From Cognatishimia sp. 1_MG-2023 (GTDB taxonomy: Bacteria > Pseudomonadota > Alphaproteobacteria > Rhodobacterales > Rhodobacteraceae): a stretch of DNA of 64,000 nucleotides. This document shows positions 1 through 64,000 of this stretch, piece after piece (positions within the stretch are counted from its first letter, which is position 1; every line of letters begins with the position of its first letter). The notes beneath the pieces are model-generated. The model was not told the DNA's origin. It saw only the letters and a list, made by a program, of their open reading frames with translations, and ran no database searches. The translations under genes were made by a program, and so were the position numbers. The stretch covers positions 124,001-188,000 of the forward strand of contig NZ_JAUORX010000001.1 of assembly GCF_030548175.1 (NCBI RefSeq), written 5' to 3'.

Positions 1-186
1 GCCATAGTCCACGAAAGCCGCCTGTAGGGACGGTTCTACGCGTGTAACTTTTGCTAGATAGATGTTGCCAGCAAGCTGACGTTTGTTTTCAGATTCAAAA
101 TCGAATTCCTCGACCTTGTTTCCGTCGACCACCACAACGCGGGTTTCTTCCGCGTGGGTGGCATCGATGAGCATTTTCTTAGCCAT
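1..186 (-). CDS. rne: Ribonuclease E, N-terminal fragment
   Basis: Only the first 62 codons lie in the window; the gene runs off the left edge. The start MAKKMLIDATHAEETRVVVV and the following VDGNKVEEF and NIYLAKVTRVEPSLQAAFVDYG-like text are the RNase E/G N-terminus leading into the S1 RNA-binding domain. RNase E is the membrane-associated endoribonuclease that starts mRNA decay and processes rRNA. The ATG at 184-186 fits the family start exactly. It is preceded by a long leader with a strong hairpin (see 292-321), in keeping with the known autoregulation of rne through its 5' UTR in enterobacteria. Very secure as RNase E/G family; E rather than G is inferred from the N-terminal sequence. 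Confidence 0.93.
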   Translation of the reverse strand, partial: MAKKMLIDATHAEETRVVVVDGNKVEEFDFESENKRQLAGNIYLAKVTRVEPSLQAAFVDYG

Positions 187-291
187 GTTTTCCGTTTGCA
201 CCCGCGCAAATAACTGACGCGCCGGGGTGTCACTCCGGGCGGTTCAAGTGTTTGAGGGGGGTGTCTTGTAAAGGCGAGGTTAGGCGCGCAG

Positions 292-321
292 CCGAGGGGG
301 CCGCTTGCGGCCTCTGCTCGG
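292..321 (-). promoter_or_regulatory. Hairpin in the rne leader
   Basis: The arms CCGAG (292-296) and CTCGG (317-321) enclose GGCCG/CGGCC (299-303 and 308-312) with a 4-nt loop. It lies 106-135 nt upstream of the rne start codon, inside a 380-nt stretch (187-568) without a convincing gene. Enterobacterial rne mRNAs carry regulatory leader hairpins; whether this one has that role is inference. Confidence 0.5.
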
Positions 322-568
322 GTTCTCAATATTTGCGCGCGCTTCATCGCGGTTCTTCTCCGACGCCGTAGCGCCTGTTGAATGCCCGCCGCGCTGTCGC
401 GGTCCGGGCGTTTGTCTAGCCCCTAAAGGCTCAATCGGTCTGAGGGAAAACCGGGCGCAGTTGCGTCCTTCTCGGCTTTCGATCAGCGAAACTCATGTGG
501 AGCGATTATTCGCAATCCATCATCTCTACATAAGACCACCCCTGTGGAAAACACAATGGGGAATCTGC

Positions 569-1267
569 TTACAGTTGCTCCGAACTGGTTAATGCCGGGT
601 CAAATAGCCCTAGTTTCACACCCGCCTGCCCCAAGTTTTGAACCACCACCTGCCCTAAGTCAGGCAAAGACTTATCCACAGGACGCAAGTCTGGAATTTG
701 AAATGTTTTACAACCAGCACGCACCGCTGCTGTTGTGCCAAGATCGCTATCTTCGAACGCGACGCAAGACGTTGCCTCGACACCCAAGCATTTGGCGGCA
801 ATTAGATATGGTGCTGGATCGGGTTTGTTTGCTGGTACTTCATCGCCTGCGCAGATGGTTTCAAAGAACGATAATAGACCCGCGTGATCAAGGTGATGAT
901 GGGCTGGCGCAGCATTGGTTGAGGTCACAACCGCTATTGGTACACCCTTTGCCTGAATGGCAGTGAGTAGCTGCACAGCGTATGGCTTTACCGGAATACC
1001 ATTCTCGACATTCTTTGCATGACGGTTGCGCCATTCGTGATCGAATGCATCCCTATCAATATCCGTTGGCAAAAACGCATCCAGTCTGGCAGTTGTCACT
1101 TTGCTAGAGGTTCCTACCAAATCTAAGAAAAACGACTTTGCAGATGGTTCCGGAATTCCGATCTCTGCCGTTATTTCAAGGAACGCATCCAGAAACATCC
1201 GCTCGGTGTCCAAAAGCAGCCCATCCATATCGAATAGAAAAGCCTTGGGCCGTTGAACATAGGTCAT
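569..1267 (-). CDS. HAD-superfamily phosphatase/phosphoglucomutase-like protein
   Basis: 232 residues. The HAD motif I is FLFDMDGLLLDTE near residue 11-23, motif II is the VVTSTN segment in mid-protein, and motif III/IV is KPDPAPYL followed by AFEDSDLG. This is the subfamily of beta-phosphoglucomutase and small-molecule phosphatases with an alpha-helical cap after motif I. The substrate cannot be read from sequence. The ATG at 1265-1267 is preceded by TTAGGA at good spacing; an in-frame TTG lies one codon upstream. It stands alone between the rne leader and dctD, transcribed in the same direction. Confidence 0.85.
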   Translation of the reverse strand: MTYVQRPKAFLFDMDGLLLDTERMFLDAFLEITAEIGIPEPSAKSFFLDLVGTSSKVTTARLDAFLPTDIDRDAFDHEWRNRHAKNVENGIPVKPYAVQLLTAIQAKGVPIAVVTSTNAAPAHHHLDHAGLLSFFETICAGDEVPANKPDPAPYLIAAKCLGVEATSCVAFEDSDLGTTAAVRAGCKTFQIPDLRPVDKSLPDLGQVVVQNLGQAGVKLGLFDPALTSSEQL

Positions 1268-1388
1268 CAAAATGGTCCTAAAGAATGGGATAATTGATGT
1301 ACGTATCCATCACAGAGATAAGAAAACGCCACAAGCCATTATTAGACGTGCGGCGTTCACTTGATTTCACAGTCTGAAAACTGGTGGC

Positions 1389-2723
1389 TTACAAATAGTC
1401 TGCGCGTTGCAGGCCGTATTTGGCCATTTTCTCGTTCAGTGTTCGACGTGGAAGGCAGAGTTCTTCCATTACGCTGGCAATGGAACCGCGATGACGGCGC
1501 ATGGTGTTGTCGATCAACATACGCTCAAACGCCTCGACGTATTCCTTGAGCGGTTTACCTTCGGTCGTCATGACGGGCTGCATTTCTTCGTGGTCGTTCA
1601 TCAGAAGCGACGCAATGGTGCCCCCACCCCGGCGGGATTGCAGAACGGCGCGTTCAGCTAGGTTGATCAACTGACGCACGTTGCCAGGCCACGGTGCTTG
1701 CAAAAGCTGTGCTGCTTCTTGGGCGCTGACTTGTGGTGTGTCGCAGCCATATTCGTCAGAGAATTGTTCTGCATGGCGTGTGAATAAGGACAAGATGTCT
1801 TCGCCGCGTTGGCGCAGCGGTGGCACGGTGATGCGCAGCGCCGCAAGGCGGTAGAAGAGATCAGAGCGCAAGGCGTCTTCGCAGGTGCGGTTCTGTTCTT
1901 GTAGGTTACAGATTGCTGCGATGCGGGTTTCTGCAGGTGTGCCTTGATCGTTGATAAAGCTAAGCAAGCGCGCCTGAAGCGTGTCGCTGAGTGCTTCGAT
2001 ATCTTCGAGGACAAGCGTACCGCCGCGGGCTTCCTCGACGGCGGGCAATTGCGTGTCTTCGGGTTGCATCGGGCCAAACAGGCGTTTGGTCAGCGCATCC
2101 TCTTCCAGCGCAGAACAGCTGATCAGAACGAACTTCTTGCCTGCGCGGCTGCCAACAGCGTGCAATGCGTGGGCCACAAGGGTTTTGCCGGTGCCAGTTT
2201 CGCCGTCGATCAGGACGTGACCATCGGCCTGACCCAGATCAAGAATATCTTCTTTCAGACGAGACATAACCGGGGATGAGCCAATGAGTTTTTTCATCAA
2301 CTGGCTGCCATCTGACAGCTCTTTACGCAATACGCGGTTGTCCAATGTCAGGCGGCGCGCATTGGCGGCCTTTTTGGCCAGTTGGCTCATGCGATCTGGG
2401 TTGAACGGTTTTTCGAGGAAATCAAACGCCCCAACGCGCATCGCCTCGACCGCCATGGGGACATCGCCGTGACCTGTGATCATGATCACAGGCAAAGCGC
2501 TGTCGCTGCCCATCAGTTTTTTCAGGAATTGCATGCCGTCCATACCCGGCATTTTGATGTCGGAAATGACGATCCCTGGATAGTCAGGCCCCAAGACCTT
2601 GAGCGCCTCTTCGGCGCTGCCAAAGGTTTCAGTGTCATAGCCAGACAGGGCCAGCCATTGGCTGATGGACTGACGCATGTCTTTTTCGTCATCCACAATC
2701 GCGATTTTCATAGCCTGAGCCAT
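1389..2723 (-). CDS. dctD: DctD-like response regulator, AAA+ type, without GAFTGA loop
   Basis: 444 residues: receiver domain (phospho-Asp about D55 in VISDIKMPG), AAA+ domain with Walker A GETGTGKT, and a C-terminal Fis-type helix-turn-helix (SIASVMEELCLPRRTLNEKM). It pairs with the kinase DctB just upstream; its start follows the dctB stop by 3 nt, with GGAG overlapping that stop. In the family this pair controls C4-dicarboxylate uptake. Two oddities: the GAFTGA sigma-54 contact loop is missing (LFGPMQPEDTQLPAVEEARG stands there), and the Walker B acidic pair reads LVLEDIEAL rather than the usual DE order. It may therefore act as a repressor or sigma-70 partner. No dctPQM genes are nearby, so the target is inferred. 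Confidence 0.82.
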   Translation of the reverse strand: MAQAMKIAIVDDEKDMRQSISQWLALSGYDTETFGSAEEALKVLGPDYPGIVISDIKMPGMDGMQFLKKLMGSDSALPVIMITGHGDVPMAVEAMRVGAFDFLEKPFNPDRMSQLAKKAANARRLTLDNRVLRKELSDGSQLMKKLIGSSPVMSRLKEDILDLGQADGHVLIDGETGTGKTLVAHALHAVGSRAGKKFVLISCSALEEDALTKRLFGPMQPEDTQLPAVEEARGGTLVLEDIEALSDTLQARLLSFINDQGTPAETRIAAICNLQEQNRTCEDALRSDLFYRLAALRITVPPLRQRGEDILSLFTRHAEQFSDEYGCDTPQVSAQEAAQLLQAPWPGNVRQLINLAERAVLQSRRGGGTIASLLMNDHEEMQPVMTTEGKPLKEYVEAFERMLIDNTMRRHRGSIASVMEELCLPRRTLNEKMAKYGLQRADYL

Positions 2724-2726
2724 CGT

Positions 2727-4490
2727 TTACTCCGCAGCTTCAATCTCACCACTCAAGATAGGTAACTGTACTTCAAATACAGCCCCCCCGTTCTGACCGT
2801 TTCGTGCGGTCAGCCTTCCCCCTAGGTCGTTTACGATCCCAGAGGAAATGGCAAGGCCCAGCCCAACACCGTCGCCGGGCTGTTTGGTGGTGTAGAAAGG
2901 TTCAAAGAGGTTATCAAAGTTATCAATACCGTCGCCATTGTCGCGCACTGTTAGGGTGGCGGTTTCACCGGCGGCAAGCAGGACTTCGATTTCGGGTTCG
3001 TCGACGCCTTTGGTGGCATCTAGGGCATTGCGTAGAAGGTTGATCATAACCTGTTCGATCCGCACGCGATCGCCCATCACACGGACAGAGTCATCGGGGA
3101 TAATACGACTGATTTTCGTCTGGCTTTGACGCAGTTGCGGTTCCATCATGGACACAGCTGAGGCTAGCGCATCCCCCATTTCTACTGGGTGAAAGTCCTC
3201 TCCGCCTTTGCGGGCGTAGCTTTTTAGCTGCTTGGTGATGGCGCCCATGCGCTCGATCAAATCGTCGATGCGTTTGAAGGACGACAAAGCCTCTTCGAAG
3301 CGATTGCGCCGCACCAAAAGACGCGCGCCGGCCAGATAGGTTTTCATGGCGGCGAGCGGCTGATTTAGCTCGTGTGAAACGGCGGCTGACATCTCGCCAA
3401 GGGCGGCCAATTTAGAGCTTTGGGCAAGGGTTTGTTCGGCCACTTCTAGGCTCGCTTGCATGCGCTCACGTTCGGCAATTTCTCGCTGGAGGCGATGGTT
3501 CAATGCGCGAAGGCTCGCCGACTCTCGTTGAAACAACGCCATGCGCAACGCGTTCTTTCGGCTGAGGAAATAGAAGGCCAGCGCAAGCAGAATGGCGAAT
3601 CCCATGATTTCGAGCGCAAGAACTGCATTCACGCGTTCGCGGACATTGGCATAGGTCGTAAAGCTAGCGATCTGCCATCCGCGAAACGGAATACGCGCCT
3701 CTTTGCGCATCACGGCCTCGCCCTGCAGGTAGGCATCCGCAGGTAATGCCGTCCAATCCGAGGTCGCTTGGATCGCGCGTTCAATGGCGCCTTGGGCCGG
3801 TTGGCGCACAAGCGCCTCGCCCTCTGTCAAACCACGCCAGCGTGGTTCTGTGGCAAGGATAATCGTGCCCTCGCTGTCGGTCACCAAGACGGCGTCAGAA
3901 ATGCCTGCCCAAGCGCGTTCAAACTTTTGCAAATCGACTTCGACAGCGATCACACCTAAGGCAACGTTTTGGTCATCTAATCGGCGGGAATAGGTAAAGC
4001 TATAGCCCGCGCTTTCACGGGATTCGACGGTAAAGACCGTTGCATTTGAGCGCATCGCCTCAACAAAAGAAGCGGCTTGGCGGTGGTTTTCACCCAAACG
4101 ATTGCGGTCCGTCGCCGCCACTGTTCGGCCACTTGTATCGAGCAGAACCAATGACGCGGCACCAATCTCTTCGACAAAAGAAATCAGGCGGGCTGTGGAT
4201 TGGCTAAAGTCGCTGGTTTCAAGTGCCCGGATCAATTCCGGGTCACGTGCCAAAAGCTGGGGTACAATCGCGCTGCGGCGTAGTTCTGACTGAAGGTTAC
4301 CGGAATAAAGCGCGAGGCGCAGCTCGGCCCGGTTACGCGTATTTTGCGTAAACCGATCCGTCAAAAGACTGTTGGTGATCCAAATGGTGGAACCCGCAAT
4401 AATGCAAAGCGCCAATAGCATCAGGCGTACGCGCCAACTGATGGTGCGCAGTCGTAGTTGCTTGCGTTGTGTCACGTTTTCCCCGCTCAT
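2727..4490 (-). CDS. dctB: DctB-like membrane sensor histidine kinase
   Basis: About 587 residues. There is a first membrane segment (MLLALCIIAGSTIWITNSLL), a periplasmic double-PAS-like sensor region of about 240 residues, a second membrane segment (VLALEIMGFAILLALAFYFL), a coiled-coil linker, then HisKA with the phospho-His in VSHELNQPLAAMK (about H373) and HATPase_c boxes (NLLRNALDAT, DNGDGID, GVGLGLAIS). The family senses C4-dicarboxylates in the periplasm and phosphorylates DctD, which follows directly. The ATG at 4490 is preferred; the frame is open to a TTG at 4526, which would abut the purQ stop. Neither has a strong Shine-Dalgarno sequence. Confidence 0.85.
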   Translation of the reverse strand: MSGENVTQRKQLRLRTISWRVRLMLLALCIIAGSTIWITNSLLTDRFTQNTRNRAELRLALYSGNLQSELRRSAIVPQLLARDPELIRALETSDFSQSTARLISFVEEIGAASLVLLDTSGRTVAATDRNRLGENHRQAASFVEAMRSNATVFTVESRESAGYSFTYSRRLDDQNVALGVIAVEVDLQKFERAWAGISDAVLVTDSEGTIILATEPRWRGLTEGEALVRQPAQGAIERAIQATSDWTALPADAYLQGEAVMRKEARIPFRGWQIASFTTYANVRERVNAVLALEIMGFAILLALAFYFLSRKNALRMALFQRESASLRALNHRLQREIAERERMQASLEVAEQTLAQSSKLAALGEMSAAVSHELNQPLAAMKTYLAGARLLVRRNRFEEALSSFKRIDDLIERMGAITKQLKSYARKGGEDFHPVEMGDALASAVSMMEPQLRQSQTKISRIIPDDSVRVMGDRVRIEQVMINLLRNALDATKGVDEPEIEVLLAAGETATLTVRDNGDGIDNFDNLFEPFYTTKQPGDGVGLGLAISSGIVNDLGGRLTARNGQNGGAVFEVQLPILSGEIEAAE

Positions 4491-4527
4491 AGCGGTTAAG
4501 GTACGCCGCCTAAGCGGCGCACTCAAG

Positions 4528-5196
4528 TCAGGCTGTTACTACCTGCTCCATCAATGCGCTAAACATTGCCGTTCCATCGGTGCCACCGTGGCCCGCATCC
4601 GCAGCGCGCTCTGGATGTGGCATCATACCAAGCACCCGACGGTTGGCAGACAGAACACCCGCGATGTCCGCAACAGAGCCGTTTGGATTTTCGGCATAGG
4701 TAAAGGCAACGCGGTCATCCCCTTGCAAACGTGCAAGAGTTTCATCATCCGCAAAGTAGTTGCCGTCATGATGCGCGATTGGAATGTCGATTGTGTCGCC
4801 CTTGGCATAGGCCGAGGTAAACGCAGAATCAGACGTCGCAACCTGCAAACCAACTGTGCGGCAGATGTACTTTAGACCCGCATTGCGACGCAGCGCGCCT
4901 GGCAACAGGCCGGTTTCTGTCAGGATCTGAAATCCGTTACAGATGCCCATTGCGTACCCGCCTGCCTCGGCATGTTTCACAACAGCCTTACAGATTGGGG
5001 AATTCGCAGCAATTGCGCCACAACGCAGATAATCGCCATAAGAAAAGCCGCCCGGTACGCCAACAATGTCGACGCCTGCAGGCAATGTGCTGTCTTTGTG
5101 CCAAACCATGGTCACATCAGCTCCGGCCCGTTCAAATGCCACCGCTAGATCGCGGTCACAGTTTGAACCCGGAAATACGATGACTGCCGCTTTCAT
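4528..5196 (-). CDS. purQ: Phosphoribosylformylglycinamidine synthase, glutaminase subunit
   Basis: 222 residues, the normal size for a stand-alone PurQ. It is a class I glutamine amidotransferase: N-terminal [12 protein letters not shown], nucleophile Cys at about 86 in MGICNGFQ, and the His/Glu pair in MMPHPERA near the C-terminus. It supplies ammonia to PurL in purine step 4. Its ATG overlaps the purS stop by one base (TAATG), so the two are translationally coupled, as expected since PurS bridges PurQ and PurL. purL itself is not in the window. Confidence 0.96.
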
Positions 5197-5426
5197 TAGG
5201 ACAGCTCCACCCGGTAGCTTTCGATAACTGTGTTGGCCAAAAGCTTTTCACACATCTCGGTCACGGTTGCCTCGGTGGTGCCCTCGGCTAGATCGAGCTC
5301 AATCACTTTGCCCTGACGCACACCTTCGACGCCGTCAAAACCAAGCGAACCAAGCGCGTGGCGTACCGCTTCACCCTGTGGGTCCAGTACGCCGTTCTTC
5401 AGCATCACGTAGACACGTGCTTTCAT
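5196..5426 (-). CDS. purS: Phosphoribosylformylglycinamidine synthase subunit PurS
   Basis: 76 residues from the ATG at 5424-5426, which has GGAG at the right distance; this start gives the usual [18 protein letters not shown]. The reading frame is open a further 18 codons upstream, but that stretch has no ribosome-binding site and is not family-like. PurS is a small dimeric protein that joins PurQ and PurL in the FGAM synthase complex. It lies between the purC terminator and purQ. Confidence 0.95.
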
Positions 5427-5489
5427 GTCGATCTTCTCCAGCTCGTTTAAGTCAAAGCCACCTTTGGCTTCATCTTTCAAAAAATACTC

Positions 5490-5513
5490 AAAAAGCCCCG
5501 CGTGCTGCGGGGC
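5490..5513 (-). terminator. Rho-independent terminator after purC
   Basis: On the minus strand GCCCCGC, a 5-nt loop, then GCGGGGC is followed by a run of five T and a further T-rich tract. It begins 8 nt past the purC stop and separates purC from purS-purQ. Confidence 0.9.
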
Positions 5514-5520
5514 CGTTCGT

Positions 5521-6282
5521 TTAGTTGATCAGGGTCGGTTTGGTAATCGGTGTCGGGGTCTTTGGCATAACACCAAGACGGCTTGCCACTTCGGAATACG
5601 CATCCGTCAGGCTGCCGAGGTCTTGGCGGAACACGTCTTTGTCCAGCTTCCGACCTGTTTCGATGTCCCACAAACGGCAGCTGTCTGGGCTGATTTCGTC
5701 AGCCACAACCAAACGCTGAAAGTCACCATCATAGACGCGGCCGATTTCGATTTTGAAATCAATCAGTTTGATGCCAACGCCATACATAACACCGGATAGG
5801 AAATCATTCACACGCAGCGCGATGCTGAGAATGTCTTCCATGTCTTGTTGGCTCGCCCAGCCAAAGGCTGCGATGTATTCTTCGGGCACCAGTGGATCGC
5901 CTAGGCTGTCGTCTTTGTAGCTGTACTCAACGATTGGGCGCGGCAATTGCGTGCCCTCTTCCATGCCCAAACGCTTTGCCATGCTACCCGCTGCAAAGTT
6001 GCGCACGATCACTTCGAGTGGAATGATCTCGCAAGAGCGCACAAGCTGTTCGCGCATGTTCAAGCGTTTTAGGAAGTGTGTCGGCACACCGACTTGACCA
6101 AGGCCAACCATGAAATATTCGCTGAGACGGTTGTTCAACACGCCTTTGCCGTCGATCACATCTTTTTTCTCGGCGTTAAAAGCGGTCGCGTCATCTTTGA
6201 AGTATTGGATGATTGTACCGTGCTCTGGACCTTCATAAAGGACCTTTGCTTTACCTTCGTAGAGTTTTTTACCACGCGCCAT
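5521..6282 (-). CDS. purC: SAICAR synthase
   Basis: 253 residues from the ATG at 6280-6282 ([18 protein letters not shown]). The ATP-binding start KLYEGKAK, the SIGNATURE-like block [15 protein letters not shown] and the [11 protein letters not shown] segment mark phosphoribosylaminoimidazole-succinocarboxamide synthase, purine step 7 (step 8 in some counts). The open frame reaches 14 codons further upstream, but family alignments start at [10 protein letters not shown]. Ends at a strong terminator. Divergent from the ATPase-inhibitor gene across a 157-bp spacer with an inverted repeat (6354-6383). Confidence 0.96.
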
Positions 6283-6353
6283 GGGAGCTCTTTCTATACA
6301 GGGGGAACCGACTCCCCGCTTCACTTAGCGCTCTCTTAATCCATGGGCGAGAT

Positions 6354-6383
6354 TGTCGCAAGCCACGCTGCCCCCTTGCGACA
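6354..6383. repeat. Perfect inverted repeat between purC and the zeta-subunit gene
   Basis: TGTCGCAA (6354-6361) and TTGCGACA (6376-6383) are exact complements separated by 14 bp, in the divergent spacer 6283-6439. It could be an operator or a leader hairpin; no regulator is identifiable. Confidence 0.5.
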
Positions 6384-6439
6384 TAGCGTCTAGCTGGGCA
6401 TATCATGTAGTGAGAGCAAGTTAGACAAAGGATCAACTT

Positions 6440-6754
6440 ATGACGACGTTTGACGACCGCGAAAAAGCATTCGAGGCAAAATTCGCGCATGATGCAGAAA
6501 TGGTGTTCAAAGCAGAAGCCCGCGCAAACAAGCTATTGGGCCTATGGGCTGCTGAGTTGATGGGCATTTCTGGTGCAGATGCGGATGCTTATGCAAAGAC
6601 CGTTATTGCTTCTGACATGGAAGAAGCTGGCGACGAAGACGTAATTCGCAAAGTGACTGCCGATCTGGAAGGCAAAGTGGACTCTGACGAAATCCGCGCA
6701 AAGCGCCGTGAATGCGTGGTGGCGGCCAAAGAACAGCTTTCTAACGAAGCTTAA
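6440..6754 (+). CDS. DUF1476 protein, F1Fo-ATPase inhibitor (zeta subunit)
   Basis: 104 residues, the exact length of the Paracoccus denitrificans zeta subunit. The start MTTFDDREKAFEAKFAHD is the family signature; the N-terminal segment inserts into F1 and blocks ATP hydrolysis, followed by a four-helix body with many acidic residues. The protein is cytoplasmic and binds the F1 head. It is monocistronic, with AAAGGA upstream and a terminator at 6785-6829. Function rests on the known alphaproteobacterial family, not on neighbours; the atp operons are not in this window. Confidence 0.92.
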   Translation: MTTFDDREKAFEAKFAHDAEMVFKAEARANKLLGLWAAELMGISGADADAYAKTVIASDMEEAGDEDVIRKVTADLEGKVDSDEIRAKRRECVVAAKEQLSNEA

Positions 6755-6784
6755 CAATTTAGGCTGTTGCAAAACAACCACAGG

Positions 6785-6829
6785 GCGAGCAGGGCTGTTA
6801 AGTCATTCTGCTCGCTTTATCTTTTTTTT
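6785..6829 (+). terminator. Rho-independent terminator after the zeta-subunit gene
   Basis: GCGAGCAG (6785-6792) pairs with CTGCTCGC (6808-6815), followed by TTTATCTTTTTTTT. Confidence 0.9.
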
Positions 6830-6913
6830 AACCACCCCTTGTTAAGGTTTTGGAAACCCACTGAGCCATAAGCTGGTTATGGTGGGATAAAAACGTTTAT
6901 TGAGGGTGAGATC

Positions 6914-8797
6914 TTGGGGCAGACCATAAGACGCGCACGGGCAGTGCTTCGTCATGGGATTCCGATAGCTATCGGAATCGCATGCTGTTGGGCACTATAT
7001 AATCAACTTCAGCACATTGACTTTGGACAACTCTGGCAAACCGTCATGCAAGTTGAGCCTTGGCAATGGGCTGTCTCCATTTTAGCCACCGCTCTTAGTT
7101 TCTGGGCCATCGCGCGTTATGACGTTATTGCGCATCGCCATTTTCAAACAGGTTTACCTGATCGCCGCGCGACGGCCACAGGGGCTACTGCCATTGCTGT
7201 TGGGCAGACTGTCGGCGCGGGTGCCGTTGTGGGCGCCTTTATCCGTTGGCGATTGCAGCCCTCTTTGGGGTTAGTGACATCTGCAAAAATCACTGCCTTT
7301 GTCACATTCGCCTTTTTGGCCGCCTGGGCGGTCATTACCGCTTTAGCGGTATTGATCTTGCCGACAGCCGGTGTGCATGCGTCTATTCCATGCTCTGTCT
7401 TAGCAATTGCAGCAATCATGCTGGGGTTGGCTTTTTTCAATCCTGTTTTCAAACGCTGGGGCCGCGAGATTGAGCTACCTACCCTGCCCGCCATGGGTGC
7501 GCTGGCTGGCTTTTGCTTGCTGGACACATTGGCTGCGGCGTTCGCGTTTTGGGTTTTGCTACCAGATGGCATTGATTTAACGTTGGCGCAGCTCTTTCCG
7601 GTCTATTTGATTGCATTGGGGGCCGCTATTCTATCCGGCACACCCGGTGGTGTTGGTCCGTTTGAGTTAACAATCCTCGCATTGTTGCCACAGATGCCTG
7701 AGGGCGATTTGATGGCGGCGATTTTGGCATTTCGGATGATGTATTACGCGTTGCCCGCAATTATCGGCGGTATTTCACTGTTGCGTCCAACGGCTGAACC
7801 AACTCAGGGACAATGGCTATCCCAGACCAATGGATGCCTTGATACAGCGCTAGAATATGGTACGGCACGTGCAGAATTGGGCGTAGTACGTCAAAATGGC
7901 GGCGCTATTCTACATTGCACCGGCGGTGTCTGCGGGGTTGTTCGTACGGGACAAACGCTCACCACGATCTTTGATCCGGTTCAAGGGCATTCCGCCGATT
8001 TGGCGATCCCATTGAAACGCATCGCCCGTGAGCAAAATCGCATCATCTGCAAATATAAGATCACAGCGCGCCATGCGTTGCGGGCCCGCGCGGCGGGATG
8101 GTCGGTGTTACATGTATCTGATGAGGCGCTGATTTGCCCTACAACTCATTCGTTAGAGGGCTCTAAATTCCGCCAATTGCGCCGGAAGCTGCGGCATGCA
8201 GAAAAAGCAGGAATTGATGTCCGCCGTGGCACAACGCAACTGCCGTTTGATGAAATGTCCCGCGTTTCTGAAGCTTGGGAAGCATCTCATGGCGCAGCGC
8301 GTGGTTTGTCTATGGGGCAGTTCGAAGAGTCCTATGTGACGCATCAGCGTGTGTTTTTGGCTTATTTGGATGACGTGCTTGTTGGTTTTGTCACCTTTCA
8401 CACAACGCGACATGAATGGTGCTTGGATCTCATGCGCGTCACACCTGACGCGCCGGACGGAACCATGCATCAGCTTGTCCATATCGCTATTGAATCTGCG
8501 AAAGACGTCGATGTACCTTGCTTATCCTTAGCCGCGGCCCCTGCGGGTCCTGTTCGGCATGGAAAAGTTGAATCCTGGATGCGTAAAATCTTTTTCGCCA
8601 AAGCGGGTGGCGCAGGTTTGCGTCAATTCAAGGCGTGCTTTAATCCACGCTGGCAGCCGTTGTATATGGCAGCACCAAGCTGGACACAGTTGACCTTTGC
8701 CGCAATGGATTTGATCCGGTCGGTCAATCGTGCCGAGCCGCTGCGTACACCGCAATTTGCAACAGTGAAAGCTGTGGATCACAACCCACGCTCATAA
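6914..8797 (+). CDS. MprF-like integral membrane protein with C-terminal DUF2156 aminoacyltransferase domain
   Basis: 627 residues. The first roughly 300 residues hold about eight membrane segments of the lysylphosphatidylglycerol synthase/UPF0104 type, with the family pieces VGQTVGAGAVVGAFIRWR and SGTPGGVGPFELTIL. The last 300 or so form a cytosolic GNAT-like DUF2156 domain (GSKFRQLRRKLRHAEKAG). MprF enzymes transfer lysine or alanine from aminoacyl-tRNA to phosphatidylglycerol and flip the product, lowering surface charge. The membrane part is shorter than the 14-segment Staphylococcus MprF. The start is a TTG at 6914, with GAGGGTGAG just upstream; no ATG gives a family-like N-terminus. Lipid and amino-acid specificity are unknown. 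Confidence 0.78.
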   Translation: MGQTIRRARAVLRHGIPIAIGIACCWALYNQLQHIDFGQLWQTVMQVEPWQWAVSILATALSFWAIARYDVIAHRHFQTGLPDRRATATGATAIAVGQTVGAGAVVGAFIRWRLQPSLGLVTSAKITAFVTFAFLAAWAVITALAVLILPTAGVHASIPCSVLAIAAIMLGLAFFNPVFKRWGREIELPTLPAMGALAGFCLLDTLAAAFAFWVLLPDGIDLTLAQLFPVYLIALGAAILSGTPGGVGPFELTILALLPQMPEGDLMAAILAFRMMYYALPAIIGGISLLRPTAEPTQGQWLSQTNGCLDTALEYGTARAELGVVRQNGGAILHCTGGVCGVVRTGQTLTTIFDPVQGHSADLAIPLKRIAREQNRIICKYKITARHALRARAAGWSVLHVSDEALICPTTHSLEGSKFRQLRRKLRHAEKAGIDVRRGTTQLPFDEMSRVSEAWEASHGAARGLSMGQFEESYVTHQRVFLAYLDDVLVGFVTFHTTRHEWCLDLMRVTPDAPDGTMHQLVHIAIESAKDVDVPCLSLAAAPAGPVRHGKVESWMRKIFFAKAGGAGLRQFKACFNPRWQPLYMAAPSWTQLTFAAMDLIRSVNRAEPLRTPQFATVKAVDHNPRS

Positions 8798-8820
8798 TCA
8801 TTTTGCAGAATTTACATTTG

Positions 8821-8876
8821 TCCTTTGGGTGATGACATGGCAAGGGGGGACGTCTTGCTTGCATTTGCCCAAAGGA
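8821..8876 (+). promoter_or_regulatory. Candidate SAM-II/SAM-V class riboswitch
   Basis: TCCTTTGGG (8821-8829) is exactly complementary to CCCAAAGGA (8868-8876); the 3' arm is also the Shine-Dalgarno sequence of the methyltransferase gene that starts at 8884. Between them are GGTGATGACATGGCAAG and a second pairing GCAAG/CTTGC (8840-8844 with 8854-8858 or 8858-8862). A small aptamer, a GGTGA box and an SD-sequestering stem ahead of a homocysteine methyltransferase gene match what is known of SAM-II and SAM-V, which control translation in alphaproteobacteria and marine bacteria. Class assignment is by eye and unverified. Confidence 0.6.
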
Positions 8877-8883
8877 TTCTAAT

Positions 8884-9906
8884 ATGACCAACGCCCTCTC
8901 CCGCCTGCTTGAAACGCGCGACTGGCTTTTGGCGGATGGCGCCACTGGCACAAACCTTTTCAACATGGGTTTGACATCTGGCGATGCACCAGAGCTTTGG
9001 AATGAAGAACATCCTGATCGTATTAAGAAATTGTATCAATTTGCCGTCGATAGCGGTAGTGATCTATTTTTAACGAACTCTTTTGGCGGCAATGCGTCCC
9101 GCTTGAACCTGCACAATGCAGGACATCGTGCGCGCGAGCTATCACGTATGTCCGCAGAACTTGGTCGTGAAGTTGCGGATAAAGCGGGTCGTCCTGTGAT
9201 CGTTGCAGGGTCTGTTGGCCCGACGGGCGACATCATGGAGCCTGTCGGCACATTGAGCCACGCAGATGCAGTTGAAATGTTCCACGAGCAAGCAGAAGGC
9301 CTAAAAGAAGGCGGTGCTGACGTTCTGTGGCTAGAAACGATTTCCGCTCCTGAAGAGTTCCGCGCGGCGGCCGAAGGATTTGCGCTGGCTGGTATGGACT
9401 GGTGTGGCACTATGAGTTTTGACACAGCGGGCCGCACAATGATGGGTGTTACCTCTGCTGATCTGGTGAAGCTGGTTGAAGAGCTGCCAAACCCACCGAT
9501 TGGTTTTGGCGCCAACTGCGGAACCGGTGCGTCTGATTTGCTACGCACCATTCTGGGTTTCTCTGCGCAAGGTACAGAACGCCCAGTGATTTCCAAAGGA
9601 AACGCAGGCATTCCAAAATACCACGAAGGTCACATCCACTATGATGGCACGCCAGAACTGATGGCTGATTACGCCGTTATGGCGCGTGACGCTGGTGCGA
9701 CAATCATCGGTGGTTGCTGTGGTACAATGGCAGAGCATTTGGTTGCGATGCGCGAAGCGCTGGAAACACGTCCACGCGGTGAACGCCCATCCCCTGAAAA
9801 AATCACGGATGCCTTGGGTGCCTTTTCATCCGCCAACGATGGCACCGAAGAAGGTGCTGGATCAAACGTGCGCAAAACACGACGTCGCCGTATGGCAGAA
9901 GACTAA
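8884..9906 (+). CDS. bmt: Homocysteine S-methyltransferase (Bmt-type; probable homocysteine module of a split methionine synthase)
   Basis: 340 residues, TIM-barrel S-methyltransferase domain. The zinc ligands are visible as C212 in GANCGTGASD and C278/C279 in IGGCCGTMAEH; the N-terminus has LLADGATGTNLF. Usually annotated betaine-homocysteine methyltransferase in roseobacters. The same domain is the N-terminal module of MetH, and a free corrinoid protein lies 1.3 kb downstream. From memory, work on Phaeobacter inhibens described a methionine synthase split into homocysteine, B12 and folate proteins with this layout, so that role is likely. A riboswitch-like leader overlaps its ribosome-binding site. 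The 3' end interlocks by 4 bp with the convergent radical SAM gene. Confidence 0.85.
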   Translation: MTNALSRLLETRDWLLADGATGTNLFNMGLTSGDAPELWNEEHPDRIKKLYQFAVDSGSDLFLTNSFGGNASRLNLHNAGHRARELSRMSAELGREVADKAGRPVIVAGSVGPTGDIMEPVGTLSHADAVEMFHEQAEGLKEGGADVLWLETISAPEEFRAAAEGFALAGMDWCGTMSFDTAGRTMMGVTSADLVKLVEELPNPPIGFGANCGTGASDLLRTILGFSAQGTERPVISKGNAGIPKYHEGHIHYDGTPELMADYAVMARDAGATIIGGCCGTMAEHLVAMREALETRPRGERPSPEKITDALGAFSSANDGTEEGAGSNVRKTRRRRMAED

Positions 9907-10991
9907 AACAGGCTAAGCTGATTGCCTTGCGCATAAGGGACTTCGAAGAGGTCCGTGCGCAGGGCTGGCAGCTGTTTTAACAGTTTGTGTCGCCGTATAG
10001 CCAAGGCGGCCCGATGCGCGATCAGTTCGGCATAGTGGCCTTCACCTCGCATCCGTTTGCCCCATTCTGCGTCGTATGGTTTTCCGCCGTGCATATCGCA
10101 AATATGCCCCATGACCCGCGACTTTCGATCGGGATAATGGGCGGATAGCCATTCTTGAAACAGCTCTGAAACCTCAAGTGGTAAGCGAAGCATGATCCAT
10201 GTGGCGGCTTTGGCACCTGCGTTCGCACCTGCGCCAATGATGCGTTCAATTTCATGATCCGTAATGCACGGTACAACCGGTGCAATCATTAAGCGCACGG
10301 GAATGCCTGCTTTGCTGAGCCGCTCTATCAAGGCCAAGCGCCTTGCTGGAACAGGTGCGCGCGGCTCCATCAGGCGCGACGTTCGGGCATCCAGCGAGGT
10401 GATTGAGACACCGACCTGTACAAGACCGCGGGTTGCCATGTCTGATAAAATGTCGATGTCACGCTCGATCAGTGTTCCCTTTGTCACGATGGCGACGGGA
10501 TGGTTGAAGGCCTGCAAAACCTTTAGACACCCGCGCATCACTTTGTGGGTCTTTTCAATGGGCTGATAAGGGTCGGTATTCGTGCCAATGGCGATTGGCG
10601 CAACCGCGTATCCCCGCTTTCGCAGTTCTTTCTCCAATAACTCGGGCGCATTGGGACGCGCGATGAGTTTGGTTTCAAAATCCAACCCTGGCGAATATCC
10701 CAGATAGGCGTGAGTTGGGCGCGCAAAACAGTAAATGCACCCATGTTCGCAGCCACGATATGGATTGATGGACCGATCAAAAGGCAGATCAGGCGACGTA
10801 TTGCGTGTGATGATGGACTTGGCAGTCTCAAGGCTGACCTGCGTTCGAAACATCGAACGCTCTTCTTCAATAGCCCAATCATCGCTGATTTCGACTCGTG
10901 TGGTCGATTCAAATCGGCCCGTATGATTGGTCACGGCGCCACGCGCGCGGCGGCGTTCTTGGTCTATTTTGATCGTGTCTGGTGCATCCAT
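9903..10991 (-). CDS. PA0069-family radical SAM protein
   Basis: 362 residues from the ATG at 10989-10991. The iron-sulfur motif is C81-x3-C85-x2-C88 (CEHGCIYC), preceded by SINPYRG and followed by TKLIARPNA and GTNTDPYQPIE, which are typical of the Rv2578c/PA0069 family related to spore photoproduct lyase. The reaction is not established to my knowledge. It sits between the homocysteine methyltransferase and corrinoid protein genes but on the opposite strand, so co-regulation is not implied. An in-frame TTG at 11009 is possible. Its stop overlaps the stop of the convergent bmt gene by 4 bp. Confidence 0.88.
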   Translation of the reverse strand: MDAPDTIKIDQERRRARGAVTNHTGRFESTTRVEISDDWAIEEERSMFRTQVSLETAKSIITRNTSPDLPFDRSINPYRGCEHGCIYCFARPTHAYLGYSPGLDFETKLIARPNAPELLEKELRKRGYAVAPIAIGTNTDPYQPIEKTHKVMRGCLKVLQAFNHPVAIVTKGTLIERDIDILSDMATRGLVQVGVSITSLDARTSRLMEPRAPVPARRLALIERLSKAGIPVRLMIAPVVPCITDHEIERIIGAGANAGAKAATWIMLRLPLEVSELFQEWLSAHYPDRKSRVMGHICDMHGGKPYDAEWGKRMRGEGHYAELIAHRAALAIRRHKLLKQLPALRTDLFEVPYAQGNQLSLF

Positions 10992-11193
10992 ACCGAATAA
11001 TAAGAACAAATAGTGAACAATTGCAATCTACCACATGATCTCAATGAATCTTTTTCAAAAGAATTATGCTTTTTTTCGCTCTATAAGTCGGAACCGATTG
11101 CGGGCTGGTCGCAAATTTGACAGTTCAGCAGCAAGAAAACACAGAATACTGACAACGGTATTATCCTATTAGCCTATCCGTAAGGAAACACAC

Positions 11194-11892
11194 ATGTCGG
11201 ACGAACAAGAAATCATCCTGTCTGAACTTAATGATGAAGAACTTGTCGAACAGATGTTCGACGATCTTTACGACGGCATGAAAGAGGAAATCGAAGAGGG
11301 TGTTAACATCCTTCTCGAGCGTGGCTGGGAACCCTATCGCATTCTGACCGAAGCGCTGGTTGGTGGCATGACCATTGTTGGCGCGGACTTCCGGGACGGC
11401 ATTCTGTTTGTTCCAGAGGTTCTACTTGCGGCTGGCGCAATGAAGGGCGGCATGGCCATTCTGAAACCATTGCTTGCAGAAACTGGTGCGCCACGTGTTG
11501 GCAAAATGGTTATTGGCACAGTCAAAGGCGACATCCACGATATTGGTCAGAACCTTGTGACCATGATGATGGAAGGCGCAGGCTTTGAAGTCATGAACAT
11601 TGGGATCAATAACCCAGTTGAAAACTACATTGATGCTGCAAAAGAATTTGATGCGGATATTGTTGGTATGTCTGCACTGCTAACGACAACGATGCCGTAT
11701 ATGAAAATCGTGATCGACTCTATGGTCGAGAAAGGCATCCGCGATGACTATGTCATCATGGTCGGTGGTGCGCCGTTGAACGAAGAGTTCGGCAAAGCCA
11801 TTGGTGCAGATGCCTATTGCCGTGATGCAGCGGTTGCTGTTGAGATGGCCAAAGATTTCATGGGTCGCAAACATAACTCCCTATCAGCTTAA
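11194..11892 (+). CDS. Free-standing corrinoid (methylcobalamin-binding) protein
   Basis: 232 residues: an N-terminal four-helix cap domain (B12-binding_2, about residues 10-95) and a Rossmann B12 domain with the lower-ligand motif KGDIHDIGQNL (His about 115). Family members are MtbC/MttC-type methyl carriers and the MetH B12 module. With the homocysteine methyltransferase at 8884 it could form part of a split methionine synthase; the MttB homologue at 52019 is another possible partner. AAGGAAA precedes the ATG and a terminator follows (11921-11946). Unusually acidic N-terminus (EQEIILSELNDEEL). Confidence 0.9.
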   Translation: MSDEQEIILSELNDEELVEQMFDDLYDGMKEEIEEGVNILLERGWEPYRILTEALVGGMTIVGADFRDGILFVPEVLLAAGAMKGGMAILKPLLAETGAPRVGKMVIGTVKGDIHDIGQNLVTMMMEGAGFEVMNIGINNPVENYIDAAKEFDADIVGMSALLTTTMPYMKIVIDSMVEKGIRDDYVIMVGGAPLNEEFGKAIGADAYCRDAAVAVEMAKDFMGRKHNSLSA

Positions 11893-11920
11893 GCGTCGCT
11901 TAGCTTACAGGTGTTTCGCA

Positions 11921-11946
11921 AAGGCCCGTTTGTTACGGGCCTTTTT
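11921..11946 (+). terminator. Rho-independent terminator after the corrinoid protein gene
   Basis: AAGGCCCGT (11921-11929) pairs with ACGGGCCTT (11935-11943), followed by TTTTTG. It separates the corrinoid gene from the DUF1638 gene, although readthrough would join them. Confidence 0.88.
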
Positions 11947-11964
11947 GCCGTTAAGGAACCAAGT

Positions 11965-12612
11965 ATGACCCAGATCTCTGATACTGACCTTACCCAAGGC
12001 GGGCTTGCACCAGAGGCGAATGCTGGTCGTATCTTGTTGATTGCCTGCGGTGCTTTGGCCCGCGAAATTCTGGCCCTAAAAGAGCAGAATGGTTGGGACC
12101 ATATGGTTTTGACCTGTTTGCCCGCGATCTACCACATTCAGCCGCAAAAAATTCCGGATGCGGTAAAGACTGTTGTCAAAGAGCGGCGTGATCAGTTTGA
12201 CCAAATCTTCGTGGTTTATGCGGATTGCGGCACAGGTGGTTTGCTACAGAACACATGCGCAGAGCTTGGCGTAGAGATGGTTGCCGGTCCGCATTGCTAT
12301 AGCTTCTATGAAGGCAATGATCGCTTTGCAGAACTGGCAGAGCATGAATTCACATCGTTTTATCTGACGGATTTTCTGGTTCGGCAATTTGATGCGTTTG
12401 TTTGGAAACCAATGGGTTTGGACCGCCACCCCGAATTGCGAGATATGTATTTTGGGAATTACGAAAAGCTAATTTACCAAGCGCAGACAAATGACCCTGC
12501 ACTGGTGGAAAAAGCGCGCGACTGCGCTGACCGTCTTGGGCTGGCTTTTGAGCATCGTTTCACGGGATACGGCGATCTAGAAGACGCGCTAAAAGCCGTT
12601 GCGGCCGATTAA
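11965..12612 (+). CDS. DUF1638 domain protein
   Basis: 215 residues from the ATG at 11965, which has AAGGAACC upstream; the open frame extends 18 codons further but into the terminator. Recognisable family features are the IACGALAREI start, LPAIYHIQPQKIP and VVYADCGTGGLL followed by the GPHCYSFYEG segment with conserved Cys and His, suggesting a metal- or cofactor-binding fold. DUF1638 genes commonly lie next to corrinoid methyltransferase genes, as here. No reaction can be assigned. Its stop interlocks by 4 bp with the convergent XRE-cupin gene. Confidence 0.82.
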   Translation: MTQISDTDLTQGGLAPEANAGRILLIACGALAREILALKEQNGWDHMVLTCLPAIYHIQPQKIPDAVKTVVKERRDQFDQIFVVYADCGTGGLLQNTCAELGVEMVAGPHCYSFYEGNDRFAELAEHEFTSFYLTDFLVRQFDAFVWKPMGLDRHPELRDMYFGNYEKLIYQAQTNDPALVEKARDCADRLGLAFEHRFTGYGDLEDALKAVAAD

Positions 12613-13232
12613 GTCAGTGACGTTACCCAGAGGACATTCGCATCCTCTTCGCTGACCGAAATCAAATTATGCCCCATGCTACCATCGTAATAGGCACTGT
12701 CGCCACGACGCATTTCAACGGGTTCGTAGAATTCTGTATAAAGCTTAACCACACCAGTCAGGACATAGAGGAACTCCTCGCCGTCATGTCGGACCCAGCC
12801 GTCAAATTCATCCATATTCCGTGCCCGCACGCGCGCGCGATACGGTAACATGTCTTTCTTTGTCAGGTTTTCCGCAAGCAATTCATGCTCATAGGTGGTC
12901 GTCGGACGGCGCGCGCCCTGCCCCTCTTTGGTGATCGACATACGGCCGTTCACTTGGTCACGCAAAGGCTGCGTAAACAATTGAGGCACGGAAATTTCCA
13001 GACCTTCAGCCAATTTTTTCAAGGCATCATAGGTTGGCGACATCTGACCATTTTCAATCTTGGACAGTGTTGACCGTGCAAGCCCAGCTTGGTTCGCCGC
13101 TTGCTCTAGTGTCCAATTCCGCGCCTTGCGTAAGTCACGTACACGTTGACCCAGATCAAGCGGCTCGCCCATTTCTTGGGCACCATTTTCGCGGGCGACT
13201 TGGATCAATGTTTTTGGTTCTTGGTCAGTCAT
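12609..13232 (-). CDS. XRE-family transcription regulator with C-terminal cupin domain
   Basis: 207 residues: helix-turn-helix at about residues 28-85 (LRKARNWTLEQAAN, GLARSTLSKIENGQMSPT) and a cupin_2 barrel at about 130-205 (DGEEFLYVLTGVV, RRGDSAYYDGSMGHNL). Such regulators sense a small molecule in the cupin and often control amine, amino-acid or methyl-compound catabolism. Two perfect inverted repeats lie just upstream (13246-13276 and 13300-13316) and may be its operators. Effector and targets are unknown. Confidence 0.9.
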   Translation of the reverse strand: MTDQEPKTLIQVARENGAQEMGEPLDLGQRVRDLRKARNWTLEQAANQAGLARSTLSKIENGQMSPTYDALKKLAEGLEISVPQLFTQPLRDQVNGRMSITKEGQGARRPTTTYEHELLAENLTKKDMLPYRARVRARNMDEFDGWVRHDGEEFLYVLTGVVKLYTEFYEPVEMRRGDSAYYDGSMGHNLISVSEEDANVLWVTSLT

Positions 13233-13245
13233 GAGCTAGTCTTAA

Positions 13246-13276
13246 GTGGCTGATATGCAAACTGCAAGTCAGCCAC
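13246..13276. promoter_or_regulatory. Inverted repeat upstream of the XRE-cupin gene
   Basis: GTGGCTGA (13246-13253) and TCAGCCAC (13269-13276) are exact complements; TGCA on each side of the centre extends the symmetry. It ends 14 bp upstream of the regulator start, a plausible autoregulatory operator. Confidence 0.45.
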
Positions 13277-13299
13277 GCAATGGGTTGCCCTAAATTACT

Positions 13300-13316
13300 C
13301 AATTCAACAAGAATTG
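13300..13316. promoter_or_regulatory. 17-bp palindrome in the XRE-cupin/DsbA-like spacer
   Basis: CAATTC-AACAA-GAATTG is a perfect 6-bp dyad with a 5-bp centre, a common geometry for helix-turn-helix operators. It lies in the 228-bp divergent spacer between the regulator and the DsbA-like gene. Confidence 0.4.
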
Positions 13317-13460
13317 ACGCCTTAAGAGCTTGAAGACTTTGCCAATGCGGTGTTGGCTCGCTACAAGCGGCACTAACTAGTCTAGCGAGTGACATCATTG
13401 TCGGCTTATGCCAACGACAAACGCCTTGCATGAAACGACGCGCAATCTATGAGGCCCACC

Positions 13461-14111
13461 ATGAGCATTGAACCCCTAAAGCTTGACATTATGTCTGATC
13501 CAATTTGCCCTTGGTGCTATATTGGAAAGACATTTCTTGATCGCGCCTTGGCTGAAGAAGATGAACATCCCTTTATTATTGAATGGCATCCCTTTCAATT
13601 GAACCCAGATATGCCTGCGGGCGGCATGGATCGTGCCGATTATCTAGAGCGTAAGTTTGGTGGCAAGGATGGTGCAGTGCGCGTGTACGGCCAAATCGTA
13701 AAACACGCTGAAGACGCCGGTATCCCGCTTAACGTCGAAGCGATCAAGCGGACACCAAACACAATTGACGCGCATCGTTTGATCCATTGGTCAAAGCTGG
13801 AAGGAAAGCAAAACCATCTGGTTGATATGCTGTTTCAGGCTTATTTCATCGATGGTCGTGACATTGGTGACCATGAGGTATTGGCGGATATAGCCGATAG
13901 CGTTGGTATGGATGCTGCAGTTGTCACACGGCTGTTGAAAACGGATTCTGACGTTGCAGACATTCAAGAACGCGACCGGCTAACGCGTGAAATGGGTGTG
14001 AATTCTGTTCCAACATTTATTGTCGGTGGACAACACGCTGTTCCGGGTGCGCAGCCACCTGAATTGTGGCGCAAAGTTATTGCGGAATTTCGTGAAAGCC
14101 AAAATGCATAA
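13461..14111 (+). CDS. DsbA-family (FrnE-like) thiol oxidoreductase
   Basis: 216 residues from the ATG at 13461, which has GAGG at good spacing; an ATG four codons upstream lacks one. The thioredoxin-fold active site is C16-P-W-C19 in SDPICPWCYIGK, followed by the DsbA helical insertion and the cis-Pro region GVNSVPTFIVGG. No signal peptide is visible, so it is cytosolic like FrnE proteins and 2-hydroxychromene isomerase relatives. Physiological substrate unknown. A hairpin (CGCAAGATG/CATCTTGCG, 14113-14134) follows the stop. Confidence 0.9.
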   Translation: MSIEPLKLDIMSDPICPWCYIGKTFLDRALAEEDEHPFIIEWHPFQLNPDMPAGGMDRADYLERKFGGKDGAVRVYGQIVKHAEDAGIPLNVEAIKRTPNTIDAHRLIHWSKLEGKQNHLVDMLFQAYFIDGRDIGDHEVLADIADSVGMDAAVVTRLLKTDSDVADIQERDRLTREMGVNSVPTFIVGGQHAVPGAQPPELWRKVIAEFRESQNA

Positions 14112-14112
14112 T

Positions 14113-14134
14113 CGCAAGATGCTTTCATCTTGCG
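14113..14134 (+). terminator. Hairpin after the DsbA-like gene
   Basis: CGCAAGATG (14113-14121) and CATCTTGCG (14126-14134) form a 9-bp stem with a 4-nt loop 2 nt past the stop codon. There is no clear U-run, so termination is only possible. A second stem, GAGCGGC/GCCGCTC (14171-14177, 14190-14196), lies before the next gene. Confidence 0.5.
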
Positions 14135-14217
14135 CTTAATGGTTACTAATGTAACCTACGGCGACATTTTGAGCGGCTTTTCGATTTAGGCCGCTCTCCT
14201 CTCATTAGGATATGACG

Positions 14218-15414
14218 ATGAACAGCCCGCGGCGTATCGCCGAACCGGAATTTATTGCGCTTGTCGCAATGTTATTCGCAACAATCGCATTTTCGATCGA
14301 TGCAATGCTCCCCGCACTCACAGAAATTGGTGAGCAACTTAGCCCAAACGCCCCAGAAAACGCGACACTTATCGTCGGTATTTTTGTTTTGGGCATGGGC
14401 GTGGGCACATTTTTTACGGGTCCGCTATCAGATGCATTTGGGCGCAAGCCCGTCATCCTTGGCGGCTTTGCCTTGTACTTGGCTGGCGCGCTTTGGGCAG
14501 GACTATCTAATGATCTAAATTGGATCCTTGCTGGTCGGTTCATTCAGGGTCTTGCAGCTGCTGGTCCGCGAATTGCCGGAGTTGCAATGGTGCGCGATCT
14601 TTATTCCGGTGAACGGATGGCTTCGATTATGTCATTTGCCATGACCGTCTTTGCGCTCGTCCCTGCGGTGGCGCCGGTTATTGGTCAGGCCATTATGATT
14701 GCCGCAGGTTGGCGGGCCATTTTCTTTGCCTTTGCCATCTTTGGCGTGATGGTCGGACTGTGGGTCGCCTTTCGCCAACCCGAAACGCTGAAACCCGAAG
14801 ATCGCCGCCCTCTTTCCATCAGTAAAGTTTGGCGCGCAGTTATCGAAAGTTTCTCTAATCGGGTCTTCAGCTATTCTGTCGCGACACAGACAATGGCCTA
14901 TACAGCCCTGTTCGCGATGATTTCGTTGATTCAGCCCATTTATGCACAAAGCTTTGGTATCGAAGAGAAGTTTCCACTTTTCTTTGCCGCTGCTGCGCTG
15001 CTGTCCATTCCGGCGAGTATCATTAACGGCCGTATGGTTTTACGACTGGGAATGAGAAAGCTGATCAAGTCAGCTCTGATTGGGCAGATCCTTGTTTCAA
15101 CAATCGCAATCAGCCTTTGGTACACAGGCAATATGACGGTGTGGGTCTTCTTTGTTTGGGCCACTAGTCTGTTGTTCTCGATTGGCTTCATATTTGGCAA
15201 CTTGAACGCCCTTGCGCTAGAGCCATTGGGGCATATCGCAGGCATGGCCTCGTCAATCAGCAGCTCACTGGCAACGGTGGTCTCTGCGCTATTGGCGATC
15301 CCTATCAGCCTAAGCTTTGATGGGACGCCCCAAGCGTTGTTGATCGGCGCATTGATCTGCTGGGTTATTTCACTGATCCTGATGCTGCGCTTAGGACCGC
15401 GCCCCGCGGTCTAA
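14218..15414 (+). CDS. MFS multidrug exporter, Bcr/CflA type
   Basis: 398 residues with 12 predicted membrane segments. The MFS motif A follows segment 2 (GPLSDAFGRKPVIL) and segment 4 has GRFIQGLAAAGPRIAGVAMVRD, the drug/proton antiporter 12-TMS signature of the Bcr/CflA group. The likely role is proton-driven efflux of drugs or metabolites; substrate unknown. The ATG at 14218 is preferred because AGGA (14207-14210) sits 7 nt upstream; the ATG at 14212 is too close. Its stop interlocks by 4 bp with the convergent mfd gene. Confidence 0.88.
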   Translation: MNSPRRIAEPEFIALVAMLFATIAFSIDAMLPALTEIGEQLSPNAPENATLIVGIFVLGMGVGTFFTGPLSDAFGRKPVILGGFALYLAGALWAGLSNDLNWILAGRFIQGLAAAGPRIAGVAMVRDLYSGERMASIMSFAMTVFALVPAVAPVIGQAIMIAAGWRAIFFAFAIFGVMVGLWVAFRQPETLKPEDRRPLSISKVWRAVIESFSNRVFSYSVATQTMAYTALFAMISLIQPIYAQSFGIEEKFPLFFAAAALLSIPASIINGRMVLRLGMRKLIKSALIGQILVSTIAISLWYTGNMTVWVFFVWATSLLFSIGFIFGNLNALALEPLGHIAGMASSISSSLATVVSALLAIPISLSFDGTPQALLIGALICWVISLILMLRLGPRPAV

Positions 15415-18400
15415 ACGCGGGCCTTATGGGCAAGATCACGGGCAATTGCAAAGGCACCCTTGATCTTGTCCGCGTCAGATTTCCAATCACGTTGCACAAC
15501 GATCTTATTGTCTTTGATTTTCGCCTTACCCTTTTGTTCTGTCATGAATTCGACCAGACCTTGGGGTGAGCGGAACTTATCATTGTGGAACATAATGGTC
15601 GCGCCTCTTGGGCCACCATCCAGCTTTGCGATACCTGCCTTTTTACACATCGCTTTAATGCGTACGACCAACAGCAACGTGTTCACTTCGCGTGGCAATT
15701 TACCAAAGCGATCAATCAGCTCCGCTGCGAACCCTTCTAGCTCTACTTTGGTCGTCAAACCGCTTAGGCGACGATACAGGCCAAGGCGCACATCAAGATC
15801 AGGCACATAGGTTTCTGGAATCAGAACCGGCACACCTAGGTTAATCTGAGGTGCCCATTGATCATCAGTTTCTGTAAGACCTTCAAGCTCGCCCGATTTA
15901 ATTTTAGCAATCGCGTCTTGGAGCATGGATTGATACAGCTCATAGCCCACATCCCGCATTTGACCTGATTGCTCTTCGCCCAACAGGTTACCCGCGCCAC
16001 GAATATCAAGGTCCTGCGACGCCAACGTAAAGCCCGCCCCCAATGTATCGAGCGATCCGAGCACACGTAGCCGCTTTTCTGCTGTCGCGGTCAGCTTCAT
16101 ACGTGGTTTGGTCGTTAGATAGGCATACGCACGGGTTTTGGAGCGCCCGACGCGACCACGAATTTGATAAAGCTGTGACAGGCCGAACATATCGGCGCGA
16201 TGAACAACCATGGTGTTGGCTGTTGGAATATCCAAACCGCTTTCAACAATAGTCGTTGCCAAAAGCACATCATATTTGCCGTCGTAAAAGGCGTTCATCC
16301 GATCATCGAGTTCGCCAGCTGCCATTTGGCCATGCGCAACGACATAGGTCAGTTCGGGCAGCTGTTCTTTCAGGAACTCTTCGATTTCAGGCAAATCAGA
16401 AATACGAGGAACGACGTAGAAGCTTTGTCCACCACGATAGCGTTCACGCAGCAGCGCTTCGCGAATGGTGACCGCATCGAATTCACTGACATAAGTGCGG
16501 ATCGCAAGGCGATCGACCGGAGGCGTGCCGATAATAGACAGGTCACGAACACCAGACAGGCTAAGCTGTAGCGTTCTTGGAATTGGTGTCGCAGTTAACG
16601 TCAGTACGTGCACGTCAGAGCGCAACTGCTTTAGGCGCTCTTTGTGGGACACGCCGAAGTGTTGTTCTTCGTCAACGATCAAAAGGCCGAGGTTCTTGAT
16701 ACGCACATTTTTGGACAAAAGCGCATGCGTACCAATCACGACATCGACGGTACCACGCGATAAACCATCGCGTGTTTGCTCTGCTTCTTTTGCACTAACA
16801 AAACGCGATAATGATCTGACTTCTAATGGAAAACCACGGAAGCGCTCTGCAAAGCTCTTGTAATGCTGACGCGCCAAAAGCGTGGTTGGTGCGATAACAG
16901 CGACCTGCATTCCGGTCATGGCGGCAACAAAAGCCGCGCGCATTGCGACCTCAGTTTTGCCAAATCCAACATCGCCACAGACCAAGCGATCCATCGGTTG
17001 ACCAGCGGTCAGGTCTCCAAGCACATCCTCAATTGCACGCAACTGGTCATCGGTTTCTTGATATGGGAACCGAGCAGAAAAGGCCTCCCACGCATGGTGC
17101 GGTGCTTCAAGGACCGGGGCTTTGCGCAGGGTTCGTTCTGCTGCAACGCGAATAAGCTTTTCCGCAACTTCGCGAATACGCTCTTTTAGACGCGCCTTCT
17201 TGGCCTGCCATGCACCGCCACCCAGTTTATCAAGGAACCCCTCGTCATGGCCATATTTGGAGAGAAGTTCGATATTCTCAACTGGCAGGTAAAGCTTTGA
17301 ACTTTCAGCATATTCTAGGCTGATGCATTCATGTGCGGCACCTGCTGCCGTGATCACCTCTAGGCCCTGATAACGGCCGATACCGTGGTCAACGTGTACA
17401 ATCAAATCGCCGGGAGACAGCGATTGTGTTTCTGTCAGAAAGTTCTCGGCTTTCCGGCGTTTGCGCGGCGCTCGGATCAAACGATCGCCGAGTACGTCTT
17501 GCTCGGAAATGACTGTTAGGCCGGGTGCTTCAAAGCCATTTTCCAATGCCCACACGACCAAATGCAAACCGGATTTTCCAATCGCGCCGGCGTCATTGAT
17601 CAGGATTGTTTCGACCAATCCTTCGTCTTCGATCAACCCAGAAAGACGCTCGCGCGCGCCTTCGGAATAGGACGCAATAACAACCGGACCATCCCGCATC
17701 TTTGCTTTAACATGATCTGCTAAAGCACCGAAAAGGCTGATACTTTCCTGCTGGCGCTCCGGTGCAAAATTACGCCCGATGCGGCCCATACTATCAATCG
17801 AACCCGGACCAGACGCCTGTGGTAGCGGTTTGAAATTCAACACACGGCGTTCGCCAACGACCGTATCCCATGCCTCGTCATTCAGATACAGCAAACCCGG
17901 CGGGACGGGTTTATACACGGAATCCAAACGCTTTTTCTGGGCGAGTGCGTGTTTGCGCGTTTCATACTGATCTTCGATCGATTCCCAGCGTGCAAGGCGG
18001 ATCGGATCGGTTTGATCGTCTAGACAAATCGTAGCATCTGGCAGGTAGTCAAACAGGGTTTCCAACGTCTCATGGAAAAACGGCATCCAATGTTCGACAC
18101 CTTGGTGCTTACGACCAGCAGAGACCGCTTCGTACAGCGGATCGTCCGTGCCCGCCGCACCAAATTCGATCCGATAACTTTGGCGGAAACGCGTAATCGC
18201 GGCCTCATCCAAAATAACTTCGGACACGGGTGCAAGTTCGATATATTCAAGTTTTTCAGTGGTACGCTGACTGACAGGATCAAACCGGCGCGCCCCGTCT
18301 AGGACATCGCCAAAAAAATCCAACCGTACTGGCCCACCATCACCCGGCGGGAAAATATCAATGATCCCCCCGCGGATCGCGTAATCCCCCGGCTCCATCA

Positions 18401-18845
18401 CAGTTGGCGCTTGGGTAAATCCCATACGAACCAAGAACTTACGAAGTGCTTCTTCGTCAACGCGGTAATTCACCTGCGCGCGAAAAGCGGCATCCTGTAA
18501 CGTGTTGCGCGCGGGAACGCGTTGCGTGGCGGCGTTTAATGTTGTCAGCAGAATATACTGTTTTGGCAAGCTGCCATGCACAATGCCTGCCAAGGTCGCC
18601 ATGCGCGCGGCAGATATATCCGCATTGGGCGACACACGGTCATAAGGCAAACAATCCCAACCGGGGAATGTGATAACCGGCATATCGGGGCGAAAGAACG
18701 CGAGCGCCGCTTTGATCGCAGCAAGGCGCTTGTCATCACGCGCCACGTGAATAACGGGCTTGCCCGTCTTTGCAGCCTCTTCAAGGATCAGCTTGGCGTC
18801 ATAGCCTTCTGGCGCACCGCCGATGGTCACATGCGAGAGCTGCAT
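15411..18845 (-). CDS. mfd: Transcription-repair coupling factor
   Basis: 1144 residues, full length. Order: UvrB-homology module (GKPVIHVARDD), CarD-like RNA polymerase-interaction domain (LSPGDLIVHVDHGIGRYQGLE), then the SF2/RecG-like translocase with Walker A CGDVGFGKTEVAMRAAF, DEEQHFG box, TATPIPRT and GRVGRS, and the C-terminal TRCF domain. Mfd removes stalled RNA polymerase and recruits UvrA. The start MQLSHVTIGG has no competing upstream start. Confidence 0.97.
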   Translation of the reverse strand: MQLSHVTIGGAPEGYDAKLILEEAAKTGKPVIHVARDDKRLAAIKAALAFFRPDMPVITFPGWDCLPYDRVSPNADISAARMATLAGIVHGSLPKQYILLTTLNAATQRVPARNTLQDAAFRAQVNYRVDEEALRKFLVRMGFTQAPTVMEPGDYAIRGGIIDIFPPGDGGPVRLDFFGDVLDGARRFDPVSQRTTEKLEYIELAPVSEVILDEAAITRFRQSYRIEFGAAGTDDPLYEAVSAGRKHQGVEHWMPFFHETLETLFDYLPDATICLDDQTDPIRLARWESIEDQYETRKHALAQKKRLDSVYKPVPPGLLYLNDEAWDTVVGERRVLNFKPLPQASGPGSIDSMGRIGRNFAPERQQESISLFGALADHVKAKMRDGPVVIASYSEGARERLSGLIEDEGLVETILINDAGAIGKSGLHLVVWALENGFEAPGLTVISEQDVLGDRLIRAPRKRRKAENFLTETQSLSPGDLIVHVDHGIGRYQGLEVITAAGAAHECISLEYAESSKLYLPVENIELLSKYGHDEGFLDKLGGGAWQAKKARLKERIREVAEKLIRVAAERTLRKAPVLEAPHHAWEAFSARFPYQETDDQLRAIEDVLGDLTAGQPMDRLVCGDVGFGKTEVAMRAAFVAAMTGMQVAVIAPTTLLARQHYKSFAERFRGFPLEVRSLSRFVSAKEAEQTRDGLSRGTVDVVIGTHALLSKNVRIKNLGLLIVDEEQHFGVSHKERLKQLRSDVHVLTLTATPIPRTLQLSLSGVRDLSIIGTPPVDRLAIRTYVSEFDAVTIREALLRERYRGGQSFYVVPRISDLPEIEEFLKEQLPELTYVVAHGQMAAGELDDRMNAFYDGKYDVLLATTIVESGLDIPTANTMVVHRADMFGLSQLYQIRGRVGRSKTRAYAYLTTKPRMKLTATAEKRLRVLGSLDTLGAGFTLASQDLDIRGAGNLLGEEQSGQMRDVGYELYQSMLQDAIAKIKSGELEGLTETDDQWAPQINLGVPVLIPETYVPDLDVRLGLYRRLSGLTTKVELEGFAAELIDRFGKLPREVNTLLLVVRIKAMCKKAGIAKLDGGPRGATIMFHNDKFRSPQGLVEFMTEQKGKAKIKDNKIVVQRDWKSDADKIKGAFAIARDLAHKARV

Positions 18846-18857
18846 TTAGTCGTCCTG

Positions 18858-20496
<1,639 letters not shown>

Positions 20497-20606
20497 CTTG
20501 CCGATACAACGGTCAAGGATGACATAACGCGGACAATGGTTTATAAACCTCTCAAGACCGACAAAGTCGGCAGAGCAGAACCTTTTTTGATGAACAGGCA
20601 CCTAAT

Positions 20607-21167
20607 ATGAAAAACCTCACGAGACGATCTTTCGCCTTGTCAGCCCTTGCTGGTGCGTCAGTCACTGCAGCATGCGGGAATGGCATTGGCGGTCAAGGCG
20701 CAGAAACCATCGACGCACGCGTCGATACCACGCTGAACCACATGTATAACACTTTTCCCAACACCGTAGGCTTGGCTGAAAAAGCAACCGGCTTGTTAGT
20801 GATGCCACTTGTTACCGAAGCGGGCCTTGGGTTCGGCGGTGCTTATGGGCGTGGTGCGTTGTTGGTGGATGGGATCACTGTTGATTACTATTCAACAACA
20901 AAGGCAAACTTTGGCTTGCAGATCGGTGCACAACAATACGCACATGTTCTGTTCTTTATGACACAAGACGCCTTGTTGAATTTCCGCCGTTCAAGCGGTT
21001 GGGCTGCTGGCGCGGATCTGGAATATGTAATTTCAGATCAAGGCGACTCTTTGGCGACAGAGACAACAACTTTGACCGCCCCAGTATTGGCGGTTGTATT
21101 TGGCCGCGCCGGTCTGCGTATTGGCGCGACGCTGGAAGGCACCAAATACACGCGCATCATTCCATAA
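20607..21167 (+). CDS. SYLF/Ysc84-domain lipoprotein
   Basis: 186 residues. The N-terminus MKNLTRRSFALSALAGASVTAAC combines a twin-arginine-like start with a lipobox (VTAAC), so it is probably exported and lipidated. The rest is the SYLF (Ysc84) lipid-binding domain: KATGLLVMPLVTEAGLGFGGAYGRGALLV near the start and AVVFGRAGLRIGATLEGTKYTRI at the end. Bacterial SYLF proteins bind membranes, but their role is unclear. Followed by a bidirectional terminator. Confidence 0.85.
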   Translation: MKNLTRRSFALSALAGASVTAACGNGIGGQGAETIDARVDTTLNHMYNTFPNTVGLAEKATGLLVMPLVTEAGLGFGGAYGRGALLVDGITVDYYSTTKANFGLQIGAQQYAHVLFFMTQDALLNFRRSSGWAAGADLEYVISDQGDSLATETTTLTAPVLAVVFGRAGLRIGATLEGTKYTRIIP

Positions 21168-21187
21168 TGGATATAACGAGATTACAC

Positions 21188-21220
21188 AAAAACGCCGCCC
21201 ATTGGGCGGCGTTTTCGTTT
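21188..21220. terminator. Bidirectional rho-independent terminator
   Basis: AACGCCGCCC (21191-21200) and GGGCGGCGTT (21204-21213) form a 10-bp stem. T-runs follow on the plus strand (TTTTCGTTT), and five A lead it on the plus strand, giving Ts on the minus strand. It serves the SYLF gene and the convergent dehydrogenase gene. Confidence 0.9.
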
Positions 21221-21230
21221 AGTGCATCAC

Positions 21231-22103
21231 TTAATCTAACGCGCGCAACCGTTTGATAAGGCTAGATGTATCCCAGCGGCTTCCGCCAATCTTTTGGACA
21301 TCTTTGTAGAACTGGTCAACCAAAGCTGTCACTGGCAAGCTCGCGCCAGTTTCCTCCGCCGTTGCGAGGCAAATACCGAGATCTTTGCGCATCCAGTCAA
21401 CCGCGAAGCCGTGATCAAAGTGATCATCTAACATCGTCTCGTGACGGTTCTGCATCTGCCAGCTACCAGCAGCACCTTGGCTAATGACCTCAACCACCGC
21501 GCGGCCATCAAGGCCCGCCTTTTCCGCAAAGTGCAAAGCTTCGGACAGACCTTGGACCAAACCGGCAATCGCGATTTGGTTGCACATTTTGGTCATCTGA
21601 CCTGCACCAGTTTCACCGATACGACGACAAATACGTGCATAGGCCTGAATGATTGGCTCTGCCGCATCATAATCAGCCTGATCGCCACCGCACATCACAG
21701 AGAGAATGCCATTCTCAGCCCCGGCCTGACCGCCCGAAATGGGCGCATCGACAAAAGCCAGACCCTTGTCTTTGGCACTAGCATAAAGTTCCGCCGTCAC
21801 TTTTGCAGATACCGTCGTGTGATCAACAAAGATCGCACCGGGCTTCATTCCGTGGAACGCACCCTCGTCGCCAACGCAAACGTGACGCAGATCATCGTCA
21901 TTGCCGACACAGGCCATCACAAAGTCAGCACCAGAAACAGCAGCCTTTGGCGTAAGCGCCATTTCGCCGCCGTGTTCTGCAACCCAAGCCTCTGCTTTTG
22001 CTGCGGTTCTGTTGAAAACAGTAACGTCATGTCCAGCTGCTTTTAGGTGGCCAGCCATGGGGTAACCCATCACGCCCAATCCAAGAAATGCAATTTTCGC
22101 CAT
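21231..22103 (-). CDS. NAD(P)-dependent beta-hydroxyacid dehydrogenase (tartronate semialdehyde reductase/HIBADH family)
   Basis: 290 residues. Rossmann start FLGLGVMGYPMAGHLKAAGHDV, substrate motif DAPISGGQAGAENGIL, and the catalytic Lys in GAGQMTKMCNQ. The family includes 3-hydroxyisobutyrate dehydrogenase, 2-hydroxy-3-oxopropionate reductase and succinic semialdehyde reductases; the substrate cannot be resolved by eye. The single-gene setting gives no pathway hint. Cytosolic. Confidence 0.88.
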   Translation of the reverse strand: MAKIAFLGLGVMGYPMAGHLKAAGHDVTVFNRTAAKAEAWVAEHGGEMALTPKAAVSGADFVMACVGNDDDLRHVCVGDEGAFHGMKPGAIFVDHTTVSAKVTAELYASAKDKGLAFVDAPISGGQAGAENGILSVMCGGDQADYDAAEPIIQAYARICRRIGETGAGQMTKMCNQIAIAGLVQGLSEALHFAEKAGLDGRAVVEVISQGAAGSWQMQNRHETMLDDHFDHGFAVDWMRKDLGICLATAEETGASLPVTALVDQFYKDVQKIGGSRWDTSSLIKRLRALD

Positions 22104-22192
22104 GTGCTTTCCCCTCGAGAATTTTAGCAGTAAAGTCTGCCTAAGTAGTTCACCTCACCCGGTACAGAGTGCAAGGCAAATAAAGGCATCTA

Positions 22193-24652
22193 ATGGCAGT
22201 AATTTTCAAATGGCTTCTGCGCATAGCGGGCGGCCTCACACTTTTGGGCGCCTTTGCCATTGGTCTGATCTATTTCTTCGCCTCTCGGTCGCTACCTGAA
22301 TACAATAAAGAGCTGCAAACAGCGGGCATCAGTGCCCCTGTCGAAATTGTGCGCAACAATGCCAACGTGCCCCACATCTTTGGGGAACAAGACGCTGATG
22401 TCTTTTTTGGATTGGGATATGCCCACGCCCAAGACCGTCTTTGGCAGATGGTCACTCTACGGCGCACGGCTCAAGGTCGACTTAGCGAGGTTTTCGGCGC
22501 CTCGACCGTTCAAATTGATCGACTGATCCGGCGCTTTGATATCTACACATTGGCCGTGCAATCTGTTGATGCGCTTGATCCTAGAACCAAAGAAATGATG
22601 ACCGCCTATGCGAATGGCGTGAACGCTCGCATTAACGAGGTGAACAGCCAAGCCCTTGGGCGTGGCGCGCCGGAGATGTTCATGTTTTCAGCGCCAGTTG
22701 CGCCGTGGCGTGTGGCAGACTCCATTTCAATTCAAAAAGTTATGGCACTGCAACTAACCGACCACTTGCAAGACGAAGTGCTTCGCGCACGTGTTTCACT
22801 GGTGGTGCCGGATGAAAACCGCTTGTCGGATATTCTGCCAGAACATCCCGGTGCTGGTATTGCGGCACTTCCTGAGTATGCAGCGTTGGTTCCCGGCGTT
22901 CCAAAGTTCGTTCAAACGGCAAATGCAGAACCGCATGCCTTATCCCCGGTCAATCGTCGTGGTCTTGCCGGCGCATCGAATGCCTGGGCTGCGGCCCCTG
23001 CCCGATCAGCCTCTGGCGGCACGTTACTGGCCAATGACCCACATCTTGGATTGTCTGCACCTGGTATCTGGTATCTGGCACGTATGAGCCTTTCGTCCGG
23101 TGGTGTTATCGGCGGCACAATTCCCGGTATTCCGGCAATTTTGACAGGTCGCAGTGACTCTTTGGGATGGGGTATCACATCAGCTTATGTGGATGACCAA
23201 GACATCTTTATCGAAGAGTTAAACCCTGAAAACCCAAACGAATATCGCACGCCAACTGGGTTCAAAGAGTTCACATCGCGCAAGTCGATCATCCAGATCA
23301 AAGACGATGCGCCGATTACTTTGACACTGCGGTGGAGCGACAATGGCCCCATTCTACCCGGTTCTCAGTATGATCTAAAAACTGTTACGCCAAAGGGGCA
23401 TGTTGCGGCGATCAGTTGGACCGCGCTGTCGCCTCAAGACACATCTATGAATGCAGCCATCAGCTTGATGTATGCCGGCTCTGTCAAAGAAGCGATTGCA
23501 GGCGCGGAAAGCTATTTGTCACCTGCGCAAAATCTGACCCTTGTGGATGCAGATACAATTGCCATGAAAACCGTTGGCGCCGTCCCGCGTCGTGCGTCAT
23601 TACATCAAAGCCAAGGCCGCATGCCAAGCTTAGGCTGGCGCCGTGAAAACCGTTGGCAAGGACGGTTGCCCTATTCAAGCAACCCGCAGTTCATAGCGCC
23701 CGTGGGTGGCATTTTGGGGAACACCAATAACAAGACAGTGGATCGCCCTTTCCCTTTGCATATCTCGTTTAACTGGGGTGACAGCCAACGTGTGCAACGT
23801 TGGCAACGCTTGATGCAAGGCCGTCAGGTGCATACACGCGACAGCTTTATTGAAGCACAGCTTGATACTGTTAGCTTTACCGCTCGTAGCCTATTGCCGC
23901 TTGTTGCGGCTGACCTCTGGTACACCGGGGAAACAACCGCTGAAGGCACGCGGGAACGCCAGCGCCAAAGAGCACTTGCCCTGTTGGCAGAGTGGAATGG
24001 CGAAATGAATGAGCATTTGCCAGAGCCATTAATTTACTCTGCATGGATGCGTGCACTGCAAACGCGTTTGATCCAAGATGAACTGGGCCCATTGGCACCA
24101 GAGTTCTCACATGTGGACGCATTGTTTGTGGAACGTGTATTCCGCGATGTTGATGGTGCTTCTGTCTGGTGTGACATTGTACAAAGCGCCCCGACTGAGA
24201 CCTGTACAGATGTCGCGCGCCTTGCCTTAGATGACGCGCTGATCTGGATCGAAGAGAAATACGGCAGCAACCTGGAATCCTTACGCTGGGGCGATGCGCA
24301 CCAAGCGACACATGATCACCAAGTCCTTGGAAAACTGCCGTTTTTAAAGCATTTCGTGAACATCCGCCAATCGACAAGCGGTGGTGACAACACATTGCAA
24401 CGCGGCAAAACCTCTGGCCGCGGGGACGATCCGTTTCAGAACGTTCATGCCGCTGGGTATCGTGGCGTCTATGACTTTGCTGATCCGGACAGCTCGGTGT
24501 TTATTATCTCTACCGGTCAATCAGGGCATTTCTTAAGCCGCTACTATGACGACATGGCACAGCTTTGGCGTCGGGGTGAATATGTGCCGATGTCCTTGGA
24601 TGAAGAATTAGCACGCGCGGCAGCCGTGGGTGTGACACGACTGTTGCCATAG
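22193..24652 (+). CDS. Penicillin acylase (Ntn-hydrolase) family protein
   Basis: 819 residues. An N-terminal membrane anchor/signal (WLLRIAGGLTLLGAFAIGLIYFFA) is followed by the alpha-chain region (HIFGEQDADVFFGLGYAHAQDRLWQM), then the autocleavage site before nucleophile Ser at about 262 in LAGASNAWA, and the beta chain with NDPHLGLSAPGIWY and GNTNNKT. Members hydrolyse penicillins or acyl-homoserine lactones. Quorum quenching is possible in a roseobacter, but specificity cannot be predicted. Full length, with export to the periplasm expected. The intergenic repeat at 24684 lies just downstream. Confidence 0.9.
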   Translation: MAVIFKWLLRIAGGLTLLGAFAIGLIYFFASRSLPEYNKELQTAGISAPVEIVRNNANVPHIFGEQDADVFFGLGYAHAQDRLWQMVTLRRTAQGRLSEVFGASTVQIDRLIRRFDIYTLAVQSVDALDPRTKEMMTAYANGVNARINEVNSQALGRGAPEMFMFSAPVAPWRVADSISIQKVMALQLTDHLQDEVLRARVSLVVPDENRLSDILPEHPGAGIAALPEYAALVPGVPKFVQTANAEPHALSPVNRRGLAGASNAWAAAPARSASGGTLLANDPHLGLSAPGIWYLARMSLSSGGVIGGTIPGIPAILTGRSDSLGWGITSAYVDDQDIFIEELNPENPNEYRTPTGFKEFTSRKSIIQIKDDAPITLTLRWSDNGPILPGSQYDLKTVTPKGHVAAISWTALSPQDTSMNAAISLMYAGSVKEAIAGAESYLSPAQNLTLVDADTIAMKTVGAVPRRASLHQSQGRMPSLGWRRENRWQGRLPYSSNPQFIAPVGGILGNTNNKTVDRPFPLHISFNWGDSQRVQRWQRLMQGRQVHTRDSFIEAQLDTVSFTARSLLPLVAADLWYTGETTAEGTRERQRQRALALLAEWNGEMNEHLPEPLIYSAWMRALQTRLIQDELGPLAPEFSHVDALFVERVFRDVDGASVWCDIVQSAPTETCTDVARLALDDALIWIEEKYGSNLESLRWGDAHQATHDHQVLGKLPFLKHFVNIRQSTSGGDNTLQRGKTSGRGDDPFQNVHAAGYRGVYDFADPDSSVFIISTGQSGHFLSRYYDDMAQLWRRGEYVPMSLDEELARAAAVGVTRLLP

Positions 24653-24683
24653 TGAGGGAAATGGAGGGGCGCTTTTTAATGCG

Positions 24684-24778
24684 CAGGTTTCGCGGCGAAA
24701 CGGTTGCGCGTCCTGCGCACGGATACCGAACATCTGGTTAATGTGGAAATTCGTACGATTCACGGGCTGAAACGTACG
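24684..24778. repeat. 95-bp dispersed repeat, copy A
   Basis: Matches 40326-40420 at 92 of 95 positions in the same orientation. It contains small hairpins (TTTCGC/GCGAAA; TGCGC/GCGCA) and two CGTACG palindromes 21 bp apart (24752 and 24773), each followed here by ATTCA. Located in the convergent spacer between the penicillin acylase and hflX genes. Confidence 0.93.
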
Positions 24779-24798
24779 ATTCATTTTAAGGTCATGCG

Positions 24799-24846
24799 CC
24801 CTTGCCCACCCCAATGGGATGGGTCATTTCCACGGAATACTTTGGA
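24799..24846. repeat. Intergenic repeat family 2, degenerate copy
   Basis: CCCTTGCCCACCCCAATGGG, then ATGGGTCATTTCCACGGAATACTTTGGAT, resembles the better copy at 40433-40502 and follows the 95-bp repeat in the same order. Confidence 0.6.
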
Positions 24847-26118
24847 TTAGAGGCGCTTAAATTGAGCCGCTTGTTTTGCGGTCCAACGTACCGTCAAAGC
24901 AAAGCCATCTTCGGCCTGCTCTTCAGATTCAACAAGACCTTCAGCAAAGAGCCATGCGCGTTCTTTTCCCGCGGCGAAGGGCAAGACAAAGCTATCTGTC
25001 ATGATTTCGCCCTGCAAACGCGTGGTGATTTCCTGCATCAAGGTTTCGATGCCAACGCCAGTGATCGCTGAGATCGCAAAGATGTCTTCGCTGCGTTCAG
25101 CCGTTGCTTGTTTGGCCTTGGCGTCATCACCCTCTAGCAGGTCGATCTTATTCCAGACTTCAAGCTGTGGCGTATCTTCGGCCACACCAAGAGATGACAG
25201 GATTTCATTCACATCCTCTGCCTGCAGATCAGATTCAGAATGCGAAATATCGCGGACATGAAGGATAAGGTCAGCCGCCAGCACTTCTTCTAATGTCGCA
25301 CGGAAGGAGGCCACCAGCTCTGTTGGTAGGTCAGAAATGAAACCAACGGTGTCAGATAAAATGACCTCTGGCCCTTCTTCGATTTCCAGCCGTCGCATTG
25401 TTGGATCCAATGTGGCAAAGAGCATGTCTTTGGCCATGACATCTGCACCGGTCACCCGATTAAACAGCGTGGATTTACCGGCGTTGGTATAGCCGACAAG
25501 CGCGACAATCGGATAAGGCACCTTTGCACGTGCATCGCGATGCAATTCGCGCGTCTTAACGACTTTGGACAATTGCCGACGCAATCGAACCAAGTGATCG
25601 TCAATGGCACGGCGGTCAGCCTCGATCTGGGTTTCACCCGGACCGCCAACAAAACCTAATCCACCTCTTTGACGTTCAAGGTGGGTCCAAGCCCGCACCA
25701 AGCGGGTCCGTTGATAAGACAACGCCGCCATCTCGACTTGTAAAACACCCTCGCGGGTCCGCGCACGATCCGAGAAAATCTCTAGGATCAAAGCTGTGCG
25801 ATCCAACAGCTTAACGCCCCACTCTTTTTCAAGGTTGCGCTGTTGTACGGGCGTGACCGAGCCATCAATCAAGACCAACTCGATCTCTTCGGCTTTGAAT
25901 TTGGTTTTCAGCTCTTCGATTTTGCCTTTGCCAAACAACATGCCGGGCAGCAATTTCTGCAGCTTTACAATATCCGCGCCGACAACTTCTAGGTTCGGTA
26001 ACGCGTCCGCCAAGGAAATGGCCTCTTCCAATGCGAAAGAGGCCTCACGTCGAGCGTTCGGATTTTTCAGTTCAGGTCGCAGCACCCATGCGCGGGTGAC
26101 ATGCGTTTCATGCTCCAT
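24847..26118 (-). CDS. hflX: GTPase HflX
   Basis: 423 residues: N-terminal HflX domain (MLFGKGKIEELK), coiled coil with RGGLGFVGGPGETQIEADRR, and a G domain with G1 GYTNAGKST, G3 DTVGFISDLP and G4 NKID. HflX is a ribosome-splitting GTPase acting in heat and antibiotic stress. The ATG at 26116-26118 overlaps the hfq TGA by one base (TGATG), showing translational coupling; a GTG one codon earlier is also possible. Last gene of the dusB-ntr-trk-hfq-hflX series. Confidence 0.96.
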   Translation of the reverse strand: MEHETHVTRAWVLRPELKNPNARREASFALEEAISLADALPNLEVVGADIVKLQKLLPGMLFGKGKIEELKTKFKAEEIELVLIDGSVTPVQQRNLEKEWGVKLLDRTALILEIFSDRARTREGVLQVEMAALSYQRTRLVRAWTHLERQRGGLGFVGGPGETQIEADRRAIDDHLVRLRRQLSKVVKTRELHRDARAKVPYPIVALVGYTNAGKSTLFNRVTGADVMAKDMLFATLDPTMRRLEIEEGPEVILSDTVGFISDLPTELVASFRATLEEVLAADLILHVRDISHSESDLQAEDVNEILSSLGVAEDTPQLEVWNKIDLLEGDDAKAKQATAERSEDIFAISAITGVGIETLMQEITTRLQGEIMTDSFVLPFAAGKERAWLFAEGLVESEEQAEDGFALTVRWTAKQAAQFKRL

Positions 26119-26357
26119 CACTGGGCGTCTTCACCCTCGTATAGGCTGATCGGCTGTGCTGGCATGATTGTAGAAATCGCGTGCTTATACACCAATTGGC
26201 TTTGCCCATCGCGGCGCAGCAATACACAGAAGTTATCAAACCAAGTGATAACGCCTTGCAGCTTTACACCGTTGATCAGAAAGATTGTGACCGGAACCTT
26301 GGTCTTACGTACGTGATTCAGGAATGCGTCCTGAAGGTTCTGTCGATCCGAAGCCAT
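26118..26357 (-). CDS. hfq: RNA chaperone Hfq
   Basis: 79 residues from the ATG at 26355-26357 ([18 protein letters not shown]). Sm1 motif region [25 protein letters not shown] and Sm2 YKHAISTI are intact; the C-terminal tail is short, as usual in alphaproteobacteria. It forms a hexameric ring that pairs small RNAs with mRNAs. The open frame extends 36 codons upstream without a plausible start. Preceded by a 128-bp gap after trkH that may hold its own promoter. Confidence 0.97.
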
Positions 26358-26485
26358 TGCTTGTTCGCCTTTTTTCTTAATTATTGCCACGGGTGTATGG
26401 TATCTTATCGCAAGTATGGAATGCTCTGGCGCAAGTTTCCACCCCAAAAAAGACTGCAATCGCACTTAGTTCGCCATTTTTTCGG

Positions 26486-28009
26486 CTAGTGGCGCCAAAG
26501 GTTCGGTGACAAAAGCGCGATGATCGCCAAGGTCTCTAGGCGGCCTAAAACCATCGCCACACAAAGCACCAGCTTAACTGCTGCGCCTTCGGCCAGAATT
26601 TCGATGGGAACAGCAACGGCGGTATGTGCAAGCGGTCCGGTTGTTGAGAGCGTGGAAATTGCAAGAACCAGCGCATCTTCAAACGGAATCCCAAGCCCAG
26701 TCAGAACCAATGTGACGCCTGTCATCGAAAGCGCAAAGAGCATGAAAAAGACCCATGCGATAATCGCACCCTGACGGCGAATGCGGCGCGTTCTACTTCC
26801 AGCGCCACTTACAGAGTTCGGATGAACCAAGCGTTCCATTTCACGAAGACCTTGAAGATACAGCGCATAAACGCGCAACAGCTTTACGCCGCCAGCCGTC
26901 GTGGCAACGCCGCCCCCAATCATCGCAAGCCCCATTAGAATAAGACCCGATGTTCCCAACCCTGACCAGTTTTGAGCCGTTTCCCATTCTGCACTTTCAA
27001 AGCCAGTCGTCGAAAGAAATGAAAGTACCGTGAACAAAGACCCCCACGCCGCGCGCAAACCGGCGAAAATGTTATCGTCCTCGTTCACATCAATTGCGCC
27101 GATCCAATGCCGCGTGAACAAGAACACGGGCACAGTCAGCAATAGCAGCATAGCAAATCGAAATTCAGGATCGTCGAGCAACCCCTCGCGCCGTGTTGCC
27201 CCTAAGTCCGTTGCAAAGGTCTGGCGAGATAAAGCGAAAAACAAAAACAGAAAGATTAGGACTTCGCCGCCAAGACCCGTTTGGGCATTTTCCACGCCAC
27301 CAACCGCTGAAATACCACTGGTCGCGAGAACTGACATCGCATGTGTAAGAGCCGTCAGTGAATCCTCGCCAATCATGACAAGCAAAATCCACAAAACCAG
27401 GGTGAGACCTGCATAAACTGGGGTTAAATAGGCAGCCGTGCGCCGCCAACGGCGGGCGGGGTCAAGTTGCCCAAGGCGCGTGGCATCATCTTTGAATTGG
27501 CCAAAGTCTGCCCGCGCGGATACCTCAAACCCGCCCAAACTGAGCGGCGAAAACACCGCAACAGCGGCAATCCACATGACAAGACCACCCAACCAAGCCA
27601 CTTGCGCGCGCCACAAATGAAGTGCCGGAGATAACCGATTTGGGTCCTCAAACAGGATCAGGCCCGTTGTTGTCAGACTGCTGACCATCTCTAGGTAGGC
27701 ATTTACAAAACTAGTGGTGCGCAATGCCTCGTAGAAAGGAAATGCCAGCAGTGCGGGCAAAAGCGTAAAGGCGCCAAGTAACGCAAGAAGGTAACGTTGC
27801 AACCTAACCGACTGTTTCTTTTCACTTTCCGCTGTTGCAATACCAATCAACATCACCGCAAGAAGCGTTAGAACACCCACATAAAGGAAGCTACGCGAGG
27901 TGTGAAAGTCCTCAAGTGACAGCGCATATACCGACGGGACAAACATGGAAAATCCTGCAATTCCAGAGAGTTGCAGGAACAAAGACATGTTTTGGATGCG
28001 GTATAACAT
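26486..28009 (-). CDS. trkH: Trk-type potassium uptake membrane subunit TrkH
   Basis: 507 residues with about ten membrane segments and the four K+ selectivity-loop repeats of the family, for instance SLTTTGLILFED, VLATSGISAVGG, FLSTTGFESAEW and TLSTTGPLAHTA. It is the inner-membrane pore for K+ uptake, gated by TrkA, whose gene ends 6 bp upstream. The start MLYRIQNMSLFLQLSG is the first ATG after trkA. Confidence 0.95.
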   Translation of the reverse strand: MLYRIQNMSLFLQLSGIAGFSMFVPSVYALSLEDFHTSRSFLYVGVLTLLAVMLIGIATAESEKKQSVRLQRYLLALLGAFTLLPALLAFPFYEALRTTSFVNAYLEMVSSLTTTGLILFEDPNRLSPALHLWRAQVAWLGGLVMWIAAVAVFSPLSLGGFEVSARADFGQFKDDATRLGQLDPARRWRRTAAYLTPVYAGLTLVLWILLVMIGEDSLTALTHAMSVLATSGISAVGGVENAQTGLGGEVLIFLFLFFALSRQTFATDLGATRREGLLDDPEFRFAMLLLLTVPVFLFTRHWIGAIDVNEDDNIFAGLRAAWGSLFTVLSFLSTTGFESAEWETAQNWSGLGTSGLILMGLAMIGGGVATTAGGVKLLRVYALYLQGLREMERLVHPNSVSGAGSRTRRIRRQGAIIAWVFFMLFALSMTGVTLVLTGLGIPFEDALVLAISTLSTTGPLAHTAVAVPIEILAEGAAVKLVLCVAMVLGRLETLAIIALLSPNLWRH

Positions 28010-28015
28010 CTAAAC

Positions 28016-29395
28016 CTAGAAATAATCTATTGAGACTTGGAGTAGCCGTTCGACTTCGCCAATATCCTTGGCCAAAGCAAACAACGCAATAATGTCACCT
28101 TCGTTGATACGCGTTGAGCCAACAGGCTTAACCAGCTCTCCGTTTTGCAACAATCCCCCCAACAAAACGCCTTCTGGGAAGTCGATGTCGCGCACTTCTT
28201 GGCCTGCAATTGGAGAGGTCGAAAGCACTTCGGCTTCGATAATTTCGGCTTCAGCATCGCCGAGTGAATACACATCACGCACGCGACCATGTCGAATATG
28301 CCGCAAAATCGAGCTAACTGTCGTACCGCGCGGATTGATGTAGGCATCAATGCCCAACGGCGCCATCAAAGGCACCAATGTCGGATCGTTGATCAACGCG
28401 ATGGCCAATGGGCAACCTTGTGATTTCGCACGAACAGCACACAGAATATTGGTTTTATCGTCATCTGTGACTGCAAGAACCGCGTCAGCGCGATCAATTC
28501 CCGCTTCTCGTAAAAGCGCCGCATCCAAACCGTCACCATGCAAAACGATGGTTCGCTCTAAAGCTTCGGCAGATTTCTCAGCTATGCTGCGGTTCTTTTC
28601 GATCATTTTCGCGCGGATTGTACGCCCAGGCAGGGCTTCGATTTCCTGCGCGACCATCCGGCCGACATTCCCGCCGCCGACCAAAATCACACGTTCTTGC
28701 TTTGCAGATGTTTTACCAAAAATCTCAAGCGCACGCTGTGCGTCTTCGATATTGGTCATGACATAAATGTCGTCACCGACGAAAAGCTGGTCGCCCGGCT
28801 CTGGCGCAAACAAAGTCCCCTCACGGCGAACGCCGACAACAACAGCACGCAATGTAGAAAACAAATCTGACAGTTGCCGCAAAGGCGTGTTCACCACGGG
28901 GCATTCTTCATCCAGCATAATGCCCAAAAGCTGCAACTTACCGTCGAGGAAAAATTCCGTATCAAATGCAGCTGGCGCTGCCAAACGTTTCAATGCCGCT
29001 GCCGCGACTTCGCGCTCGGGGCTGATCACAACCTCGATCGGCATATGATCGCGGCGATAAAGATCGGAATAAATCACATCCAAATAAGATTGCGCCCGCA
29101 ATCGCGCAATTTTGCGAGGTACATCAAAAACAGAATGGGCCACCTGACAGGTCACCATATTGACCTCGTCAGAATGCGTGGCCGCGATAATCATATCTGC
29201 ATCGCGCGCACCAGCCCGATCAAGCACATCAGGATAGCTCGCAAACCCAGAAACCCCTTGCACATCAAGCGTGTCTGTTGCCCGGCGCACCAAATCGGCA
29301 TTGTTGTCGACGACAGTTACGTCATTGCGTTCACTCGACAAATGACGCGCAATTTGCCAACCGACCTGCCCTGCGCCGCAAATGATGACCTTCAT
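28016..29395 (-). CDS. trkA: Trk potassium system NAD-binding subunit TrkA
   Basis: 459 residues in two halves, each with an RCK/TrkA-N Rossmann domain (MKVIICGAGQVGWQIARHL and RVILVGGGNVGRMVAQEI) and a TrkA-C domain. The cytosolic ring binds NAD(H)/ATP and opens TrkH. It sits between ntrX and trkH, as in most rhizobia and rhodobacters. Confidence 0.96.
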   Translation of the reverse strand: MKVIICGAGQVGWQIARHLSSERNDVTVVDNNADLVRRATDTLDVQGVSGFASYPDVLDRAGARDADMIIAATHSDEVNMVTCQVAHSVFDVPRKIARLRAQSYLDVIYSDLYRRDHMPIEVVISPEREVAAAALKRLAAPAAFDTEFFLDGKLQLLGIMLDEECPVVNTPLRQLSDLFSTLRAVVVGVRREGTLFAPEPGDQLFVGDDIYVMTNIEDAQRALEIFGKTSAKQERVILVGGGNVGRMVAQEIEALPGRTIRAKMIEKNRSIAEKSAEALERTIVLHGDGLDAALLREAGIDRADAVLAVTDDDKTNILCAVRAKSQGCPLAIALINDPTLVPLMAPLGIDAYINPRGTTVSSILRHIRHGRVRDVYSLGDAEAEIIEAEVLSTSPIAGQEVRDIDFPEGVLLGGLLQNGELVKPVGSTRINEGDIIALFALAKDIGEVERLLQVSIDYF

Positions 29396-29467
29396 GGATG
29401 TCTCCGCATTCGTCCGAACTTTGGTGTGGCAGAACTGTTAAACAGCGTCAAATACTATCCGCAGACA

Positions 29468-30865
29468 TCAATCGGCATCCACACTCGCAACTCGGCTTCC
29501 CGCCTTGTTCGATGTGACAACTCCCAGGGACTTTAGCTTACGGTGCAACGCTGACCGTTCCATCCCAACAAATGAGGCCGTCCGGCTGATGTTGCCGCCA
29601 AAGCGGTTGATCTGTGTTAACAGATATTCCCGCTCAAAAGCTTCGCGCGCTTCCCGCAATGGCAACGTCGCCAAAGCGCCAGACAAAACAACGCGTCCGT
29701 CTTCAGATGCAGGGCTTTCATCCCCAGGCAATTCTTTTGCTTCGATCTGGCCAGTCCCATCACCAAGGATCAAGACACGTTCGATCAAGTTCTTAAGCTG
29801 TCGAACATTGCCCGGCCATGTCATCGTTTGCATCAATGCAATCGCTTCGTCAGACAGCTCGCGCATCGGCAAGCCCTGACTTTGATTGAAATCATTGATG
29901 AAATGGCTCGCCAGCATCGGAATGTCTTCGCGGCGTTCTTCTAACGAAGGCACAGCAATCGGAACAACAGCCAAGCGGTGATACAATTCCTGACGGAACC
30001 GCTCGGCTGCAATTTCTGCATCCAAATCTTTGCTGGTCGACGAAATCACCCGGAAATCAACGCTGACACTTTCCGATCCGCCGACGCGCGTAAACCGCTG
30101 ATCAACCAAGACACGCAGGATTTTTGATTGCGTGCCAAGCGGCATGTCAGCGACTTCGTCAAAGTAAACAACGCCACCGTTCGCTTGCTCTAACAAGCCC
30201 GGCTCAACACCGCGATCAGAGGTTTCGCGCCCAAATAGCACCTCTTCCATCCGGTCAGGTTCAACACCCGCGCAATTCACAGACACAAACGGACCATTCG
30301 CATGGTTGGAATCCGCATGGATATAACGTGCGGCAACTTCTTTACCGGAACCAGCAGCCCCCAAAAGCATCACGCGACCATTGGATTTGGTCACCTTGTC
30401 CAACTGCGACACCAAAGTGCGGAAAGCCGAACTTTGCCCGATCATCTCGGTCGCTTTCACGTCCTGACGTTTCAGCGCTTGGTTTTCGTGACGCAGACGG
30501 CTGGTTTCCATCGCACGGCGGATAACAACAAGCAGCTGATCAATATTGAATGGTTTTTCAATGAAATCATAAGCGCCTTGTTTAATGGCGGCGACCGCAA
30601 TCTCAACATTCCCGTGGCCGGAAATGATCACCACTGGCACATCCGGGTAATCACGTTTCACAGCCTTTAGAATATCAATCCCGTCCATCTGGCTGTCTTT
30701 CAGCCAAATATCCAAAATCATCAAAGCGGGTTGTTCTGACGTCACTTCACGCATCGCATCATCGCTGGTTCCGGCAAGACGCGTGGTATATCCCTCGTCT
30801 TCCAAAATATCCGAAATCAGCTCTCGGATGTCGCGTTCGTCGTCTACGATTAGAATATCGCCCAT
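29468..30865 (-). CDS. ntrX: Nitrogen-response regulator NtrX
   Basis: 465 residues from the ATG at 30863-30865, which has GGGGGA 8 nt upstream; earlier ATG and TTG codons are too close to that site. Receiver domain with phospho-Asp about D52 (LMILDIWLKDSQ), AAA+ domain with Walker A GAAGSGKE and Walker B YFDEVADMP, and a C-terminal Fis-like helix-turn-helix (NISRTASFVGMERSALHRKL). The GAFTGA loop is absent (LFGRETSDRGVEPGLLEQ), as in other alphaproteobacterial NtrX. Partner of NtrY; the pair influences nitrogen, redox and envelope functions. Confidence 0.95.
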   Translation of the reverse strand: MGDILIVDDERDIRELISDILEDEGYTTRLAGTSDDAMREVTSEQPALMILDIWLKDSQMDGIDILKAVKRDYPDVPVVIISGHGNVEIAVAAIKQGAYDFIEKPFNIDQLLVVIRRAMETSRLRHENQALKRQDVKATEMIGQSSAFRTLVSQLDKVTKSNGRVMLLGAAGSGKEVAARYIHADSNHANGPFVSVNCAGVEPDRMEEVLFGRETSDRGVEPGLLEQANGGVVYFDEVADMPLGTQSKILRVLVDQRFTRVGGSESVSVDFRVISSTSKDLDAEIAAERFRQELYHRLAVVPIAVPSLEERREDIPMLASHFINDFNQSQGLPMRELSDEAIALMQTMTWPGNVRQLKNLIERVLILGDGTGQIEAKELPGDESPASEDGRVVLSGALATLPLREAREAFEREYLLTQINRFGGNISRTASFVGMERSALHRKLKSLGVVTSNKAGSRVASVDAD

Positions 30866-30880
30866 CACCATATCCCCCAA

Positions 30881-33130
30881 TTAATTTTCAATACCACCGG
30901 CTTGCGCCGTACTTGTTACCGGCAAAGTGACCTCTGCCATTGCCCCAAAGTGGGAATTTCCGTCAAACACCGGAGCATCCACCAGCCCAAGGCTGCCACC
31001 ATGCTCTTCGATAATCTTTTTCACGATCGGCAGACCAAGTCCGGTCCCCTTGTCGCGTGTTGTCACATAGGGCTCAAACAGCTTTGCCCTGTCTTCTGGC
31101 AAACCAATGCCATTGTCGGCAATGCGAATAACGCATCGCTCTTCTTGCGCTTCGAGTGAAACGCGAATTTCTGGTGTAAGGTTTTCAACAGAACCCTTTT
31201 GCGCAAGGCTTTCGATCGCCTCGCCCGCGTTCTTAATCAGGTTCGTCAACGCCTGCGACAGCATCGTGTCATCCGCGTGTGCCGTGATGTCCTGATCAGG
31301 AATATCAATCTTGAATGTCACATCTGGCTGACCAGACTCTTGCAACAACACAGCATCTTTTACCAACTGCGTTACATTCAGACTGCGCCGCTCAGGTTCT
31401 GGCATGCGCGCGAATTTACTGAATTCGTCCACAATACGCCTCAGATCATTCGTCTGACGGACAATCACATCCGTCATTTGATCAAGCTTTTCGGAGTCAT
31501 CGCCAACGCGAGGTGAGAATTTGCGCTTGATGCGCTCCGCAGACAATTGGATCGGCGTCAGCGGGTTCTTGATTTCATGCGCAATCCGTCGTGCAACATC
31601 ACCCCATGCTGCCATCCGTTGCGCCGTCACCAAATCGGTCACGTCGTCATAGGCCAACACATAGCCCTCTAGATCACCATCTTCGCTGCGACGCGTTGCA
31701 ATGCGGACCAGTAGACTTTCAAGCTGACCATTTCGAACCACCTTGATCTCTTCTTGGGCAACTTCATCGCCGCTTTGCTTAAGCAAATGGAAAATCCCGC
31801 CAAACTCAGGAATGGCAACTTCTAGCGGGATCAGGTTCTGATCATCCGGCCGATCCAACAAACGCTGTGCGGAACGGTTTAGGAATGTAATGCGACCATC
31901 CTCATCCAAGCCCACAACACCAGAGGTCACCGACCCAAGGACCGAGTCAAACAACCGGCGGCGTCGCTCAATCTGTTCTGTGCTTTCCAACAAGGTGGCG
32001 CGCTGAACCTTTAGCTGTTTGGTCATTTGGTTGAAATAACGGCCCAGCATGGCGATTTCATCATCGCCCTCTTCTTCGACCACCTGCACATCCAAATCGC
32101 CGGCACCAACCATTTGCGCGGCCCCCGTCAATCGGCCAACCGGGCGTGACAGGCGTTCCGCAAACCACAATCCCATCCAAGTCGCTGCCAAGATTAGGAT
32201 CACGGCAAAGCCCATGTAGATCAGGCCAAATCGGATCAACACTTCGCCACGTTCATTTTCCAGCTGCGCGTATAGCTTTGCCGTTTCTTGCGTTTCATCA
32301 AGCAGAGCAAAAATATCGGCATCAATATCACGGCTGACATAAAGGAACCGATCTACAAAAGCCTCAAGGTGAACCAAGGCCCGTAATTCGCCCTGCTCTA
32401 ACCCACGAATAAAGACAATACCGGTCTCTTCCGCTTCTTTAAGCTGGGTTTCCGTCGGACGGTCAAAATCGAACAGATAAGACCGATCACCACGGGCCCG
32501 CATTTCTCCGCTGCCATCAACGATATAGGCTTCGCGTAATCCACGTTGAATTTGTGGCTGTGCGCGTTGCAGCAATTCTCGGAAATCACCGGGACCAAAT
32601 ATAGAAGAAGATGCTTCGCGACTCGCGTTGATGAAATTCGCAATCAACATCGTATCGGTTTCAAGGTCGCGAATATGCTCGGCCTCATAGGCCTCCGCCG
32701 CCGCGACAGAACTACGGATAACTTTACTCACGCGATCCGAGAACCAGCCCTCAAGACCGATATTAATGGTCAGACCGGCAAAGATTGCCATTGTGACAGC
32801 CGGTACCAACGCCATGAAGGCAAAGGCACCCGTCAGCCGTAAATGCAGCCGTGACCCTGCAGAGCGTGCGCGCCGCGATGCGATCATGCGCACCACGCGT
32901 TGTAAGACCAAGGCTGCGATCAATAGAACGTAAACAAGATCGGCCAGTAGAATAGCGCGAAGCGAAACAGACGACGCGCTTTGATCTAACGGACCAAGAA
33001 CCAGAAATGTCGCCATCGCAAGCACGGGGCCAAGAACAACCAGCCCAAACGTCGCAAAATTTTGCACGCGGCGCTGCCGTTGCAAGCGCCGAAGCCGAAC
33101 CCAATGTGTTGTTTTTGCCCGGGTGCTCAC
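30881..33130 (-). CDS. ntrY: Sensor histidine kinase NtrY
   Basis: 749 residues. The N-terminal membrane region has two closely spaced segments (FGLVVLGPVLAMATFLVLGP; LADLVYVLLIAALVLQRVV), one more before a periplasmic loop of about 180 residues, and one after it. Then HAMP (ERLSRPVGRLTGAAQMVGAG), PAS, HisKA with phospho-His in RRIAHEIKNPLTPIQ, and HATPase_c (NLIKNAGEAI, GTGLGLPIVK). Phosphorylates NtrX, encoded just downstream. The start is a GTG at 33128-33130. Confidence 0.94.
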   Translation of the reverse strand: MSTRAKTTHWVRLRRLQRQRRVQNFATFGLVVLGPVLAMATFLVLGPLDQSASSVSLRAILLADLVYVLLIAALVLQRVVRMIASRRARSAGSRLHLRLTGAFAFMALVPAVTMAIFAGLTINIGLEGWFSDRVSKVIRSSVAAAEAYEAEHIRDLETDTMLIANFINASREASSSIFGPGDFRELLQRAQPQIQRGLREAYIVDGSGEMRARGDRSYLFDFDRPTETQLKEAEETGIVFIRGLEQGELRALVHLEAFVDRFLYVSRDIDADIFALLDETQETAKLYAQLENERGEVLIRFGLIYMGFAVILILAATWMGLWFAERLSRPVGRLTGAAQMVGAGDLDVQVVEEEGDDEIAMLGRYFNQMTKQLKVQRATLLESTEQIERRRRLFDSVLGSVTSGVVGLDEDGRITFLNRSAQRLLDRPDDQNLIPLEVAIPEFGGIFHLLKQSGDEVAQEEIKVVRNGQLESLLVRIATRRSEDGDLEGYVLAYDDVTDLVTAQRMAAWGDVARRIAHEIKNPLTPIQLSAERIKRKFSPRVGDDSEKLDQMTDVIVRQTNDLRRIVDEFSKFARMPEPERRSLNVTQLVKDAVLLQESGQPDVTFKIDIPDQDITAHADDTMLSQALTNLIKNAGEAIESLAQKGSVENLTPEIRVSLEAQEERCVIRIADNGIGLPEDRAKLFEPYVTTRDKGTGLGLPIVKKIIEEHGGSLGLVDAPVFDGNSHFGAMAEVTLPVTSTAQAGGIEN

Positions 33131-33230
33131 CCGCAGACCCCAATTGATATTGTGCCACTCGCGTGACAGACCGCCCTATTTAGTGGCGCGAGATCGGCTT
33201 GCGACCATCGCGCCACGCTCTGTGGCAGTT

Positions 33231-34598
33231 TTACATCAACTTGCGGCGGCGTGTCACGTGAATATCTAGTTCAGTGATCTTTTTGCGCAAAGTATTGCGA
33301 TTGATTCCCAAAAGATCAGCACATTTCGCCTGATTTCCGCCTGTTGCGTCCAATGCGATCTCGATCAAAGGCAGCTCAATTTCGCGCAAAATCCGCGAAT
33401 ACAGACCAGGAGGCGGCAACATATTGCCGTGCAAATCAAAGTAACGCTTCAAATGACGTTCTACTGACCCCGAAAGTTTCTCGCTTTCGTTACCCCCAAG
33501 CAATGGAACCGCCTCTGGCTGATTCCCGATAATCGCTTCGGCTTCGGATCGTGTGATTTCGTCACCACGCGCAGTCAGGATCAAACGCTTCACCGCGTTC
33601 TCAAGCTGCCGCACATTTCCAGGCCAGCTATAGGCGCGGAATAATTCACGTGCCTCTGCAGAAAACATCCGCAATGGGCCGCCTTCTCGTTCAGAGCGCG
33701 CAAGGAAGTAATCAACAAGCAGCGGAATATCATCGACACGTTCACGCAGCGAAGGAACGTGCAAAGCCGCCCCGTTCAAGCGATAGAACAAATCTTGCCG
33801 AACCGTTCCTTTTTCAACGGAATCCATCAGGTTCTGCTGACTGGTTGCCATAAAGCGCGGTGCGTGATCGCCGGGATTGTCGATCATACGCACAACGCGG
33901 GCCTGATCATCATCATCCAAATCAGAAATCTCATCGAACAAGATCGTACCGCCCTTGGCACGTGCCAGAACCCGTGCAGGCCCTTCAATATCGGCAATAT
34001 CAGCGCCAGTTACTGTGACAAATGGCAATGTCCGGCGGTCGGAAAAGTCATGAATTTCTTTTGCAATTAATGACTTACCTGTCCCAGATTCACCAGAAAT
34101 CAAAACAGGTAGATCCGTATTCATAACCCGCGCCACAACGCGATAAAGCGCCTGCATCACAGGTGTACGGCCCACCAACGGTAGATCTTCTGGACGATCA
34201 GCCTCATCCGACGAGGTCGACGGAGCCACACGGCGCTTTTGGCTCAAAGCTTTGCCCGTCCGCTTCATCAAATCCGGTAAATCAAACGGCTTTGGCAGAT
34301 AATCATAGGCCTCGGCCTCGGCCGCCTGAATGGCTGTCATGATTGTGTTCTGCGCAGAGATCACAATAACCGGCAATCCGGGCCGATCCTCTGAGATCTT
34401 TGGCAACATCTCAAGACCATTGCCATCCGGCATCATCACGTCGGTGATGACAACATCACCTTTGCCCTCATTTACCCAACGCATCAAAGTCGTCAAAGAG
34501 CTGGTCGCATGCACTTTGCAACCGGCCCGCGTCAGGGCCTGTGTCAGAACTGTGCGAATAGTACGGTCATCATCCGCAACAAGGACGGTTCCATCCAT
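33231..34598 (-). CDS. ntrC: Nitrogen regulator NtrC, GAFTGA-less form
   Basis: 455 residues: receiver domain (phospho-Asp about D53 in [11 protein letters not shown]), AAA+ domain with Walker A GESGTGKS and Walker B LFDEISDL, and C-terminal Fis helix-turn-helix ([17 protein letters not shown]). The sigma-54 contact loop GAFTGA is missing; the segment reads [18 protein letters not shown]. Rhodobacter capsulatus NtrC has the same lack and activates sigma-70 promoters, so the same mode is likely. Cognate kinase NtrB ends 3 bp upstream. Regulates nitrogen-limitation genes. Confidence 0.94.
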
Positions 34599-34601
34599 GA
34601 A

Positions 34602-35681
34602 TCAATTCTCCTCTTCGGGAATTAGGTCTTTGGGTGCGCGCGACAGGGAAATCCGAAAAACAGTTCGTCCGGGCACTGAATCGACTGAAATCCAACCACC
34701 ATGATCGGATATAATTTTGCTAACTAAGGCGAGCCCAAGGCCCGTGCCGTTCTCTCGGCCTGACACAAAGGGATCAAAAATATCGCCCTTAATGTCCTGC
34801 GGTAATCCGGGACCATCATCAATAATCTCGATTTGCAACGGCAACGCGAGGCCCGAGCCATCGTTGCGTTTTAATTTAAAGCTATGTTCGAAATAGCTCC
34901 GAATTCGAATAGTTCCTTTGCGACCAGCGGCTTCTGACGCGTTCTTTAACAAGTTCAGAATAACCTGCAGCAGTTGATCCGCATCACCCAATGCATGTGG
35001 CAGCGACGGATCATAATCCTCGATGATCGTCATATGCGCGCCAAACCCCAGCAAAGCAGAGCGGCGTGCACGATCCAAAACATCATGGATGTTTATCGCC
35101 TCGCGCGCAGGTGGTTGCAGGTTTCCAAATTGCTCAACCTGCTCAAGCAGCTTCACAATGCGGCGGCTTTCTTCAACGATCAGGTCCGTCAGTTCCAAGT
35201 CTTCTTGTGACAGGTTCATCGACAGCAACTGTGCCGCACCCGTGATCCCCGCCAGTGGGTTCTTGATCTCATGTGCCAGCATTTCCGCCATACCGATTGC
35301 GGATTTTGCTGCACTCTTAACGCTATCAGATTTCGTAACGCGGCTTGCTAACTCTCTGGGAGAGATCAGGAATATCATGTCCCCATCTGACCCAACGACC
35401 GGTGCAATTTGCACGTTACATTGCATAGGCGGTGCATTTCCCGTGCCAACATCAACGTCATTTACAAACAATGGTGTGCCATTGGCCCGCGCTCGGCCAA
35501 ATGCCTCTTCAAGCGGCGCATCCACGGCAATCCGATCCCAAACCGGCATGCCGCGCAAGGTCCGTGCAGAGGCATTCAGAAAGTTCTCTGCAACGCCATT
35601 CAAATCCACGATCTCGTCACCGGCGTTCACCAGAACCGCCGGAACTGGCAAGGACGCCCACAATGCGTTTTCATTAATCAT
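34602..35681 (-). CDS. ntrB: Nitrogen sensor kinase NtrB
   Basis: 359 residues, soluble, no membrane segment. An N-terminal PAS domain (VPAVLVNAGDEIVDLNG) precedes HisKA (MLAHEIKNPLAGITGAAQLL) and HATPase_c (NLLKNASEAA, GTGLGLALVSKI). NtrB phosphorylates or dephosphorylates NtrC under PII control. The ATG overlaps the dusB stop (ATGA), so dusB, ntrB and ntrC form one translationally coupled unit. Confidence 0.95.
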   Translation of the reverse strand: MINENALWASLPVPAVLVNAGDEIVDLNGVAENFLNASARTLRGMPVWDRIAVDAPLEEAFGRARANGTPLFVNDVDVGTGNAPPMQCNVQIAPVVGSDGDMIFLISPRELASRVTKSDSVKSAAKSAIGMAEMLAHEIKNPLAGITGAAQLLSMNLSQEDLELTDLIVEESRRIVKLLEQVEQFGNLQPPAREAINIHDVLDRARRSALLGFGAHMTIIEDYDPSLPHALGDADQLLQVILNLLKNASEAAGRKGTIRIRSYFEHSFKLKRNDGSGLALPLQIEIIDDGPGLPQDIKGDIFDPFVSGRENGTGLGLALVSKIISDHGGWISVDSVPGRTVFRISLSRAPKDLIPEEEN

Positions 35682-36676
35682 GCCACAGACCTTTCCGGTT
35701 GTGATTGCAATGCATCAGGCAAAAGTCGCAACACATCCTGCGCCGTCTTTGCGGTTAAAACTTCGTTTCGCAGCGGTTTGTCCGTGTTGGCCACATCCAT
35801 GTACCAACCCAAATGCTTTCGCGAGACACGCAGGCCAAGATCAACGCCATAAAACGCCAACATCGCCTCGTAGTGCTCTGAAACCATGTCAGAAAAATCG
35901 CTTCCTTGTGGAATAGATGGCGCGGCCGTTTCATATAAATCAGATGCAACCAACGCAGGCATCCAAGGCCGCCCCTGAACACCGCGCCCCATCATCACAC
36001 CATCCGCACCTGACTGCCCCAAAGCATTCCGTGCAGTCGCCGTATCCACGATGTCACCGTTCGCAATCACCGGAACAGACACCGCGTCCTTGACGGCGCG
36101 AATGGCATTCCAATTGGCATGCCCTTTGTAAAACTGGCACCGCGTACGTCCATGGATCGTGATCATTTGCACACCTGCGGCTTCGGCGCGATGCGCAAGC
36201 TCCGCTGCATTAAGCAGGTTATCATCCCAACCAAGGCGCGTTTTCAAAGTCACGGGTACTTTAACAGCGGCCACGACTTCCTCGATCAAGGTCAATGCAT
36301 GATCCAAGTCGCGCAACAAGGCTGACCCAGACGCGCCAGCCCCGCTCTTGCTGGTCACTTTTTTGGCAGGGCATCCCATATTGATGTCAATGATCCGCGC
36401 GCCATTCGCTTCTGCCATGCGCGCCGCTTCACCCATCCAATAGGCCTCGCATCCAGCAATCTGAACTGCGGTCCCTTCAACGCCAAAGCCCAACTCGGCC
36501 TTTTCACGCACACCAGGTTTTGCGTTCAGCAAATCCTGCGAGGCGATCATTTCAGACACGACCAACCCTGCCCCGAATCGTGCAACAAGCTCGCGAAACG
36601 GCAGGTCCGTGATTCCGGCCAATGGGGCAAGAAACACGGGTGGGTCTAATGTCAAATCTCCGAGTCGAATACTCAA
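35678..36676 (-). CDS. dusB: tRNA-dihydrouridine synthase DusB (NifR3)
   Basis: 332 residues. FMN-binding TIM barrel with FLAPLAGITDLPFR near the N-terminus, the catalytic Cys in NMGCPAKKV, and HGRTRCQFYKG. It reduces U17 (family knowledge) of tRNAs. First gene of the ntr operon, as nifR3 in rhodobacters. The start is a TTG at 36674-36676, with AAGGA well placed; the nearest ATG is out of frame. The promoter side holds a 20-bp palindrome (36758-36777). Confidence 0.95.
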   Translation of the reverse strand: MSIRLGDLTLDPPVFLAPLAGITDLPFRELVARFGAGLVVSEMIASQDLLNAKPGVREKAELGFGVEGTAVQIAGCEAYWMGEAARMAEANGARIIDINMGCPAKKVTSKSGAGASGSALLRDLDHALTLIEEVVAAVKVPVTLKTRLGWDDNLLNAAELAHRAEAAGVQMITIHGRTRCQFYKGHANWNAIRAVKDAVSVPVIANGDIVDTATARNALGQSGADGVMMGRGVQGRPWMPALVASDLYETAAPSIPQGSDFSDMVSEHYEAMLAFYGVDLGLRVSRKHLGWYMDVANTDKPLRNEVLTAKTAQDVLRLLPDALQSQPERSVA

Positions 36677-36757
36677 CGGTCATTTCCTTGTTCAGTGCTG
36701 TCAAATTAGGCCTATTACGTCGCACCCACAACGAAATCACCCAATAAATCGTCCTAG

Positions 36758-36777
36758 ATTTACGCATATGCCTAAAT
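36758..36777. promoter_or_regulatory. 20-bp palindrome in the dusB-ntr/ispDF divergent spacer
   Basis: ATTTAcGCATATGCcTAAAT is symmetric over 20 bp with one mismatched pair. It lies 81 bp upstream of dusB and 58 bp upstream of ispDF, a typical place for an operator of either unit. The binding protein is unknown. Confidence 0.5.
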
Positions 36778-36835
36778 TTTAATCACACACAAGGGGTAGA
36801 TTGCGTCTTTCCATGGCAGGTCTTAGACAGTTCCC

Positions 36836-37978
36836 ATGACTCAAACCGCTGAAAAAACAGCCGCCCTGATTGTCGCCGCAGGCCGTGGCACACGCGCCGG
36901 GGCAGGCCTTCCAAAGCAATGGCGTGCATTAGCTGGAAAGCGTGTAGCTGATTGGACTCTCTCACGTTTTCGCAATCACCCGGGCATTGATCACGTCGCG
37001 CTTGTCGTTCATCCAGACGATGCAGCGCATTACGACACATTAGATGTAGATGTGGTTTTTGGCGGCGATACCCGCGATGCCTCGGTCCGCAATGGCTTAG
37101 AGGCGTTGGTTGGCAAAGGGTTCGATAACGTTCTGATCCACGACGTTGCCCGCGCCACGGTGCCGGATCACTGCATAACAGATGTCATAAACGCCCTAAA
37201 AACCAGCACAGGAGCGGCACCTGCCCTGCCCGTCACAGATGCGCTTTGGCGCGGACAAGACGGCCACGTCACAGGAACACAATCCCGCGAACAGCTTTAT
37301 CGCGCGCAAACGCCACAAGGCTTCAAGTTTACCGCGATCCTTGACGCACATCGTGCGCAAACCACACCCGCCGCAGATGACGTCGAAGTCGCCCGCGCCG
37401 CTGGGTTAAAGGTTGCCATTGTGCCCGGCTCCGAAGACAATTTAAAAATCACGACCCCCGAAGATTTTGCTCGGGCGGAAAAAATCCTGCGAGGACATAT
37501 GGATATACGGCTAGGCAACGGATTTGATGTGCATGCCTTCGAAGACGGCGATCACGTCGTACTTTGCGGCGTCAGCGTCCCCCATGACAAAGCGCTCAAA
37601 GGACATTCCGATGCAGATGTCGGCATGCACGCTGTCACCGATGCCATTTATGGCGCATTGGCAGAGGGCGACATTGGCCGCCATTTCCCACCAAGCGAGA
37701 TGGAATGGAAAAACGCAGATAGCGCGATCTTCCTAAAACATGCCGTCGATCTGGCGACATCAAAAGGCTACGCAATCTCTAACATCGATTGCACGCTGAT
37801 CTGCGAGCGCCCCAAAATCGGCCCGCACGCCGAAGCAATGATGACCCGCATGGCAGAGATCATGGGCCTGCGCATGGATCAAGTATCGGTCAAAGCAACC
37901 ACATCCGAACGCCTTGGGTTCACTGGCCGCGAAGAAGGCATCGCCTCTATCGCCACAGCCACCTTGGTGAAACCATGA
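36836..37978 (+). CDS. ispDF: Bifunctional IspD/IspF of the MEP isoprenoid pathway
   Basis: 380 residues, a fusion known in many alphaproteobacteria. Residues 1 to about 220 are IspD ([30 protein letters not shown]), which makes CDP-methylerythritol; residues about 222 to 380 are IspF ([15 protein letters not shown], with the Asp and His metal ligands, and [14 protein letters not shown]), which cyclises to MEcPP. IspE is not in the window. ATGA overlap with pgpA. Confidence 0.97.
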
Positions 37979-38463
37979 GCCGCCTAATCGCAACCGTCTG
38001 CGGTACGGGCTACATGCGTCCGGCTCCGGGCACTTGGGGATCAGCCGTTGGTGTCCTCCTTGCGCTCGCCCTGCACTATATCGGCGGGTTTCCACTGTTG
38101 TTTGTCGCGACCTTCGTCGTGTTCTTTGTGGGCTGGTGGGCCACAGCCAACGTGACCCGCGGCCAAGCAGACCATGACCCCAGCGAAGTTGTCATCGACG
38201 AGGTTGCTGGCCAATGGATTGCCCTTTGGATCACAAGCTACGGCGCTTACCGCATGGGGCTTGATCCGCTAGCATTGTATCCTGGTTGGATCGCAGCATT
38301 CGTTCTGTTCCGCTTCTTTGACATCACAAAACCAAACCTCATCGGTTGGGCCGACCGTCGCGGCGATGCGCTTGGTGTAATGTTGGATGACGTCATCGCA
38401 GGTGTTTACGCCGCCATTTGTACCGGCATTCTAGGCGCGCTTTATCATCTGGTGATCTTATGA
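37975..38463 (+). CDS. pgpA: Phosphatidylglycerophosphatase A
   Basis: 162 residues with about three to four membrane segments. The PgpA signature is clear: [15 protein letters not shown] at the N-terminus and [16 protein letters not shown], whose acidic residues bind the metal, then [17 protein letters not shown]. Dephosphorylates phosphatidylglycerophosphate at the inner membrane. The ATG overlaps the ispDF stop and its own stop overlaps pncC, so the three genes are tightly coupled. Confidence 0.95.
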
Positions 38464-38933
38464 GCCTTGCCGAGGACGTCTTGAACGCAGCCAAAGCCAA
38501 ATCCATTCGGATCGCGACAGCAGAAAGCTGTACCGGCGGCATGGTCTTTGCCGCGTTGACAGACATCGCAGGCTCATCCGCCGTAATGGAGCGCGGCTTT
38601 ATCACCTATACCAACGACGCCAAGATAGAGATGCTTGGCGTTAGCCCAGACACGCTAGACGCGGTCGGCGCGGTCTCTGAAGAGGTCGCCGCAGAAATGG
38701 CAAATGGTGCCCTAAAACACAGCAAAGCCGATGTCGCCGTTTCGATCACAGGCATCGCAGGCCCCGGCGGATCAGAGTTCAAACCCGAAGGCCGCGTCTG
38801 TTTTGGCATCAAAAGCAAAACCGAAACACTTACCGAAACGGTCGAATTTGGGGCGTTGGGCCGAAAAAATGTGCGTGTGGCAGCCCAGAATCATGCCCTT
38901 TCGATGCTAAAGACTGCACTTTCTAAACTGTGA
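38460..38933 (+). CDS. pncC: CinA C-terminal domain protein, NMN deamidase
   Basis: 157 residues, the stand-alone CinA C-terminal domain: TAESCTGGMVFAALTDIAGSS, the GFITYTNDAKIEMLGV segment and SITGIAGPGGSEFKPEGRVCFG. Such proteins deamidate nicotinamide mononucleotide for NAD recycling. Coupled to pgpA by an ATGA overlap. No MoeA-like N-terminal half, which is normal in this group. Confidence 0.93.
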   Translation: MSLAEDVLNAAKAKSIRIATAESCTGGMVFAALTDIAGSSAVMERGFITYTNDAKIEMLGVSPDTLDAVGAVSEEVAAEMANGALKHSKADVAVSITGIAGPGGSEFKPEGRVCFGIKSKTETLTETVEFGALGRKNVRVAAQNHALSMLKTALSKL

Positions 38934-39054
38934 CGCTAAATTCATCACTCAACCATCTTTCGCGCCTAAATTTTAATCAGTTCGTATTTTGACCACTAAT
39001 TAAGCGCCTTTCGCACACGTATGGCTTTGTTTTAAGCAGCCCATCCGCTTTGAC

Positions 39055-39087
39055 CCCTATCCAACGGACAACAGGAAAAGGATAGGG
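39055..39087 (+). promoter_or_regulatory. Inverted repeat sequestering the amtB ribosome-binding site
   Basis: CCCTATCC (39055-39062) and GGATAGGG (39080-39087) are exact complements. The 3' arm overlaps AAGGAT, the likely Shine-Dalgarno sequence, 3 bp before the ATG. As RNA this is an 8-bp stem with a 17-nt loop that would block initiation; as DNA it could be an operator. Confidence 0.5.
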
Positions 39088-39090
39088 ACA

Positions 39091-40272
39091 ATGAACGGAG
39101 CGGACACCGCCTGGATCATCGTTGCCACAGCACTCGTGCTATTTATGACATTGCCAGGTTTGGCATTGTTCTACGGCGGCCTCGTACGCGCACGCAATGT
39201 GCTGAGCGTTTTCATGCATTGCTATGCCATCGCTTGTTTGATGAGCGTTTTGTGGTTCATCTTTGGCTATTCCATCGCCTTTGGCGACGGTGGCTCTGGG
39301 TATTGGGGCGGTCTGGGCAAGATGTTCCTTGCTGGCGTCACTGTTGATAGCCTGTCGGGTACTCTGCCCGAGGTTCTATTCTTTGCCTTTCAAATGACCT
39401 TTGCGATCATCACACCGGCTTTGATTGTGGGTGCTTATGTTGAGCGTATTGGCTTTGGTTTTGTTCTTCTCTTCTCTGCACTTTGGATGTTGGTGTGCTA
39501 CGCACCTGTCGTTCACTGGGTTTGGGGCGGTGGCTTTTTGGCGGATGGCGGTATCTTTGGGGAAACCGGCGTCAGAGATTTTGCGGGTGGCATCGTGGTT
39601 CACGAAACTGCGGGTATTGCAGCGTTGTTGATTGCTGTTGTGCTTGGTCCACGCAAAAACAAAACGACCCCGCCACACGCGCCTTGGATGGTGATGATTG
39701 GTGCGGCGATGCTTTGGGTTGGTTGGTTCGGCTTTAACGGCGGCTCTCAGCTAGCAGCAGACGGTGGTGCGGCGATGGCGTTGACCGTAACGCACATCTC
39801 TGCGGCGACAGCCTCTTTGACTTGGGCGCTTTGGGAAAAGTTCAAATACGGAAAAGCCTCTTTGGTTGGCATGGTTACCGGCACAATTGCGGGTCTGGCA
39901 TCTATTACGCCGGCGTCCGGTTTTGTTGGTCCTGTTGAGGCTTTGGCCATCGGCGCAATCGCAGGCATCTTGTGCCAAGAATGCGTGAACTTGATCCGTA
40001 ACAGCTTGAAAATCGACGATACTTTGGACGTTTTCGCGGTTCACGGTGTGGGCGGTATCTTTGGGACCATCATGATCGCAGTCTTCGGCGCGGGCACTTG
40101 GGCGGCGCAGCTTGGTTCGCTTGCAATCGTTGGTATCTTTACCGTTGTTGTGACGCTGATCCTGATCAAAGTCGTTGGCATGATCACACCGCTGCGTGTT
40201 GACGAAGAGACAGAAACCAATGGTCTGGACCTAACGGTTCACGGCGAGCGGGCTTACGATTTCGGCTCATAA
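39091..40272 (+). CDS. amtB: Ammonium transporter AmtB
   Basis: 393 residues, 11 membrane segments. The N-terminus goes straight into segment 1 (ADTAWIIVATALVLFMTLPGLALFYGGLV) without the cleaved signal of E. coli AmtB. The conducting twin His are in IVVHETAG and FAVHGVGG. No glnK lies beside it, unlike the usual glnK-amtB pair, so this may be a second copy. It lies 2.4 kb from the start of the dusB-ntrBC operon, and nitrogen control is likely. Terminator at 40294-40323. Confidence 0.95.
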   Translation: MNGADTAWIIVATALVLFMTLPGLALFYGGLVRARNVLSVFMHCYAIACLMSVLWFIFGYSIAFGDGGSGYWGGLGKMFLAGVTVDSLSGTLPEVLFFAFQMTFAIITPALIVGAYVERIGFGFVLLFSALWMLVCYAPVVHWVWGGGFLADGGIFGETGVRDFAGGIVVHETAGIAALLIAVVLGPRKNKTTPPHAPWMVMIGAAMLWVGWFGFNGGSQLAADGGAAMALTVTHISAATASLTWALWEKFKYGKASLVGMVTGTIAGLASITPASGFVGPVEALAIGAIAGILCQECVNLIRNSLKIDDTLDVFAVHGVGGIFGTIMIAVFGAGTWAAQLGSLAIVGIFTVVVTLILIKVVGMITPLRVDEETETNGLDLTVHGERAYDFGS

Positions 40273-40293
40273 GCGGATCCCATAACTGATCTC

Positions 40294-40323
40294 AAAGGCG
40301 GCCCCACGGGTCGCCTTTTTTCG
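40294..40323 (+). terminator. Rho-independent terminator after amtB
   Basis: AAAGGCG (40294-40300) pairs with CGCCTTT beginning at 40312, and the T-run TTTTTT continues to 40321. The inner loop GCCCCACGGGT can pair further. Confidence 0.85.
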
Positions 40324-40325
40324 TT

Positions 40326-40420
40326 CAGGTTTCGCCACGAAACGGTTGCGCGTCCTGCGCACGGATACCGAACATCTGGTTAATGTGGAAATTCGTACGA
40401 TTCACGGGTTGAAACGTACG
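40326..40420. repeat. 95-bp dispersed repeat, copy B
   Basis: Matches 24684-24778 at 92 of 95 positions. Lies immediately after the amtB terminator, in the convergent spacer with the reverse transcriptase gene. CGTACG occurs at 40394 and 40415, again 21 bp apart. Confidence 0.93.
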
Positions 40421-40432
40421 GTTGGATTTGTG

Positions 40433-40502
40433 TGGGGCTTTGCCCCCTTGCCCACCCTACGGGATGGGCAATTCCCCCAGAGTATTTTTGGAAAGATGAA
40501 GA
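40433..40502. repeat. Intergenic repeat family 2, good copy
   Basis: GGGGCTTTGCCCCC hairpin, CCCACCCTACGGGATGGG, then CCCCCAGAGTATTTTTGGAAAGATGAAG. Related copies are at 24799, 53692 and 63144. The rest of the spacer to 40628 shows no gene or other structure. Confidence 0.8.
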
Positions 40503-40628
40503 GTGGGTGGGGTTTTGGGTGTTAGGAGTTGTCCATCGCCTGTTGGGGGAGCAAAAGCTGCACACAGCACTGAGCAGACATGATCTTTCGATACGTCAGG
40601 TGGGAACCAAACGTTGGTGACTGCCACA

Positions 40629-42134
40629 TTATGAGAATTCGGCATACTCTCGAAAAAGGGACAGTTCCTCGGTTTTAGGAACAGGGTCGAGATCTTCTGG
40701 TTTACTGATAACGAGCTTAGCCACATCCAGCGCTTGCACTAGTGCTTGACTACTGATCCAGTCATTGTTCCACAGCTTTGTATCCTGCCCATTCACAACC
40801 TGACAGATTGGCTCCGAACTCTCGAAGTTCAAGTTTACATCTTTTGCTTTAGTCACGCGTTGCAACCAAACCTCAAGATGGCCGTTGTGTGGTATCCGCT
40901 TCATCTTTTCAGCCACCTTTTTCCACATCTCAGGTCGAGCATCTTCTTGGGCCAATGAAATCAGCTTGGCAAGGATACCAGACAATGCCGGAAATGCGCT
41001 TGGCGAAATCGCCGCGATATCACAAACAATCGCCACCTGCACACCCAGATCGTCTGGCACCTCGGTGATCTTCGATATTTTCTGAAATGCGTTGTCAGCT
41101 AGTCGCTTGACGGCCCCTGTGTTTGGATATTCACGGGCAAAAGAGTGTAGGCGAAGAAGCTGCTTTTGGATGGTCTTGGCTTGCGTGATATCCATATCTT
41201 GAAGTTGAATTCCCGCCAGCTTTTCGGGCTTTATTGCTCCCTCAACGATGTTCGTACTTACGGAAGTTTTTGCTGCCCCTAACTGCATGCCAACCTTTCT
41301 TAAGCAATCACTAATTACTCGGACAATCTCAGACGCATGTTGGTCACTGCATGTGAAAATACTATAGTCGTCTCGATACCTTAGGATGTGGAAATCCTTA
41401 TCGTCTGCTAGATGATCGGTGATCTGATGATCGACGTAGGCCAAAACTAGTTCGGCAATAATGTCCATCAAAACGGAACCCTGGGTTATTCCGTTCGTTT
41501 GACCATAACGGCTGTTCCTGATGTGAAAATCTATTTGGTTCCCAAGAAGGTTTTTGTCGTGTTGTTTTTCTTTGGCTGTTTCATACCCATGCAAGGCCCA
41601 CGGAATGCTGTGTGTGTATAGCGAACCGTAACAGTTCGAAACGTCAGTTTTCAGAAGGTGAGTGTACTCCATCGATAATTCTAAGGAGCGCTGTTCGTAA
41701 CGCAGCCACCAATTCCGCACCTGAACTGCGTCATGTTTGTCATCGTCGCCAGATGCCATCGGAAAGCTGGTACATTCCACCACACCTTCGTGCAGTTCTT
41801 TCAAACGCTTCTGAAGCAGCTCCCAATTGACCGGCTCGCAGACTAGCTGCACCATCGTCATATAGATCGCTGGATGAATGAGTTCAAACGGTCGCCACGC
41901 AAAGCGTCCGTCTTTTGTACTAAGAAGTTCGTAATTGACTCCAGCCATATCCATTGCACGCTCTGGTTTAGCCTTTTGAAAAGTTGTGTAGGCTTGTCCA
42001 CCCATGGCGGTGGCTGTGTCTTTCAAAATTGTCTCAAAGCTAATGTATGGCGGGAAATCAGACCGAAAGTAACATTCTGGCTTCTTTAAGTAGGCCTTTG
42101 CAGTCTTCGCGTCCAAATCGATAATTCGCGTCAT
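40629..42134 (-). CDS. Stand-alone reverse transcriptase, probable antiphage (UG/Abi-type DRT) protein
   Basis: 501 residues from the ATG at 42132-42134; a GTG five codons upstream is possible. RT palm motifs: A, TDVSNCYGSLYTHSIPWALHG (D164); B, GQTNGITQGSVLMDIIAE (211-228); C, LRYRDDYSIF (D255/D256); then a motif D-like GMQLGAAKTSVS. About 200 helical residues follow (FPALSGILAKLIS, HNGHLEVWLQRV), like the alpha-helical repeat tail of UG/Abi reverse transcriptases, many of which are antiphage systems that polymerise DNA, in some cases from a nearby non-coding RNA. I see no maturase domain, retron NAxxH motif or DGR template repeat. All catalytic residues are present. It lies alone between amtB and ratA, in DNA more AT-rich than its neighbours, which suggests transfer. 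The exact UG subgroup is unresolved. Confidence 0.85.
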   Translation of the reverse strand: MTRIIDLDAKTAKAYLKKPECYFRSDFPPYISFETILKDTATAMGGQAYTTFQKAKPERAMDMAGVNYELLSTKDGRFAWRPFELIHPAIYMTMVQLVCEPVNWELLQKRLKELHEGVVECTSFPMASGDDDKHDAVQVRNWWLRYEQRSLELSMEYTHLLKTDVSNCYGSLYTHSIPWALHGYETAKEKQHDKNLLGNQIDFHIRNSRYGQTNGITQGSVLMDIIAELVLAYVDHQITDHLADDKDFHILRYRDDYSIFTCSDQHASEIVRVISDCLRKVGMQLGAAKTSVSTNIVEGAIKPEKLAGIQLQDMDITQAKTIQKQLLRLHSFAREYPNTGAVKRLADNAFQKISKITEVPDDLGVQVAIVCDIAAISPSAFPALSGILAKLISLAQEDARPEMWKKVAEKMKRIPHNGHLEVWLQRVTKAKDVNLNFESSEPICQVVNGQDTKLWNNDWISSQALVQALDVAKLVISKPEDLDPVPKTEELSLFREYAEFS

Positions 42135-42440
42135 AGTGTTTTTCCACACCTCTCCAGCTCAAGCCTCAAAGTTGAGGTCTCATTGAACCATATACATGCA
42201 ACTTCAACGTGCGAAATCCATGAGCTTCAGTAAAATTGTAGATCTAGTATCTATTTTTAAAATTGGCTTTGTTCCTAAGATCAGTTTTTTGTTGAACGTG
42301 TCTTAAGAGTCGGATTTTAACCGATCACAGAATTTTGCAAAGTACGCTTTCTGCGCTTCGATGCCGCTGGCGCGAACCGCAGCATTCCGTAAAATGGGCT
42401 CAATCCTGCCAACCGCCCCCTTAAAACCACTCGCCCCCCG
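42135..42440 (-). other. AT-rich non-coding stretch upstream of the reverse transcriptase
   Basis: About 300 bp with no convincing gene. 42181-42310 is clearly AT-richer than the flanks. A short hairpin, CCTCA/TGAGG with a 4-nt loop (42164-42177), lies in the mRNA leader just before the reverse transcriptase start. It could hold the promoter and, by analogy with several DRT systems, a template RNA; this is untested. Confidence 0.35.
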
Positions 42441-42884
42441 TCAGCTATACAACTCCGCCGCGCGTGTCTCAAACGCCCGGACAATGCGGTGCATGGCTTC
42501 GTTGAAGACCACGCCGATGATGCCTTGTAGGATCGCGTTTTTGAATTCGAAGTCGACGAAGAAAGAGACTTCGCAGCCGTCCTCTGTGTCTTTGAAATCC
42601 CAGGTGGATTTTAGGAACTTAAACGGGCCGTCTAGGTATTCTGTGTCGATGCTCATGTCCGCGGGATGCAACACAACGCGAGAGCCAAAGCGTTCGCGGA
42701 AGACTTTGAAGGAGATCACAAGATCGGCCAGCATGACTTCGGCCTCGTCTTGTGCTTCGCGTGAGCGGATGCGGGCGGCCGAGCACCACGGCAGGAACTG
42801 CGGATAAGACGCCACATCCGCTACCAGATCGTACATCTGTTGGGCTTTATACGGCAAAGCGCGTGTTTCGGAATGCGTGGGCAT
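42441..42884 (-). CDS. ratA: RatA/COQ10-like START-domain (SRPBCC) protein
   Basis: 147 residues from the ATG at 42882-42884 ([21 protein letters not shown]). The polyketide cyclase/COQ10 signature is [19 protein letters not shown] and the final helix [20 protein letters not shown]. Bacterial members are called RatA, but in alphaproteobacteria they are usually taken as coenzyme Q-binding COQ10 homologues. The gene is normally found beside lipA in this group; here other genes separate them. Divergent from hpt. The open frame reaches upstream into the hpt start without a plausible start. Confidence 0.88.
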
Positions 42885-42973
42885 ATTTGGCTGCTCGTTC
42901 TTGGTTTGGTCGTTTTCGCATGGACACAAGGCGACCATTTCGTATGGTACGCAGGGAAAATCAAGGGGGTAGC

Positions 42974-43513
42974 ATGTCACAACCAGCCTATGTGATCGAC
43001 AAAATGATTTCGGCCAAGAGCATTGCAGCCCGTATTGAAGAGCTGTGCGATGACATTCGTCAGGAGTTTGCGGATACTGAAAAGCTGATTGTGGTTGGCC
43101 TGTTGCGGGGGTCGTTTGTGTTTATTGCGGACCTTGTGCGCGAGCTGGACATGCCCGTTGAGGTCGATTTCCTAGAGGCGTCTTCCTATGGGGATTCGAC
43201 CGAAAGCAGCCGCGAGGTGCGTATTCTAAAGGACCTGCGGGGCGAAATTCATGATCGTGACGTGCTGGTTGTTGAGGACATTGTGGACACGGGTCACACG
43301 CTGAGCCATGTGGCGCATCTGTTGGAAAGCCGCTCGCCCCGTAAGATGAAGACGATTGCCTTGCTGGATAAGCCGAGCCGTCGCGAGGCGGATATTCGCG
43401 CGGATTGGATTGGGTTTGAAATCCCGGATGAATTTGTGGTGGGTTACGGGATCGATTACGCGCAGCGCAATCGCAACCTGCCCTATATCGGCAAGGTTCG
43501 GTTCACGGAATGA
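42974..43513 (+). CDS. hpt: Hypoxanthine phosphoribosyltransferase
   Basis: 179 residues from the ATG at 42974 (AAGGGGG upstream). PRPP-binding motif [14 protein letters not shown] and the KSRRE-like DKPSRR segment are type I phosphoribosyltransferase marks, with [13 protein letters not shown] at the N-terminal loop. Salvages hypoxanthine and guanine to nucleotides. The stop overlaps the next small gene (ATGA). Confidence 0.94.
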
Positions 43514-43692
43514 ACCTGCGTTGGCTTTGGCGTGCGGCGTTATGGGCGCGCAATCCGCCGTCTAAGAAACGGGTTTATCTGGTTTTGACGGTTTTAGGGA
43601 TGTGTACGGCTTTGCTGGCCTATGAGTATTTTGTGGGCTGGCCTGACTGGGCGACAACCAATGGAATGGAGCGCAAGGGGCTGCGCCCCTAG
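43510..43692 (+). CDS. Small single-span membrane protein
   Basis: 60 residues, starting in the ATGA overlap with hpt. Basic N-terminus ([19 protein letters not shown]), one membrane segment ([21 protein letters not shown]), then GWPDWAT and a polar tail, giving N-in topology. I believe similar small proteins follow hpt in other roseobacters, but cannot check. The end contains an AGGGGCTGCGCCCCT hairpin (43677-43691), and its stop interlocks by 4 bp with the convergent LysR gene. Confidence 0.65.
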
Positions 43693-44561
43693 CCCATGCG
43701 CGGTGTTAGTCCGGGGTGGTCCAAGATCACCTTTTCGAGTTCCTCTGCCAGTTTTTTCTGCAGCGTTCGCACGCGGGGGGAATCTGCGAGGTCAACGTGG
43801 CTGGCCACCCAGATTGGAACGGACGGCCATTCTGTTTCTGAGCATACGCGTTTTAAGTCGGATTTGGTTTCCCCGACAAAACAGGGCAAAACCGCGCGTC
43901 CGATGCCGCGCGAGGCCAAGGCAGCGGCAACAACAAAGGTATCGGCTTTGGCTGACAGGGTGTCATTTCCGATAATGTTCAATATGCGTTGGCCTATGGG
44001 GCCGCGACCGACATCACCTGTCATGCCAATCCAAGCGTCGCGTCCGCCTTCGCGTTCATAGACACCGAAGGGCATGAAGCCGACCATTTGGCCGAAAAGC
44101 TCATCCGGTAGCTTTGTTGTCGGGCGCACTGTTAGATCGGCGCGTGAGCGTGCGAGGTCTAGGTGATTGTTCGCGCTGATCACCGTGATCCTAAGATCGG
44201 GCAGCTCTTCTGCGACCTTGCCTAAGACCTCTGGCAGAATCCGTTCGCAGATTGTGTCGGTTGAGGTGACTCGCAAGACGCCTTTCATGCCAGAGGATTG
44301 CCCTATCAACGAGGTATCCACGTATTCCATCGCGTGCTGCACGCTGCGCAGCGCTTCGGTGACGGGCAGATATTCGGGCAAAACGGAATATCCTTGTGCA
44401 GATTTGGAAAATATCTGCACGCCGTGATGCTGTTCAAAGCTCGCGATGCGACGCAAAACCGTTGCATGGTTGACGCCAAGCGCGCGCGCGGCACCGCTGA
44501 CGGTGCCCGCATCAACAACCGCCAAAACATAGCGGATATCATCCCAGTTCTTATTGTGCAT
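43689..44561 (-). CDS. LysR-family transcription regulator
   Basis: 290 residues from the ATG at 44559-44561 (MHNKNWDDIRYVLAVVDAG). N-terminal winged helix (TVSGAARALGVNHATVLRRIASFE) and a LysR substrate-binding domain (VLRVTSTDTICERILPEVLG). Divergent from the cytochrome c-prime gene across 89 bp, so it may control the two cytochrome genes. Effector unknown. Upstream codons in frame are not family-like. Confidence 0.85.
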   Translation of the reverse strand: MHNKNWDDIRYVLAVVDAGTVSGAARALGVNHATVLRRIASFEQHHGVQIFSKSAQGYSVLPEYLPVTEALRSVQHAMEYVDTSLIGQSSGMKGVLRVTSTDTICERILPEVLGKVAEELPDLRITVISANNHLDLARSRADLTVRPTTKLPDELFGQMVGFMPFGVYEREGGRDAWIGMTGDVGRGPIGQRILNIIGNDTLSAKADTFVVAAALASRGIGRAVLPCFVGETKSDLKRVCSETEWPSVPIWVASHVDLADSPRVRTLQKKLAEELEKVILDHPGLTPRMG

Positions 44562-44650
44562 AAATCGCAGGGGTTTCTTCGATAATGATAAATGTACTTC
44601 TAAATTAGCACAGGCATTATACAAACAACAGTTTATCTGGGAGAGCGATT

Positions 44651-45118
44651 ATGACCTTCAAATTGATTTCGACTGCAGCGCTGGTTGTTGCATTAGGTGC
44701 AAGCGCCGTTATGGCCGATGGCCATTCCAAAGCTTTGATGGGTGCTGTCAAAGCACGTCAGGGCCAAATGCAGCTTTATGCGCACAATCTTGGTGTTCTT
44801 GGTGCCATGGCAAAAGGCGATGTGGCCTATGACGCGGCGGCGGCTCAGGCTGCGGCGGATAACCTTGTTGCAGTGTCTGGGCTGAATGCCATGACCATGT
44901 GGCCGCAAGGCTCTGACAGCACAAGCATGGAAGGAACACGAGCCAAGGCGGAAATCTGGTCTAATTTCCCGGATGTCGGCGCAAAAGCGGGTGCCATGGC
45001 TGAAGCATCGGTAGCGATGGCGGCGGCGGCCGGATCGGATTTAGCGTCGCTTCAGGCGGCAATGGGTCCGCTTGGCGGTGCATGTGGCGCGTGCCACAAA
45101 GCCTATCGCAGCAAGTAA
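44651..45118 (+). CDS. Cytochrome c-prime
   Basis: 155 residues. Signal peptide MTFKLISTAALVVALGASAVMADG, four-helix bundle, and a single heme c motif at the extreme C-terminus, CGACHKAYR (C145, C148, H149), as in class II cytochromes c. The axial ligand is His with an open distal side, known in the family to bind nitric oxide and CO. Periplasmic. Followed after 21 bp by a diheme cytochrome c gene. Confidence 0.93.
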   Translation: MTFKLISTAALVVALGASAVMADGHSKALMGAVKARQGQMQLYAHNLGVLGAMAKGDVAYDAAAAQAAADNLVAVSGLNAMTMWPQGSDSTSMEGTRAKAEIWSNFPDVGAKAGAMAEASVAMAAAAGSDLASLQAAMGPLGGACGACHKAYRSK

Positions 45119-45139
45119 TCCTACGCGTAGGATAGCTGC

Positions 45140-46018
45140 ATGGCCCGCATTATTCGTGTTCTTTGTGTATTGGTCCTTGCGGGCCTTGCAGCGTTTTATT
45201 TTGTCACCGCCCCGAAATCTGTCGAGGCGGAACTGTTTCGCGATCTGCAAAGTAATGCGGACAACGGCGCGTTGGTTTTTCACGCCGCTGGATGTGCGTC
45301 TTGTCACGCGGCACCAAAAGCAGAGGCCGTGGATCATCCTATTCTGACGGGGGGCCAAACATTTCCATCTGATTTCGGGACGTTTGTTGCGCCTAATATC
45401 TCGCCCGATCCGACACATGGTATTGGTGGATGGACGTTAATCGAATTCGCCAATGCGATTCAAAAAGGCGTCTCGCCAGACGGCGCGCATTATTATCCGG
45501 CCTTTCCCTATACAGCCTACGCCCATATGACGCCGCAAGATGTGGCGGATTTAAAAGCGTTCATGGATAGGTTGCCAGCGTCGGATACGCCTAGCCAGCC
45601 CCATCAAGTTGGCTTTCCGTTTAACATCCGCCGGACATTAGGTGGCTGGAAGTTCCTATTTGCATCTGACGATTGGGTTGTCACATCCGTAGACACACCA
45701 GAACTGGACAGAGGCCGCTATTTGGTTGAGGCTTTGGCGCATTGTGGTGAATGCCATACACCCCGAAATGCATTGGGCGGATTGCAGAAAAACGCGTGGC
45801 TGACGGGTGCGTTTCTACCCGGAGAAGGCAAAGTTCCCGGCATAGCGCCGAGTGAGTTGGATTGGTCTGTCGAAGACTTGGCCTATTACCTTGAAACTGG
45901 GTTCACACCTGATTTTGACAGTGCGGGTGGCGCGATGACCCATGTCGTTGAAAACATGGCGCGGCTTCCTGAAACGGATCGCGCAGCGATTGCGGCCTAC
46001 ATTAAGGCCCTGCCCTAA
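45140..46018 (+). CDS. Membrane-anchored diheme cytochrome c
   Basis: 292 residues. N-terminal signal anchor (IIRVLCVLVLAGLAAFYFVTA), then two class I cytochrome c domains with heme motifs CASCH (52-56) and CGECH (202-206). The layout resembles the cytochrome subunits of alcohol and sugar dehydrogenases. It is probably co-transcribed with the cytochrome c-prime gene and could donate or accept electrons for it; this partner role is inference. Confidence 0.9.
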   Translation: MARIIRVLCVLVLAGLAAFYFVTAPKSVEAELFRDLQSNADNGALVFHAAGCASCHAAPKAEAVDHPILTGGQTFPSDFGTFVAPNISPDPTHGIGGWTLIEFANAIQKGVSPDGAHYYPAFPYTAYAHMTPQDVADLKAFMDRLPASDTPSQPHQVGFPFNIRRTLGGWKFLFASDDWVVTSVDTPELDRGRYLVEALAHCGECHTPRNALGGLQKNAWLTGAFLPGEGKVPGIAPSELDWSVEDLAYYLETGFTPDFDSAGGAMTHVVENMARLPETDRAAIAAYIKALP

Positions 46019-46030
46019 ACATCTGCAAAC

Positions 46031-46070
46031 AAAAGAAAACCGCGCAAGGGATCGCCTGCGCGGTTGATCT
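46031..46070 (-). terminator. Terminator after lipA, possibly bidirectional
   Basis: AACCGCGC (46038-46045) pairs with GCGCGGTT (46058-46065). On the minus strand it is followed by TTTTCTTTTG; on the plus strand only by GATCTTTC. Confidence 0.8.
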
Positions 46071-46090
46071 TTCAAAACGTCGTAGATGAC

Positions 46091-47041
46091 TTAGGCTTTG
46101 CCCAGTTTCTGCATCCGATTGTCACGCAGTTTGGCGAAATCATCACCTGCATGGAACGAGCTACGCGTCAGCGGTGTTGAGGAAATCATCAAGAAGCCCT
46201 TGCCCCAAGCAGCCTTTTCATAGGACGCAAATTCGTCTGGCGTTACAAAACGCGCAACCGCATGGTGCTTTGGTGTTGGCTGTAGATATTGACCGATGGT
46301 CATGAAATCCACGTCTGCGGCGCGCATGTCATCCATGACTTGCAACACGCCCTGACGTTCCTCGCCCAAGCCAACCATGATACCGGATTTGGTGAAAATG
46401 GATGGGTCCAGCTCCTTCACGCGCTGCAACAACCGCAAAGAATGGAAATAACGCGCACCCGGGCGTACCTCTGGATAGAGGCCCGGAACGGTTTCAAGGT
46501 TGTGGTTAAACACGTCTGGCTTTGCAGCAACGACGGTTTCCAAAACAGAGTCATCACATTTCAGGAAATCAGGTGTCAGAATTTCGATCGTTGTTTTTGG
46601 CGAGCGATGACGGATCGCGCGAATGGTCTGGGCAAAATGCTCTGCGCCGCCGTCTTTCAGATCGTCACGGTCCACTGACGTAATAACAACGTGATTCAGG
46701 CCCAGCTTTTTGACGGCTTCGGCCACGCGACCCGGTTCAAACGCATCCAATTCGTCTGGACGACCCGTCGCAATGTTGCAGAAGGTGCAGCCGCGCGTGC
46801 AAATATCACCCATGATCATCATGGTGGCGTGGCCCTGACTCCAGCATTCGCCGGCGTTTGGGCAGCTTGCTTCTTCGCAAACGGTGACAAGCTTGTTCTC
46901 GCGCATAATGCGCTTGGTCGCGTTATATCCTTCGCCTGTTGGTGCTTTTACGCGGATCCAATCAGGTTTTCGTGGCTGCGCATTATCCGGGCGGTGTGCT
47001 TTTTCCGGATGGCGTTGCTCTGGGATCTTAAGGTCTCTCAC
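46091..47041 (-). CDS. lipA: Lipoyl synthase
   Basis: 316 residues from a GTG at 47039-47041, with AGGGA 7 nt upstream; this gives the usual roseobacter start (M)[18 protein letters not shown]. Auxiliary cluster cysteines C55, C60, C66 ([12 protein letters not shown]) and radical SAM cluster C81-x3-C85-x2-C88 (CTRGCTFC) are all present, as is the C-terminal RSSFHAG serine ligand. It inserts sulfur into octanoyl chains on lipoyl domains. The open frame continues 30 codons upstream without support. Confidence 0.96.
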
Positions 47042-47260
47042 GCGGCATTCCCTCATGACATGATGCGTCAAATTCAGGCTAACATAACGAGAATGGATGG
47101 CCAGCGCCAGAGCTGCATAACTGCTATGCATTTGGTGCGGATTGTTCGGATTTTAGGCATCGCATCTTAACTTTTTAACTGAAATTCAGCCAACCGTTGC
47201 ACCAGAATTAGAATCGTTTTAAGTCGCAACCAGAACAATTTGCAAATAGAGGATCACATG

Positions 47261-47806
47261 ATGTTTGCAGGACAAAAACTTCCGAACGTGACTTTCCGCA
47301 CCCGCGTACGTGACGAAAGCATTGGCGGCGACAACCCATTCCGCTGGCAGGACATGAGCACCGAAGATTACTTTGCTGGCAAACGCGTCATCCTGTTCTC
47401 TTTGCCGGGTGCGTTTACGCCGACATGCTCTACCTTCCAATTGCCAGGCTTTGAAAAAGGCGCTGACGATTTCGCGGCGCAGGGCATTGATGAGATTTAC
47501 TGCATGTCCGTAAACGACAGCTTTGTCATGAACAAATGGGCCGAAGCGCAGGGCATCAAAAACGTCAAAGTTATCCCTGACGGTTCTGGCGAATTCACAC
47601 GCAAAGTTGGCATGCTGGTCGACAAAGACAACCTAGGTTTCGGCATGCGCTCTTGGCGTTATGCGGCCATCGTCAACAACGGTGTTGTTGAAGCATGGTT
47701 CGAAGAGCCAGGCCGTGACGACAACCACCCAGAAGATCCATATGGCGAAAGCTCACCGGAAAATCTGATGAAATATCTGACGACTGCTGCTGAAGCTGTT
47801 GCCTAA
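47261..47806 (+). CDS. Prx5-type peroxiredoxin
   Basis: 181 residues. Peroxidatic Cys in SLPGAFTPTCSTFQLPGFE; the resolving and dimer regions match the AhpE/Prx5 branch (DSFVMNKWAE, RSWRYAAIV). It reduces H2O2 and alkyl peroxides, probably with glutathione/glutaredoxin. An ATG at 47258 precedes the chosen one; AGGA at 47250 fits the second better. Convergent with oxyR, the likely regulator, and close to katA. Terminator at 47816. Confidence 0.93.
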   Translation: MFAGQKLPNVTFRTRVRDESIGGDNPFRWQDMSTEDYFAGKRVILFSLPGAFTPTCSTFQLPGFEKGADDFAAQGIDEIYCMSVNDSFVMNKWAEAQGIKNVKVIPDGSGEFTRKVGMLVDKDNLGFGMRSWRYAAIVNNGVVEAWFEEPGRDDNHPEDPYGESSPENLMKYLTTAAEAVA

Positions 47807-47815
47807 ACATTAAGA

Positions 47816-47845
47816 ACGGCCCGCCTTGTGCGGGCCGTTTCTTTA
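47816..47845 (+). terminator. Rho-independent terminator after the peroxiredoxin gene
   Basis: ACGGCCCGC (47816-47824) and GCGGGCCGT (47830-47838) form a 9-bp stem followed by TTTCTTTATT. Lies before the oxyR stop. Confidence 0.9.
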
Positions 47846-48772
47846 TTCGCCGATCATATCTTGTGATTGCGCCATGAGGTCCGCGCCGACCTGTCCTAAC
47901 ATCTCGGCAATCTCTGAAAGCCACCCTTCTTCGCCACTGCCGATACGACTGACCAATCCAATTTGGCGTGCGGGCTGTGGTTCGGCGAACCGTCGCAGCA
48001 CAATGCCGGGAGTAGCCGCCTGCTCTACCGGAGCTGCGAGTTCTGGCATCAAGGTAAATCCAAACCCAGCCGCCACCAATCGTGACAGTGTTGCCAAAGA
48101 TGACGCGCCTAGATTGATCTGTCGATTTCCACGCCCACAAACATCTAGTGCTTGGTCCGTCAGGCAGTGGCCGTCTTCCAAAAGCATCAGTTGATGGTTT
48201 TCCAATATCGTTGGGTGCAGCGTTTCGGCGACGGCCTCTAGCGCGTCCACGCTTTCATGTGTGCCAGCAAGCAAAAACCGATCTTCAAACAATGGCACAT
48301 CGCGCAGACCTTCGACTTCGCTGGGCAAGGCCATGACCGCCACGTCCAATGTTCCGGATTGCAGCATGGAAATCAGACGATCTGTTTTGCCTTCGGTCAC
48401 CTGAACATCCAATGAGATGTCTTTGGAACGCAGGGCCGCTAAGGCGCTTGGTAATAAATAGGGCGCAATTGTTGGGATGATTCCCAGGGCCAATTGCCCT
48501 GCCAAACCAGATCGCCAACGCGCGGCCTGCTCTAACATCTCGGCCTCGCCGAGTATCTTTTCCGCATGCACCAAGGCTTGCCTGCCAAAGGGCGTTAAGA
48601 CCACATCCCGCGCGTAACGCTCTACAACGGGGCCTCTTAGGTGCAATTCAAGCTCTTTGATTTGCACAGACAGCGCCGGTTGGCTGACATGACAGGCCTC
48701 TGCCGCGCGGCCAAAATTGCGATATTTCGCTAATGCTCTGAAATACGTCAGCTGCTTGATCGTAACGGCCAT
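47843..48772 (-). CDS. oxyR: Hydrogen-peroxide sensor OxyR
   Basis: 309 residues from the ATG at 48770-48772, preceded by GGAGG. LysR winged helix (RNFGRAAEACHVSQPALSVQ) and regulatory domain with the redox pair C203 and C212 in EDGHCLTDQALDVCG, the same spacing as E. coli Cys199/Cys208. A disulfide formed by peroxide turns on katA and similar genes. Divergent from katA with an OxyR-like site in the 117-bp spacer. Confidence 0.95.
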   Translation of the reverse strand: MAVTIKQLTYFRALAKYRNFGRAAEACHVSQPALSVQIKELELHLRGPVVERYARDVVLTPFGRQALVHAEKILGEAEMLEQAARWRSGLAGQLALGIIPTIAPYLLPSALAALRSKDISLDVQVTEGKTDRLISMLQSGTLDVAVMALPSEVEGLRDVPLFEDRFLLAGTHESVDALEAVAETLHPTILENHQLMLLEDGHCLTDQALDVCGRGNRQINLGASSLATLSRLVAAGFGFTLMPELAAPVEQAATPGIVLRRFAEPQPARQIGLVSRIGSGEEGWLSEIAEMLGQVGADLMAQSQDMIGE

Positions 48773-48789
48773 CGGTGCCTCCAATAATG

Positions 48790-48826
48790 ATAATCAAAAC
48801 CTATCACATTAATGAAAAACTACAAT
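48790..48826. promoter_or_regulatory. OxyR-type operator between oxyR and katA
   Basis: Tetranucleotides spaced by 7 bp: ATAA (48790), CTAT (48801), ATGA (48812), CAAT (48823), against ATAG-N7-CTAT-N7-ATAG-N7-CTAT; 12 of 16 positions agree. Position near the oxyR start suits both autoregulation and katA activation. Confidence 0.6.
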
Positions 48827-48889
48827 TTGTAATTATTCTAATTCGCTGCGATTTTGCCTTCATCAAGTATTTCCTCGGAGGATTATTCC

Positions 48890-50338
48890 ATGGCTGACAA
48901 ACGTCTCACAACAACCGCTGGCGCGCCGATCGCCGACAATCAAAATAGCCAAACCGCTGGTCCGCGTGGCCCGATTTTGATGCAAGATTATCAACTGCTC
49001 GAAAAGCTCGCGCATCAAAACCGTGAACGTATTCCAGAGCGTGTGGTCCATGCCAAAGGCTGGGGCGCATTTGGGACGTTGAAAATCACCGAGGATATCA
49101 GCCAATACACCAAGGCAAGTGCGCTGCAAAAAGGCGTGACAACGCCAATGCTGGCGCGGTTTTCCACTGTGGCTGGCGAAGCTGGGGCGGCAGACAACGA
49201 ACGTGATGTGCGTGGGTTCTCGTTGAAATTCTATACCGATGAAGGCAACTGGGATTTGGTTGGCAACAACACTCCGGTGTTCTTTATTCGCGACCCCTAT
49301 AAATTCCCGGATTTCATCCATACGCAAAAGCGTCATCCAAAAACCAACCTGCGCAATGCAGAGGCGATGTGGGATTATTGGTCCCTTAGCCCAGAAGCGC
49401 TGCATCAGGTGACAATCCTGATGTCTGACCGCGGTTGCCCAACAACGCCGATGCAAATGAATGGCTACGGGTCACATACGTTCAGCTTGATCAACGATGC
49501 AGGTGTGCGGACTTGGGTGAAATTCCACTTTAAAACCCAGCAAGGCCACGCGCATCTAACCAACCAACAATCAGCAGAGAAAATCGGTCAAACACGCGAA
49601 GGCTACCAAGAAGCGTTGTACGGCACGATTGACTCGGGTGATTTCCCGAAATGGACCATGCAAATTCAGGTCATGACCGAAGAGCAAGCGCAGCAAGCGC
49701 CGTTCAGCCCGTTTGATTTGACCAAGGTTTGGCCGCATGCCGATTATCCGTGCATCACCATTGGTGAATTTGAACTAAACCGGAATCCTGAAAACTATTT
49801 CGCTGAAATCGAACAGGCTGCCTTTAGCCCATCAAATGTTGTGCCGGGTATCGGCTTTAGCCCGGATCGGGTTTTGCAGGCGCGTATTTTCTCTTATGCG
49901 GATGCGCACCGGTATCGTCTGGGCACGCATTACGAGGCCTTGCCTGTGAACGCGCCGAAATGTCCGGTTCATCACTATCACAAAGATGGCCAAATGAACT
50001 TTATGGGCCAGCAGTCTGGCAATGTAGATGCCTATTACGAGCCAAACTCTGTCGAAGGTGCTCCACGCGAAGACAAAATTGCAGCAGAACCACCGCTGCC
50101 GTTGTCTGGTGATGCGGATCGCTACAACCATCGCGAAGGGAATGACGATTACACGCAGGCCCGCGCATTGCATGATCTGATGGATGATGGGCAGCGTTCG
50201 CGTCTGTATTCAAACACGGCAGAGGCGATGCAGGGTGCCAAAGACACCACGATTGAACGGGTTCTGGGCCATTACGATAAAATCAGCCAAGCCTATGGCG
50301 ATGGCATTCGTGCCGCCCGCGCTGCTTTGAATGGCTAA
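48890..50338 (+). CDS. katA: Monofunctional heme catalase
   Basis: 482 residues, a small-subunit (clade 3-like) catalase. Distal His in [12 protein letters not shown], the [20 protein letters not shown] block, and the proximal heme Tyr in [19 protein letters not shown]-binding type residues are likely. Cytosolic tetramer that dismutates H2O2. CGGAGGA precedes the ATG at 48890. Regulated by OxyR across the shared spacer. The hairpin after its stop is a perfect 22-bp palindrome. Confidence 0.95.
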
Positions 50339-50360
50339 GTTTTCTGTACTGTAACGCGTT

Positions 50361-50382
50361 TGCGCAGCCCTAGGGCTGCGCA
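50361..50382. terminator. Perfect 22-bp palindrome between katA and the DUF6456 gene
   Basis: TGCGCAGCCCTAGGGCTGCGCA lies in a 47-bp convergent spacer. It can fold as a 9-bp stem with a CTAG loop for either transcript; T-runs are weak. Confidence 0.6.
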
Positions 50383-50385
50383 TGT

Positions 50386-51492
50386 TTATCCAATCATATC
50401 AGATACATCTGTGCGCGATGCGTTGTAATGCGCGCGAAGGCGAACCAGAGCGATCCGCAAGACAACCTTGCCCGACCGCGCAGGCCATCCCAAGCGACGT
50501 TCCGTCATCTCAAGACCTTCTAGGTAGCAGCAGCAGCGCAATGTGATGTCTGCCAGCCCTTCTCCCAACAGTTCCATCGCTTCGCGCAGCCGATCACGCG
50601 CCTGCCACGCAGAGCTCGTGCAATCCCCGTTGGCACCGGCAGAGGTTCCTGCCGTTAATAACCGATCCCAGTTTTGCCCCAACGCGCCATCCATCTGCGA
50701 CAGCTCAAAGTCCTCGCGCAGGCGTTCACCTGCGGCGACCAAATCGCTGGACAGAAATGGTTTACCATCTTTGTCTTTGCGTCGCGCCAATACCGCCAAG
50801 GGGCTTTCACTTGTGGAAAATCGCATCCGCCGTTGCGCGCCCTGCTCTGCCTGCGGCGTTCCTTTTGCGAGTTTTTCAAATCCTGACTGTTCTTCAGCAA
50901 AATCGCGCGCGGAATTGGAAGCCTTGGCCATCAATTGCGTTAGCTCACTGCGCCCTGCAGGCGTGATTTTATAGCGCGACACACGTCCGGGTGCCTTGCA
51001 ACTGATCCAGTCTTTCAGGGCCATCGCTTGCGCAACATCGCGATCCACAACAGCGGTCCGCAATGTTGCCCCGTCCGCACCATCGCGCACGACAACTGCC
51101 TTTTCCATTCCTTTGGCCACCGCCAAAACGGCATCAGGATCACTCAACTTTAAGAGTATCTTTTCTGCTGCCGTAGCCAAAGCCGCCTCGCAAAGCGGGC
51201 CATCCATATCATGCGCATTCATCTCAAATGTCTCCATTCGTCGATCCGCGCCGGGAGAATTAGAAACATGGGCCCCCAATGCTGCAAGCGCTTCGTCGAT
51301 CAGCGGATCATCCCGGCGCGATTCAACGCGCCGAATTTGCCGTGATATCGTCGATGCATGACAATGTGATTGCCGTGCAAGCGCCCGAATTGAAATGCCT
51401 TTTTCTATGTGCGCCAAGTAACGTGCTGCGTAGTTCGGCACCCAAGTTGGAACGCAAGCAAGCTCGTCCTCTGCCCTCCAATGTGTCTTCAT
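50386..51492 (-). CDS. DUF6456 helix-turn-helix regulator, candidate GafA homologue
   Basis: 368 residues. N-terminal helix-turn-helix (GISIRALARQSHCHASTISRQIRRVE, residues about 33-58), a middle region with a winged-helix-like segment (GRVSRYKITPAGRSELTQL), and the C-terminal DUF6456 part (ESPLAVLARRKDKDG, FLSSDLVAAGERLREDFELSQ). From memory, this architecture is that of GafA, the direct activator of the gene transfer agent in Rhodobacter capsulatus, which is under CtrA control; a CtrA-like site lies upstream. No GTA structural gene is in the window. Divergent from the DUF6477 gene. Confidence 0.65.
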   Translation of the reverse strand: MKTHWRAEDELACVPTWVPNYAARYLAHIEKGISIRALARQSHCHASTISRQIRRVESRRDDPLIDEALAALGAHVSNSPGADRRMETFEMNAHDMDGPLCEAALATAAEKILLKLSDPDAVLAVAKGMEKAVVVRDGADGATLRTAVVDRDVAQAMALKDWISCKAPGRVSRYKITPAGRSELTQLMAKASNSARDFAEEQSGFEKLAKGTPQAEQGAQRRMRFSTSESPLAVLARRKDKDGKPFLSSDLVAAGERLREDFELSQMDGALGQNWDRLLTAGTSAGANGDCTSSAWQARDRLREAMELLGEGLADITLRCCCYLEGLEMTERRLGWPARSGKVVLRIALVRLRAHYNASRTDVSDMIG

Positions 51493-51565
51493 TCATGCCC
51501 CCGGTGGGTATCTTTTGCTGCCATTTTACCCACAGATCATCCCAGAAAATCTAGGTCGCAGAGGT

Positions 51566-51580
51566 TACCCATGCGTTAAC
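51566..51580. promoter_or_regulatory. CtrA-type binding site
   Basis: TTAC-CCATGCG-TTAA matches 7 of 8 positions of the alphaproteobacterial CtrA box TTAA-N7-TTAA. It is 74 bp upstream of the DUF6456 gene and 139 bp upstream of the DUF6477 gene, in their 226-bp divergent spacer. Confidence 0.5.
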
Positions 51581-51718
51581 ATCCGTCGGCACTTCGGAGT
51601 GTGTTTCCAAATGATAAACAGATTTCAAACTGGCCGAACGCTGGGTACGCTCCGAATGCAACACCCCTATAAGCTGTGCAAGGCTGCCCTTTCGATTACC
51701 CTATGAAAGGTCAAAACC

Positions 51719-52009
51719 ATGCAGGATGTGCATACAATGCTTCGTCAATTCAACCGCCCAAAACTATTGGTTCGCGCGGCAAAAGCGGCGGCAGTCGATT
51801 ACGAAAGGCCCGTCCATCTGGCACGCCTATTGCGCGCCAAAACCCTACCGGGACACGCCGAAGCCATTATAAATTTGCTAGAACTGGAACACACACATAA
51901 CGAGATGCGCCGACAAAAACACCTAGGGTATTCCCCAATCGCCCATGTGGACGTGATGATTGCCATTGTTGGCGAGGCCCAGCTGATGCAGGCCTCCCAA
52001 TATACTTAA
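51719..52009 (+). CDS. DUF6477 family protein
   Basis: 96 residues, helical and basic (LRQFNRPKLLVRAAKAAAVDY, LARLLRAKTLPGHAEAII, LEHTHNEMRRQKHLGYSPI). Looks like the small roseobacter DUF6477 protein found beside the DUF6456 regulator. No signal peptide or membrane segment; function unknown. It shares the CtrA-like spacer with that regulator and may be co-controlled. Confidence 0.7.
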   Translation: MQDVHTMLRQFNRPKLLVRAAKAAAVDYERPVHLARLLRAKTLPGHAEAIINLLELEHTHNEMRRQKHLGYSPIAHVDVMIAIVGEAQLMQASQYT

Positions 52010-52018
52010 AGGCAGCGA

Positions 52019-53563
52019 TTACATAAAGGAATCGGGCATAGACGCCTTTTTGTCAGCAACAAAGGCTTTCAATGCCTCATCAATCGCGGGATCCAAAGGC
52101 GGGGCCACATGGTCTGCAACCAATTTTGCGACACGCTCAGTTGCCAGCGCTTGCGTATCGCGTGCCCCTTCGTCCTGCCATTGCTCAAACGGCTTGTAAT
52201 CAAGTATCTCAGAACGCCAAAACGCGGTCTTAAAGTTCGCCTGCGTATGGGCACAGCCCAAGAAATGCCCACCGGGCCCAACTTCGCGCAGCGCTTCCAT
52301 GCCCTGCCCGTTTTCATCAATGGCAACACCTTCGGCCATCTTATGCAAGGTGCCCAATTGATCGGCATCCATCACGAATTTCTCGAATGACGCCACCAGA
52401 CCACCTTCGAGCCAGCCACAGGAATGCAGCATAAAGTTCACGCCGCCCATCAAGGCCGCATTATGGGTATGTGCTGTTTCATAAGCCGCCTGCGCATCTG
52501 GTAGTTTTGAGCCACATAGCCCACCACCGGAACGGAACGGCAATCCCATGCGCCGCGCCAATTGACCCGCGCCATATAAAATTTGGCTCGCTTCGGGCGT
52601 GCCAAAGGTTGGCGCACCCGATGCCATATCGATAGAGGTCACAAAGGCCCCAAAGATCACAGGCGCACCGGGGCGCACCAATTGGCTATAGGCAATGCCT
52701 GCCATGACCTCTGCCAAAACCTGCGTTAACGTCCCCGCAACCGATACCGGGGCCATCGCGCCGCCCACGATAAACGGAGAAATGATACAGGCTTGGTGGT
52801 TCTTGGCATAAACCTCAAGCGCGCCCATCATTATGTCGTCAAACGTCATTGGCGAGTTGATGTTGATCAACGACGTCATAACCGCGTTGTTCTGTACAAA
52901 CTCTTTGCCAAACAGAATTTCGCACATATCCACGCAATCCTGCGCGCGGCTTGGTTCAGTGACAGAGCCCATAAATGGCTTATCCGTCAAAGACATATGC
53001 GCATAGATCATGTCCAAGTGGCGTTTGTTCACTGCAACATCGGTCGGCTCGCAAACGGTACCGCCGGAATGGTGCAGCCATTTGGACATATGGCCCAATT
53101 TCACGAATTTCTCAAAGTCTGCCATGGTGGCATACCGGCGACCACCCTCGGCATCGCGCACAAAGGGCGGGCCATAGACCGGCGCACACACCAAGTTTTT
53201 GCCGCCAATTTCAACGGACCGTTCCGGGTTACGCGCATGCTGCGTAAAGGAAGACGGCGCTGTTTTGCACAGCTCCCGCGCAAGTCCCTTTGGCAGACGC
53301 ACACGGTGGCCATCAATCTTGGCCCCCGCTTTTTCCCACAGCGCCAAGGCGCCCGGATTATTCGGGAAATCCACGCCTATCTCTTCGAGCACGATTTCGG
53401 CGTTCGCTTCAATAACCGCCAACGCTTCGTCGGTCAGCACCTCATATAGCGGTATGTTCCGCTCTATGTACTTCGCGGTTTCAACGGTCACATTGGCGCG
53501 TGCCGCACGACGTGCAGCACCACCGCCTGAACGGCCTCGACGAGTTGGAGCGGGTTCAGCCAT
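52019..53563 (-). CDS. MttB-family (trimethylamine/betaine-type) corrinoid methyltransferase, non-pyrrolysine
   Basis: 514 residues, TIM barrel of the trimethylamine methyltransferase superfamily: EEIGVDFPNNPGALALWEKAG, HHSGGTVCEPTDVAVNKRHLD, and GGGLCGSKLPDAQAAYET. The archaeal MttB uses an in-frame amber codon for pyrrolysine; here no internal stop exists, so it belongs to the MtgB-like group that demethylates quaternary amines such as glycine betaine. It would need a corrinoid protein; one is encoded at 11194. A basic, Arg/Ala-rich N-terminus (RRGRSGGGAARRAAR) is common in roseobacter copies. Substrate not determined. Confidence 0.85.
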   Translation of the reverse strand: MAEPAPTRRGRSGGGAARRAARANVTVETAKYIERNIPLYEVLTDEALAVIEANAEIVLEEIGVDFPNNPGALALWEKAGAKIDGHRVRLPKGLARELCKTAPSSFTQHARNPERSVEIGGKNLVCAPVYGPPFVRDAEGGRRYATMADFEKFVKLGHMSKWLHHSGGTVCEPTDVAVNKRHLDMIYAHMSLTDKPFMGSVTEPSRAQDCVDMCEILFGKEFVQNNAVMTSLININSPMTFDDIMMGALEVYAKNHQACIISPFIVGGAMAPVSVAGTLTQVLAEVMAGIAYSQLVRPGAPVIFGAFVTSIDMASGAPTFGTPEASQILYGAGQLARRMGLPFRSGGGLCGSKLPDAQAAYETAHTHNAALMGGVNFMLHSCGWLEGGLVASFEKFVMDADQLGTLHKMAEGVAIDENGQGMEALREVGPGGHFLGCAHTQANFKTAFWRSEILDYKPFEQWQDEGARDTQALATERVAKLVADHVAPPLDPAIDEALKAFVADKKASMPDSFM

Positions 53564-53691
53564 ATGGTCCTCATAGCTTTGAAGGTCTTTTTATATTTCT
53601 ACCCAGCAACGTCCCATCTCCGCGTGATAATTGCGGCGATTAAACACTAAAAACGACATTCGATACGGCAATGCGCGTTCGCATGGCTCAA

Positions 53692-53760
53692 AGGGGCTCT
53701 GCCCCTCACGTCGAAACGATGTTTCGCCGCTCACCCCGGAGTATTTGGAGAAAGGTGAAT
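53692..53760. repeat. Intergenic repeat family 2, copy upstream of guaA
   Basis: AGGGGCTCTGCCCCT hairpin, then CGAAAC/GTTTCG hairpin, then CACCCCGGAGTATTTGGAGAAAGGTGAA, matching the pattern at 40433 and 63144. Lies 63 bp before the guaA start, so it is probably transcribed in the leader or contains the promoter. The rest of the spacer 53564-53822 shows nothing further. Confidence 0.7.
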
Positions 53761-53822
53761 TATTAGAGGTGATGATAGGCAAATCTCTTGCGCAAATGGG
53801 TCATTTGGCCTATGCGGCGACC

Positions 53823-55382
53823 ATGACAGAGACATCCCATGACCGCCTTTTAATCATCGACTTTGGTAGCCAAGTGACGCAGCTGATTGCGCGTCGTCTG
53901 CGCGAGCTGAATGTCTATTGCGAAATCCACCCCTATCAAAAAGTCACAATGGATTTTGTGCGCAGCTTTGCGCCAAAGGCCGTGATCTTTTCCGGTGGCC
54001 CAGACAGTGTGACCCGCGAAGGGTCTCCGCGCGCGCCACAAGAGATTTTTGATCTGGGCGTGCCGATCCTTGGCATCTGCTATGGTCAACAGACCATGAT
54101 GCAGCAGCTTGGCGGCAAGGTCGAAAGCGGCCACGGAACAGCCGAATTTGGTCGTGCCTACGTGACGCCAAAGAACAAGTTGGCGATCTTGGATGGTTGG
54201 TTTGCCGAAGGTGACGAACAAGTCTGGATGAGTCACGGCGATCACGTCAGCGAAATCGCACCCGGCTTTGAGGTTTATGGCACCTCACCCAACGCGCCTT
54301 ATGCCATCACTGCAGATGTCTCTCGGAATTTCTACGCGGTGCAATTCCACCCAGAAGTGCACCACACGCCAAATGGCGCGAAGCTGTATGAGAACTTTGT
54401 CAAACTGGCGGGTTTCTCTGGCGATTGGACCATGGGTGCTTATCGTGAGCAGATGATCGCTAAGATCCGCGAACAGGTTGGCGACAAACAGGTGATCTGT
54501 GGTCTGTCTGGTGGTGTTGATAGCTCTGTTGCTGCAATCCTGATCCACGAAGCGATCGGCGATCAGCTGACCTGTGTCTTTGTCGACCACGGCCTGCTGC
54601 GCAAGGACGAGGCGAAAGAAGTCGTCGCCATGTTCCGCGACAACTATAACATCAAGCTAATTGCAGCCGATGAAAGCGATCTGTTCTTGGGCGAGCTGGA
54701 AGGCCAGTCTGACCCAGAAACCAAACGCAAAATCATCGGCAAGCTGTTCATCGACGTGTTCCAGAAATACGCCAATGAGATCGAAGGCGCTGAGTTCTTG
54801 GCGCAGGGGACGTTGTACCCGGATGTCATTGAATCCGTGTCCTTCTCTGGCGGACCATCTGTCACCATCAAATCGCACCACAATGTGGGCGGCCTACCTG
54901 AAAAGATGGGTTTGAAACTGGTTGAACCGCTGCGCGAACTCTTCAAAGACGAAGTCCGCGCCTTGGGTCGTGAACTTGGCTTGCCGCAGTCCTTTATCGG
55001 TCGCCATCCTTTCCCTGGACCGGGTCTTGCGATCCGTTGCCCTGGTGAGATCACCCGCGAAAAGCTGGAAATCCTGCGCGAAGCGGATGCCATCTATATC
55101 GACCAAATCCGCAAACATGGCTTGTATGACGAAATCTGGCAGGCCTTTGTTGCCATCCTTCCGGTGAAAACCGTGGGTGTTATGGGCGATGGCCGCACCT
55201 ATGATTATGCCTGCGCAATGCGTGCGGTGAACTCTGTTGATGGTATGACCGCGGATTACTATCCGTTCACCCATGAATTCCTAGGTGAAACCGCAACGCG
55301 GATCATCAACGAGGTCAAAGGCATCAACCGCTGCACCTATGACATCACCTCAAAGCCTCCGGGCACGATTGAGTGGGAATGA
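53823..55382 (+). CDS. guaA: GMP synthase (glutamine-hydrolysing)
   Basis: 519 residues from the ATG at 53823 ([20 protein letters not shown]). Class I amidotransferase domain with Cys in GICYGQQTM and His/Glu in [11 protein letters not shown]-pyrophosphatase P-loop GLSGGVDSS, and the C-terminal dimerisation domain ending [17 protein letters not shown]. Converts XMP to GMP. The open frame extends upstream through the repeat but is not family-like. ATGA overlap with the next gene. Confidence 0.97.
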
Positions 55383-55657
55383 TCCGGCTGACCGGACATA
55401 TCCAAGTACCAGCGGATCGCCTAACGGCGGTCCGTTCTGCATTGGCAGACCACATTCACCTAACCCGCGCCGAACCCGGCAATCTGACGTTCAGCGTGAT
55501 TGAACACCCCACCATTGCTGGCCGATTTGACGTTGCCGAAACGTTTCTAGATCGCGCGGCTTTTGACGCGCATCAAACGCGTGCCGCGCAATCGGATTGG
55601 GCCAAGATCACCCAAGGCATCCCGCGCGACTACCAAGTCGAAGAGATTGCCGATTAA
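55379..55657 (+). CDS. Antibiotic biosynthesis monooxygenase (ABM) domain protein
   Basis: 92 residues, starting in the ATGA overlap with guaA. Dimeric alpha-beta barrel fold: [31 protein letters not shown] and the [13 protein letters not shown] segment with the conserved His. Members are cofactor-free monooxygenases or heme-degrading proteins, with no specific substrate inferable. Likely co-transcribed with guaA. Confidence 0.85.
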
Positions 55658-55720
55658 CGCTTTGTATGCGCAGCCTTTTCGCTTAGATGAACTAACGCGC
55701 AGTTCAGCAAGGCCAAGCAT

Positions 55721-56626
55721 ATGACCGAAAAACAGCCCCATATTGTCGTCACAGGTGCCAGCGGTTTTATTGGCACTCACGTTATGCAAGCCCTTGCGCA
55801 GGCTGGCGAATATCCTGTTGGGCTTTGCCGCAAACCAACCAAGGGGCTGGTGCATGGGTTTGATCTTGAGAACCTTGGGGATCTATCCAAAGTCCTAACG
55901 GGTGCCAAAGCCGTCGTGCATTGCGCCGCCCGCGTGCACCGAAAAGAAGACCCTAAAACCGCGCTTGAGGATCATCGCCGCACCAATCGCGACGCGACCG
56001 TTGATCTATTGCGTCAGGCCGAGGCTGCTGGTGTGGAACATTTCGTGTTTCTCTCAACTATAGCTGTCTATGGGCTAGACAAAGCCGACGCTGTCATACC
56101 ACTGGATCATCCAACCGATCCCAACACCCCTTATGGTCAGGCCAAGCTTGAAGCCGAAGAGATCATCGCGCAAAGCCCGATCAAAACCACGATCTTGCGA
56201 GTGCCATTGGTCTATGGTCCCAACGCGCCGGGCTTTTGGCGCCGACTATTAAAGCTGTGCAACAGCCGCTATCCGCTGCCATTTGATTTCGTTGGTAACC
56301 GCCGAAGCATGATGGCAGTGCAAAACCTAGCAGACCTTATTCGTCATTGCATCGCAGCCCCATCAACACCCGATGTGATCCTTGCCACTGATCACGAAGA
56401 CCTTGGCACCACGCGCATCGCGACCGCCATGCGCCATGGTCTTGGCCGCCCGCGTCGTCTTTTCACTGCGCCAAAACCGCTGATCAAATTGGCCGCCCAC
56501 GCTGTTCGCCGCCCTTATCTATACGAGCAGTATTTTGACTCGCTCCAGTTTGAACCAACAAACTGTGATTGGACGCCACCGCTTTCTGTCGACGACGCCC
56601 TCGCGTTAAGTGTGCACAAAGCATAA
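55721..56626 (+). CDS. NAD-dependent epimerase/dehydratase (extended SDR)
   Basis: 301 residues. Rossmann motif VVTGASGFIGTHV, active-site Ser in FLSTIAVYG and YxxxK in TPYGQAKLEAE. It resembles UDP-glucose 4-epimerase-like and WbpP-like sugar nucleotide enzymes of surface polysaccharide pathways. No polysaccharide genes adjoin it, so the substrate is open. Confidence 0.87.
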   Translation: MTEKQPHIVVTGASGFIGTHVMQALAQAGEYPVGLCRKPTKGLVHGFDLENLGDLSKVLTGAKAVVHCAARVHRKEDPKTALEDHRRTNRDATVDLLRQAEAAGVEHFVFLSTIAVYGLDKADAVIPLDHPTDPNTPYGQAKLEAEEIIAQSPIKTTILRVPLVYGPNAPGFWRRLLKLCNSRYPLPFDFVGNRRSMMAVQNLADLIRHCIAAPSTPDVILATDHEDLGTTRIATAMRHGLGRPRRLFTAPKPLIKLAAHAVRRPYLYEQYFDSLQFEPTNCDWTPPLSVDDALALSVHKA

Positions 56627-56681
56627 TTCCACTTTCAAACGGATGCGTTTTTCGCCAACGTGGCCGCGGGGAGAGTACATT

Positions 56682-57560
56682 ATGTCCAATCACTTTCGCG
56701 CGGCCCTTTGGATGTCTGGCGCGATCATATCCTTTTCGCTGATGGCCGTTGCAGGACGCGCTGCAAGTGCAGAGCTCGATACCTTTGAGATCATGATGTA
56801 TCGCAGCCTGATTGGATTTACTGTCGTTGTTGCTATCACCACGGCGCGCAACCAATGGGCCCATGTGTCTACGCAAGATATTGGCACCCATACCCTGCGT
56901 AACCTTGCCCATTTCTGCGGACAAAACCTGTGGTTCTATGCGCTTACGTTGATGCCATTGGCACAGCTCTTTGCGTTAGAGTTCACCACACCGATTTGGG
57001 TTCTCCTGCTAGCTCCCCTCATTTTAAATGTGAAAATTCGCCCGATGGGTCTATTGGCTGCGGCAATTGCCTTTGTCGGGATTATCATCGTCGCCCAACC
57101 CGGCGCGGCCCCTTTAGGCCCCGGCTTTTTGCCCGCGGCCCTATGTGCGGTGTGCTTTGCATTCTCGCTGATCTTCACAAAGAAGCTGACCGAGCGGCAC
57201 AGCACGGTCTCTATCCTGTTTTATCTCACCGCGATGCAACTTGTTTTCGGGGCGATCTTCGCAGGCTACGACGGCGATATAACCGTGCCCTCAGCAGCGG
57301 CTATTCCATCTCTTGTGATCATTGGCCTTGCAGGTCTGACAGCCCATTTCTGCATTACAAGCGCGCTTAAAATTGCTCCCGCTTCGGTTGTAGCCCCTTA
57401 TGACTTTGTGCGTTTACCGGTGATCGCCATTGTCGGAGCGCTGTTTTACAGCGAACCCCTGCAAGCCAGCGTCTTATTAGGTGCGATCCTCATTTTCGGT
57501 GGTAACTACTTGAATATTATGCACGAAAATAAATTAAAACGCGAAGTGACCACGAGTTAG
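56682..57560 (+). CDS. DMT-superfamily (EamA) transporter
   Basis: 292 residues from the ATG at 56682 (GGGGAGAG upstream), ten membrane segments in two EamA repeats (FEIMMYRSLIGFTVVV; FALEFTTPIWVLLLAPLIL in the first; APYDFVRLPVIAIVGALFY in the second). A metabolite exporter or importer of the RhaT/YdcZ-like kind; substrate unknown. The open frame starts earlier, overlapping the epimerase end, without support. Confidence 0.88.
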   Translation: MSNHFRAALWMSGAIISFSLMAVAGRAASAELDTFEIMMYRSLIGFTVVVAITTARNQWAHVSTQDIGTHTLRNLAHFCGQNLWFYALTLMPLAQLFALEFTTPIWVLLLAPLILNVKIRPMGLLAAAIAFVGIIIVAQPGAAPLGPGFLPAALCAVCFAFSLIFTKKLTERHSTVSILFYLTAMQLVFGAIFAGYDGDITVPSAAAIPSLVIIGLAGLTAHFCITSALKIAPASVVAPYDFVRLPVIAIVGALFYSEPLQASVLLGAILIFGGNYLNIMHENKLKREVTTS

Positions 57561-57655
57561 ACTGGCTCGTATTACGTGTGGTCACCGCTTGACCGAACGA
57601 TAGTTACATTTCTACGCTACACGGAATAAGAATGTAACGCGCGGGGAGGCGTGTC

Positions 57656-58753
57656 ATGAAATATACACTACAGGGTGCTGTAGCCTTTGGGCTCATGGCA
57701 TCGACCGCTCTTGCGGGAGGCATTGAACGGTCCAATCAATCTGTGTCTGTCATCTTCGAAGAAGGAAGCCTAATCGATCTAAGCTTTGGGTCCGTCGATC
57801 CATCAGTATCAGGTACCGGGGTCTCGGTAACTCCAGGCACTCCTTCTGGCGATATGGCCGATAGCTATATTCAGACAGGCTTGGCCTATAAAACTGATTT
57901 AAACGAAAACCTATCTTTTGCTCTTATTTATGATCAGCCGTTTGGCGCAAACGTGTCATACCCATCAGCGTCGGGATACTTCGCCGGTGGCGCAACAGCA
58001 GAACTTAATAGCAAAGCACTGACGGGCGTTCTGAAATACACAACCGACAACAACATCAGCATTCTTGGCGGCTTGCGGTATCAGACCTTCCAAGCCGAAG
58101 CTTCGCTGCCATTTGTGGCTGGATACACTGGTAGCAGTTCGACCGATGCGAGCGTAGGCTACCTAGTCGGCGTGGCCTATGAAAAACCAGAAATCGCGTT
58201 GCGTGTTGCTTTGACCTATAACTCAGCGATCACACATGACTGGACGATTTCAGAAACAGGACCGGGAACAGCAACCAGCGCGTTGCAAACCGAAACCCCA
58301 CAATCCCTAAACCTTGAATTCCAATCAGGCATAGCCAAAGACACGTTGGTCTTCGGTAGTGTCCGTTGGGTCGATTGGTCAGAATTCGACATCACACCCC
58401 CGGTCTATTTAGGTGCGACGACGGTTCCTTTGGTAAACTTTCGCGAAGATACCATCACCTATACTCTAGGTGTCGGACGTCGCTTTAACGAAAACTGGTC
58501 TGGCGCAATCTCTTTCATGCATGAACCAAAGGTCTCGGGGTTTTCATCAAACCTTGGGCCAACAAACGGCAAATCTGGGATTACCGTCGGGGCGACCTAC
58601 AAAAAAGACAACATGGAGATTACGGGCGGCATTAGCCACATCTGGCTTGGCGATGCGACCTCAACGCTTGCCTCCATTGACCCGCTTACAGCAGCTTCAT
58701 TTACGGATAACACGGCTGTTGGTGTTGGCCTAAAAGTGCGTTTCCGCTTTTAA
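57656..58753 (+). CDS. FadL-type outer membrane transport protein
   Basis: 365 residues. Signal peptide cleaved after STALAGG, then a beta-barrel with alternating hydrophobic strands and a C-terminal aromatic strand ending in VGLKVRFRF. The N-terminus GGIERSNQSVSVIFEEGSLIDLSFG matches the hatch region of roseobacter OmpP1/FadL/TodX proteins, which import long-chain fatty acids or aromatics. Good ribosome-binding site (GGGGAGG). Hairpin terminator at 58761. Confidence 0.9.
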   Translation: MKYTLQGAVAFGLMASTALAGGIERSNQSVSVIFEEGSLIDLSFGSVDPSVSGTGVSVTPGTPSGDMADSYIQTGLAYKTDLNENLSFALIYDQPFGANVSYPSASGYFAGGATAELNSKALTGVLKYTTDNNISILGGLRYQTFQAEASLPFVAGYTGSSSTDASVGYLVGVAYEKPEIALRVALTYNSAITHDWTISETGPGTATSALQTETPQSLNLEFQSGIAKDTLVFGSVRWVDWSEFDITPPVYLGATTVPLVNFREDTITYTLGVGRRFNENWSGAISFMHEPKVSGFSSNLGPTNGKSGITVGATYKKDNMEITGGISHIWLGDATSTLASIDPLTAASFTDNTAVGVGLKVRFRF

Positions 58754-58760
58754 ACACCTT

Positions 58761-58792
58761 GGGCTTTTCCCGGAACCCTTCGGGAAAAGCCC
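58761..58792 (+). terminator. Strong hairpin after the FadL-type gene
   Basis: GGGCTTTTCCCG (58761-58772) and CGGGAAAAGCCC (58781-58792) form a 12-bp perfect stem with an 8-nt loop, 7 bp past the stop. The U-tract is poor (TTAG). Confidence 0.75.
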
Positions 58793-58855
58793 TTAGAAAC
58801 ATTGACCATATCCGCCCTGCCCGCTACCAACGAGTGAAACGATAAGGGTCGGGTG

Positions 58856-59713
58856 ATGCTCTATAAATCCGCAGCAGATTGGCGTGATGCGCCACAGAAA
58901 AAAGTTCTTCTCTTTGCCATGTCGGGCCTTGGGAAGACCCATGTCTCGAACATGCTGCGCGAGTCTGGCGACTGGTTTCACTATTCCGTCGATTACCGCA
59001 TTGGCACCCGCTACATGGGCGAGCACATCGCAGATCACGCCAAAGCCGAGGCCATGACCGTTCCGTTCCTGCGGGAACTGCTGCTTAGCGACAGCATCTA
59101 TATCGGCTCGAACATCACCTTTAACAACTTAGCCCCACTGTCCGCCTACCTTGGCAAACCCGGCTGCCCAAAGCGCGGTGGCCTGCCGTTTGATGATTAT
59201 ATGCGACGCCAAGATCAACACCGCACCGCTGAAATCGCAGCCCTGCAAGACACGCCGCACTTTATTGATCGTGCGCAAAACCTTTATGGCTACGATCACT
59301 TTGTCTGCGACACTGGCGGATCGATTTGCGAAGTCGTGGATGCCAATGATCCAAATGATCCCATCCTAAAAACGCTTCAGCAAAACACGCTGATGGTTTG
59401 GATCAAAGGTTCAGACGCCCACACAGACGAGCTTATTCGCCGTTTTGATCGTGCACCTAAGCCTATGTATTATCAGCCAGAATTCCTGCGCGCCAAATGG
59501 GCCGAATACCTCGCCCAAGAAGGATGCGCTGAATCCGAAGTGAACCCAAATGCCTTTGTCCGGTGGACCTATTCCCAAGCGCTGGCACACCGCCAACCGC
59601 GCTATGAGGCGATGTCAAACTGGGGCATCACCGTTCAGGCCGAGGACGTCGCACAGGTCACATCAACGTCAGACTTCGAAGCCCTCATCGCAGATGCCCT
59701 TGAGAGTAAGTAG
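58856..59713 (+). CDS. P-loop ATPase-like protein, function unknown
   Basis: 285 residues from the ATG at 58856, with AAGGG upstream; a GTG one codon earlier is possible. Walker A at VLLFAMSGLGKTHVS (about residues 16-30). No kinase or AAA+ family is obvious; VCDTGGSICEVVD may be the Walker B/acidic region and WIKGSDAHTDELIRRFDR resembles a sensor segment. Seen as 'ATPase' in roseobacters. Sits upstream of metA with 45 bp between them, but no functional link is evident. Possibly a small-molecule kinase. Confidence 0.7.
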   Translation: MLYKSAADWRDAPQKKVLLFAMSGLGKTHVSNMLRESGDWFHYSVDYRIGTRYMGEHIADHAKAEAMTVPFLRELLLSDSIYIGSNITFNNLAPLSAYLGKPGCPKRGGLPFDDYMRRQDQHRTAEIAALQDTPHFIDRAQNLYGYDHFVCDTGGSICEVVDANDPNDPILKTLQQNTLMVWIKGSDAHTDELIRRFDRAPKPMYYQPEFLRAKWAEYLAQEGCAESEVNPNAFVRWTYSQALAHRQPRYEAMSNWGITVQAEDVAQVTSTSDFEALIADALESK

Positions 59714-59758
59714 TTCCTGACTTACATATCGGCTTCCAAGATATAGGAAGATTGTCCA

Positions 59759-60682
59759 ATGCCCATCAAACTGCCCTCCGACCTGCCTGCCTTTGACGTG
59801 CTTTCGCGCGAAGGTGTGATGGTCATGTCGGATCACCAAGCAGAACGGCAAAACATTCGTCCGCTGCGCATTGGGTTGCTCAACCTGATGCCGAAAAAGA
59901 TTCAAACCGAGAACCAATTCGCGCGTCTGATCGGTGCAACCGCCTTGCAGATCGAGCTGTCGCTCATCCGCATGAGCGAACACCAGACCAAAAACACCGC
60001 AGCCGAGCATATGGCCGAATTCTATCGCCCATTCTCCGATGTCAAAGCCAGCGGCGAGAAATTCGACGGCCTGATCATCACCGGCGCGCCCATTGAACAT
60101 ATGCCGTTCAATGACGTCACCTATTGGGACGAGCTATGCGAGGTCTTTGACTGGACACAAACCCATGTGCATTCCACCTTTGGCGTGTGCTGGGGCGGCA
60201 TGGCGATGATCAACTACTTCCACGGCGTGAAAAAACACCTGCTGGATACCAAACTCTTTGGCTGCTTCCGCCATCAAAATCTAGATGAATCCAGCCACTA
60301 TTTGCGCGGGTTCTCGGATGATTGCGTGATCCCCGTCAGCCGCTGGACCGAAATGAAACAAGAAGAGATTGACGCGGCGCAAGGTCTTAAAACCCTGCTT
60401 GCCAGCGACGAAGCAGGGCCCTGCTTGGTCGAAGACCCAGCGCGCCGTGGTCTCTATATCTTCAACCATTTCGAATACGACAGCGACACGTTGAAACAAG
60501 AATATGACCGCGACGTTGCCAATGGCACGCCGATCAACGTGCCGATGAACTACTACCCGGATGATGATCCATCCAAGCCACCGCAAAATCGTTGGCGCAG
60601 CCACGCGCATCTTTTGTACGGCAACTGGATCACCGAAGTTTACGAAACCACGCATTACGATTTGTCAAAAATTGGCAGCTAA
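59759..60682 (+). CDS. metA: Homoserine O-acyltransferase MetA, predicted acetyl-type
   Basis: 307 residues. Catalytic Cys144 in [10 protein letters not shown] and His/Glu in FNHFEYDSD. The residue that sets acyl specificity (Gly111 in E. coli, succinyl; Glu in Bacillus cereus, acetyl) is Glu113 here ([10 protein letters not shown]), so acetyl-CoA is predicted. First committed step of methionine synthesis, feeding the homocysteine used by the methyltransferase at 8884. No SAM riboswitch is visible in its 45-bp leader. Confidence 0.93.
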
Positions 60683-60692
60683 ACTCCTCATA

Positions 60693-61619
60693 ATGCTATG
60701 CTTTATCGTGGCGGCCTTTGCGGTCGCCACAGTGCTAAAAGCCCGCGCAAATGAAATGCGCGCTGAAACCGCCTACCCGCCCGAAGGCCAAATCCTCACT
60801 ATTGACGGCAGTCAAATGCACGCAGTCGTGCGCGGCCAAGGCCCCGACCTCGTGCTAATCCACGGCAGTTCTGGCAGCACACGCGACTTTACCTTTTCGC
60901 TGATGGACAAGCTCGCCGCTGACTACCGCGTCATTGCCATCGACCGGCCCGGCCTTGGCTATTCCCAAGCCATCGATAACCCATCCATTTTTCACCAAGC
61001 GGAGCTGCTGCAAAAAACCGCCGCCGAACTTGGCGCGTTCCAACCCATTGTTATGGGACAAAGCTATGGCGGCTCTGTCGCCCTCGCGTGGGCCGTAAAC
61101 CACCCTGACAGCCTCGCAGCCCTTGTGCCCGTGGCAACACCATCTTTGCCTTGGACCACCCCACTCAGCCGCTTCTACAAAATCACATCAAACCCGATCC
61201 TCGGCCCATTGGTTATCCCAATCCTCACCGCTTGGGTGCCCAACGCCTATGTGAACAGCGAAGTAAACGCCGTCTTCGCCCCCCAATCAGCCCCCGATGG
61301 CTACGCCGCCCACTTCGGCCCCGGCCTGACCCTGCGCCGCAGCTCGCTAACTGCCAATGCCAAACAACGCGCAGGTTTGTTGATGGAAATCCAAACCCTG
61401 TCAAAGCTTTACGACCAAGTCACAGTGCCCACAGAGCTGCTACACGGCGAAGCTGACACAACCGTCGGCGCCTCGATCCACTCGATCCCACTGGCGCCGC
61501 AAATCAAAGACGCCAATCTAACCACCCTTCCGGGCATCGGCCACATGCCGCATCACAGCGCAGAACAGGCCGTGATCGACGCAATCCACCGCGCCGCCGC
61601 CCGCGCCTCATTGCACTAA
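60693..61619 (+). CDS. Alpha/beta hydrolase
   Basis: 308 residues. N-terminal membrane anchor ([15 protein letters not shown]), then alpha/beta-hydrolase core: oxyanion HG in [13 protein letters not shown], nucleophile elbow GQSYGGSVA, acid in HGEADTTVG and His in GIGHMPHHS. Start chosen at the ATG at 60693; a TTG at 60672 overlapping metA is possible. Substrate not inferable. Confidence 0.86.
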
Positions 61620-61660
61620 GCGTCTCGCATCGCCATATTAGAAAAAAATGGAGAGGTTTC

Positions 61661-62530
61661 ATGCAGCTGCCCTTTGATGGCGCAATCAGCGCCTTCTACA
61701 AAAACACCGCGCCACAAGACATTCGTGACGCGATTAAGACTGCGAATAAGGGCGAAATCCTCGACAGCAGCTTTCCATTCAGCGAAAGACTTAGCCGCAA
61801 GACCTATGAAAAAGACATGGCCGCGCTGCAAATCGAACTGGCCAAGATGCAAACCGCCCTTAAGGACAGCGGCCAACGGGTCGCCATCGTCTTTGAAGGC
61901 CGCGATGCCGCAGGCAAAGGCGGCACCATCAAACGTTTCCGCGAAAACCTAAACCCACGTGGCGCGCGCACGGTTGCGCTGTCTAAACCAACGGAAACCG
62001 AGTCCACCCAATGGTATTTCCAACGCTACATCCAACACCTGCCCGCAGCTGGTGAGATGACCTTCTTTGACCGCAGCTGGTACAACCGAGGTGTCGTGGA
62101 AAAGGTCTTTGGCTTCTGCACCGATCAGCAACGCGATCATTTCTTTGCCCAAGCCCCCGATTTCGAAAAAATGCTGGTGGACGAAGGCATCATCCTGATC
62201 AAATTCTGGCTCAACGTCGGCCGCGCCGAACAGCTGCGCCGCTTTATGGCCCGCGAAAGCGATCCACTAAAACAATGGAAACTCAGTTGGATCGACGTCG
62301 AAGGCCTCAAGAAATGGGATGCCTACACCCAAGCCATCGGAGAAACGTTTGATCACACAAACACCGACATCGCCCCTTGGACCATCATCCGCAGCGACGA
62401 CAAACGCCGCGCGCGGCTGAACGCAATTCGGCACGTTCTCCATCGCGTGGACTACACCCACAAAGACGCAAAGGCCATCGGCCAATGCGACCCAACCATT
62501 TGCGGCACAACGGATATTTGGCATGCCTAA
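61661..62530 (+). CDS. ppk2: Polyphosphate kinase 2
   Basis: 289 residues, class I PPK2. Walker A in [15 protein letters not shown] (about 79-93), Walker [11 protein letters not shown], and the lid [13 protein letters not shown] with conserved Arg/Lys. Uses polyphosphate to phosphorylate nucleoside diphosphates or makes polyphosphate from GTP. GGAGAGG precedes the ATG. Overlaps the following TetR gene by 8 bp, so the two are coupled. Confidence 0.94.
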
Positions 62531-63143
62531 GCAAGGCTATCACCACGGCAACCTGCGCCAAGCGCTGGTCGAAGCCGCCCTGCGCCTGATCGAGGTCAAA
62601 GGCCCAACAGGCTTCACCCTGTCAGAAGCCGCGAAAACCGCAGGCGTAACACCCGCAGCCGTCTACCGCCATTTCGAAGGTCGCGAAGACCTGATCGCCG
62701 AAGCCGCCCGCCAAGGCTATGAAATCTTTGCCGATTTGATGCAATTCGCCTACGACAAAGGCCAACCCTCAGCGCTCGCCAGTTTCGAAGCAACCGGCCG
62801 CGCTTACCTCGCCTTCGCCCGCAAATATCCGGGCCACTACATCGCGATGTTTGAAAGCGGCATCTCCGTCAACCGCACCCCAGAACTCGCCGCGATCGCC
62901 ACCCGCGCGCGTGGTGTGATGGAACAAGCGGCCAATGATCTCTCTCAACACATCCCACCGGAAAAACGTCCCCCAGCAAGTATGTTTTCAGCCCACATCT
63001 GGGCCATGAGCCACGGCGTGGTGGAACTCTTCGCCCGAAACTCCCCCGGCACCCAAAGCCCCTTCCCACCAGAAGATTTGCTAGAAACCGGCATCGGCGT
63101 TTACCTACGAGGCCTCGGCCTGATCAAACCCGACGACGCATAA
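62523..63143 (+). CDS. TetR-family transcription regulator
   Basis: 206 residues. TetR DNA-binding helices at about residues 8-55 ([52 protein letters not shown]) and a C-terminal TetR_C_33-like ligand domain ([17 protein letters not shown]). The start overlaps ppk2, which suggests it regulates its own operon or polyphosphate-linked genes; inference only. Confidence 0.9.
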
Positions 63144-63240
63144 TGGGGCTCTGCCCCCTGCGCTGCGCGCATTCCCCCGAGGTATTTTGGTCAAGAAAAA
63201 GCCTATCTTCATCTTTCCAAAAATACTCTGGGGTGAATTG
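63144..63240. repeat. Intergenic repeat family 2, paired inverted copies
   Basis: 63144-63200 carries GGGGCTCTGCCCC, CCCCCGAGGTATTTTGGTCAAGAAAAAG; 63208-63240 carries the reverse complement CATCTTTCCAAAAATACTCTGGGGTGAATTG. The two face each other around a short centre. The remaining bases to 63406 hold nothing recognisable. Confidence 0.78.
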
Positions 63241-63406
63241 GCCAGCGGCCAAGAGGGGCACAGCGACGACCTGCAACAACGCTTTCCGAGAAAGTTGGTG
63301 GCGGTAAAACCGGACGCGAAAGAGATACTAAAAGCGGTCAGTTTGTTCAAAATGGTACAGCGAAGCGTCGCCCAAGCACCACAGTTACCGAAGATAAATA
63401 GCCAAT

Positions 63407-63436
63407 AGAAAAAGGGCCGCCTGAAGGCAGCCCTTT
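63407..63436 (-). terminator. Rho-independent terminator after rpsI
   Basis: On the minus strand AAAGGGC, inner GCC/GGC, then GCCCTTT followed by TTCTATT. Begins 23 bp past the rpsI stop. Confidence 0.88.
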
Positions 63437-63458
63437 CCAAATTCGAAATGTGTAAAGC

Positions 63459-63944
63459 TTAACGCTTTGAGAACTGGAAGGAACGACGCGCTTTGCGGCG
63501 GCCAAACTTCTTACGTTCAACAACACGAGAGTCACGTGTCAGGAAGCCAGCAGCTTTCAACGCGCCACGCAGGGATGGTTCATAAAGCTGAAGCGCTTTA
63601 GAAATACCGTGCTTAACCGCGCCCGCTTGACCGGACAGACCGCCACCTTTCACAGTTGCGTATACGTCGAATTCACCTTCAACGCCTGCAATTGTGAATG
63701 GCTGTGCCAGGATCATTTGCAGAACCGGACGTGCGAAATATTCGTTCTGTGGCTTGCCGTTTACAACAACTTTGCCAGAGCCTGGTTTAATCCAAACACG
63801 TGCAACAGCGTCTTTACGTTTACCAGTTGCATAAGAACGACCTAGCTCGTCGCGAACAGGCTCCGCAGGAGCTGCGTCAACAACAAGAGTTTCGCCGTTT
63901 GCAACAGCAGAGAGCTCTTCAAGAGAATTGATTTGATCAGCCAT
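63459..63944 (-). CDS. rpsI: 30S ribosomal protein S9
   Basis: 161 residues. S9 core from [18 protein letters not shown] to the basic C-terminus [18 protein letters not shown], whose terminal residues reach the P-site tRNA. An N-terminal extension of about 35 residues ([18 protein letters not shown]) is usual in this group; E. coli S9 has 130 residues. Directly downstream of rplM, the standard pair. Confidence 0.97.
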
Positions 63945-63947
63945 TGA

Positions 63948-64000
63948 TTAGCTCCGCGTGTTCTTGGAGTTCATGGATTTCACATCCAACACTTCTGGCG
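63948..64000 (-). CDS. rplM: 50S ribosomal protein L13, C-terminal fragment
   Basis: The last 17 codons (PEVLDVKSMNSKNTRS, stop at 63948-63950) lie in the window; the gene continues past the right edge. The ending NSKNTRS and position 3 bp upstream of rpsI match L13. Identification rests mainly on the rplM-rpsI pairing. Confidence 0.85.
   Translation of the reverse strand, partial: PEVLDVKSMNSKNTRS

Follow-up and report, generated by a model that had tools for sequence, protein, structure and literature searches.

The closest described system to the gene analyzed here is Abi-P2 of the P2-like Escherichia coli prophage EC30, for which a structure (PDB 7r08), DNA polymerase activity and a requirement for Tyr61 were reported (PMC9508834). 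In the construct of residues 1-541 described there, Tyr61 was required and Tyr46 was dispensable for DNA synthesis, the Phe mutant of Tyr61 gave no DNA polymerization, and the main text says nothing of Tyr53. Resistance to phage T5 is cited in that paper from an earlier study. Two other Abi polymerases, AbiK and AbiA, are described as untemplated and protein-primed, and the oligomers reported are a hexamer for AbiK, a dimer for AbiA, and a trimer for Abi-P2 (PMC11077055). According to the same source, strict abortive infection was not apparent for AbiA and AbiK in liquid tests; thus, the term "abortive" should not be assumed for the AbiP2 protein considered below. AbiP2 is placed in class 1 of these enzymes and described as untemplated, and the role of the DNA made by class 1 enzymes in defence is described as not known (PMC12632851, PMC13275509).

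We analyzed a stretch of 64,000 nucleotides from Cognatishimia sp. 1_MG-2023 (hereafter the window). It contains a reverse transcriptase (RT)-like gene at 40629-42134 on the minus strand, the strand having been left unspecified in the initial annotation. The gene has an ATG start, a TAA stop, and no internal stop, and encodes 501 amino acids; its limits follow from the frame, the profile match, the alignment with 7r08, and the starts of homologues. An alternative GTG start 15 bases upstream would yield 506 amino acids, and close homologues have ATG or TTG where the ATG of the window gene stands. The RT motifs A (TDVSNCYGSLYTHS), B (GQTNGITQGS), and C (RYRDDY) are all present as first quoted, and Pfam RVT_1 matches the protein with 52.6 bits (cut-off 29.6). 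The initial annotation had also described the protein as free of maturase, endonuclease, and retron features, and this holds: the Pfam search lists no nuclease domain, and none of the NCBIfam maturase, retron, and AbiA models reaches its cut-off. The G+C content of the gene is 0.47, compared with 0.529 for the window.

The initial annotation proposed a stand-alone RT of the UG/Abi type acting as a single-gene defence candidate, with the subgroup left open. Both parts of this proposal are supported, and the subgroup can now be named. The AbiP2 profile of PADLOC matches residues 1-498 of 501 with 588.6 bits (E 2.5e-177), compared with 536.6 bits for the EC30 protein itself. The best match among PDB sequences is 7r08 (E 9.7e-68), with residues 1-464 of the query aligned to residues 32-502 of the chain; the second-best PDB match has E 5.6e-17 and covers residues 145-300 only. 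From this alignment and the profile, the region of approximately residues 300-501 (40632-41237, minus strand; the boundary is approximate) probably corresponds to the helical C-terminal domain of Abi proteins. In the phylogenetic tree, 27 AbiP2 proteins, including those of the window and EC30, are split with support 95/93 from eight other RTs, named by PADLOC as Drt3b (two), Drt6 (three), Drt8, UG9, and UG20, which form an outgroup whose branches are long according to a warning of the tool. The nearest rows to the window protein are L003, L031, L032, and L061, the last from a Paracoccus plasmid. Based on these data, we assign the gene with high confidence to AbiP2 as an RT-like polymerase of that kind. 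It is an intact, ordinary member of the group, which answers the subgroup question; protection against phages by its product is less sure than this identity.

The catalytic residues were compared across 32 homologue rows (31 distinct, with one duplicate), window and EC30 included. The motif A aspartate D164 (41643-41645, minus strand) and the motif C aspartates D255 and D256, which form part of Y253-R254-D255-D256 (41367-41378, minus strand), are invariant across all 32 rows. The initial annotation had suggested YRDD as a clue to the subgroup, and RYRDD is indeed constant in AbiP2 (32 of 32 rows, 31 distinct). A simple pattern search found no YRDD in ten other RTs of the same family sample, eight of which carry PADLOC names: six have another residue and four have no match to the pattern.

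The first residue of the window protein faces residue 32 of EC30, and Tyr46, Tyr53, and Tyr61 of EC30 correspond to Y15, Y22, and Y30, respectively. Y30 (42045-42047, minus strand) is Tyr in 30 of the 31 rows that reach its column (29 of 30 distinct), and Y22 (42069-42071, minus strand) in all 31 (30 of 30 distinct). Tyr occupies the Y15 column in 21 of 31 rows reaching it, and this variability fits the dispensable Tyr46 of EC30. The one exception at Y30 is L057, whose N-terminus is present and has W in this column. Because of this substitution, and because Y22 is even more constant, the priming residue is uncertain outside EC30. It is conceivable, if rather unlikely, that Tyr61/Y30 is not the only priming site of AbiP2 and that the invariant Y22 (Tyr53 in EC30) serves as the first or a shared nucleotide acceptor; in that case, relatives such as L057 would still prime.

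By homology with EC30, the window protein is predicted to consist of RT-like palm and fingers, the thumb being replaced by an alpha-helical domain at the C-terminus, and would form a trimer. DNA synthesis would start on the protein's own Y30, and single-stranded DNA would be extended without a template by means of D164, D255, and D256. In cells, the protein may interfere with the growth of some phages. Our guess is that the DNA-protein adduct could act as a switch or as a decoy for phage proteins handling single-stranded DNA. Most likely, the protein synthesizes untemplated DNA with protein priming and stops some phages, as has been reported for EC30, the shared activity and the targeting of phages being what we infer from the relationship of the two proteins. 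Since they are only 30.7% identical, the activity and phage range may differ from those of EC30.

The RT gene sits between amtB and a ratA/coq10-like gene. Both flanking genes are present in all eight other genomes of the genus, and in five of them (G777, G775, G308, G778, and G779) the gap is shorter than 200 bases and contains no gene. In the other three, the gap holds Usp and GFA proteins (G776), a ferric-reductase-like protein (G774), or a MerR regulator and a protein without a Pfam match (G780); Pfam reveals no defence-like genes in these three gaps. Thus, the RT gene is an insertion in a variable gap. An intergenic element directly downstream of it (40327-40510) is repeated across the genome, with 40 whole or partial hits (40 of 120 candidates scored), and has matches in nine of nine genus genomes.

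As the RT gene stands among housekeeping-type genes, its neighborhood gives no support for defence. This isolation, like the split or broken-frame copies that occur in relatives, could speak for a remnant, decayed or domesticated, that has no part in defence. The AbiP2 match in Paracoccus fontiphilus is divided between two scaffolds, with residues 1-413 at L039 8001-9239 and residues 411-501 at L043 86-358, and the copy on an Agrobacterium leguminum plasmid (L062 5001-6486) matches in two pieces at a place where no gene is listed. Against this explanation, the window gene retains a full-length frame and its catalytic residues, and the nonsynonymous divergence is low. The NG86 estimates are dN 0.079 and dS 1.29 for comparison with L003, and dN 0.089 and dS 1.56 with L031, so that dN/dS is about 0.06 for both; dS was not computable for the other four of the six pairs run. 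The window gene is under purifying selection, and we consider a remnant very improbable.

The distribution of AbiP2 is patchy. At E <1e-150, the profile matches six of 394 genomes in the family sample, own genome included; at the loose level of 0.001, a further 39 genomes match with at most 121.7 bits, and the eight scanned represent other RT families. With the window protein as a query at 1e-30, matches were found in two of 385 genomes of the class sample and 15 of 390 of the order sample, which overlap and both include the source genome. Within the genus, three of nine genomes match, again counting the source genome, the other two at 41-42% identity. Among phage records, nine have a match, which in six of them covers at least 80%; the corresponding numbers for plasmid records are 207 and 30. 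The 18 pattern matches in viral contigs include no relative.

Another scenario is a templated enzyme with a non-coding RNA encoded nearby as its template, as in DRT2, DRT9, and DRT10. The spacer upstream of the RT gene (42135-42440, minus strand) offers 306 bases without a recognized gene, and a 70-base segment whose end lies 5 bases ahead of the start codon shows slightly stronger folding than its shuffles (z -1.73). However, this spacer shows no clear excess of structure and does not resemble the DNA upstream of 20 other rows, and scanning the window against Rfam at gathering thresholds gave no hit; a divergent RNA could evade the Rfam, folding, and flank tests. Using 100 dinucleotide shuffles per sequence, we obtained mean z values for the upstream DNA of 20 rows (0.07 for 70 bases and -0.22 for 150 bases) and for 100 bases downstream in 19 rows (-0.50). 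Strong single values are seen upstream of L061 (150 bases, -4.11) and downstream of L003 (-2.4) and L055 (-2.38). Many relatives seemed by eye to carry a small hairpin directly ahead of the start codon; this was rejected given the mean of 0.07 over 20 rows. With a duplicate pair omitted, flank similarity is confined to close pairs (137-206 bases upstream and 95-179 downstream), and the window flanks resemble none of the other flanks compared. The class 1 assignment of AbiP2, described as untemplated in PMC12632851 and PMC13275509, also argues against a template, and we regard a templated mechanism as highly unlikely. AbiP2-related RTs occur in CRISPR loci (PMC8934634). A search for CRISPR arrays found no direct repeats of at least 20 bases within 150 bases at 30000-53000 of the window. 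A repeat search of 40200-42700, which bears on the template and variable repeats of diversity-generating retroelements (DGRs), found only pairs of 12-15 bases.

A partner gene was sought by comparing all frames within 6 kb against each other at 14 loci, several of them on short contigs, and no neighbor is common to more than two of the 14. The two-locus matches are ATPase-like proteins that weakly match mad8 or HerA (L031 and L032), Drt8 with its PD-(D/E)XK protein (L032 and L034), a transposase (L036 and L061), and one short match without an identity (L036 and L037). In L032 (9560-11933) and L034 (525-2814), AbiP2 stands beside this second defence RT, Drt8, and its partner (RTasPDDEXK) in differing orientations. 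In L031 and L032, its surroundings resemble a mobile island: recombinase-like genes, recognized by eye, lie nearby, as do ATPase-like proteins matching TrwB, HerA, or mad8.

Of the outcomes that the initial annotation had set against its own reading, membership in group II introns or retrons and loss of a catalytic residue did not occur. Nine NCBIfam models match the protein, all below their cut-offs, including those for Drt4, Drt3b, group II introns, retrons, and AbiA; no model named AbiP2 is among them. A group II intron RT/maturase was rejected with 45.2 bits for TIGR04416 against a cut-off of 300, a retron RT with 35.3 against 235 and 11.2 against 450, and AbiA with 21.8 bits for TIGR04499 against 250. 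That the protein belongs to another UG group near AbiP2 is scarcely credible: Drt6 (179.2 bits), UG14 (177.6), and Drt4 (152.8) are indeed the next PADLOC profiles, but the AbiP2 profile spans the whole protein and leads by about 410 bits (the others are about 409 bits or more below it), the EC30 gene and the relatives L041 and L032 show the same order of AbiP2, Drt6, and UG14, and the tree sets three Drt6 proteins apart from the window protein.

The assignment to AbiP2 brings a previously unnamed RT into a family for which both a structure and a priming residue are available. Knowledge of the AbiP2 mechanism is unchanged by this gene; diverse homologues such as the window protein, about 31% identical to EC30, can be used to test which features of AbiP2 are essential.

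Among its close relatives, 13 distinct full-length proteins (L003, L031, L032, L061, and nine more) are 68-86% identical to the window protein over the whole length. They are mostly alphaproteobacterial; one is from a gammaproteobacterial MAG with the title Oceanospirillaceae. Of the 14 proteins formed by these and the window protein, 10 end in the same eight residues, FREYAEFS. Unlike the window gene, some of these relatives adjoin recombinase-like genes, transposases, or Drt8. By description, AbiP2 is an untemplated, protein-primed Abi polymerase like AbiK and AbiA; it differs from them in sequence, as the AbiK profiles of PADLOC match only part of the window protein with 107-110 bits and the AbiA model stays far below its cut-off. 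Compared with EC30 Abi-P2 (PDB 7r08, PMC9508834), the window protein has a different C-terminal end at 30.7% identity, and, unlike in the prophage, no prophage genes are seen beside its gene. The two proteins share a near-whole-length alignment, the catalytic aspartates, the tyrosine at Tyr61/Y30, and RYRDD, and each is encoded by a single gene in a variable place.
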